Position numbers and translations under genes: made by a program. From contig JAISXK010000087.1 of NCBI GenBank assembly GCA_031270585.1, positions 1-38,913 on the forward strand: a stretch of 38,913 bases of DNA. Direction: 5' to 3'. Below are positions 1 to 38,913 of this stretch, piece by piece. The notes beneath the pieces were generated by a model. It ran no database searches, had not been told where the DNA came from, and saw only the letters and a program-made list of their open reading frames with translations. The DNA comes from Clostridiales bacterium (GTDB lineage Bacteria > Bacillota > Clostridia > Christensenellales > CAG-138). Each line of letters begins with the position of its first letter. Position 1 is the stretch's first letter.

Positions 1-413
1 TAAAGGCGGCCGCCTGTTGCAATATCCGCCGTTAAATAGCGCGAAAGCGCGTTGACCACGCTCGCGCCCACGCCATGAAGCCCGCCCGAAAAGCCGTAGC
101 TGTCGTTGCCAAACTTGCCGCCCGCGTGCAGTTGCGTAAACACCAGCTCCACGCCCGAAACGCCGTATGTATCGTGTACGCCCACGGGCACGCCGCGCCC
201 GTCGTCGATAACAGTAACGGAACTATCGCGGTTTAAGATCACCTCCACCAGGCTTGCGTAGCCGTTTGCCGCTTCGTCAACGGCATTATCCACGATCTCC
301 CACAGCATGTGGTGCAGGCCCCGCGAACCCGTGGAGCCGATATACATGCCCGGACGCATGCGCACGGCGTCCAGCCCTTCCAACACCTGTATGCTTTGTA
401 CGTTGTATTCCAT
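1..413 (-). CDS. parE: DNA topoisomerase type IIA subunit B, ParE-like (3' part outside window)
   Basis: N-terminal 137 residues of a GyrB/ParE ATPase subunit, which binds ATP and drives strand passage with its ParC/GyrA partner. I translated the reverse strand by hand: it begins [20 protein letters not shown] and contains the GHKL ATP-binding motifs [17 protein letters not shown] and the lid [15 protein letters not shown]. The GASVVNALS form and DNAVDEA fit ParE/topoisomerase IV better than GyrB, whose usual form is GVSVVNALS, but the split is not certain from the N-terminus alone. The ATG at 413 follows a G-rich Shine-Dalgarno-like stretch. The ORF continues off the left edge with no stop, which is why it is missing from the ORF track. 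No frameshift is seen. Confidence 0.9.
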
Positions 414-452
414 CAAAACCCCCCAGGCTGTTTTTCTCTGTTTTAAAAGTAT

Positions 453-1328
453 CTATCCGTTTATCGGATCATCCTGCGCCTGCGGCGCCGTATCCTTCTT
501 GCTTTGCCAAACGCTCCACACCGTAACGGATACGAGCACCACAATGCTGCCGTAAAGCGCCATCATGCCCGGCGCTTCGCCTATGGCGACATAAATCCAT
601 ATGGGACTCAACAGCGGCTCAATCACCGAAAGCAGCGAGCAGGCGAATGGCCGGCAATGCCTGCTCGCGCGCACATACAATATATATGGTATGCCCAATT
701 GCACCACGCCCAATGTTAGTATACACAATACCGTATCGGTATTGATGAGCATGGGCTTTGTAAACACAAACGGCAAACCTATCACCATAGATACCATTTG
801 CCCCAAAAACAGGCCGCTGAAGCGCTCCCGCTCCGTAACGCCACCCCCGATAAAAAAGATGGCGGCCAAAAATATGCCCGATGCCAGCGCCAGCATATTA
901 CCCAGAAATGATCCCGCAGCCAACTGATCAAAGAAAAACAGCGCAACGCCGACGATTGTGAAGAGCCCCACCAGCGCGTCGCCAAGCTGCGGGCGCCGTT
1001 TGTATCGCAACGCCCCAAACGCAAGCACATACACGGGCGCGGTATATTGCAGCACCACGGCGTTGGCCGAATTGGTCATCCTGGCGGCGGGCACATAGCA
1101 TACAAATATGGCGGCCACCACAAGCGACAGCGCCACGGTTTTTTTGCTGAGCAGCAGCTTTGTTTTTGTCAGGCGCATATACACCAACAATACGCCGCCC
1201 GCAATGAGGCTGCGGATGCCGCTGACCGCGAATGGGTGCCAGGGGATAAGCTTTAAAAGCAAGGCGCCCAAGCTCCACATAAGGGCACAAAGCAGCATTT
1301 CAACAGCCGCGCGCCGTTCTTTTGTCAT
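453..1328 (-). CDS. EamA/DMT-family transporter
   Basis: A 291-residue integral membrane protein of the drug/metabolite transporter superfamily, with about ten hydrophobic helices arranged as two EamA repeats (for example LLCALMWSLGALLLKLIPW at the start and IEPLLSPIWIYVAIGE near the C-terminus). EamA proteins usually export or exchange amino acids, nucleosides or other small metabolites; the substrate cannot be read here. The track starts at a GTG 27 codons upstream, but that extension is basic and hydrophilic and has no Shine-Dalgarno, so I prefer the ATG at 1328 beginning MTKERRAAVEM. It has its own promoter just downstream of ygeW, so co-regulation with ygeY-ygeW is possible but not shown. 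Confidence 0.85.
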   Translation of the reverse strand: MTKERRAAVEMLLCALMWSLGALLLKLIPWHPFAVSGIRSLIAGGVLLVYMRLTKTKLLLSKKTVALSLVVAAIFVCYVPAARMTNSANAVVLQYTAPVYVLAFGALRYKRRPQLGDALVGLFTIVGVALFFFDQLAAGSFLGNMLALASGIFLAAIFFIGGGVTERERFSGLFLGQMVSMVIGLPFVFTKPMLINTDTVLCILTLGVVQLGIPYILYVRASRHCRPFACSLLSVIEPLLSPIWIYVAIGEAPGMMALYGSIVVLVSVTVWSVWQSKKDTAPQAQDDPING

Positions 1329-1427
1329 AAATGGTATATTCCGCAATCGGTTTTCATACAATGGCGCTTTGATAAATTTTTTGCCTGCCGGCAAACGCGC
1401 CGGCAACACAAAACAAAGGCCAGTACT

Positions 1428-1456
1428 ATTGTATAGTTTCCTTTTTTAAAATGCAA
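1428..1456 (-). promoter_or_regulatory. Sigma-A-type promoter for the EamA transporter
   Basis: On the minus strand TTGCAT is followed after exactly 17 bases by TACAAT. Predicted transcription starts near 1420, about 90 bases before the chosen ATG. The leader contains a GCCGGC/GCCGGC hairpin at about 1387-1404. Confidence 0.6.
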
Positions 1457-1457
1457 T

Positions 1458-1494
1458 GGCGCACCACGCAAGGTGCGCCACGCATGGTGCGCCA
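1458..1494 (-). terminator. Three-armed hairpin downstream of ygeW
   Basis: The plus strand reads ggcgcacc (1458-1465), ggtgcgcc (1472-1479), then a second ggtgcgcc (1486-1493). One arm can pair with either of two tandem partners. On the ygeW transcript this sits directly after the stop codon. The sequence after it is TTGCATTTT, which also carries the EamA -35 box, so it is a weak intrinsic terminator at best; it may be a 3'-end stabiliser. Confidence 0.5.
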
Positions 1495-1502
1495 TACAAC
1501 CG

Positions 1503-2702
1503 TTATACTCCCGCATGCCTTTTTATGGCGGCGCGCTCCAGTTCCTCCAGCGTATTTTTTGGGTTTTTTACTTTGGCAAGGAATATCATCGCCGCGATGA
1601 TGTAAGGCTTGAAGGACGCTTCTTTATAAAGCGGGCCGCGATAGCGTTCAAACACGCTTGCCGCCACTTCGCCCCGCTTACAGCTTATGCCGGTGATATC
1701 GGCAGGCAGGCAGTGCATGTACAGCGCCTTGCCGCCTTTGGTTCTCTTCATGAGTTCCTCGGTGCATTCCCAATCCTTATGTTTGGCGTTTTCATTCAAC
1801 AGCTCTTTTTCAAGCGCGTTGATGCCCGCGCCGTCGCCATTGCCATAAAGCGCGGTGCGTTTTTCCATAGCCTTAAAGGGCGCCCAGCTCTTGGGATATA
1901 CCACATCCGCACCGGCAAACGCCTCGCCCATGGAGTTGGTCACGCCGAATTTTCCGCCGAATTGCCCGGCGTTATCCTTTGCCACGCCAATAACCTCCTC
2001 CATCACTTCATAGCCTTCAGGGTGGGCAAGCACAACATCCATGCCCATGCGCGTCATCAGCCCTATAATGCCCTGCGGCACAGACAGCGGTTTGCCATAA
2101 GAGGGTGAATACGCCCATGTCATGGCGATCTTTTTGCCTTTGAGATTTTCTATGCCGCCAAACTCATGTATCAGGTGCAACATATCCGCCATGGATTGCG
2201 TGGGGTGATCGATATCGCACTGCAGGTTTACAAGCGTGGGCTTTTGTTCCAGCACGCCGTCGTTATGGCCCGCAGCTACGGCCCGCGCCACCTCGCGCAT
2301 ATAGGCGTTGCCTTTGCCGATATACATATCGTCGCGAATACCTATCACATCCGCCATGAAGGAGATCATGCTGGCCGTCTCGCGCACGGTTTCGCCATGG
2401 GCGATCTGGCTTTTGCCCTCATCCAGATCCTGCACGTTTAGCCCCAGAAGGTTGCACGCCGACGCGTAGGAAAAACGTGTGCGCGTGGAATTGTCGCGAA
2501 ACAGCGATACGCCCAGGCCGCTGTCGAATATACGTGTGGAGATGTTGTTTTTGCGCAGATGGCGCAGCGCGTCGGCCACGGCGAACACGGCTTCGAGTTC
2601 CTCGCGGGATTTTTCCCATGTTAGAAAGAAGTCGCCCTCATACATGGCGCTGTAATTGAGTTTGCTCAATACATTTGTAAACTGACGTACATTGCAGGTC
2701 AT
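1503..2702 (-). CDS. ygeW: Knotted carbamoyltransferase YgeW
   Basis: A 399-residue member of the aspartate/ornithine transcarbamylase superfamily, matching the 396 or so residues known for YgeW. The carbamoyl-phosphate loop is NSTRTRF at about residues 71-77, and HCLPAD lies near residue 331, as in knotted carbamoyltransferases. The natural amino acceptor of YgeW is not established; in E. coli the gene sits in the ygeW-ygeX-ygeY-hyuA-xdh region, and related clusters are tied to anaerobic purine/urate breakdown. The start is set by AGGAG seven bases before the ATG at 2702; the upstream track start lacks this. That ATG overlaps the ygeY stop as ATGA, so the two are translationally coupled. Confidence 0.9.
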
Positions 2703-3910
2703 ACGCATTCTCCTGACTGTTTTTTGTAAAGCTGGGGTATCGTGGCGTACACGGCGGCGCATGTAACCAGATCCGCCTTCCAGGTTTTCTCGTTGGGGGC
2801 GTGGGCCTCTTCTTCCTTGCCGGGCCCCAGACCCACGCAGGGGATGCCTTCACGGCCCATGATTGAAACCGCGTTGGTGGAAAACGTCCATTTATCCACC
2901 TTGGGCGTGCCGTAAAGGCCCGTAAAGCCTTCCGCCATGGCGATAAGCGCGGGATGATCCTCCGGCAATACCCATGTGGGAAAGTGGCAATCGGTGGGGT
3001 ACACAAGCTTCGTCCAGCTTGGGCGGTCATATTTGTACATGGAAACTGCGGCCCCGTATTTTTTTACCGAAGGCAGCGCGCGTATTTCGTCCTGTGCGGA
3101 AATATACGTTTCGCCGTCTGTCAGGCGGCGGTCTATGGATATGGCGCACATATCCGCCACGGCGCAGCGCGAGGGGCTGTTGAAGAATATTTCGGATACG
3201 GCAAGCGTGCCTTTGCCCAAAAAGGGGTCGTCATGCAGCCTGTCGTTCAGCGCCTTTACCTCTAAAATAATATCGGCCATTTTGTATATGGCGTTGTCGC
3301 CGCGCTCGGGCGCGGAACCGTGGCAGCTCACACCCTTGACCTCCACGCGAATCTCCATGCGGCCGCGATGGCCGCGGTAGATATTGCCGTTGGTGGGCTC
3401 GGTGACGACAACAAACACGGGGCGTATCTTATCTTCGTTGACGATATATTGCCAGCACAGGCCGTCGCAGTCTTCCTCCTGCACGGTGCCGGTTACGAGT
3501 ATGGTATTTTGCTTGGGTATCAGGCCTTGTTCCTTCATAATTTTGGCGCCGTACACCGCGCTGACGATGCCGCCCAACTGGTCGGACGCGCCGCGTCCGC
3601 CGATACAGTCCTCATCCTCATACCCTTCATAGGGGTCAAAATTCCAGTTGCCAGGCTCTCCCAGGCCCACGGTATCGATATGCGCGTCATAAGCGATAAG
3701 GTCTTTGCCGCCGCCCATATAGCCCAGCACATTGCCCATGGGGTCGATCTCAACCTTATCAAAGCCAAGGCTCTCCATCTCGGCGGCGACGCGGCGGATA
3801 ACACCTTCCTCCGAGCAGCTCTCGCCCGGAATTTTGATGAGATCCCTCAAAAACTTTGTCATTTGCGGCAGGTACGCCTGCGCGGCGCTTTGAATGTTTA
3901 AAAAATCCAT
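2699..3910 (-). CDS. ygeY: YgeY family M20-type hydrolase (selenium-metabolism-linked)
   Basis: A 403-residue metal-dependent amidohydrolase of the M20 peptidase/deacylase superfamily, the same length as E. coli YgeY. Metal ligands are visible in YDAHIDTVG (His77, Asp79), GASDQLGG (Asp110) and the general-base pair VQEEDCDG (Glu145-146). These enzymes cleave amide bonds in small N-acyl or N-carbamoyl amino acids; the exact substrate of YgeY is not settled. The ATG at 3910, after GAAAGGAAAA, gives the family length; the track's GTG start adds 14 residues with no support. It lies 96 bases after the regulator on the same strand and overlaps ygeW by 4 bases. No ygeX, ssnA or hyuA lies beside it. 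Confidence 0.9.
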
Positions 3911-4006
3911 AATAGCCGTTTTCCTTTCGCGCAAAAATTTGAAATGGGACACTGCATATTTTAAAGGCAGCCATTCTATCGTGGAAGATTTTTAAAAGCG
4001 CAACCG

Positions 4007-4609
4007 TCAGGCGTCGATATAGGCATATAAAGTATACTTGGATATGCCAAAGTGCCTGCTCACCTTATCCCCGCTTTTGGTAATTAAAAATGCGCCCGCT
4101 TTATTTAAAAACTGAATGGCGCGTATTTTATCTTCCTTGGTCATCATCGCCACGGGCTTGCCCACAGTGGCTGTGCTTTGCTCTATCAAATCATCCAGAA
4201 GGTCGTTTACGTTTACGGGGATACGCTCGGGCCGTTCAACCACCACATGGTTGATGATGGATTTTACGGCGCTCTCCGCCATCAGCAGACCCGTGAGATC
4301 GTAGTTGATGGAAAACACGCCCGTCACCTTGTCCGTGTCGTCGCGTATGTAGATGGTGCTGGATTTTACGATGCGCCCGTCGTGCGTTTTGCCCAGGTAC
4401 CCCAACTGGTCGCGCAACGCGGCGGGATCTTTTGTCATGGCTTCCAGCACGATATGCGAGGGGCCGTCGCCCACCTTGCGGTTGCTTACATGCCCGTTTT
4501 CGATGGCGACGATGGTGTTGTCGGCCTGCTTTAAGTCGTGTACAACAACCTCGCAATTGTCGCCGAATTGCGCGGCCAGAGCCGCAGCCATGCGCTTTAA
4601 AAATTCCAT
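4007..4609 (-). CDS. YheO-type PAS/HTH transcriptional regulator
   Basis: About 200 residues. The N-terminal two thirds match the YheO-like PAS domain (CEVVVHDLKQADNTIVAI, then GVFSINYDLTGL), a probable small-ligand sensor. The C-terminus is the HTH_22 helix-turn-helix, ending VSRHFGISKYTLYAYIDA. DauR, which controls D-arginine catabolism, has this architecture. Position upstream of ygeY-ygeW on the same strand suggests it senses a substrate or product of that pathway (inference). The start is uncertain: GGGAG lies about 12 bases before a TTG and 18 before the ATG at 4609; the track start at 4660 lies at or upstream of the likely transcription start, so I reject it. Confidence 0.85.
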   Translation of the reverse strand: MEFLKRMAAALAAQFGDNCEVVVHDLKQADNTIVAIENGHVSNRKVGDGPSHIVLEAMTKDPAALRDQLGYLGKTHDGRIVKSSTIYIRDDTDKVTGVFSINYDLTGLLMAESAVKSIINHVVVERPERIPVNVNDLLDDLIEQSTATVGKPVAMMTKEDKIRAIQFLNKAGAFLITKSGDKVSRHFGISKYTLYAYIDA

Positions 4610-4643
4610 AGTCAAGGCGTTTTCACACTCCCTTTCCGCATCA

Positions 4644-4707
4644 ACTATACCATATGGCAAACAAAAAAGGGAGAAAAATTTTTAGGTTTTCAAAAAATTT
4701 TTTAGGT
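4644..4707 (-). promoter_or_regulatory. Extended -10 promoter with two phased A-tract repeats upstream of the regulator
   Basis: On the minus strand TGGTATAGT (extended -10) lies about 35-40 bases before the coding region, with no good -35 box. Upstream are two near-identical direct repeats, aaaaatttttaggt at 4674-4687 and aaaaaattttttaggt at 4692-4707. Their aggt ends are exactly 20 bases apart, about two helical turns. They could act as an UP element, an autoregulatory operator, or both. Confidence 0.45.
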
Positions 4708-4762
4708 ATGGGGCCTTCCCGCTTGTTTCCCGATAGACCGGTTCTGTTTTCCTGAGCCACGC

Positions 4763-4799
4763 AAGAAGCCCCGTTCCCGGCCGGCAAGCGGAGCTTCTT
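4763..4799 (-). terminator. Hairpin downstream of the SpoIID/SH3 gene
   Basis: Inverted repeat aagaagccccg (4763-4773) and cggagcttctt (4789-4799), an 11-bp stem whose single mismatch becomes a G-U pair on the minus-strand transcript. It begins about 40 bases after the stop codon of the 905-residue gene. There is no long U-tract, so termination efficiency is unclear. Confidence 0.55.
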
Positions 4800-4841
4800 T
4801 CATGTTCGTTCACCGGCCAGCGCGCGATTTGCCCATTGCTC

Positions 4842-7559
4842 TTATGCCACCCTTACATATTGCGCGGATACATAGCCGGTCTTTCCGTTTACGGTTACGT
4901 GATGCCAACCGTTGCTTGTGCTGTTGATGGTCACCTTGGCGCCTTTAGCCAGCGTGGTGATGATGTTTTTGCTGTCGCTTGTATTCGCCGCAGAGCGCAA
5001 ACGCACTTTACCCGTGGTGACGCCGGATTTGGCGCTTTCCGCAACTGAGGCGGTTCCGGTTATCTGAACATAATCCTTATGCATGTATCCTTCCTGCGTG
5101 CCGGTGGATACCCTGTAAAAGGATCCTTCCTGCCCGTATATGGTCAGCGTGGTGCCAACGGCATAATCTCCTATGATGTTTGTTTGCGTATCAAGGCTGG
5201 CGGTGGAGCGCAGCCGCACCCATTCGTTCACCACCTTGCCTGTGGTTACCGTGGTGGCGCCGGAGGAAGATGTGCCGGAAGAGGATGTGGTGGCGCCGGA
5301 ATTCACTTTTACATAATCCCCGCTGACATACCCCTCCTTACCGTCGGATGTGGTCACCTGGTACCAACCGTCGCTATAGCTGTGTATAGTAAGGGCAGTA
5401 CCCTTTTTCAGCTGTGTAAGCTTTGCGTGTTTTGTGCCGGGGCCCTTGCGCAGGTTTACCTTGCCGGTCGTAGACCCGCTTTGCGTTGCGCCGCCGCCGG
5501 ATGAACCCGAAGCGGCGCTTGCCGCCACCGCCACTGCGGATTTGGGCACGTAGCCCGTATACCCGCTCACGGTGATATGGTAGAAATCGCCTTCCTCGCC
5601 CAGTATGGTTATGGGAAGCCCCCTTTGCAGCGACGCGACGCGCGCGGAGGTTGTCGACGCCGTTTTTCTAACGAATACGCCTTCGGTAAGAATAGTGCCG
5701 GAAAGGCCCGGCGTTACCGTTCCGGAAGCGCCGCCCGCAGTGTCCGCAGTGACGGTATCCGTGGTGGAAGACGTTGCGGGCGCGCCGGTGATCTCAACAT
5801 ATTGGGCGCTCACATAACCGTCCATATTGTTGGCGTTGCAGTAATACCAACTGCCGGAACCATCCGCATAGCCGTAAATGTTGAGCGTATCGTTCTTTTT
5901 GAGGGTTTGCAGCTTTTTACCGTTGGTACTCGCTTTATCCCTGAAGTTTAACGTGCTGCTCGTCACCCTGCCATACGCCGTAACGGTATTGGCGGACGCG
6001 CCGGGCGAAGTGGCGGTGGTGTAAGCGGTGATCTTTAAATAGGCGTTGGATATATAGCCGGTCTTGCCATCCGGATCAACCAGGGAGAAGCCGTTTTCCT
6101 GCGCGTAAACGTTCATGCTTACACCCTTGCCGACCTTGCCCTGGCTCGCGGTGGATGTAGAGGGGCCCGCGCGCAAATTCACCTGGCCCGTGGTAACGGC
6201 GGTGCCGATTGGCGCGCCAAGCTGCGTTGTGTCTGTGCCGCCGGCCGCGCCCGCGGCGTTGACCGGGTCTTGCGGCATGGTAAGCCCCATGGATTTGATG
6301 GATGCGCCGGGGTAGTAGAATTTGAGTATGCGGTCATAAGACCAGCCGGAGTTAGCCATCTGTTCGGCGCCGCGCTGCGAGAGGCCCACGCCGTGGCCAT
6401 AGCGGCCGCGCCGGAGTTCCCATCCGTTGTTGGTTTGCGTCAGCGTATAGAGCCGCAGCAATTGCGGCCTTGTAAATACGCCGTTGGCAACAAGCCAGGA
6501 GAATTCCTCCATATAGGAGTAGTTCATGGCATAGGCGGATCCATCGGCCTGCTGCACGGTAACGGTGAGCGAGATATCGGCTGCGGCGTTGCTGCGCTGC
6601 GTCATGGCGTCGATGGAGTTGATATATACCACCGAAGCGTTTTTGTCTATTTGTCCGCTTTCCTGCAATATTCTGGTGGAACGGCCGCGCAGGTAGTTGG
6701 ATAGCGCCGCGCTCATGCCGCCGCCATCACCCTGCCGCGGGTAAAAGGCGGCCTCTTGCACGGTAAGAGGGTTGGCGATATCATAAGGATCCTGCACGCG
6801 CGCATACGCTTTGTCCCAGATGTAGCGATTGGTGCCCGCCCATATGTCGGATGGCAGCGCGGTTTGCCCGCCGTTGCTGGCGGCGAAGTAACTACAGAGT
6901 ATGGAGTTGCCCAAAAACAGCCATACGTCGTATGTGGCGTCTACCGCCGCCATAACGGATGTATAGCTGGCGTTGTAACCCTTATATACCTGATCGCTCG
7001 CGGTATCGCCGATATCATAATCCGCGCCCGGCGCCATGCCCGAAAGCACATAACATTTTGCCGCCACCGCCTGCGCCTTTAACGATTCGATGGGGAAGTT
7101 GTTGCTCATCTCGAACGCCACAACGCCATACAGGTAATGCATGATGGGCACGGTATTGACAATCATGATGGAGCCGCCGGAATATTTGAATTTAAAATGG
7201 CCCAGATAGCTGCGTGTAACGCCGCGCGTCACCATGGACAGCGAACCCGCCGAAGGGGCCAGCGTTTGGCGCATTACATTCACGCTGCTGCCGGAATACA
7301 GCTCGCCCGACTTGGAATGGGAGAGCACTACCTTGCTGCCGGAAACCTTCACCGTCAGCGTTCCATCGGAAAACGCGGCGCCGGTTTCCTGCACAAAATA
7401 GGCGCCGCGCACGGCGATGTTGAGCGTGGTAATACCGCCGTCGCCAATCTTCACGCGCACGGTGGAATAATCCGCCGCCTGCGCCGTTCTTTCGGCAACT
7501 ACAGGCACGGCCGCGAGCGTCAGCAGTGTCGCCAGTATGATACATATGAGTTTTCTCAT
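4842..7559 (-). CDS. Secreted SpoIID/LytB-domain protein with six SH3 domains
   Basis: 905 residues. A signal peptide of about 28 residues ends in the AQA-A region. Residues from about 90 to 430 form a SpoIID/LytB domain, with the family's Glu-containing segment VVAFEMSNNFPIESLKAQAV and the later GHGVGLSQRGAEQ motif. SpoIID is a peptidoglycan lytic transglycosylase acting on denuded glycans during engulfment. From about 455 to the end there are six bacterial SH3 repeats (VNLRAGPST, LNFRDKAST, VFVRKTAST, VNLRKGPGT, VRLRSTASL, VRLRSAANT), each closing with a GYxS/H...YV element and joined by Ser/Thr/Gly-rich linkers; these bind cell wall. Classical SpoIID is about 330 residues with one membrane anchor, so this is probably an extracellular wall hydrolase or amidase enhancer. 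Strong GGGGAG ribosome site at the start. Confidence 0.88.
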   Translation of the reverse strand: MRKLICIILATLLTLAAVPVVAERTAQAADYSTVRVKIGDGGITTLNIAVRGAYFVQETGAAFSDGTLTVKVSGSKVVLSHSKSGELYSGSSVNVMRQTLAPSAGSLSMVTRGVTRSYLGHFKFKYSGGSIMIVNTVPIMHYLYGVVAFEMSNNFPIESLKAQAVAAKCYVLSGMAPGADYDIGDTASDQVYKGYNASYTSVMAAVDATYDVWLFLGNSILCSYFAASNGGQTALPSDIWAGTNRYIWDKAYARVQDPYDIANPLTVQEAAFYPRQGDGGGMSAALSNYLRGRSTRILQESGQIDKNASVVYINSIDAMTQRSNAAADISLTVTVQQADGSAYAMNYSYMEEFSWLVANGVFTRPQLLRLYTLTQTNNGWELRRGRYGHGVGLSQRGAEQMANSGWSYDRILKFYYPGASIKSMGLTMPQDPVNAAGAAGGTDTTQLGAPIGTAVTTGQVNLRAGPSTSTASQGKVGKGVSMNVYAQENGFSLVDPDGKTGYISNAYLKITAYTTATSPGASANTVTAYGRVTSSTLNFRDKASTNGKKLQTLKKNDTLNIYGYADGSGSWYYCNANNMDGYVSAQYVEITGAPATSSTTDTVTADTAGGASGTVTPGLSGTILTEGVFVRKTASTTSARVASLQRGLPITILGEEGDFYHITVSGYTGYVPKSAVAVAASAASGSSGGGATQSGSTTGKVNLRKGPGTKHAKLTQLKKGTALTIHSYSDGWYQVTTSDGKEGYVSGDYVKVNSGATTSSSGTSSSGATTVTTGKVVNEWVRLRSTASLDTQTNIIGDYAVGTTLTIYGQEGSFYRVSTGTQEGYMHKDYVQITGTASVAESAKSGVTTGKVRLRSAANTSDSKNIITTLAKGAKVTINSTSNGWHHVTVNGKTGYVSAQYVRVA

Positions 7560-7728
7560 GAAATCTCCCCTTTGGCATTTGTAAAATAGTACGGTTGAAG
7601 AAACGGCAAAGCTTAAAACTCAATGGGGTTATTGTATCAAAATAATCAAAGCCGGGCTTATTTTCAGGCACTTATTCAAACAATGTTCACAAAACCGACG
7701 CGGCCGGCGTTAAGTTTTTCCGTTCCTG

Positions 7729-8814
7729 TCAAACATTGAAGCGAAAAAGCATCACATCCCCATCCTGCACCACGTAATCCTTGCCTTCCTGGCGCACCAG
7801 ACCATTTTCCTTGCAGGATTGCATGCTCTTTTGGCGCATGAGCGCATCATAGCTTACCACCTCCGCGCGAATAAACCCGCGCTCAAAATCCGTATGGATT
7901 TTGCCCGCCGCCTGCGGCGCGCGCGTGCCTCTTTCAATCGTCCAGGCGCGCACCTCTTTGGGGCCCGCCGTCAGATAGCTTATCAGGCCCAGCAGACGGT
8001 AGCAGGCCTTTACCAACTGATCAAGCCCGCCCTCCTCAATACCAAGCTCCTTTAAAAACGCGGTTTTATCTTCGCCGTCAAGCCCGGCAAGCTCTTCTTC
8101 AACTTTGGCGCAGATGGTGAGCGCGCAAGCGCCCTCGGCCTTCGCCGCACTGTAGAGCGCGTTTACGCCGTGGGACGGGGGTACGCAAAGCGCGTCCTCC
8201 TTGATATTGGCCACATAGATTACCGGCTTTGCCGTCAGCAAAAAGTGCGCGCGCGCCAGCGCGTACGTCTCGCCCGTAAGCGTGCGCGCGGGGTTTCCGG
8301 CCTCCAGATGGGCCAGTATCCTGTCCAGCAGCTCAAGCTCCCGCCGCAGCGCGCCCTCGCCGCTTTTCGCCTGTTTGCGCGTGCGCTCCATACGCTTTTC
8401 CACGCTTTCAATATCGGCGAATATCAGCTCGATGTTGATGGTTTCCATATCCCGCCCGGGGTCTACCGATCCATCCACATGCACGATGTTATCGTCTTCA
8501 AAGCAGCGCACCACATGCACGACGGCGTCCACCTCGCGGATGTGGGATAAAAACTTGTTGCCCAGCCCCTCGCCACGCGAAGCGCCCTGCACCAATCCCG
8601 CGATATCCACAAACTCGATCATGGTGGGGGTGACCTTCAGCGGGTTATATATGAGCGCCAGTTGCAAAAGCCGTTCATCCGGCACGGCTACCATGCCCAC
8701 ATTGGGCTCAATGGTGCAAAACGGGTAATTGGCCGCCTGCGCGCCGGCTTGCGTAATCGCGTTAAACAATGTGGATTTGCCCACGTTTGGCAGGCCCACT
8801 ACGCCCAGCTTCAT
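7729..8814 (-). CDS. ychF: Ribosome-associated GTPase/ATPase YchF
   Basis: 361 residues, full length for the Obg-related YchF/OLA1 family, a cytosolic nucleotide hydrolase that binds ribosomes and favours ATP. The P-loop GLPNVGKST is at residues 7-15, FVDIAGLVQGAS is the G3 region, and the G4 position reads NIKED, the non-canonical form typical of YchF. The C-terminal TGS-like domain ends VVQDGDVMLFRFNV. AAAGGTG lies seven bases before the ATG at 8814. It is transcribed alone from the promoter at 8854-8882; the next gene on this strand is 169 bases away. Confidence 0.97.
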   Translation of the reverse strand: MKLGVVGLPNVGKSTLFNAITQAGAQAANYPFCTIEPNVGMVAVPDERLLQLALIYNPLKVTPTMIEFVDIAGLVQGASRGEGLGNKFLSHIREVDAVVHVVRCFEDDNIVHVDGSVDPGRDMETINIELIFADIESVEKRMERTRKQAKSGEGALRRELELLDRILAHLEAGNPARTLTGETYALARAHFLLTAKPVIYVANIKEDALCVPPSHGVNALYSAAKAEGACALTICAKVEEELAGLDGEDKTAFLKELGIEEGGLDQLVKACYRLLGLISYLTAGPKEVRAWTIERGTRAPQAAGKIHTDFERGFIRAEVVSYDALMRQKSMQSCKENGLVRQEGKDYVVQDGDVMLFRFNV

Positions 8815-8853
8815 AGTCTTTCACCTTTCAATTAAACATACACATCCAATATG

Positions 8854-8882
8854 ATTATACTGGCGCAACGCATGGATTGCAA
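8854..8882 (-). promoter_or_regulatory. Sigma-A-type promoter for ychF
   Basis: Minus-strand TTGCAA, 17-base spacer, TATAAT. This leaves a short leader of about 30 bases before the ychF ATG. Confidence 0.7.
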
Positions 8883-8998
8883 GGGACAGGCGGCCATTTT
8901 ACGCAATATATAGATACATTTTGCCGTTTTAAACTAAATATGGTATGGGCGGCGCATATGCGGCGGCAGCCGCGCAAGCGGCCGCAAATCGATTTATT

Positions 8999-9027
8999 TT
9001 GCATTCGGCGCGGGGGAATAGTATACT
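8999..9027 (+). promoter_or_regulatory. Sigma-A-type promoter for the 170-residue unknown gene
   Basis: TTGCAT, 17-base spacer, TATACT on the plus strand. It lies 38 bases before the ATG at 9066 and supports that start rather than the track's start at 8877, which is upstream of the promoter. Confidence 0.65.
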
Positions 9028-9065
9028 TTGTTTCAGATACACATTTCAATAAATGGAGCGGTTGT

Positions 9066-9578
9066 ATGTCAAGAAAGACATTTATAACGGTGATTGCGGC
9101 GGCGGTATGCGTGATTGCCGCGGCAGGCGCGATACTGGTGTTCAGCGGCAACAGGCGCGGCATGACAAGGTTATCCAAAACCCGCGCGCTGCAAGAAATG
9201 CCCCTGCTTTTCATCACCGGTGAAGAATACGCGCTGATGCGCGCCGCCCGCGAGGATGCCACCGTGAAAGAGATATTGGCATCGCAGCAAAACGAGGCTT
9301 TTGCATTGACCATATTGCAAGAGGGCGACCGGGCGCGTTTGCTGGGGCCCCTTTTGCCCGAGGGCGCCGTATTTGGCGATTTTGCCGTAACCAATAAAAC
9401 CGTTGTGATAGAGTATATGCTGCAAAACGACCGCGTGGTGTTGGAATGCCTGCCCGGCGCCGGCATAAACAAAACTATTATGCGCTATGACAATGCGGCC
9501 GATATCGCCAATGGCGGCATGGCGCTCTATACCAATAACGACAACGCCGTGTTCCAGTATTTTAAAAGGGAACAATAA
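9066..9578 (+). CDS. Membrane-anchored protein of unknown function
   Basis: 170 residues from the ATG at 9066, which has GGAG seven bases upstream. An N-terminal hydrophobic helix (FITVIAAAVCVIAAAGAILVF) is followed by a basic stretch NRRG, so it is most likely a type II membrane protein or uncleaved signal anchor with an extracytoplasmic domain of about 140 residues. I do not recognise the family. The domain is a mix of charged helix (YALMRAAREDATVKEILA) and strand-like stretches, with no cysteines outside the membrane helix and no catalytic motif I can name. It is a single plus-strand gene between ychF and tsaD, convergent with tsaD only 26 bases away. Its sequence looks coding; the overlapping minus ORFs are its shadows. 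Confidence 0.75.
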   Translation: MSRKTFITVIAAAVCVIAAAGAILVFSGNRRGMTRLSKTRALQEMPLLFITGEEYALMRAAREDATVKEILASQQNEAFALTILQEGDRARLLGPLLPEGAVFGDFAVTNKTVVIEYMLQNDRVVLECLPGAGINKTIMRYDNAADIANGGMALYTNNDNAVFQYFKREQ

Positions 9579-9604
9579 ATAACCCCACGCACCTTAAAAG
9601 ATGT

Positions 9605-10663
9605 TTACCGGGCATAGGTAATACGCGCGACGGCGTTAAGGTCAAGCCCTGCCAACTGCCCGGCCATCAGCGCATAATAGCCCGCGCACGCAATCATGGC
9701 GGCGTTGTCGCCCGTATAACGGGGATGTGGCGCAAAAAAACGCAGGCCGCTTTCTTCAGTGCGCTTTGAAAACGCTTCTTTAAGCGCTTTATTGGCCGAT
9801 ACGCCGCCCGTTAGCGTGAGCAAGGCCGCGCCGCGCATTGTGGCCGCCCGCATGGTTTTATCCACAAGCGCCCGCACGACGCTGTGCTGGAAGGACGCGG
9901 CCACATCCGCGTAATTTACGTTCCCGCCGCGCGACCGCATCCTATGCAGATAGTTGATAACCGCCGTTTTCACGCCGGAAAAGGAGAAGTCCAAGCTATC
10001 CCGCAGCGCTGCCGGCAGCGGCAAGGCGTTGGGGTTTCCCATGGCCGCAAGCGCTTCCAGTCTGGGGCCGCCGGGGTAACCCAGGCCCAGCACACGCGCA
10101 ATTTTATCAAACGCTTCGCCCGCCGCGTCGTCGCGCGTACAGCCTATCAGCGTGGCGGACGTATACGCCCCCACATCGAATATATGGCTGTGCCCGCCGG
10201 ATGCCACCAAACAGATAAAGGGCGGCGCGCAATCCGCATGACTGATGTAGTTGGCCGCGATATGCCCCGCTATATGGTTCACCCCTACCAGCGGCAGGCC
10301 CCCGGCGTACGCAAGGCCCTTTGCGTAGCTCACGCCGGTAAGCAGCGCGCCCACAAGCCCCGGGCACGCGGTAACGGCAATGGCGTCGATATCCTTTAGC
10401 GTCATACCGGCCTCATGAAGCGCCCTTTGCACCACGGGGCCAAGCTGCTCCACATGGTTACGCGAGGCAAGTTCGGGCACCACGCCGCCATACCGCTCGT
10501 GCACGGGTATCTGCGAATATACGGCATTGCCGTATACCTGCCTGCCGTCTTTCACCACGGCCGCTGCGGTCTCGTCGCAGGATGTTTCGATGCCCAGCAC
10601 CACGGCCGATTGTTTTTCTATCAGGCTTTGCGCGCGCTTTTGCGCGATATCCATATAGCGCAT
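9605..10663 (-). CDS. tsaD: tRNA N6-adenosine threonylcarbamoyltransferase TsaD
   Basis: 352 residues. TsaD transfers the threonylcarbamoyl group to A37 of ANN-decoding tRNAs, together with TsaB and TsaE. Visible motifs are LGIETSCDETAAAV at about residue 23, the metal-binding NHIAGHI, VASGGHSHI, and GGVSANKALKE near the C-terminus. The first 20 residues are a slightly long lead-in, so ATGs at 10663 or 10654 are both possible; no clear Shine-Dalgarno decides. The start lies two bases after the stop of the upstream TIGR01906 gene, so translational coupling is likely. tsaB and tsaE are not in this window. Confidence 0.96.
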   Translation of the reverse strand: MRYMDIAQKRAQSLIEKQSAVVLGIETSCDETAAAVVKDGRQVYGNAVYSQIPVHERYGGVVPELASRNHVEQLGPVVQRALHEAGMTLKDIDAIAVTACPGLVGALLTGVSYAKGLAYAGGLPLVGVNHIAGHIAANYISHADCAPPFICLVASGGHSHIFDVGAYTSATLIGCTRDDAAGEAFDKIARVLGLGYPGGPRLEALAAMGNPNALPLPAALRDSLDFSFSGVKTAVINYLHRMRSRGGNVNYADVAASFQHSVVRALVDKTMRAATMRGAALLTLTGGVSANKALKEAFSKRTEESGLRFFAPHPRYTGDNAAMIACAGYYALMAGQLAGLDLNAVARITYAR

Positions 10664-10665
10664 GC

Positions 10666-11376
10666 TTACGCCGCGCCCAGCCTGCGCCTGAAAAACCTGG
10701 CGTTAAATACAAACGCCAAGGCGAACAGCCCCAAAAAGAACACCAAAAACAACTCCACCATGCGCAGTATAATACCGTAAAACAGCTCTGACGGCATCAT
10801 GTTTATCATGCGGCTGGTGGCGAGGTCGAACAGCCATAGGTCGTTATTGAAGAATACGAGATGAAAATACGTCCAAAACGCGTTAAAGTCCAGCGTGGCA
10901 AACGCTGTAAGCGCAAGGAGCAATAATAAAAACAGCCCGCCCGCCCACAGGTACGCGCGCGCCAGCATGCATATTGCCGCCCGCCTGTAAACGAACGCCA
11001 GCGCCGCCGCGAACAGGATATATGCCGCCAGCATCACCCATGACGCCGTGCGCCAATTTTGGTAGAGTACCTTTACATCCACCATATGCGCGCGTTCGCG
11101 CTCGTTAAACATGGAAACAATCTCTCCGTTCACCGTCACGTCAATATCGATGCTGTCAGCCCGGCCCTCCATATAGTCGATCATTTGACTGCTGGCGCGC
11201 GTCAATTCCCCGGTGGTCATGCCCATGCCGGCGGCCTGGCCGATGGATGCGTAGAGCCCATAAAACATGTCGTCGTCATTGACGCATGCCTGCAGGCTGA
11301 AAAACAAAATGGCGGTGATAAAAGCCAGGCACAGCAGCACCGCAACGGGGCGCAAAGGCCGAGCAAGTGGTTTCAT
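10666..11376 (-). CDS. TIGR01906/DUF1461 family integral membrane protein
   Basis: 236 residues with four hydrophobic helices: one near the N-terminus (VAVLLCLAFITAILFFSLQA), then three after residue 110. The large loop between helices 1 and 2 contains FNERERAHMVDVK, the hallmark of the TIGR01906 (DUF1461) family. That loop is probably extracytoplasmic. The function of the family is unknown to me. It sits in a run glgP - this gene - tsaD, with 49 bases after glgP and 2 bases before tsaD, and has a strong AGGGGG ribosome site eight bases before the ATG. The distance to tsaD suggests co-transcription. Confidence 0.85.
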   Translation of the reverse strand: MKPLARPLRPVAVLLCLAFITAILFFSLQACVNDDDMFYGLYASIGQAAGMGMTTGELTRASSQMIDYMEGRADSIDIDVTVNGEIVSMFNERERAHMVDVKVLYQNWRTASWVMLAAYILFAAALAFVYRRAAICMLARAYLWAGGLFLLLLLALTAFATLDFNAFWTYFHLVFFNNDLWLFDLATSRMINMMPSELFYGIILRMVELFLVFFLGLFALAFVFNARFFRRRLGAA

Positions 11377-11425
11377 AAGGCGTTCCCCCTGAACTGATGA
11401 GGTTTTTATAAGCGGCGCCGTGGCG

Positions 11426-13777
11426 TTACGCCTCGGGCATAGCCCTTACATGCCAGATTTCACCGGCGTATTCCCCAACCGCGCGGTCGCTGCTGAATTT
11501 GCCGGCGCCAGCGGTATTCATAAGGCACATGCGCCCAAAGGCGGCGCTGTCGCGGCAGGCCGCGTTCACGCGCTCTTTGGCGGCGATATACTCCATGAGC
11601 TCCAGCAGCACGAAATACCGGTCGGGCATGCCGTAATTGCCGCTAAGCAAACTGTCGTGAATTTCCGTATAAATATCCAGCTTGCCGAATGTGCCGTCCA
11701 CCAGCGCATCCACCAAACGACGCACACGCGGCTCGTTGTTGTAAATATCATAGGGGTTGTAATATGCGCGTATGGCGTTCAATTCGGCTACGGATTTGCC
11801 GAATATAAAATTGTTTTCAGCCCCGGCCTCCTCTACTATTTCTACTGTGGCGCCGTCATACGTGCCCAGCGTCACGGCGCCGTTTAGCATCAGCTTCATA
11901 TTGCCTGTGCCGCTCGCCTCGGTGCCGGCAGGGGATATCTGCTCGCTCACATCCGCCGCGGGTATGATATGTTCCGCGTAAGAACAATTGTAGTTCGTAA
12001 CGAACACCATCTTAAGCAAATCGTTCATGGCGGGGTCGGCGTTTATTTTCGCCGCGATATCCTGTATGAATTTGATAATGCCCTTGGCGCGCCAATAGCC
12101 TGGCGCCGCCTTGGCGCCGAATATCACCGCAGTGGGCATATAGTTTTGTATGCGGCCCTCTTTTAGCCCATAATAGGTATCCAGCACCGAAAACGCGTTC
12201 ATCAGCTGCCGTTTGTATTCGTGCATGCGTTTCACCTGCACGTCAAACACAAAGTGCGGCGGCAGCGCGACACGCTCGGTTTTTTCTATGAGCGCGGAAA
12301 GCCGCCGCTTTTTCGCGCGCTTTATAGCGTTGAATTCTTCCACATCCGCATCGGACAGATAGCCCTTCAGGCCGCTGAGCCGGGATAGATCTTTTATCCA
12401 TCCGTCGCCTATACGCCGCGTGATAAAGCCGGAAAGCTCGGGGTTGCACAGGGCAAGCCAGCGGCGCTGGGTGACGCCGTTGGTGATATTGATAAATTTG
12501 TCGGGGTAAAGATTATAAAAATTCTTCAATACGTCGTGCTTGAGTATTTCCGTATGAATGCGCGCCACGCCGTTTACCGTGCGACAGCAGTAACCGGCGA
12601 GATTTGCCATGTGTATGGTGGTTTCCTGTATGATGGAGATTTTTTCGATATTGGCTACGCCGCGCTCCAGCAACTCGCCGCAAAACCTGGCGTTGATGCG
12701 GTAAATTACATCAAACACATGGGGTATGACGGACTTGAAGAGCTCTACGTCCCATTTTTCCAGCGCCTCAGCCATCACGGTGTGGTTCGTATAGGAGAAC
12801 ACATGGCGCGCCGTATCCAGCGCGGCATCAAAATCAAAGCCCTCGCGCATCAGCAGGCGAACAAGCTCGGGTATGGATACCACCGGGTGCGTATCGTTGA
12901 GCTGCACGCACACCAGCGATTTGAAGTTTTCCAAACTGCCGTTGTTGTTGCGTTTAAAGTTGTGTATGATATCCTGCAGCGACGCGCTGCTCAAAAAATA
13001 CTGTTGCTTCAGCCGCAGCTGTTTGCCCGTAAATGTGGAATCGTTGGGATACAATACGCGGGTAATATCCTCCACGGCGTTTTTTTCTCTTACAGCACGG
13101 TCATACTGCTGGTCGTTGAACGCCTGAAAGTCAAACTCCTCCATGGGCTCGCTCTGCCACAGGCGCAGCGTGGCGATATCGTTTGACCGGTAGCCTATCA
13201 CCGGCATGTCGTAGGGGATGGCGTGCACCGTTTGGTTTAAAAACTCCACCTGCACGCTGTGCGTATCGCGCCGTATGCTCCACGGGTCGCCCTGGCGCTG
13301 CCAGTCGTCGGCGCTTTCCACCTGGAAGCCATCGCGAAAGCTTTGCTTAAAGAGCCCGAATTTATAGCGCAGCCCATAACCGTCCAGCGGCAGGCTGTGC
13401 GTGGCGGCGCTGTCAAGGTAGCAGGCGGCAAGCCGGCCAAGGCCCCCGTTGCCAAGCGCCGCGTCTTCAATCTCTTCAAACGCGGCAATATCCATGCCGC
13501 GCGCCAAAAACGCATCCCTGACCTTGTTTAGCAGGCCAAGCGCGTACAGGTTGTTATAAAGCATGCGGCCCATCATGTATTCTGCGCTGAAGTAATACGC
13601 GCGCCGCGCCTGGCCGCGCCGGTGGCGGGTGTTAAACCATTCCTCGGCTATGCTTTCCATCGCCTCCTCGGATATGGCGTCGTGCATCTGGCTGACCGAC
13701 GCATCCGTCAGCGATGCCTGATACTTGCTTTTCAACCGCAGCTCTATTTCGTTCAATGATATCTGTTCGCTCGTCAC
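11426..13777 (-). CDS. glgP: Glycogen/starch/alpha-glucan phosphorylase
   Basis: 783 residues, near the usual 800. It releases glucose-1-phosphate from alpha-1,4-glucan ends using phosphate and pyridoxal phosphate (GT35, cytosolic). The PLP lysine is in EASGTGNMKLMLNGA, about Lys628. Other family segments are AYYFSAEYMMGR, DAALGNGGLGRLAACYLDS, QLNDTHP and NGVTQRRWL. The start is a GTG at 13777 with AGGAGG four bases upstream. It is the first gene of a probable glgP - TIGR01906 - tsaD transcription unit. The GH13 enzyme at 35.7 kb could act on related glucans, but no other glycogen genes are in the window. Confidence 0.97.
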   Translation of the reverse strand: MTSEQISLNEIELRLKSKYQASLTDASVSQMHDAISEEAMESIAEEWFNTRHRRGQARRAYYFSAEYMMGRMLYNNLYALGLLNKVRDAFLARGMDIAAFEEIEDAALGNGGLGRLAACYLDSAATHSLPLDGYGLRYKFGLFKQSFRDGFQVESADDWQRQGDPWSIRRDTHSVQVEFLNQTVHAIPYDMPVIGYRSNDIATLRLWQSEPMEEFDFQAFNDQQYDRAVREKNAVEDITRVLYPNDSTFTGKQLRLKQQYFLSSASLQDIIHNFKRNNNGSLENFKSLVCVQLNDTHPVVSIPELVRLLMREGFDFDAALDTARHVFSYTNHTVMAEALEKWDVELFKSVIPHVFDVIYRINARFCGELLERGVANIEKISIIQETTIHMANLAGYCCRTVNGVARIHTEILKHDVLKNFYNLYPDKFINITNGVTQRRWLALCNPELSGFITRRIGDGWIKDLSRLSGLKGYLSDADVEEFNAIKRAKKRRLSALIEKTERVALPPHFVFDVQVKRMHEYKRQLMNAFSVLDTYYGLKEGRIQNYMPTAVIFGAKAAPGYWRAKGIIKFIQDIAAKINADPAMNDLLKMVFVTNYNCSYAEHIIPAADVSEQISPAGTEASGTGNMKLMLNGAVTLGTYDGATVEIVEEAGAENNFIFGKSVAELNAIRAYYNPYDIYNNEPRVRRLVDALVDGTFGKLDIYTEIHDSLLSGNYGMPDRYFVLLELMEYIAAKERVNAACRDSAAFGRMCLMNTAGAGKFSSDRAVGEYAGEIWHVRAMPEA

Positions 13778-13815
13778 AGTGCCTCCTATGCTATGCCCAT
13801 CGCATTGGCAATCGC

Positions 13816-13824
13816 ATTATACCA
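13816..13824 (-). promoter_or_regulatory. Extended -10 promoter for glgP
   Basis: Minus-strand TGGTATAAT, an extended -10 box, with a poor -35 (GGGTTC at 17 bases). A second -10-like TATACT overlaps just upstream. Leader of about 35 bases to the GTG start. Confidence 0.5.
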
Positions 13825-13924
13825 GTATAGCATAAATTGAACCCAACACCATACCATGCGCGCCGCGCCATAATGGTATCACAAATTGTTTCCACAAATA
13901 GTTTACATCAAGCGCGTATGCTTA

Positions 13925-13933
13925 TGCTATAAT
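13925..13933 (+). promoter_or_regulatory. Extended -10 promoter for the NfeD-FloA unit
   Basis: TGCTATAAT on the plus strand, a perfect extended -10 element, about 27 bases before the NfeD ATG. No convincing -35 at 17 bases, which is usual for extended -10 promoters. Confidence 0.55.
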
Positions 13934-13960
13934 ATTTATAAAAGCGAGGGGGCGATTATT

Positions 13961-14452
13961 ATGGAAAACATGACCGCTACGCTGATCTGTTTGGGCATAG
14001 GTATCCTACTGTTCGTCATAGAAATGTTCACGCCGGGCCTGGGCATACCGGGCTTTGTGGGAGCGCTGGCGTTTTTCGCGGCGGTGCTGCTGCAAATCAA
14101 CAACCCCGTGGGCATTGTATTCATGGTCGCGCTGGCGCTGTTCTTAATCTCTGTGGGCCTGCTCGTATTCTTCAGGATTGTTTCCGGCCGCAAATTCGAA
14201 AACTCAAAAGTGGTGCTAAACGAAAAGATAAACGGGTTTTCCACAAATTTAACCGGCAAGGAAGCGCAGGCGCTTACCGGCGGCATGGGCAAGGCCGTTA
14301 CGCCGTTGCGCCCCGCCGGCAAGGCGGAATTTGACGGCGCGGTGCTCGATGTTTCCACGGCGGGCGAGTATTTGCCCGAGGGCACGCGCGTTACGGTAGA
14401 AAAAGTAGAGGGCCTGCGCATACTCGTGCACGCGGCCCCGCCGGAGGGTTAA
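13961..14452 (+). CDS. NfeD-family membrane protein
   Basis: 163 residues from the ATG at 13961, preceded by GAGGGGG. Three hydrophobic helices occupy residues 1-95, including the NfeD-typical EMFTPGLGIPGFVGALAFF. The C-terminal 65 residues form an OB-fold-like NfeDC domain (GKAVTPLRPAGKAEFDGAVLD). NfeD proteins work with SPFH/flotillin proteins in membrane microdomains. In Bacillus yqeZ (NfeD) precedes floA; here one small gene lies between. The track start at 13886 is upstream of the promoter's -10 box and is rejected. Confidence 0.9.
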   Translation: MENMTATLICLGIGILLFVIEMFTPGLGIPGFVGALAFFAAVLLQINNPVGIVFMVALALFLISVGLLVFFRIVSGRKFENSKVVLNEKINGFSTNLTGKEAQALTGGMGKAVTPLRPAGKAEFDGAVLDVSTAGEYLPEGTRVTVEKVEGLRILVHAAPPEG

Positions 14453-14454
14453 AC

Positions 14455-14688
14455 GTGCCGTTTTGTAAAGTATGCGGAACGCCCTACCTCAAAACCGACG
14501 GGGCGTGCCCCACATGCAACGCCTTAAGTTTGTTGCGCCAACAATCGCGGCAAGAGCCCGGTATGGCGCCTGAAAAGCTTAGCCGCGAGCGCAAAAAAAG
14601 CTGGCTGGGGCTAGCGCTTGGCATACCGCTGTTTATTATATTTATCTATGCCATGCTTCACATCATGAGCGCGCTTAAACCCGCGTGA
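14455..14688 (+). CDS. Small zinc-ribbon, single-helix membrane protein
   Basis: 77 residues starting at a GTG two bases after the NfeD stop, with GGAGGG six bases upstream. Cys4, Cys7, Cys18 and Cys21 form a CxxC...CxxC zinc ribbon (CKVCG, CPTC). A charged linker (SRERKKSW) leads to one transmembrane helix ([18 protein letters not shown]). The zinc ribbon would be cytosolic with the C-terminus outside if the positive-inside rule holds. I know no named family. Its place inside the NfeD-FloA unit, followed by a terminator, suggests an accessory role in that module (inference). Confidence 0.8.
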
Positions 14689-14704
14689 TAACGTAAAGAA
14701 AGGG

Positions 14705-14739
14705 CCGCGCGACATTTTCGTTTGTTTCGCGCGGTTTTT
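14705..14739 (+). terminator. Intrinsic terminator after NfeD-zinc-ribbon genes
   Basis: Perfect 8-bp stem ccgcgcga / tcgcgcgg with a 15-base loop, followed directly by ttttt. It lies between the zinc-ribbon gene and floA, so floA is either expressed by readthrough or from its own weak promoter in the 50 bases that follow. Confidence 0.85.
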
Positions 14740-14791
14740 AAATATAAAACCGGTAGTACAGCAACATTCGCTCTTGAAAGGAGACTTGCCA

Positions 14792-15793
14792 ATGTATAAT
14801 GTAACATCCGTTATCTTCCCCACTGTCATAGGCATCCTTATCATCATCGCGCTTGCAATCGTCTTCAGCCTGATACCCGTGCGGTTATGGATCGCGGCGC
14901 GCGCTTCCGGCGTACAGGTGCGTATATCGCAGCTCATCGGCATGCGCATACGTAAAGTTGTGCCTGCGCGTATCGTAAACCCGCTTATCAAGGCCACCAA
15001 GGCGGGGCTTTTTGTGCCGCTCGATAAGCTTGAGGCGCATTATCTCGCGGGCGGCAACGTGGATAAAGTCGTAAACGCGCTCATCGCCGCGCAGCGCGCG
15101 GCCATCCCTTTGGATTTTGAGCGCGCTTCCGCCATCGATCTCGCCGGCCGCGACGTGTTGCAGGCCGTGCAGATGAGCGTTAACCCCAAGGTGATCGAAA
15201 CCCCCATCATCGCCGCCATCGCCAAAGACGGCATCGAACTGCGCGCCAAGGCGCGGGTAACGGTGCGCGCCAATATCGACAGACTCGTGGGCGGCGCCGG
15301 TGAAGAAACCATCATCGCTCGTATCGGCGAGGGCATTGTTACGACGGTAGGCTCTTCGCCCACGCATTCCGCCGTGCTTGAAAACCCCGACAGCATCTCG
15401 CAAACGGTGCTCAACAAGGGCTTGGACGCCGGCACAGCGTTCGAGATACTTTCCATCGATATCGCGGATGTGGACGTGGGCCGCAATATCGGCGCGCAGC
15501 TGCAGATAGACCAGGCCGAAGCCGACAAGAAAATCGCCCAGGCAAAGGCCGAAGAGCGCCGCGCCATGGCCGTTGCGCAGGAGCAGGAAAACCAGGCCGA
15601 AGTGCAGGGCATGCGCGCCAAGGTGATCGAGGCGGAGGCGGATGTGCCGCGCGCCATGGCCCAAGCGCTGCGTGACGGCAAACTTGGCGTGATGGATTAT
15701 TACAATATGCAAAACGTGATTTCCGATACGCAGATGCGCCAATCCATCTCGCATGGCGCCGCGCCCGCAAGGCCGGATGAAACGCAGCAATAA
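14792..15793 (+). CDS. floA: Flotillin-like protein FloA
   Basis: 333 residues, matching the family's roughly 330. One N-terminal hydrophobic hairpin ([19 protein letters not shown]) anchors it. A PHB/SPFH domain follows (residues about 35-220), then a coiled-coil region rich in Ala, Glu and Gln ([18 protein letters not shown]) that mediates oligomerisation. FloA organises functional membrane microdomains and influences membrane fluidity and cell-wall and secretion proteins. The ATG at 14792 has AAAGGAG eight bases upstream; the TTG at 14774 used by the track overlaps the Shine-Dalgarno. It follows NfeD and a zinc-ribbon gene and precedes a disordered membrane protein. Confidence 0.95.
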
Positions 15794-15821
15794 TCGCCGA
15801 CTGCAGAAAGGCCGGTGAAGC

Positions 15822-16553
15822 ATGGAAGTTATTATCTTAATTGTTGCCGTCATATCGCTGGTGGCGCGTATTTTAAGCATATCCAAGGAAAAAGCAAAGA
15901 AGGAAGAGCAACGCCGTAAGGCGCGGGAGCAGGCGGCTATGGGGCGGACCCAGCGGGCCCGGCCGCAGCAAAGCAGAGCGGAAGATGCACGCTTCCCGGA
16001 TTATGCGCCGCCCATGTGGCAGGAAAGACCAGCCGGACGCGACCGGGCGGTTTCACCCGTACAGCAAACGGCGTCGGCGCGGGTAACGCCCGCACAGCGG
16101 TATGGCTCGGCGCAAAGGCAAACGCCGGCGCGGCCGCGTGATCCCCGGTTTCCCGATTTCATAACGCCGGATACGGCGCGCCGCGCACAGCCTGGCGGGC
16201 AGCCCGCACGCGCGCCCGGCGAAGGTGAAAGCGCCTCGCCCGCCAGAAAGACGCCGGTGGCGGCGAGCATCGCCACCTCATTGACGCAAACGCAGGGACG
16301 CAACGAAACCATCATACGCGGCGATCAGCATGACGCCGCCCATACGGAAAGCTCTATGAGCGGCGCCGCGTATTGCCCGCCCGCAAAGCACCGCGCGCAC
16401 GCGCTGCGACCCGGAGAGACCCATGGCACGCGCGCGCAGCAACCAGGCATGGCCGCCCAAGCGCTTGCCGGGGGGATGCAAAACAAAAACGCGCTGGTGT
16501 TTGGCGTGATCATGCAGGAAATTTTGGGCAAGCCCAAGGCGCTGCGTCACTAA
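15822..16553 (+). CDS. Membrane-anchored disordered protein, unknown function
   Basis: 243 residues. A short N-terminal helix (VIILIVAVISLVARILSI) anchors it, followed by a basic segment (KEKAKKEEQRRKAREQ) and about 170 residues rich in Pro, Arg, Ala, Gln and Gly with no predicted fold. Two copies of a short motif occur, ARFPDYAPPMW and PRFPDFITPD. The C-terminus is an amphipathic helix, FGVIMQEILGKPKALR; a similar short helix ends hypothetical proteins of other Clostridia as far as I recall. It starts 28 bases after floA, so it is probably a FloA partner with a cytosolic, flexible tail and two conserved peptides (inference). Followed by a hairpin at 16571-16613. Confidence 0.7.
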   Translation: MEVIILIVAVISLVARILSISKEKAKKEEQRRKAREQAAMGRTQRARPQQSRAEDARFPDYAPPMWQERPAGRDRAVSPVQQTASARVTPAQRYGSAQRQTPARPRDPRFPDFITPDTARRAQPGGQPARAPGEGESASPARKTPVAASIATSLTQTQGRNETIIRGDQHDAAHTESSMSGAAYCPPAKHRAHALRPGETHGTRAQQPGMAAQALAGGMQNKNALVFGVIMQEILGKPKALRH

Positions 16554-16570
16554 GGCAGTAAGCGCTGTTT

Positions 16571-16613
16571 GTAATCCCGCCGTAATCCCGCCATTGTAAA
16601 GTGGCGGGATTAC
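16571..16613 (+). terminator. Perfect 12-bp hairpin with duplicated left arm
   Basis: gtaatcccgcca (16582-16593) pairs with tggcgggattac (16602-16613) around an 8-base loop. An extra copy of the left arm, gtaatcccgcc, stands immediately before it at 16571-16581. There is no U-tract (it is followed by ttgcagc), so it may be a 3'-end stabiliser or a factor-dependent terminator. Confidence 0.55.
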
Positions 16614-16692
16614 TTGCAGCTTTGAACGAAATCGTATAAACTGCAAGCATGCGATATCGTACAATACAAATCGCGCAAGGGGAAGCGGACTG

Positions 16693-18180
16693 TTGAGAAA
16701 GCTTGAGCGGTTGCTTGATGCAATTTTTTTGGCGCTGCTGGTGGCGCTGTTTAGCTATTGGCTTTTTAGCGGGTTGATTGCGGGCGCGCCCCAAAAACTG
16801 TTGGGCGTTGTGGTGGCCCCCACCACGCAGCTCACGGTTGCGGCCATTGTAATGGCCGCGCTTGTATGCGCGCTTTTCGGCGTGCTGGGCGTATTTATGA
16901 TTGGCGCGGTGTTTAGCAGTTGGAACGGGCAGATCGATATCGCCATCAGCGACGGCCTGGGCCGCAGGAGCCGCAGACTATTCTACCGGCACCCGTGGGC
17001 AAAGCTTATATTGTGCGTGCTTGCGGCGAGGCTATTGGTATATACGGCGGCATATATACTCTACACATCCGCAAACGGTTATCAGGGCGGCCTTTTGGAT
17101 ACGTTGCCGCTCTGGCTCAAGGGGGATGCGCCGCATTACCTGGGCATTGCGGAAAACTGGTATGTGACAGAAGGCGATCCGCGGTTTCATATCGTGTTTT
17201 TCCCGCTGTATCCCATCTGCGTGCGCATATTCAACGGCATGGTGCATCATACGTTTGCTTCGGGCATGGCGCTGTCGCTGCTCTTCACAGTGGCTGCATG
17301 CGTGCTGCTCTATGAGCTTGCCCTGCTGGATATGGATCGCGAGGCCGCCTGGCGGGCCGTAAAATACCTGCTGCTGATGCCGGCCGCGTTTTTGCTGTGC
17401 GCGCCCATGAGCGACGCGTTGTTTTTCATGCTTTCGCTGGCGTGCATGTTGGCCGCGCGCAAAAAACGCTACGCGCTGGCCTGCGCGCTGGGGGGCTTTG
17501 CCGCCTTTACAAGGGTGCTGGGCGTGCTGCTGCTTGCGCCGGTATTGATTGAAATGGGCGGGGATATTGCCCGCGTGAAGCTCGCCGGCGATACTGTAGC
17601 AGGCCGCTTTACGCGGCGCACACTGCCGCTGTTGCTGCTGATACCCGCAGGGCTATTGCTGTATATCTATATCAATTACCGCGTAACGGGCAACGCGTTT
17701 CAGTTCATGGTTTACCAAAGCGAGCACTGGTCGCAAAACATGGGCCTGTTCTTCAATACGGCGGCTTACCAGACAAATAACTTTTTGAATAATATCCATA
17801 TCAACCCCGCCGTCGCCTATGGCCTGTGGCTGCCCAACCTTGTTTTCCTTGTGGGCGCGCCCGCTGTCGTGCTTTTGGGACAGCGGCCAAACCGGCGCAA
17901 ACGCGCGGTGTTTGCGCATAGCCCCGTGGGCGAGCCGTTACGGCAGCCATACGGCATGCGGGCAAGCTATATCGCGTTCTTTCTGGCGTATTATTTAACG
18001 GGCATGGGCACGACATGGCTGCTGTCCGCGCCGCGGTACCTCACGTGTTGCTTTGTGCTGTTGCTTGCGCTTGCAAGCAAAGAGCGCTCCAGGCTTGCAA
18101 ACGCCTTCATCTATATTCTATTGATGACGACGCAGTTCTTATATCTGGCCGCGTATGTGGCGGGCTGGCCGGTGTATTGA
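16693..18180 (+). CDS. PIG-V/Gpi18-like membrane glycosyltransferase
   Basis: 495 residues with about ten transmembrane helices. The segment WLKGDAPHYLGIAENWYV carries the Asp and the HYLxIA element of the PIG-V mannosyltransferase family, in the first large extracytoplasmic loop; bacterial members are GT-C-type enzymes that use lipid-linked sugars. The acceptor here is unknown; candidates are a cell-surface glycan or glycolipid. The start is a TTG at 16693, preceded by AGGGGAAG; no ATG occurs before the first helix, so the TTG is likely. It stands alone between the FloA unit and the chromate transporter genes. Confidence 0.75.
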   Translation: MRKLERLLDAIFLALLVALFSYWLFSGLIAGAPQKLLGVVVAPTTQLTVAAIVMAALVCALFGVLGVFMIGAVFSSWNGQIDIAISDGLGRRSRRLFYRHPWAKLILCVLAARLLVYTAAYILYTSANGYQGGLLDTLPLWLKGDAPHYLGIAENWYVTEGDPRFHIVFFPLYPICVRIFNGMVHHTFASGMALSLLFTVAACVLLYELALLDMDREAAWRAVKYLLLMPAAFLLCAPMSDALFFMLSLACMLAARKKRYALACALGGFAAFTRVLGVLLLAPVLIEMGGDIARVKLAGDTVAGRFTRRTLPLLLLIPAGLLLYIYINYRVTGNAFQFMVYQSEHWSQNMGLFFNTAAYQTNNFLNNIHINPAVAYGLWLPNLVFLVGAPAVVLLGQRPNRRKRAVFAHSPVGEPLRQPYGMRASYIAFFLAYYLTGMGTTWLLSAPRYLTCCFVLLLALASKERSRLANAFIYILLMTTQFLYLAAYVAGWPVY

Positions 18181-18255
18181 GTAGCGCGCCGCGCAACAAA
18201 CCGCCTTTTGTATAACGGGCTTTGTTGGCGGAACAATTGCGGAAGGTACATGCGG

Positions 18256-18843
18256 ATGAAACTTTACATGAAATTATTCGGCGCGTTTTTTCGCATTGGC
18301 CTCTTTACGTTTGGCGGGGGGTACTCCATGCTGCCCATGCTGCAACGCGAGGTGGTCGATAAGTATGGCTGGGCTACAAATGATGAGCTTTTGGATTGCT
18401 TTTCCATCAGCCAGTGCACGCCGGGCGTCATCGCCGTCAACAGCGCCACTTTGATTGGCTATAAGCAGGCAAAGCTGGCGGGCGCGCTGTTCGCGACTAT
18501 CGGCGTTATCACGCCATCCATCATCATCATTACAATCATAGCCGCAACATTACAGAATTTTATGCATATCGCGGCGGTGGCGCACGCGTTTGCCGGCATA
18601 CGCGTCGCGGTGGCGGCGCTGATTGTATCCGCCGTGATCAAGCTTATTAAAAGCAATGTGCTGCAACAACCCGCCGAAGATGGGAAGCAAGGCCCCGGGC
18701 CTTTTTTTAAGCGCCATTGGTTACGGCTTTTGCTTTTTATTTTGTCGTTTGCCATTGTGGCGTTCTTTTCGGTTTCTCCCATTTTCATCGTGGCGGGCGC
18801 AATCCTTACAGGCATCGCGCTTGTTGGAAAGGCGGCTGCGTGA
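18256..18843 (+). CDS. chrA: Chromate transporter, first half-size subunit
   Basis: 195 residues, about five or six helices. It carries the CHR family signatures FFRIGLFTFGGGYSMLPML near the N-terminus and ISQCTPGVIAVNSATLIGY after helix 2. The CHR superfamily exists as long fused proteins or, as here, as pairs of short homologous genes in tandem. In anaerobes the true substrate may be another oxyanion, so chromate is only the family name. The ATG at 18256 is nine bases from GGAAGG; an ATG two codons earlier is also possible. It overlaps the second subunit by 4 bases. Confidence 0.92.
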   Translation: MKLYMKLFGAFFRIGLFTFGGGYSMLPMLQREVVDKYGWATNDELLDCFSISQCTPGVIAVNSATLIGYKQAKLAGALFATIGVITPSIIIITIIAATLQNFMHIAAVAHAFAGIRVAVAALIVSAVIKLIKSNVLQQPAEDGKQGPGPFFKRHWLRLLLFILSFAIVAFFSVSPIFIVAGAILTGIALVGKAAA

Positions 18844-19388
18844 GGGAATTGCTTTTGATGTGCTGGGAGTTTTTTAAAACAGGCCTTTTCGCCATAGGCG
18901 GCGGCATGGCCACCATACCGTTTTTGGCCGGACTTGCACAAAACTACCCGCAGTGGCTCAGCGTTGCGGATCTATCCGATATGATCGCCATCAGCGAGAG
19001 CACGCCCGGCCCCATAGGGGTAAATCTGGCTACGTATGTGGGATTCCATGTGTTTGGGGTGTGGGGCGGTGTTGCCGCCACCTTATCGCTGGTATTGCCT
19101 TCGTATATCATTCTCATACTCGTTGCGAAGGCGCTTGACAGGTTTATGAAGAACCGCTTTGCCAAGGGCGCGTTTATTACGTTGCGCCCTGCCGTAACGG
19201 GGCTTATCGCAGCCGCAGGTTACCAGGTGTTTCGCATAGCGCTCTTTCGTGAGGGCGCGCTTCTTATGGGCGCGGCGCTGCTGTTTTGCGCGCTGTTGTT
19301 TTTTACGCAATGGAGCAAAACACAAAAGCTGCACCCTGTTGTATGGATAGCTGTCGCGGCTGTTGCCGGCGTGATATTTCAATTTTAA
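18840..19388 (+). CDS. chrA: Chromate transporter, second half-size subunit
   Basis: 182 residues. The start is a GTG that overlaps the stop of the first subunit as GTGA, with AAGG seven bases upstream; the track's start lies 41 codons inside the first gene and is wrong. It has the paralogous signatures FFKTGLFAIGGGMATIPFL and ISESTPGPIGVNLATYVGF. The two proteins are expected to form the antiparallel heterodimer of the bipartite CHR type. After its stop there is no strong terminator before spoIIR, only a weak GC-rich inverted repeat. Confidence 0.92.
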   Translation: MRELLLMCWEFFKTGLFAIGGGMATIPFLAGLAQNYPQWLSVADLSDMIAISESTPGPIGVNLATYVGFHVFGVWGGVAATLSLVLPSYIILILVAKALDRFMKNRFAKGAFITLRPAVTGLIAAAGYQVFRIALFREGALLMGAALLFCALLFFTQWSKTQKLHPVVWIAVAAVAGVIFQF

Positions 19389-19533
19389 CGGCGCGTATGC
19401 GTTTGGCCGGAAAGCGAAAAAAACGCGCGCATAAAATCAGGCGCGTAATAGCCGTAAAGCGGTTATGATACCGTACCCACTTATAATAACTCTCCCGTTT
19501 GTGCATACTTGCTGCATGACGAAGGAGGGATTT

Positions 19534-20172
19534 ATGCAAAAACTCGTTTATAACGGCAGCATATTGCTGCTGCTGGCGCTGGCCGTGTTTTTTGTTTGCG
19601 AGGCGGCGAGCCCCCGTATATTAAAAGAGCCGGCCGCAACGGCCGCCCGTCCGCCCGCAAACGCGGCATGGCAAGGCGCTGCGTGGCAACCTGCCGCGTG
19701 TCCCGACGAAAACCTTGATGTGCTGCGGCTGCATATCGTGGCCAACAGCGACAGCGCGGAAGACCAGCGCGTCAAACTGCTGGTACGCGATATGCTGCTT
19801 GCGCACTTCGCGCCGGCAAATAGCCTGCGGCAGGCTGAGGAACTGCTGTTAGACGCGGGAGATGATGTGCTTGCGGCAGTCGGCGATGTGCTTTTGCGCG
19901 AGGGCTGCGCCTATGGCGCGCAACTGCGCTTTGGCGTGATGGACTTCCCCGCGCGCGCATACGCGGGCGTTTTGTATCCTGCCGGCGCGTATGAGGCGTT
20001 GCGCGTAGAGCTTGGCGCGGCGGGCGGGCAAAACTGGTGGTGCGTATTGTTCCCGCCGCTTTGCCTGGTGGATATCGCTACGGCGGATCTGCCCGGCACC
20101 GACGAACTGGTGTTTGAAAGCGATATCGCCGCATACTTAAAGCGTCTCAAGGCGGGTCATAAAAAACAATAA
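19534..20172 (+). CDS. spoIIR: Stage II sporulation protein R
   Basis: 212 residues from an ATG with GAAGGAGGG five bases upstream. A signal-peptide-like helix (ILLLLALAVFFVCEAA) precedes the secreted SpoIIR domain with LRLHIVANSDSAEDQRVK and AGAYEALRVELGAAGGQNWW. In Bacillus this protein is made in the forespore under sigma-F and exported to activate SpoIIGA, which then processes pro-sigma-E in the mother cell. It indicates a sporulating organism. A GCATA-like -35 element occurs upstream, but I see no sigma-F promoter that fits well. A single gene, ending before the convergent DUF1292 terminator. Confidence 0.95.
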   Translation: MQKLVYNGSILLLLALAVFFVCEAASPRILKEPAATAARPPANAAWQGAAWQPAACPDENLDVLRLHIVANSDSAEDQRVKLLVRDMLLAHFAPANSLRQAEELLLDAGDDVLAAVGDVLLREGCAYGAQLRFGVMDFPARAYAGVLYPAGAYEALRVELGAAGGQNWWCVLFPPLCLVDIATADLPGTDELVFESDIAAYLKRLKAGHKKQ

Positions 20173-20233
20173 GTGCTGTAATACGCGATCATCCGAGGCG
20201 CGAGGCGCTTCTTTGATACAACAAGGGGACACT

Positions 20234-20266
20234 AAAAAGGCCGCCGGCTTTGTGCGCTGCGGCCTT
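20234..20266 (-). terminator. Intrinsic terminator of the DUF1292 gene
   Basis: On the minus strand AAGGCCGC and GCGGCCTT form an 8-bp stem, followed by TTTTT. The region between it and the stop codon contains short GGGCT/GCGCT repeats. Confidence 0.8.
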
Positions 20267-20291
20267 ATCGGCTGGGCTGGGCTGCGCTGCG

Positions 20292-20663
20292 CTATTCTTC
20301 GTCCAAGCTGTTCAGGCGGCGCCCCACGATATCGGCAAGCGTATCCAGCAGATCGTCGTCGGCAGGCAAAAACTCCTCCGTATCGCCGTTGACCACCACT
20401 TTCATGATATACACGTCCTGCTCGTCGCAGTCGCAGTCTTCATCCTCGTCATCTTCGTCATCTTCGTAATCTTCATCTTCATCTTCATCTTCATCTTCGT
20501 CATCTTCGTAATCTTCATCCTCGTCATCTTCTTCCGGCAAATCCGAAAGATCCATCAGTACGGCATACTCCTGCCCTTCGTGTTCGAAATAATCGATCAC
20601 ATCCAGCTCAAATTCGTTGCCGTCGTCGTCAGAAAATACGACTACATCCCGTTCTTCTTCCAT
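20292..20663 (-). CDS. DUF1292 protein with extreme acidic insert
   Basis: 123 residues. The two ends match the DUF1292 (YrzB-like) fold: FSDDDGNEFELDVIDYFEHE then YAVL in the first part, and YIMKVVVNGDTEEFLPADDD in the second. Between them, residues 44-81 are almost only Asp and Glu with a few Tyr and Cys (CDCD). Other DUF1292 proteins carry shorter acidic stretches at this place. The family is cytosolic and of unknown function, often next to genes of translation or the cell cycle. It has its own promoter 95 bases upstream and a terminator, so it is monocistronic. The mnmE gene ends 216 bases upstream. Confidence 0.88.
   Translation of the reverse strand: MEEERDVVVFSDDDGNEFELDVIDYFEHEGQEYAVLMDLSDLPEEDDEDEDYEDDEDEDEDEDEDYEDDEDDEDEDCDCDEQDVYIMKVVVNGDTEEFLPADDDLLDTLADIVGRRLNSLDEE
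20421..20534 (-). repeat. GAA/GAT trinucleotide-rich tract encoding the acidic run
   Basis: About 114 bases made almost only of GAC, GAT, GAA and GAG codons on the coding strand, including a repeated block encoding EDYEDDED twice. In-phase repeats like this are prone to expansion and contraction by slippage. Confidence 0.7.
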
Positions 20664-20699
20664 TTTTATACAGACCTGCCTTCCGTCTATTTTATTGTG

Positions 20700-20750
20700 T
20701 CATCCGGGGCGTGCGGTTTTGCGCGCCTTTATGCCGCCACGCTGTTTCAT
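20700..20750 (-). CDS. Possible leader peptide before the DUF1292 gene
   Basis: A 16-codon ORF (MKQRGGIKARKTARPG) begins right after the DUF1292 promoter, with GGAAAA before its ATG, and ends 36 bases before the main start. It is very basic. It may be chance; I list it because it occupies the first translated position of the leader. Confidence 0.25.
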   Translation of the reverse strand: MKQRGGIKARKTARPG

Positions 20751-20757
20751 TTTTCCT

Positions 20758-20786
20758 ATTGTATCGCATTTTGGCGGTTTTATCAA
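20758..20786 (-). promoter_or_regulatory. Sigma-A-type promoter for the DUF1292 gene
   Basis: Minus-strand TTGATA, 17-base spacer, TACAAT. It lies inside the 216-base gap after mnmE and separates this gene from the mnmE operon. Confidence 0.65.
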
Positions 20787-20879
20787 TTCATACTTCAATA
20801 GAAGGCGCTTTGCGAGAAAATGTGAGGAATTTTGACAAACGGGGAATGAAGCGGTAGACAGTATCAGGCAACAGGCAAG

Positions 20880-22205
20880 TCATTTCCCAACACAAAAACG
20901 CTCGAATATATGATCGATCACGCTTTCATCCACATCGTTGCCGGTGATAGCGCCAAGCGCCGACAGCGCATCGCGCAGATCCGTGCCGACGCAATCGGGA
21001 TCGGTTTGTCCATGCGCGCGCGCGTTTTCTATGGCGCCAAGCGCGTTTTCCAGCGCGCTGATATGCCTTTGGTTCGTGATAAGCGCGTCCTCTACGGGCG
21101 CCGCGTATTCTAAAATGGTTTTTAGCAGCGCGTCAAGCCCCTCGCCGGTTATTGCGCTGACGCATACTACCTTCTCCCCCGCAAGCGCGGGCATATCCGC
21201 AACAAGCCAGGCTGCGGGCATATCCGCCTTTGTACAAAGCACGACGCGCCGCATACCCGCGGTATCCCGCAATAGGGCGCGCCCGTTCTCATCAGGCTTT
21301 GCCGCGCCATCCAATAGCACAAAAACAAGATCCGCGTTTTGCGCGGCGGCCCAGGCGCGCGTTACCCCTTCGCGCTCGGCCTCGTCATCGGTTTGGCGTA
21401 TGCCCGCCGTATCGGTAAACATCACCGGCATGCCGCTTATGGGTATGAGTTCATCGAGCGTATCACGCGTTGTGCCGGGACTTGCCGTCACAATGGCACG
21501 CCGGCGCCCCAGCAGCGCGTTGAGCAGGCTTGATTTGCCTGCGTTTGGCGCGCCCAGCAGCACAACGCGAAACCCGTCCCTCAGTACCCGCGCCCGATAG
21601 CCCTGCTCGATCAGGGCGGATAGCATCCCCGCCGCGCAGGAAAGCCGGCAGCTCAGGTCGGCATATACCTCTTCACCCACCTCGTCGGGGTAATCGATGG
21701 CGGCGTTGATTGCGCCCAGCGTACCTATGACGTGCGCCTCCACGGCACGCACGGCCTCGCTCAGTTTGCCCTGCATCTGCCTGAGCGCCGCGCGGGCCGA
21801 AAGCCGCGCCTGCGCGCCAATCAAATCCATCACGGCCTCCGCCTGGGATAGATCCAGCTTGCCATTAAGGAACGCGCGTTTGGTAAACTCGCCCGGCGCC
21901 GCAGGCTTTGCGCCCAGCGCCAGCAGCGCGTTGTGCACAGCTTGCAGCACGGCAACGCCGCCATGGCAATGCAGTTCAAACATATCCTCCCCGGTGTAAC
22001 TCCCCGGCGCGGGAAAATAGACGACCATGGCGTCATCCAGTCTGTGACCGCCATAAGCAAGGGCCGCGCGCAAAAGCTGCCGCGGCCTGGCCTTACATTC
22101 TATTGCGGTTAACCCGGCCAATACGCCGACGCACCCCGGCCCGCTTACGCGCATAATAGCAATAGCGCCGCCGGCAGGGGTGGCAAGCGCGAATATGGTA
22201 TCCAT
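20880..22205 (-). CDS. mnmE: tRNA modification GTPase MnmE (TrmE)
   Basis: 441 residues. With MnmG it makes the cmnm5 modification of the wobble uridine. The N-terminal folate-binding domain starts MDTIFALATPAGGAIAIMRV; ELHCHGG is conserved there. The G domain has P-loop GAPNAGKSS at about 219, TTRD, DTAGIR and TKAD. The C-terminal FCVGK matches the CxGK motif with the catalytic cysteine. Its ATG shares one base with the jag stop (TGATG), so it is coupled to jag. mnmG, which often follows, is not in the next 20 kb on this side; the operon ends here. Confidence 0.97.
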   Translation of the reverse strand: MDTIFALATPAGGAIAIMRVSGPGCVGVLAGLTAIECKARPRQLLRAALAYGGHRLDDAMVVYFPAPGSYTGEDMFELHCHGGVAVLQAVHNALLALGAKPAAPGEFTKRAFLNGKLDLSQAEAVMDLIGAQARLSARAALRQMQGKLSEAVRAVEAHVIGTLGAINAAIDYPDEVGEEVYADLSCRLSCAAGMLSALIEQGYRARVLRDGFRVVLLGAPNAGKSSLLNALLGRRRAIVTASPGTTRDTLDELIPISGMPVMFTDTAGIRQTDDEAEREGVTRAWAAAQNADLVFVLLDGAAKPDENGRALLRDTAGMRRVVLCTKADMPAAWLVADMPALAGEKVVCVSAITGEGLDALLKTILEYAAPVEDALITNQRHISALENALGAIENARAHGQTDPDCVGTDLRDALSALGAITGNDVDESVIDHIFERFCVGK

Positions 22206-23137
22206 CAGCGTTTGGGCAGTATCACCACATGCCGGTTGGGTTCCTCTCCCTCGCTTCGGGTGGTGACATAAGGGTGATCTTGCAGAGAAGCATGCAGCAC
22301 CCTGCGCTCATAAGGGTTCATAGGCTCCAACGATACGGCGCGCCCGCTCGTTTTCACGCGGGAAGCCTGCTGGCGCGCAAGCCTGCGCAGTGTTTCTTCG
22401 CGCTTGCTGCGATACCCTTCCGTATCGATGGTTACCCGGCGATATTTTTCCTGTTTATGGGCATGGTTATAGCAAAGCGATGTGATATACTGCAGCGCGT
22501 CGAGCGTTTCCCCGCGCCTGCCTATCAGCAAGCCTTTTTTTGTGCTGTCGATGCGTAAGCGCAGGCCGTCCTCCGTATCAGCGGCCAACACCGTAGCGTC
22601 TATGCGCATGCGCGTAAGCAAGCCCGCCAAAAACTGCGCCGCTTCGTTATCGTTGGCCGCCTCCAGGCTGTAATCGTATTGTTCTTCCGGCGGCGGTGTG
22701 CATTGCTCACGCCGCTTACTATCGTGGCTGGGGCGGCGGTCATCCTCCCGCAGGCCCGTGCGCTGCCTGTCGCCGCGCTGCGGCCCGTCGCCATGTTGCG
22801 GCCCGTCTCCGCGCTGCAGCCTGTCGCTATGTTGCGGCCCGTCGCCGCGCTGCGGCCTGTCTCTATGTTGTGGCCCGTCGCCGCGCTGCGGCCTGTCGCC
22901 GCGCTGCGGCCTTTCCTGCCGTTTTTCGCTTTCCCGCCCGGCAATAATGGCCTCCACCTCTTCGGGCTCACGCTGCGTCAGGCGCACCATGGCCATTTTC
23001 GCGCCGATGCCAAACAGGCCCTTGCTTTCGTTTTGCAAGGTATGGATGATGACTTCATCGATGGACAGACCCATCTCCTGCAGACCGTGGAATACGGCCT
23101 CGTCTATGGAATGGCCGCTAAATTCTCCGCTTTTCAT
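22205..23137 (-). CDS. jag: Jag/KhpB RNA-binding protein with repetitive linker
   Basis: 310 residues from the ATG at 23137 (AAAGG nine bases upstream). Residues 1-52 are the Jag_N domain (SIDEAVFHGLQEMGLS, GLFGIGAKMAMVRL). Residues about 160-235 form a KH domain with KKGLLIGRRGETLDALQYI, and the C-terminal 65 residues an R3H domain (NPYERRVLHASL). KhpB/Jag binds RNA with KhpA and affects cell elongation and division in Firmicutes. The linker between Jag_N and KH is unusual: about eight copies of a hexapeptide of the RPQRGD / GPQHGD type at residues 76-123. It lies 90 bases after yidC in the rpmH operon. The track's first 23 residues precede the ribosome site and are doubtful. Confidence 0.94.
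   Translation of the reverse strand: MKSGEFSGHSIDEAVFHGLQEMGLSIDEVIIHTLQNESKGLFGIGAKMAMVRLTQREPEEVEAIIAGRESEKRQERPQRGDRPQRGDGPQHRDRPQRGDGPQHSDRLQRGDGPQHGDGPQRGDRQRTGLREDDRRPSHDSKRREQCTPPPEEQYDYSLEAANDNEAAQFLAGLLTRMRIDATVLAADTEDGLRLRIDSTKKGLLIGRRGETLDALQYITSLCYNHAHKQEKYRRVTIDTEGYRSKREETLRRLARQQASRVKTSGRAVSLEPMNPYERRVLHASLQDHPYVTTRSEGEEPNRHVVILPKR
22769..22912 (-). repeat. 18-bp minisatellite in jag
   Basis: Eight in-frame 18-bp units encode RPQRGD, GPQHRD, GPQHSD, RLQRGD, GPQHGD and GPQRGD variants. Units alternate between an R-type and an H-type, so the higher-order period is partly 36 bp. There are no spacers. Confidence 0.85.
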
Positions 23138-23227
23138 AACCGCCAGCCTTTCTTGGCCTACGCCATTATGCCCTCGTGCCACCGCCGCAGGCCACCGCCG
23201 CGGCACAGTACCGTATCGTTGGCGCGG

Positions 23228-24187
23228 TCAGGATACCGGCGCCATACGCTCTTCTTTTTCTTTGTCTTTTTTAAATTTTTTATTCAACGCCAGATTTGTC
23301 AACGTGGAAACTACGTTGCTGATGGTCCAATACACGGCAAACGCGGCGTTATTCGTCAGGCAGAACATAAAGGATACAATCGGCATCATCCACATCATCA
23401 TTTTACCGGTGCCGGCGCCGGGCGAACCGGTGTCGGCCTTGGGCTGGTTCTTTTGCGTCAGCCAGCTGGAAAAGAGCATCGTGACGCCCGACAATACGGG
23501 CAACACAAACCAGCCGTTGCTATATCCGGCGTATTGCTGTGTGATGGGCGCAACCAGCCTGTTGTATTCGACAATGGACGCGGCGGGTATATTCTTCACA
23601 TCTTCCACAAAGAGCCCAAGCCGTGTAAACACCTCCGCAGCTGCGGGGTTTTCCTGAAAATAAATGAGATTTTTTAAATTGGGTATGGCTAAAAAACTCT
23701 CCGCCGCCATAACGACGGGCTTCATGCCGTTATCGGGCTGCCAGATGTTTGTAACCCACAGGAAGCGGAATTCGCCGAAAAGTTCCGACGAGCCGGTTTC
23801 GGCAAGCTCCACCAAAAGGCGCACCATATGCTCGTAGCCCCATGTGCGGAAGGCGTTGAAGAAGAATATGAAAACCGGCATGGTAAGCAAAAGCGGCAGG
23901 CACCCGCCAAGCATGCTTACGCCGCGCTCTTTCATCAGCTTGGACTGCGCCTGTTGCAGCTTTTGCGGGTTGTTGGCGTATTTTTTTTGCAGCTTTTGCA
24001 AATCGGGCTGTATCTCCTGCATCTTCAAGCTGGATTTGCGCGATTTGATATCGCCAAATATCGTGATACCGCGCATTGCCACCGTAAAAATGATGATGGT
24101 CAATACAATGCTGCCGCTCGTTACGTTTTCCGTCAGCCAGCGCAGGCCCAGAAACACCCATCTTACAAGTACAAAACTATCCGTCAC
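23228..24187 (-). CDS. yidC: Membrane protein insertase YidC/OxaA
   Basis: 319 residues of the Gram-positive YidC type (SpoIIIJ/YqjG), inserting membrane proteins alone or with SecYEG. Five helices: the first at the N-terminus (VLTIIIFTVAMRGITIF), then the charged hairpin KMQEIQPDLQKLQKKY, helix LGGCLPLLLTMPVFIFFF, a long extracytoplasmic part, and C-terminal helices MMMWMMPIVSFMFCLTNNAA and VYWTISNVVSTL. The start is a GTG at 24187 with GGGGAGG ten bases upstream. The insert between helices 2 and 3 (residues about 115-230) is longer than in Bacillus. There is no obvious lipobox. It lies in rpmH-rnpA-yidD-yidC-jag-mnmE. Confidence 0.95.
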   Translation of the reverse strand: MTDSFVLVRWVFLGLRWLTENVTSGSIVLTIIIFTVAMRGITIFGDIKSRKSSLKMQEIQPDLQKLQKKYANNPQKLQQAQSKLMKERGVSMLGGCLPLLLTMPVFIFFFNAFRTWGYEHMVRLLVELAETGSSELFGEFRFLWVTNIWQPDNGMKPVVMAAESFLAIPNLKNLIYFQENPAAAEVFTRLGLFVEDVKNIPAASIVEYNRLVAPITQQYAGYSNGWFVLPVLSGVTMLFSSWLTQKNQPKADTGSPGAGTGKMMMWMMPIVSFMFCLTNNAAFAVYWTISNVVSTLTNLALNKKFKKDKEKEERMAPVS

Positions 24188-24261
24188 GTGAACTTATCCT
24201 CCCCGCCGAAACCGCGTTCAGCCTGTCGTTGTTTTTTATAGGGCCGCAACCCCGGCGCCGC

Positions 24262-24471
24262 CTATGGCACCGGGTCATATCCGCCCCTGGAAAACGGGTT
24301 GCAACGCAAAATACGCCATATCGCCAGTATGGCGCCATAAAGCGCGCCATGGCGCTCTATCGCTTCATAGGCATAGCTTGAGCACGTGGGTATGTACCTG
24401 CAATGGTATCCCAGCGCGGGCGATACCTCACGCATGTAAAAGCATATACAGGCCAGCATGAATTTTTTCAT
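24262..24471 (-). CDS. yidD: Membrane protein insertion efficiency factor YidD
   Basis: 69 residues from the ATG at 24471, the family's normal size. It carries the typical [22 protein letters not shown]-like segment (here YMREVSPAL then [19 protein letters not shown]) and GGYDPVP at the end. It assists YidC in insertion and is membrane-associated through an amphipathic helix. The ATG overlaps the rnpA stop as ATGA. The track start at 24543 lies inside rnpA and is rejected. Confidence 0.96.
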
Positions 24472-24869
24472 TTCGCGCGCGGCTCCCCGGGCCAGTTCAT
24501 CAGTAAATCCGCCTTTGCAATCATTTTTTGCACGTTGAAACAAATTCTTGTGTAAGATTCCTCCAGCACAGCCGGGCGTGCGATCAATATCAGATTGTGG
24601 TTGGGGCGTATACGCTCCAGCAACGGCGAAAACGCCGCGCGCAACCTTCGCTTCGCCCTGTTGCGCTTTACACTGTTGCCCACTTTTTTGGATGCCGCAA
24701 ACCCTATGCGCACGCCGTTATGCGGCGCCGCCGCCCCGTTTTTGGATGGGCGCTGTCTTCTGTGATTGCGCGCATATATCAATGTGCACGAACTACAGCC
24801 CACCGATTTGCCCACCCGATAGGTAAATTGAAAGTCTCTGTTCTTTTTTAGAGAATAACAGCGTTTCAA
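24468..24869 (-). CDS. rnpA: Ribonuclease P protein component
   Basis: 133 residues. It binds the RNase P RNA and helps recognise the 5' leader of precursor tRNAs. Features are the N-terminal [19 protein letters not shown] and the RNR motif region [19 protein letters not shown]. The start is a TTG with no visible Shine-Dalgarno; no other start precedes the conserved region. An intrinsic-terminator-like hairpin lies about 15 bases upstream, between rpmH and this gene, so its expression is expected to be well below that of rpmH. It overlaps yidD by 4 bases. It contains an inserted basic stretch ([18 protein letters not shown]). Confidence 0.95.
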
Positions 24870-24871
24870 TT

Positions 24872-24899
24872 ATAAATAAAAGCGCGGCGATAACGCCGC
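24872..24899 (-). terminator. Terminator/attenuator between rpmH and rnpA
   Basis: On the minus strand GCGGCG and CGCCGC form a perfect 6-bp GC stem with a TTAT loop, followed by GCTTTTATTT. The rnpA TTG begins right after. It probably lowers rnpA expression relative to rpmH. Confidence 0.7.
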
Positions 24900-24913
24900 A
24901 CAAGCGCCCAAAC

Positions 24914-25048
24914 TTATGCGCTCAACCGTTTTCTGCCCTTGAGCCTGCGGCGGCGAAGCACGTTGCGCCCGTCGCTTGTTTTCATGCGTTTGCGAAACCC
25001 GTGCACTTTGCTGCGCGTGCGCTTTTTGGGCTGATACGTCATTTTCAT
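24914..25048 (-). CDS. rpmH: 50S ribosomal protein bL34
   Basis: 44 residues, too short for the ORF track. I translated the reverse strand: [18 protein letters not shown], then [20 protein letters not shown] and RLSA. Length and sequence fit bL34 exactly (YQPKxRKRxxxHGFRxRM). GAGG stands about ten bases before the ATG at 25048; an ATG two codons later is possible but would give a shorter N-terminus. It is the first gene of the rpmH-rnpA-yidD-yidC-jag-mnmE operon and has a strong promoter about 240 bases upstream. Confidence 0.97.
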
Positions 25049-25063
25049 TGCTTTAGTACCTCT

Positions 25064-25095
25064 TTTTTAACTTCTCGTATTTTTAACTTCTCGTA
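25064..25095. repeat. Perfect 16-bp tandem repeat in the rpmH leader
   Basis: tttttaacttctcgta occurs twice without spacer, starting 16 bases upstream of the rpmH ATG on the leader side. Its minus-strand copy is A-rich (TTAAAAA), and the nearer copy abuts the AGAGG ribosome site. Confidence 0.85.
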
Positions 25096-25118
25096 TTTTG
25101 TATGTTCCCGCGTTTTTT

Positions 25119-25156
25119 ATGTTTCCGCAACGCCATTCCATGTTTTCGCAACGCCA
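25119..25156. repeat. 17-bp direct repeat with 21-bp period in the rpmH leader
   Basis: atgtttccgcaacgcca (25119-25135) and atgttttcgcaacgcca (25140-25156), 16 of 17 bases identical, two helical turns apart. A third partial copy (tatgttcccgcg) starts at 25101. Confidence 0.8.
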
Positions 25157-25289
25157 AAAGAATAAAACGCCTTCGCACGAAAAAAGCCTCTTTGCAAGCA
25201 ATACCAACGCTTAGCGGCCTGACGAAGAAAACTACGCCGGATGCGGAAAATACGCCATAACTACGGGCGAATCCCCCAACTGCCTGTTA

Positions 25290-25318
25290 AGTATAGTTGA
25301 AAAACCACCAAGCGTCAA
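25290..25318 (-). promoter_or_regulatory. Strong sigma-A-type promoter of the rpmH operon
   Basis: Minus-strand TTGACG, 17-base spacer, TATACT, five of six matches in each box. The predicted leader before rpmH is about 235 bases. Confidence 0.8.
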
Positions 25319-25464
25319 GGGTTCGCGCGAACTCTTCACAAAGCTTCACAAAGCCGCGCAAAACAGGCTTTCACAATCGCGTATGGCGCACGCCCCGGTT
25401 TCGCCCCGTTTGTTCTGAAACATTAAAAAAACGGGCGTTCCCGCGCTCTATACCTATCGCCTTA

Positions 25465-25493
25465 TAGACAGAAATGCGTAAAATACTTATAAT
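25465..25493 (+). promoter_or_regulatory. Sigma-A-type promoter for murC
   Basis: TAGACA, 17-base spacer, perfect TATAAT. Predicted leader of about 130 bases. Confidence 0.7.
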
Positions 25494-25632
25494 ATATTTA
25501 AGTAAACGCCAATTTCGTGACGGTCTTGTTTATAGCGCCGTGTTTTACGCGTGAATTGGCCATTACAAAAGTATCCATACGGTACGGCGGCAGGGAGAAC
25601 CATTATCCCGGAACCAACGGAAAGGCGCAGGT

Positions 25633-26997
25633 ATGCTTAAAAATATCAAACACATACATCTGATTGGAATAGGCGGGTGCAGTATGAACGGCCTCGCGCA
25701 AATACTGCACAGGCAGGGCTATAGCATCACGGGCTCCGACAGGGACAGTTCGCCCTTTACCAGGCGGCTGCAAAGCATGGGCATACCCGTCGCGCTGGGC
25801 CACGACGCAAAAAACGTGCAAGGCGCCGAGCTAGTCATCTACACCGCCGCCATTGGGCCCGACAATGCGGAGCGTGTGGCCGCCAGGGAAAACAATATAC
25901 CCGAGATGGAACGCAGCGTGGCGCTGGGCGCGATATCCGGCAACTACAACCGCGTTGTTTGCATAGCGGGCTGCCACGGCAAAACCACCATCACATCCAT
26001 GCTTGCGCGCATCGCCATGTTCGGCCAATCCGACGCCACGGTACACGTGGGGGGCGATGTGGATTTTCTTTCGGGCGGCACGCGGCTTGGCCAATCGGAT
26101 TTGTTTATCACCGAAGCATGCGAATATGTGGAGAGCTTTTTAACCCTCAGGCCCACCATCGCCGTGATCAGCAATATAGATGACGATCACTTGGATTATT
26201 TTCGCGATATCGACGAGATCACGGCGGCTTATGTAAAATTTTTAAAGTTGCTGCCGAAAGACGGCCTTTTTATAGGCTGCGCGGACGATCCGCGCGTAAA
26301 AGCGCTTTTGGATAACCCGCCTGACGGCGTGCGCACTCTTTCCTACGGTCTTGCCGGCGGCGCGTACACGATAGCGGATATACAGTTTGACGGCAACGGC
26401 TGCCCCGCTTTTGATGTGATACGTAATGGCGAAAAGCTGGGTCACATCGCCTTAACGGTGCCGGGCATGCACAACATAGCAAACGCGCTTTGCGCGTGCG
26501 TTGTGGCGCTGCAGCTCAACGAAAGCTTCGCCACCATACAGGAAGGATTAAAGGGGTACACGCTTACACACCGCCGGTTTGAGCTTTTTGGCCAACGCGA
26601 CGGCATCAGGATTTATCACGATTATGCGCACCACCCCAATGAAATACGCGCGGTGCTGGACGCCGCCACCCGCGTTACACGCAGGAAACTGTATTGCGTG
26701 TTTCAATGCAACTCCTACACGCGCGCAAAAACCCTGTTTTTAAAGGATCCCGGCTGCTTTGCCGACACCGACGCCGTTTTGGTGCCCGATATTTACCCCG
26801 GCCGCGAGACGGACGACGGCAGCGTGCACGCCAGGGATATAGCCGGCGCCATCAACGCGGTGCTTCCCGGCAGGGCGATGTACATACCCACGTTTGAAGA
26901 AATACGCGTCTACCTTGACGAAAACACCCAAAAAGACGATATGATACTCACGCTGGGCTCGGGAGACGTATACAAACAAACGCAGAAATTGTTGTAG
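25633..26997 (+). CDS. murC: UDP-N-acetylmuramate--L-alanine ligase
   Basis: 454 residues. MurC adds L-alanine to UDP-MurNAc in the cytosol, using ATP, the first amino acid of the peptidoglycan stem. The N-terminal Rossmann domain starts IHLIGIGGCSMNGLAQIL. The ATP loop is AGCHGKTTITSM at about residue 112, where many MurC read GTHGKTT. EACEYVESFL and NIDDDHLDY supply metal-binding and catalytic residues, and HDYAHHPNEI starts the C-terminal domain signature. The EACEY form occurs in other clostridial MurC proteins. AAAGG precedes the ATG by about seven bases. It is a single gene facing away from rpmH. Confidence 0.93.
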   Translation: MLKNIKHIHLIGIGGCSMNGLAQILHRQGYSITGSDRDSSPFTRRLQSMGIPVALGHDAKNVQGAELVIYTAAIGPDNAERVAARENNIPEMERSVALGAISGNYNRVVCIAGCHGKTTITSMLARIAMFGQSDATVHVGGDVDFLSGGTRLGQSDLFITEACEYVESFLTLRPTIAVISNIDDDHLDYFRDIDEITAAYVKFLKLLPKDGLFIGCADDPRVKALLDNPPDGVRTLSYGLAGGAYTIADIQFDGNGCPAFDVIRNGEKLGHIALTVPGMHNIANALCACVVALQLNESFATIQEGLKGYTLTHRRFELFGQRDGIRIYHDYAHHPNEIRAVLDAATRVTRRKLYCVFQCNSYTRAKTLFLKDPGCFADTDAVLVPDIYPGRETDDGSVHARDIAGAINAVLPGRAMYIPTFEEIRVYLDENTQKDDMILTLGSGDVYKQTQKLL

Positions 26998-27078
26998 GCT
27001 GTAACTTCCTTGATACGAAGTATTGGTTTCGGTTATTATTAATGAAGGGTAACCAAATAAAAAACGGCGGGAGTAAGA

Positions 27079-28326
27079 ATGGGTACGATTAACGGGGGGG
27101 CCGTGGTCAACATCTTCCTGAATACGTTGGGCCTTTTTGACGGGCGGCTCAGGACGCATGGCGAGCATGTGGGCTACATACTCTATAAAATGCTGGAGTT
27201 TGACGATACATACAGCTTTGACGAACGACGCATATTTTTGGTATTGGGCGCGCTGCACGACTTTGCCGCCTACAAAACCGACAAGATAGACGATTTGCTC
27301 AGCTACGACTTGAAAGACGTATGGCCGCACTCGGTATACGGCTACTTTTATATGCAGTATCTTTCGCCATTCGCGGATTATGCGCGTATTTTTTTACTGC
27401 ACCACCTGAATCACGCCAAGCTGGACGCTTTGAAACCGCCCCACCAGGATGTAATTGAAATGGTGCGCCTGGCCGACAGCATCGATCTGATGATCTATCA
27501 CGGCCAATACAGCGAGGTTAATATGGTCAGGCAGCTTGGCCCCCATATCGCGGGATCATATGTCAAGCTGTTTTTAACGGCCAACGCCCATTACCATATC
27601 ATAGAAAATATTATGGACGATACCTACCGGCAGGAGCTCGACATATTGACGGAAAGCATCGACTGGGAACAGGGTGTGGCGGATCAGCTTTTGAAAACAC
27701 TGGTATACACCATCGACTTCAAAAACGAAAGCACGGTGCTGCGCACGCTGAACGCAAACGCCATGTGCGAGTATCTTGCCGACAAAATGAAACTAACGCC
27801 CGACGAAAAGAGCGATCTACAATACGCGTCTTTGGTATACGACCTTGGCATGCTCGGCGTGCCCGATAGCGTGCTCAACGCGCCGCGCAGGCTTACGCCA
27901 TCCGAACGGGAACTGGTGGAAGGGCATGTGAACGCCGTGGAGAAAATATTAAAGCCGCATGTGAGCGACGGGATACTGCAAATCGCCATACGTCACCACG
28001 AGCGGCTTGACGGCTTGGGCTACCCGCGCGGCCTGAAGGAAAAGGATCTTTCCCTGCCGCAGCGCATACTTGCCGCCGCAGACGTGATGGCCGCGCTGCA
28101 AACGGATAAGGAATACAAACCCGCGCTTGGAAAGCAGGATGTGATACGCGCGCTGCTGCGCGAGGTAAAGGAGCATAAGCTTGGCATGGATATCGTGCGC
28201 GTGATCGAGCGCAATTATGATGAGCTGATGAACACCGTAAAACAGCAGGGCGCGGATTTATACGGCAATTATCTGACGGTAAAGCAATCCTTCCCCAGCG
28301 TATTACAACAATTTCAGCAGATATAA
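27079..28326 (+). CDS. Tandem HD / degenerate HD-GYP domain protein
   Basis: 415 residues, no signal peptide or membrane helix, so cytosolic. The N-terminal half looks like an HD domain: His27, His60-Asp61 (GALHDF), His108-His109 (LLHHLNH) and a late Asp (RLADSIDL). The C-terminal half resembles HD-GYP: HHERLDGLGYP at about 306-316 and ILAAADVMAAL. There the catalytic HD is altered: where HDIGK is expected the sequence reads YDLGM (Tyr254, Met258), and the first His is also absent. Active HD-GYP proteins hydrolyse cyclic di-GMP. The C-terminal half is therefore likely a binding or scaffold domain, with possible activity in the N-terminal HD (inference). It lies between murC and secA with GGGAG five bases before the ATG. 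Confidence 0.82.
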   Translation: MGTINGGAVVNIFLNTLGLFDGRLRTHGEHVGYILYKMLEFDDTYSFDERRIFLVLGALHDFAAYKTDKIDDLLSYDLKDVWPHSVYGYFYMQYLSPFADYARIFLLHHLNHAKLDALKPPHQDVIEMVRLADSIDLMIYHGQYSEVNMVRQLGPHIAGSYVKLFLTANAHYHIIENIMDDTYRQELDILTESIDWEQGVADQLLKTLVYTIDFKNESTVLRTLNANAMCEYLADKMKLTPDEKSDLQYASLVYDLGMLGVPDSVLNAPRRLTPSERELVEGHVNAVEKILKPHVSDGILQIAIRHHERLDGLGYPRGLKEKDLSLPQRILAAADVMAALQTDKEYKPALGKQDVIRALLREVKEHKLGMDIVRVIERNYDELMNTVKQQGADLYGNYLTVKQSFPSVLQQFQQI

Positions 28327-28644
28327 GGGCGGCGCGGCGCCATCCATAAACACTTTAAACACTTTTCCGGGATATCCGGCAATCGGGGCTGTACCGATAA
28401 GCATGTTCAACGCATATCGGTGCGCCTCTTTAGAACGCGTTTACTTAACGCCCCCGTCCTGTTTGACCGCAATGCGCGCAATATGTCAAAAAATCCAACC
28501 TGCTGCAAACTTTTGGCTTTAAAGCCCCGCTTGAATTGTACAGGCCCATACCGCCATGCTATAATAGGCCAGTATCCGGCAAAACCGGATTACCGAATGA
28601 ATGGGAGGGCAGACCGGGCGCCGCGCCCGCGGAAACGATAAAAC
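28327..28644 (+). other. 318-bp gap before secA
   Basis: No gene seen. It holds the secA promoter and, after it, a leader hairpin atccgg-caaaa-ccggat at 28574-28590. The string tatccggcaa occurs both at about 28374 and at 28573. Downstream of the HD gene there is only a weak CCGG inverted repeat and no clear terminator. Confidence 0.7.
28536..28565 (+). promoter_or_regulatory. Promoter for secA
   Basis: TTGTAC, 18-base spacer, TATAAT with an extended TGC just before it. The leader is about 73 bases and includes the 6-bp hairpin at 28574-28590. Confidence 0.65.
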
Positions 28645-31380
<2,736 letters not shown>

Positions 31381-31391
31381 GGAGAAATCGT

Positions 31392-32493
31392 ATGCTGCAA
31401 CTGGATGAATATAAGCAACAGATAACCGCTTCCATTCAAACGCTGAAAGAATCGGGAAACTCCCTTTGACCTGGAAGGCTTAAAAAAAGAACGGCGGCAA
31501 TTGGAAGGCGAGATGGCCAAGCCCGATTTCTGGTCTGACGTGGATGCGGCCAACAAGATAAATGGGCGCCTTAAATCGCTGCGGGGAAAAATAGAAGGGT
31601 ACGATAAACTGCTTGGTACGGCGGATGATATCAACACCTTGGTTGAGATGATAGAAGAGGAACCCGACTGTCAGCTTGAGCAGGAATTGGCAAGCGAATT
31701 CGCCGCCTTTCAAAAGGATGTGGAGAAGCTTCGGCTTTTTACGCTGCTCAAGGGCGAATACGACCACAGCAACGCCGTGCTCTCGCTGCACGCGGGCGCC
31801 GGCGGTACCGAAGCGCAGGATTGGGTGCAGATGCTTTACCGTATGTATACGCGCTATTGCGCCAGCCGCGGCTTTGCCACGCGCGAGCTTGATATGCTGG
31901 ATGGCGACGAGGCGGGCATAAAATCCGTTACATTTGAGGTTACGGGCGAATGCGCCTATGGCTACCTTAAGGCCGAAAAAGGCGTGCACCGGCTCGTGCG
32001 CATATCCCCGTTTGACAGTTCGGGGCGCCGGCATACCTCCTTCGCCTCGCTGGATGTAACGCCCATATTTGAAGATGGCGTGCATGATATTGAGATCAAC
32101 CCGGACGATTTGCGGGTGGATACCTACCGCAGCAGCGGCGCCGGCGGCCAGCACGTCAACAAAACCTCCTCGGCCATACGCATCACGCATTTGCCCACCA
32201 ACATCGTGGTGCAATGCCAAAACGAGCGCAGCCAGCTACAAAACCGCGAAACCGCCATGCGCATGCTCAAGGGCAAGCTTTTAGAGCTGCAGGAGCGCGC
32301 GCGCATGGAGCAATTGGCTCAAATTAAAGGCGATATGAAGAAGATCGAATGGGGCAGCCAGATACGTTCCTATATCTTCCAGCCCTACACGCTGGTGAAG
32401 GATCACCGCACAAACGCCGAAAACGGCAACATTACCGCCGTGATGGATGGCGACATCGATCTTTTCATCAACACGTACCTTGCGCAGTCATAA
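31392..32493 (+). CDS. prfB: Peptide chain release factor 2, programmed +1 frameshift
   Basis: RF2, 366 residues when joined (31392..31466, 31468..32493). It releases peptides at UGA and UAA. The first 25 codons end at CTT TGA C (TGA at 31467-31469); the ribosome must slip one base to read GAC and go on, the well-known autoregulation of prfB. The ORF track shows only the second part and starts it at an internal TTG. SPF (stop recognition, ISPFDSSGRR) and GGQ (SGAGGQHVNKTSS) are present. AAGGAG stands seven bases before the ATG. The upstream context is GGGAAACTCC instead of AGGGGGTAT, so the SD-like stimulator is weaker and further from the slip site than in E. coli. Confidence 0.96.
31454..31470 (+). 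promoter_or_regulatory. prfB +1 frameshift site
   Basis: GGGAAACTCC CTT TGA C. The slip codon CTT and in-frame TGA followed by C are canonical. GGGA can pair with TCCC as a 4-bp mini-hairpin with a 3-base loop directly before the slip codon. Confidence 0.9.
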
Positions 32494-32552
32494 CGCTAAA
32501 AGTGAACGCAAAAATATGGCGCGCCATGTTTTTGAAAGCGAAATGAGGAAAT

Positions 32553-33494
32553 ATGCCCAGTACAGTCAGCATGGTGTTGCAGGCCGCCATACGCGGCTTT
32601 CGGCCTCTGTTAAACAATTTAAGTTTGGAAATTGAACGCGCGGGACAGGATGTACTGGGCTCGGGCGAATCAAAACGCCTGCCCGAAAACATGGTGGTCG
32701 CCCCCGTAATGATAGGTAAAATACGCGCGGAATGGTTCCACACGCTTGGCGCGCCGGACGACGAGGCGCTGATCTATTACCACGGTGGCGCGTATATGAC
32801 CGGCAGCATAGAGAGCAACCGCATACTGGCGGTGGATTTTGCAGAGGCCACGGGCCGCAATGTATTATCCTTTGAGTACCGTCTCGCGCCGGAAAACCCC
32901 TTTCCCGCAGCGCTTGAAGACGGGCTTGCCGCCTATCAATACGTGCTGGATCTTGGGATAGAGAACAATCGTATCGCACTGGTGGGCGAGAGCGCCGGCG
33001 GCGGGCTTGAAATCTCCACCGCGCTGAAGGCGCGCGCGCTGGGTATACCGCTGCCGGCGGCTATCGTGGCGCTTTCCCCCTGGACGGATCTGACGCTGCG
33101 CGGCGCGAGCTACACCGAAAACCAGGCCAGCGACCCGCTGCTGGAGCGCAGGAAGCTCGTGCGCGCCGTGATGTATTACGCCTACGGGCAAAGCCTGCAA
33201 AACCCCTATATTTCGCCATTATACGCCGATTTTCATGGTTTCCCGCCCACGCTGATACACGTGGGCACGCATGAACTGCTGCTAAGCGACGCCCGGCAGC
33301 TTGGAAAGGTTATGCGGCGCGACGGCGTGGATGTGCGCCTGGAGGAATGGGCGGGCATGTGGCATGTATGGCATGTATTCGACCTGCCGGAAAGCCGCGC
33401 CGCCATGGAGGATATCGCGCGGTATGTGCTCGCGCGCATACGCAAGGCTACGCCCGCGCCAAACGCCGGCGAAGCGGCGCGGGGAGGCGCGTAA
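32553..33494 (+). CDS. Alpha/beta hydrolase, HSL-family esterase
   Basis: 313 residues of the hormone-sensitive-lipase esterase family. The oxyanion motif is YYHGGAY (His77-Gly79), the nucleophile is Ser147 in GESAGG, the acid is probably Asp246 in LLLSDA, and the base His271 in MWHVWH. YRLAPENPFPAALED is typical of the family. It likely hydrolyses short acyl esters, in the cytosol (no signal peptide, though residues 1-50 are a helical cap). GAGG stands about four bases before the ATG. It is followed after three bases by the condensation-fold acyltransferase and then DUF6320, forming one unit that starts 59 bases after prfB. Confidence 0.9.
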   Translation: MPSTVSMVLQAAIRGFRPLLNNLSLEIERAGQDVLGSGESKRLPENMVVAPVMIGKIRAEWFHTLGAPDDEALIYYHGGAYMTGSIESNRILAVDFAEATGRNVLSFEYRLAPENPFPAALEDGLAAYQYVLDLGIENNRIALVGESAGGGLEISTALKARALGIPLPAAIVALSPWTDLTLRGASYTENQASDPLLERRKLVRAVMYYAYGQSLQNPYISPLYADFHGFPPTLIHVGTHELLLSDARQLGKVMRRDGVDVRLEEWAGMWHVWHVFDLPESRAAMEDIARYVLARIRKATPAPNAGEAARGGA

Positions 33495-33497
33495 GCC

Positions 33498-34760
33498 ATG
33501 CAAAAGCGCGAATGGTATCCGCTCGATAACGCCGCGAACATATACCCCGTTATACAAAACAGCCGGTGGACATCCATGTTCCGCTATATGGCGGCGCTTA
33601 CCGCTCCTGCAAATATCGACGCGCTGCAGCGCGCGCTCGATAAGATGCGCCCGCGTTTCCCAACATTTTATATGCGGCTGCGCAGCGGCATATTTTGGCA
33701 TTACCTTGAGCAGACGGATACCGCAGCCGCCGTGGAGACCGACACATTATACCCTTGCCCGCCCGCCTTTGCGGGCGAACTTCCCTTCCGCATCAAAGCG
33801 TACCGTAACCGCATCGCGGGCGAGTTCTCACACCTGATATGCGACGGCGGCGGCGCAATGAAATTTTTCAGCACGCTGTTGGCGCAATATTACCGCGAGC
33901 AGGGCATTGCCGTACCCACAGGCGGCAATATACTGGCGCTTGACGAGGCGCCGGATCCGGAAGAAAAAGAGAACGCTTTCCCCCGGTTCGCGCGGCAGGG
34001 CGCGCGCGTCACCCGCTCTGAAACCCGCGCCTATAAGGTGAGAGGCACGGCCCTTATGCCCGGCATGTGCTGTGTAACCACAGGGCGGCTCAGCGTGGCG
34101 GCCGTGCTTGATAAGGCGCATGCTTATAAGGTTTCCATAACGGAATACTTAACCGCCACGCTTGTCTATGTGTTGTATGAGCTGCAAAAGGCCGATCATC
34201 CGCAGGGTATGCTCAAGCCCGTTAAAGTAAGCGTACCGGTCAACCTGCGCAAATACTACCCCAGCAAAACGCTGCGCAATTTTTCGCAGTATTTAAACCC
34301 CGGCATCGACCCCAGCCTTGGCGATTTTACGTTTCAGGAGACGCTAGCGCAGACACATCATTATTTCCACTTTATGTTTACGGAAAAAAACCTGAACGCG
34401 CGGCTTTCCATCAACGTAAACGCCGAAAACAACCCTGTGCTGCGGGTGATTCCGCTTTTCATAAAACGCTTGGGCATACGGCTGGTTTATGAGCTTACGG
34501 GCGAAACGGCGTATACATCCGTGCTGTCCAACGTGGGCGCGCTGGAACTGCCCGACGAAATACGCCCTTTTGTTACGCGTTGCGATCTCATGCTTAAAAC
34601 CGCCAGACGTAACGCGGTAGAATGCGGCGTGCTTAGCTGCGATGACGCGCTTTCCATCACTTTCACCCGCGTCATCGCCGAACCGTATGTGGAGCGTATG
34701 TTTTTTAGAAAGCTGGTGCAGGATGGATTACATGTGTTCGTTGAAAGCAATCAGCTTTAG
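33498..34760 (+). CDS. Condensation-fold acyltransferase (alcohol acetyltransferase-like)
   Basis: 420 residues with weak but visible features of the chloramphenicol acetyltransferase/condensation fold: HLICDG at residues 112-117 is the HxxxDG catalytic motif, and VSVPVNLRKYYPSKTLRNF and SNVGALELPDEI match positions conserved in PapA5 and alcohol acetyltransferase-like enzymes. Such enzymes transfer acyl groups from CoA or carrier proteins to hydroxyls or amines. There is no signal peptide. Substrate unknown. A GGGGAGG ribosome site lies within the end of the esterase gene. An adjacent esterase and a membrane protein suggest reversible acylation of a lipid or surface glycan (inference). Confidence 0.75.
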   Translation: MQKREWYPLDNAANIYPVIQNSRWTSMFRYMAALTAPANIDALQRALDKMRPRFPTFYMRLRSGIFWHYLEQTDTAAAVETDTLYPCPPAFAGELPFRIKAYRNRIAGEFSHLICDGGGAMKFFSTLLAQYYREQGIAVPTGGNILALDEAPDPEEKENAFPRFARQGARVTRSETRAYKVRGTALMPGMCCVTTGRLSVAAVLDKAHAYKVSITEYLTATLVYVLYELQKADHPQGMLKPVKVSVPVNLRKYYPSKTLRNFSQYLNPGIDPSLGDFTFQETLAQTHHYFHFMFTEKNLNARLSINVNAENNPVLRVIPLFIKRLGIRLVYELTGETAYTSVLSNVGALELPDEIRPFVTRCDLMLKTARRNAVECGVLSCDDALSITFTRVIAEPYVERMFFRKLVQDGLHVFVESNQL

Positions 34761-34772
34761 AAAGGGGGCGCC

Positions 34773-35480
34773 ATGTCCTACTGTGTGAATTGCGGGGTAG
34801 AGCTCGAAGCAAGCCAACGGCAGTGTCCGCTTTGCGGTGTGGAGGTAAACAACCCAGCCCGGCCATACGACCCCACGTTGCCAAGACCGTATAGCGCGCA
34901 TATCGTGCGCATACAGGCGCGGCTGGAGCGGCGCTACCTCGCGTGGATTATAACGGTGCTGATGATTTTAATCGCCATTGTGTGCGTCATGGTGGATCTT
35001 GTATATTACGGCTCTGTCAGCTGGTCGCTGTATGTGGCGCTAAGCTTGGCGCTCTCATGGATAACCGTGCTGTTTCCGCTGCTGGCCGCGAGCATGCACC
35101 CGGTCATGCTCGTACTGCTGGATGCCTGCGCGCTGCTGGCCTTTTTGTATGTATTGAACGAAAGCGATCCCTCATCCGATTGGTATTTGCGCCTGGCCAT
35201 GCCACAGGTGATGCTTTTTGGCATGCTGGGGCTTTTAAACGTGTTCCTCTGGCGCAGCTCTTTCGTGCACGGCTGGCAGAAGATAAGCGTTGTGGTGGTG
35301 TCCATAGGCGTGGCCATGATGGGGCTTGAGACGCTGCTGGATCTGTTTAACGATATGGCGGTGACGCTTGACTGGTCGTGGTTCGTGATCATACCCGCGT
35401 TTGCCGTGGGGCTGATATTTTTCATACTGGAGCGCAAGCGTCTGCTAAAGGACGCCATTACGAAGCGCCTGCGCATATGA
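34773..35480 (+). CDS. DUF6320-type zinc-ribbon membrane protein
   Basis: 235 residues. An N-terminal zinc ribbon (YCVNCGVE, CPLCGVEV; two CxxC pairs) is followed by a linker of about 30 residues and six hydrophobic helices, starting AWIITVLMILIAIVCVMVDL. This arrangement matches proteins annotated DUF6320, which I recall next to alcohol acetyltransferase-like genes in gut Clostridia. Function unknown. It starts 12 bases after the acyltransferase with AAGGGGG four bases before the ATG, so the three genes are co-transcribed. The ribbon could tether the acyltransferase to the membrane (inference). Confidence 0.8.
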   Translation: MSYCVNCGVELEASQRQCPLCGVEVNNPARPYDPTLPRPYSAHIVRIQARLERRYLAWIITVLMILIAIVCVMVDLVYYGSVSWSLYVALSLALSWITVLFPLLAASMHPVMLVLLDACALLAFLYVLNESDPSSDWYLRLAMPQVMLFGMLGLLNVFLWRSSFVHGWQKISVVVVSIGVAMMGLETLLDLFNDMAVTLDWSWFVIIPAFAVGLIFFILERKRLLKDAITKRLRI

Positions 35481-35578
35481 CGCTCATAAACCCCATAAAA
35501 TAGGGTAAGTATAGCGCGCGTACGCGAATCATGTTTTACGCGCAATGTGACATTCTGGCAACATCTGCCCCCATATGC

Positions 35579-35607
35579 TTGAGAATGCCCCGCCCTGTGC
35601 TTACAAT
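35579..35607 (+). promoter_or_regulatory. Sigma-A-type promoter for the GH13 gene
   Basis: TTGAGA, 17-base spacer, TACAAT. It lies inside the first 25 codons of the track's ORF, which argues for a later start at 35684 or 35693. Confidence 0.65.
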
Positions 35608-35683
35608 ACTAAGTATGGCGGGGGCGGTAACGAGCGCCCCTCCGCCGCCGCAACGATTACTACGGAAAGGACTTTGCCTGGCA

Positions 35684-37666
35684 ATGGGCGCGATGCACAA
35701 CTCGCTTTTGCTGCGTTTTCGCAACCCGCAGGGCCCGCTTGAAACGGGCGGCGAAACAAAAATAGCCATATATTTAAGCGATGAGCTGCAACACGCAAGT
35801 GTATCGCTTTGCGTGTGGGCGCAAAACGGGCGGCGCGTCATCCCCATGCTGCGGGAGGCGGGGTTTCGCAGCGCATGGTACCACGCCATTTTGCGGGCGA
35901 CGGATACACCGGGCCTTATGTGGTACCATTTTATCATCGAGCAACCGGGCAAGGCCGCGCTTTTTTACGGCGCAAACCACGGCTGTGGCGCGCTTTGCGA
36001 GGGCGATCCGCCGGGTTACCAGATTACCGTTTACCGGAAGGGTTTTCAAACGCCGCGATGGTTCCGCGAAGGCGTCATGTATCAAATCTTTCCCGACAGG
36101 TTTAAAAAAAGCGGCCAAAACATACAAAACGCCGCGTACCACCGGGCGCTTGGCAGGGATATCACCCTGCATAACGATTGGAATGAACCGCCCTGCCATA
36201 CGCCCCGTGCGGGACAGGCGCATTACACCCCCACGGATTTTTTTGGCGGAGACCTTGCGGGCATAAAAAGCGCGTTGCCGTATCTCAAGGCGTTGGGGGT
36301 TACGTGCATCTACCTGAACCCCGTGTTTGAAAGCGGATCCAACCACCGGTACGACACGGCGAATTATAAAAAAATTGATCCGCTGCTGGGCAGCGAAGCG
36401 TCGCTCAAAGCGCTTGCCGCCGCCGCAAAAAGGTTGGGTATACGGCTTATGCTGGACGGCGTGTTTTCTCATACGGGGGCGGACAGCGTGTATTTTAACA
36501 AATATGGCCGCTATCCCGGCGAAGGCGCCTACCAGACGGAAACGTCCCCTTACCGCAGCTGGTACAAATTCGATGAGGAAAACGCCGGCTACGGCATATG
36601 GTGGGGCTTCCCGGAACTGCCCGAAGTGAACGAACGCAACGCGGGATATGAAGCGTTTATCATCACCGGCAAAGATAGCGTTATCCGCCATTGGGCGAAG
36701 GCCGGCGCTACCAGCTGGCGGCTGGATGTGGCCGACGAACTGCCCGACGCGTTTATAAAAAAGCTATACGCAAACGTAAAGGCCATAGACGCGCAGGGCG
36801 TGGTGCTGGGCGAAGTGTGGGAGGACGCGTCCAACAAGGAAGCCTATGGCGAGCGCCGGCAATACGTATATGGCGATGAACTGGACAGCGTGATGAATTA
36901 CCCCTTCCGGCAAGCGGTGCTGGATTATCTCTTGGGGGCCGGTACGGCGCAATCGCTGAATTTCACATTGCAGTGCCAGCGGGAAAACTATCCCAAGCCC
37001 TTTTATTACGCGCTGATGAATATGCTCTCCACTCACGACAGCGTGCGCGCGCTCACGGCTTTGGGCGGCGCGCCCGGACGGGATGCGCTAAGCCGCGAGG
37101 CACAGGCAGACTTTCAACTGACGGCGGATATGCTTCAGCTTGCGCATAAACGCTTTTTGATCGCCACCGCCATACAGATGGCGGCGCCCGGCGTTCCGGG
37201 TATTTACTACGGCGATGAGGCCGGCATGACCGGCATGGCAGACCCCTTTAACAGGGGCGCCTATCCTTGGGGAAGAGAAGATAAGACGCTTTTAGCGGCC
37301 GTCACCGCGTATGCGGCGGCACGCGGCGGTAGCGCCGCCATGCGCGGCGGCTTTTGCCGTATGGGCGCGATAGGCAACGATATATTTGTTATCGCGCGGT
37401 ATACGGCGGGTGGGCGGGACGCTTTTTTAAATAAGGCCGGCGAAAGCGCCGCCATACTGCTTTGCAACCGTGCGGAACAACCGCAGCGCGCGCTCTTTTG
37501 CCCGGATGATTTTATGGAGGGGCCCGACGCCAATGTGCCGCTCAACCCCTGCGGCGCCTGGCGGGACGCGCGCACAGGCAAAACGTATATCTGCGGCGGC
37601 ATATTCGACCTGGAACTGCCGCCGCTTTCAGCCAGCCTGCTCATAAAGAGAAGCGGCCCGGAATAA
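35684..37666 (+). CDS. GH13 alpha-glucosidase/neopullulanase-like enzyme
   Basis: About 660 residues. An N-terminal beta-sandwich (1-125) leads into the (beta/alpha)8 barrel beginning REGVMYQIFPDRF. Catalytic residues: Asp348 in TSWRLDVADEL, Glu377 in VVLGEVWED, Asp452 in LSTHDSVRAL; DGVFSHTG is conserved region I. It acts on alpha-glucan oligosaccharides, cutting alpha-1,4 or alpha-1,6 bonds; exact specificity cannot be told. No signal peptide appears with the start at 35684, so it is cytosolic and could work with GlgP. The track's 51 extra residues include the promoter and are not supported. The ATGs at 35684 and 35693 are close; AAAGGA is 12 bases from the first. Confidence 0.9.
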   Translation: MGAMHNSLLLRFRNPQGPLETGGETKIAIYLSDELQHASVSLCVWAQNGRRVIPMLREAGFRSAWYHAILRATDTPGLMWYHFIIEQPGKAALFYGANHGCGALCEGDPPGYQITVYRKGFQTPRWFREGVMYQIFPDRFKKSGQNIQNAAYHRALGRDITLHNDWNEPPCHTPRAGQAHYTPTDFFGGDLAGIKSALPYLKALGVTCIYLNPVFESGSNHRYDTANYKKIDPLLGSEASLKALAAAAKRLGIRLMLDGVFSHTGADSVYFNKYGRYPGEGAYQTETSPYRSWYKFDEENAGYGIWWGFPELPEVNERNAGYEAFIITGKDSVIRHWAKAGATSWRLDVADELPDAFIKKLYANVKAIDAQGVVLGEVWEDASNKEAYGERRQYVYGDELDSVMNYPFRQAVLDYLLGAGTAQSLNFTLQCQRENYPKPFYYALMNMLSTHDSVRALTALGGAPGRDALSREAQADFQLTADMLQLAHKRFLIATAIQMAAPGVPGIYYGDEAGMTGMADPFNRGAYPWGREDKTLLAAVTAYAAARGGSAAMRGGFCRMGAIGNDIFVIARYTAGGRDAFLNKAGESAAILLCNRAEQPQRALFCPDDFMEGPDANVPLNPCGAWRDARTGKTYICGGIFDLELPPLSASLLIKRSGPE

Positions 37667-37709
37667 CGACGTATACGCGTGTTTATAGAGTACAAAAAGA
37701 GGGTAGATT

Positions 37710-38144
37710 ATGTTTAACGGACGATATGGGAACGACAATTTGAACCGAACGCTGTGTATGGCGGCGTTTATACTGGTAACGCTTAACGCCATAATAAGCG
37801 TTTTCGCGCGGGATTCGGCGTTGCGCATGGTGCTGCTGCCGGTGGGGTTTTCCTTGTTCGCCTTTGCGGTCTTTCGCATGTTATCGCGCAATATAAACAC
37901 GCGTAAAAAGGAGAACGAAAATTTTTTGCGCATGAGCATGCCGCTCAGAACCCGCTTTTACGCATGGCGCGACAAGGCGCCGCGCGCGCAGCGGACCGGG
38001 AAGAACCCAACATTCAGCGATATGCGCAAGTACAAATATTTTTCCTGCACGCAATGCGCGCAAAGGCTGCGCGTACCGCGCAAAAAGGGCAAGCTGCTCG
38101 TTACTTGCAGCCGTTGCGGAAACAAATTTGAGATAAAATCATGA
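37710..38144 (+). CDS. Two-helix membrane protein with C-terminal zinc ribbon
   Basis: 144 residues. Two hydrophobic helices at residues 15-60 (CMAAFILVTLNAIISVF; VLLPVGFSLFAFAVFRML) are followed by a basic linker of about 50 residues and a C-terminal zinc ribbon with two CxxC pairs (FSCTQCAQRLRVP, TCSRCGNKFEI). The ribbon is probably cytosolic and could bind nucleic acid or protein; no named family known to me. GAGGG precedes the ATG. It starts 43 bases after the GH13 gene and 19 bases before a DUF1858 gene, so it may belong to the same transcript. Confidence 0.75.
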   Translation: MFNGRYGNDNLNRTLCMAAFILVTLNAIISVFARDSALRMVLLPVGFSLFAFAVFRMLSRNINTRKKENENFLRMSMPLRTRFYAWRDKAPRAQRTGKNPTFSDMRKYKYFSCTQCAQRLRVPRKKGKLLVTCSRCGNKFEIKS

Positions 38145-38163
38145 TATAAGGGAGAATACTACA

Positions 38164-38382
38164 ATGCGGGTAACAAAGGAAATGACCATTGCGAATATAT
38201 TGAATATGGACGAGGGCATCGCCGATATCCTGATGAGCGCCGGCATGCATTGCCTTGGCTGCGCAATGGCCCACGGTGAAGACTTGGGGCAGGCGTGCGC
38301 CGTGCATGGCATTGACGCGAATGAGATGGTCGCAAATATAAATATGTATTTGGAGGATCAGGAGAACCGGGCTAAAGTATAG
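38164..38382 (+). CDS. DUF1858 (ScdA_N-like) protein
   Basis: 72 residues. MTIANILNMDEGIADILMSAGMHCLGCAMAHGEDLGQAC matches DUF1858, a small helical domain with CxxC (Cys-Leu-Gly-Cys, near residue 32), common in anaerobes next to hybrid-cluster or redox proteins. Its role is not known; the cysteines suggest redox or metal binding. GGGAG is nine bases before the ATG. Rubredoxin follows 25 bases later, which supports a role in electron transfer or oxidative-stress defence (inference). Confidence 0.9.
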   Translation: MRVTKEMTIANILNMDEGIADILMSAGMHCLGCAMAHGEDLGQACAVHGIDANEMVANINMYLEDQENRAKV

Positions 38383-38406
38383 TTTGATGGAAGGAGGTTT
38401 GGGTTC

Positions 38407-38562
38407 ATGAAATACGTATGCAAGATATGCGGTTACGAGTACGACCCCGCCGCCGGCGACCCTGATAATGGCGTCGCGCCGGGCACGCCGTTCGAGTCGC
38501 TGCCGGATGATTGGGCTTGCCCCATCTGCGGCGTGGGCAAGGATGAATTTGAACAGGCTTAA
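38407..38562 (+). CDS. Rubredoxin
   Basis: 51 residues, too short for the ORF track; translated by hand. [17 protein letters not shown] and [13 protein letters not shown] give the two CxxCG knuckles that hold one iron; [16 protein letters not shown] is typical. It is a small cytosolic electron carrier (about 6 kDa), passing electrons to rubrerythrin or superoxide reductase in anaerobes. AGGAGG is nine bases before the ATG. It is the last gene of the DUF1858-rubredoxin unit, followed by stacked hairpins. Confidence 0.97.
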
Positions 38563-38597
38563 ACAAAGGTACGCCTCACGCTAAACACCCATAAAAC

Positions 38598-38678
38598 CGG
38601 GCCGTGTGGATAAGCATTGAAAACGTTTATCGATACGGCCCGAACCTTTCGGGGTTTTGCGCCTCCCCGCGTTCGGGG
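38598..38678 (+). terminator. Stacked hairpins after rubredoxin
   Basis: Hairpin 1: cgggccgt (38598-38605) with acggcccg (38635-38642), plus an inner gataa/ttatc stem. Hairpin 2: cccgaa (38639-38644) with ttcggg (38648-38653), followed by gtttt. It shares four bases with hairpin 1, so the two compete. Hairpin 3: ccccg (38665-38669) with cgggg (38674-38678), then an AT-rich run with ttttt. Most likely tandem termination. Confidence 0.6.
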
Positions 38679-38779
38679 ATATGTATTTTTATTCACCCTA
38701 TCCGCGTGGCGATACAATCCCATCATATCGTAACCAATCCAATCAACCACATTGGGAATAGGGCGATTAGCTTTCTTTA

Positions 38780-38808
38780 TTGACGGGCGGCGGCCAAAAA
38801 GGTACACT
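38780..38808 (+). promoter_or_regulatory. Sigma-A-type promoter for patB
   Basis: TTGACG, 17-base spacer, TACACT. It lies about 34 bases before the ATG at 38842. Confidence 0.7.
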
Positions 38809-38841
38809 CTTGTTAACATATGTTGATGGGGGATGCCGGCC

Positions 38842-38913
38842 ATGCGGTATTCGTTTGATAAAGAGATAGACCGCAACAATACATCCAGTATGAAGTGGGA
38901 TTTTAAAGCCGCC
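38842..38913 (+). CDS. patB: PatB/MalY-type PLP aminotransferase (5' end only)
   Basis: Only the first 24 codons are in the window: RYSFDKEIDRNNTSSMKWDF. The FDxxIDRxNTxSxKWD pattern is the N-terminus of the MalY/PatB family, PLP enzymes with cystathionine beta-lyase (C-S lyase) activity. GGGGGAT lies about seven bases before the ATG. Only the N-terminal arm is seen, so the active-site lysine cannot be checked; the family call rests on this short but characteristic stretch and the well-placed promoter and ribosome site. Confidence 0.8.
   Translation, partial: MRYSFDKEIDRNNTSSMKWDFKAA

Follow-up and report, generated by a model that had tools for sequence, protein, structure and literature searches.

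A recurrent esterase, acyltransferase and zinc-ribbon DUF6320 gene trio of Clostridia as a candidate membrane-attached acetylation and deacetylation unit

Three adjacent genes in a 38,913-nucleotide stretch of DNA from a Clostridiales bacterium (contig JAISXK010000087.1, positions 1 to 38,913, hereafter the window) encode an HSL-type esterase, a condensation-fold acyltransferase and a membrane protein that combines a zinc ribbon with a DUF6320 domain (Table 1), and this trio is, on balance, probably a membrane-attached unit for the acetylation and deacetylation of an alcohol-type molecule. Gene order, folds, intact active sites and fusions support this reading. The tight packing described in an earlier, sequence-only reading of the window is confirmed by open reading frames on the forward strand, with gaps of 3 bases between the esterase and acyltransferase genes and 12 bases between the latter and the DUF6320 gene. 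Its central idea, that enzymes for adding and removing an acyl group form a set with a membrane partner, stands because the grouping is conserved and includes fusions.

Table 1. Positions of the trio and its key motifs in the window, with the loci bearing esterase-acyltransferase fusions
Feature	Position	Strand	Basis
HSL / family IV (Abhydrolase_3) esterase gene (gene 1), 313 aa, GESAG type	32553..33494	+	PF07859, GESAG_HSLs and EstD11 matches
Catalytic Ser147 in GESAG	32991..32993	+	invariant in 42 window-type and 85 mixed esterases
Catalytic acid Glu241, ELL motif	33273..33275	+	E in 42/42 window-type esterases
Catalytic His271	33363..33365	+	invariant in 42 window-type and in mixed esterases
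Condensation-fold O-acyltransferase gene (gene 2), 420 aa, AATase-like	33498..34760	+	AlphaFold and Foldseek; AATase PF07247 in homologues
HxxxDG active-site motif (His112, Asp116, Gly117; H112-LIC-D116-G117)	33831..33848	+	homologue alignment
SN-x-G motif (Asn345, Gly347)	34530..34538	+	both invariant in 81 homologues
Zinc-ribbon and DUF6320 six-helix membrane protein gene (gene 3), 235 aa	34773..35480	+	PF19845; structure model
Four-Cys zinc ribbon (C4-x2-C7...C18-x2-C21)	34782..34835	+	homologue alignment
Six-helix membrane region (DUF6320)	34932..35435	+	PF19845 and structure model
Esterase-acyltransferase fusion loci: L017, L020, L027, L066, L068, L078, L079, L084, L089, L090, L091, L093, L098, L107, L112

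The grouping recurs in other Clostridia, as the sequence-only reading had stated, and also beyond them. A GTDB genome scan recovered 578 relatives of the acyltransferase, and in the best 80 loci, for which neighbourhoods were counted, DUF6320 adjoins the acyltransferase in 72 and the esterase does so in 41. Among 51 acyltransferase loci from 147 evenly drawn genomes of a single class, that of the window, DUF6320 lies directly downstream of the acyltransferase in 48 while an esterase is adjacent in only 14, and the acyltransferase-DUF6320 pair is present in about a third of the sampled genomes. In other parts of the phylum the corresponding counts are 5/7 for DUF6320 and 4/7 for the esterase; the genomes compared are mostly metagenome-assembled. 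Thus, the expectation of a conserved gene order holds for the acyltransferase and DUF6320, whereas the esterase is often found apart. The trio is not a chance arrangement, given that dozens of genera share its gene order. No recurrent fourth gene was found in the 131 loci, and the upstream genes differ among those without an esterase.

At the center of the trio, gene 2 is predicted by its AlphaFold model (pLDDT 93.6) to be a two-lobed condensation-fold enzyme of the CoA-dependent acyltransferase superfamily. Foldseek matches this model to NRPS condensation domains, TRI3 and PapA5 (best E 2e-17, probability 1.00), with TRI3, the trichothecene 15-O-acetyltransferase, at a TMq of 0.64. The HxxxDG motif, already recognized from the sequence, is compatible with the predicted structure at the level of the fold; its His112 and Asp116 are kept in 81/81 acyltransferase homologues and Gly117 in 98%. 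While the fold and this motif are shared with PapA5, TRI3 and the NRPS enzymes, gene 2 differs from them in that a PDB sequence search returned nothing significant and in that carrier-protein or PKS/NRPS genes do not recur near the acyltransferase loci; a condensation role in NRPS or PKS assembly was rejected on the latter ground. In terms of sequence, gene 2 is related to the AATase family PF07247 rather than filed in it, scoring 20.9 bits under a Pfam gathering cut-off of 22, and 27 of 44 homologues match that family at E<=0.01. Certain variants of the family may also be mentioned. Five acyltransferases (L150, L152, L153, L154, L162) bear an N-terminal extension of 76–159 aa, for which no Pfam match was found in the two scanned (L150, L162), and the DUF6320 protein is devoid of the ribbon at three of these five loci (L152 and L153, as well as L162 from outside the class). 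Five others (L035, L037, L042, L057, L088) lack a neighboring DUF6320 and lie close to genes for short-chain reductases, acyl-CoA synthetases or ABC transporters; these are perhaps paralogues with another role.

Gene 3 matches DUF6320 (PF19845) at 31.0 bits, above the gathering cut-off of 29.9, and 21/21 homologues match this domain at E<=0.01. The description of a six-helix protein with a zinc ribbon is borne out by a model (pLDDT 87) with six long helices and a short C-terminal helix, and by the four ribbon cysteines, which are present in 73/73 near homologues and 43/48 class-wide. Basic segments, as judged by eye, precede helix 1 and follow helix 6, which suggests that the ribbon and both ends of the protein face the cytosol. 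No fold relative of the model was found in the PDB (best E 1.0), and a known transporter fold was discarded for want of such a match; a search of the available literature likewise found no paper naming DUF6320. In one locus, an acyltransferase without DUF6320 is followed by a gene for a YccF inner-membrane domain (L165:3412-3882; PF03733, E 3.4e-25), possibly an alternative membrane partner.

The product of gene 1 can be placed by its sequence among the family IV/HSL esterases, and ester hydrolysis is its predicted activity. It matches PF07859 (Abhydrolase_3) with E 8e-55 and the NCBIfam model GESAG_HSLs with 8.4e-74, under that model's cut-off; its closest solved relative is EstD11 (E 7.8e-64), and it carries the hallmarks of the bacterial family in the form of a GxSxG serine (Ser147), HGGA at residues 77-80, Glu241-LL and His271. 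The earlier assignment to the HSL family with an intact triad is therefore retained in part: the acid is Glu241 and not Asp, because the GTHELLL of gene 1 aligns with the GTAETLL of EstD11, and a Ser-Asp-His triad is thereby ruled out. Glu241 sits in an (E/D)xL motif (GTH-E-LLL), and the position at which a GxDE reading places Asp is occupied by His240. Family IV esterases with Ser-Glu-His are already known, as in EstD04 (PMC10385968), whereas other esterase subfamilies linked to the acyltransferase use Asp (DPLRDEG). EstD11 and EstD04 share with gene 1 the GESAG/GDSAG serine, the HGG oxyanion motif, (E/D)xL and the catalytic His, but they have been studied as stand-alone general esterases uncoupled to an acyltransferase.

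Gene fusions also tie members of the trio to one another. The esterase is joined in frame to the acyltransferase in 15 relatives; these fusions form one clade of one origin (support 95/90), and all 11 that were checked for both halves have two intact active sites. In the locus L146 the acyltransferase is instead fused to DUF6320, which there lacks the zinc ribbon, a loss to be expected if the ribbon serves to hold the acyltransferase, although this is a hint and not proof; the ribbon is also absent from four unfused DUF6320 proteins, so docking through it would not be universal. The linked esterases span several HSL subclades (GESAG with Glu; GDSAG with DPLRDEG and Asp; L138 with L146; L143 with L148), all of which keep Ser, Glu/Asp and His, and unlinked esterases are interspersed among them such that the well-supported branches require no fewer than five changes of linkage. 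This pattern may reflect repeated recruitment or a single old linkage with subsequent replacement and loss, and either origin implies a functional tie. By a model built from the linked members, unlinked esterases co-occur with the acyltransferase in 15/33 genomes versus 6/99 (Fisher p 1e-6, uncorrected for phylogeny).

The sequence-only reading gave no described function for such a grouping, and on this point it has to be revised, as an orthologue of gene 2 with published acetyltransferase activity sits in the trio. Clo1313_1074 of Clostridium (Acetivibrio) thermocellum, when expressed, acetylated 2-phenylethanol (20 mM, 48 h) and not linear C2-C10 alcohols, according to the available text of Poudel et al. 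2021 (PMC8112048), which also reports an esterase/lipase in the same operon and TRI3 as a template, assigns no physiological role, and in that text does not mention the zinc-ribbon/DUF6320 membrane protein or the fusions. When the published forward primer was searched against the genomes of the family of genome G157, it was found exactly in one, G412, with an exact match to the reverse primer at the gene's opposite end (locus L190), and by this match G412 is taken as C. thermocellum or a strain very close to it. At L190 the esterase, acyltransferase and zinc-ribbon DUF6320 genes follow in order, each reading frame overlapping the next; with both primers exact there, Clo1313_1074 belongs to the trio. 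Its operon resembles that of the window in acyltransferase family and in gene order, but its esterase is of another HSL subfamily (GDSAG, DPLRDEG, catalytic Asp). The two acyltransferases are 28% identical over their full length (E 2e-56), which, along with the many acyltransferase-DUF6320 pairs without an adjacent esterase, counts against the proposed unit, and 2-phenylethanol may be a surrogate for the native substrate. The trio nevertheless gives DUF6320 a firm functional context by linking it to an enzyme with a measured activity, and C. thermocellum offers a tractable host in which the natural substrate could be found.

Under the proposed acetylation/deacetylation mechanism, the acyltransferase would transfer the acetyl group of acetyl-CoA (or possibly the acyl group of another acyl-CoA) to the hydroxyl of an alcohol, which would probably be bulky, hydrophobic or aromatic and accessible from the cytosolic face of the membrane. 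DUF6320 would tether this otherwise cytosolic enzyme to the membrane, probably by docking through its zinc ribbon, and the adjacent or fused esterase, presumably sharing the substrate, would hydrolyse the ester so formed. Together, the two enzymes could set the acetylated fraction of the target molecule, although a single polypeptide that makes and cleaves one and the same ester would, without regulation, cycle wastefully. A comparable division of labor is known from yeast, where the AATase Atf2 acetylates sterols and the HSL-type enzyme Say1 deacetylates those to be kept (PMC4076087). Both systems pair an AATase-family acetyltransferase with an HSL-type deacetylase, and the window esterase matches the Say1_Mug180 model at 38.5 bits (cut-off 21); the yeast proteins, however, lack a DUF6320/zinc-ribbon partner and act on sterols at the ER and lipid droplets. 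Hence, by analogy, the trio most likely works like the Atf2/Say1 cycle without being a member of that system. A bolder and somewhat doubtful extension is that it represents a bacterial system that is widespread across Clostridia and has not been described before. In this view, DUF6320 with its zinc ribbon would be a membrane platform for an O-acetyltransferase and the esterase that opposes it, and the system would control, in an Atf2/Say1-like manner, how far a hydrophobic metabolite or a lipid residing in the membrane is acetylated.

The same yeast cycle has been described in terms of detoxification (PMC4076087), and the trio might similarly acetylate inhibitory alcohols such as 2-phenylethanol or other amino-acid breakdown products, with DUF6320 exporting the ester and the esterase rescuing molecules meant to stay. 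The reported preference of Clo1313_1074 and the six-helix nature of DUF6320 fit this scenario, but it is unlikely, given that DUF6320 has no detectable relation to transporters and that the trios of rumen, gut, digester and spirochaete genomes share no nearby alcohol-producing genes.

PapA5 and other condensation-fold enzymes esterify lipid diols, and the fold match of gene 2 to PapA5, together with the near-constant membrane partner, would be in keeping with the reversible acyl modification of envelope lipids or glycans that the sequence-only reading had favored. This target was not upheld and is improbable: no signal peptide was seen by eye in any of the three proteins, no glycan, lipid or other envelope-synthesis gene recurs in the 131 loci, and the only activity measured in the family has a small aromatic alcohol as its substrate; an envelope target is conceivable only in the form of a lipid of the inner leaflet. 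Just as improbable is acyl exchange or neutral-lipid turnover. Here the esterase would expose a hydroxyl to which the acyltransferase then attaches a different acyl group, or the pair would make and mobilize storage esters along the logic of WS/DGAT plus HSL. HSL enzymes hydrolyse lipid esters, the fusions with both sites intact fit sequential use, and one acyltransferase-DUF6320 pair has the gene for an AMP-binding acyl-CoA synthetase immediately upstream (L105:8020-9699), but a WS/DGAT Pfam match was found in 0/44 family members and the one tested orthologue used acetyl-CoA and a small alcohol. Finally, gut-specific bile-acid acylation, as in the 3-O-acyl bile acids of Christensenella, is unsupported because the trio or its core pair is not confined to the gut: C. 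thermocellum has it, as do genomes from sediment, digesters and spirochaetes.

The surroundings of the trio vary. In the window it is flanked by secA and prfB upstream and a GH13 enzyme downstream, neither of which recurs among the loci of relatives, and an operon of the trio with prfB/secA was rejected, the arrangement not being kept elsewhere and promoter matches equaling those of shuffled sequence. In the Spirochaetes genomes (L064, L080, L092), DUF6320 adjoins the acyltransferase in two of three cases, and these acyltransferases likely reflect transfer between phyla. Farther along the window, positions 37710-38144 encode a small membrane protein with a C-terminal zinc ribbon (a weak Zn_ribbon_4 match).
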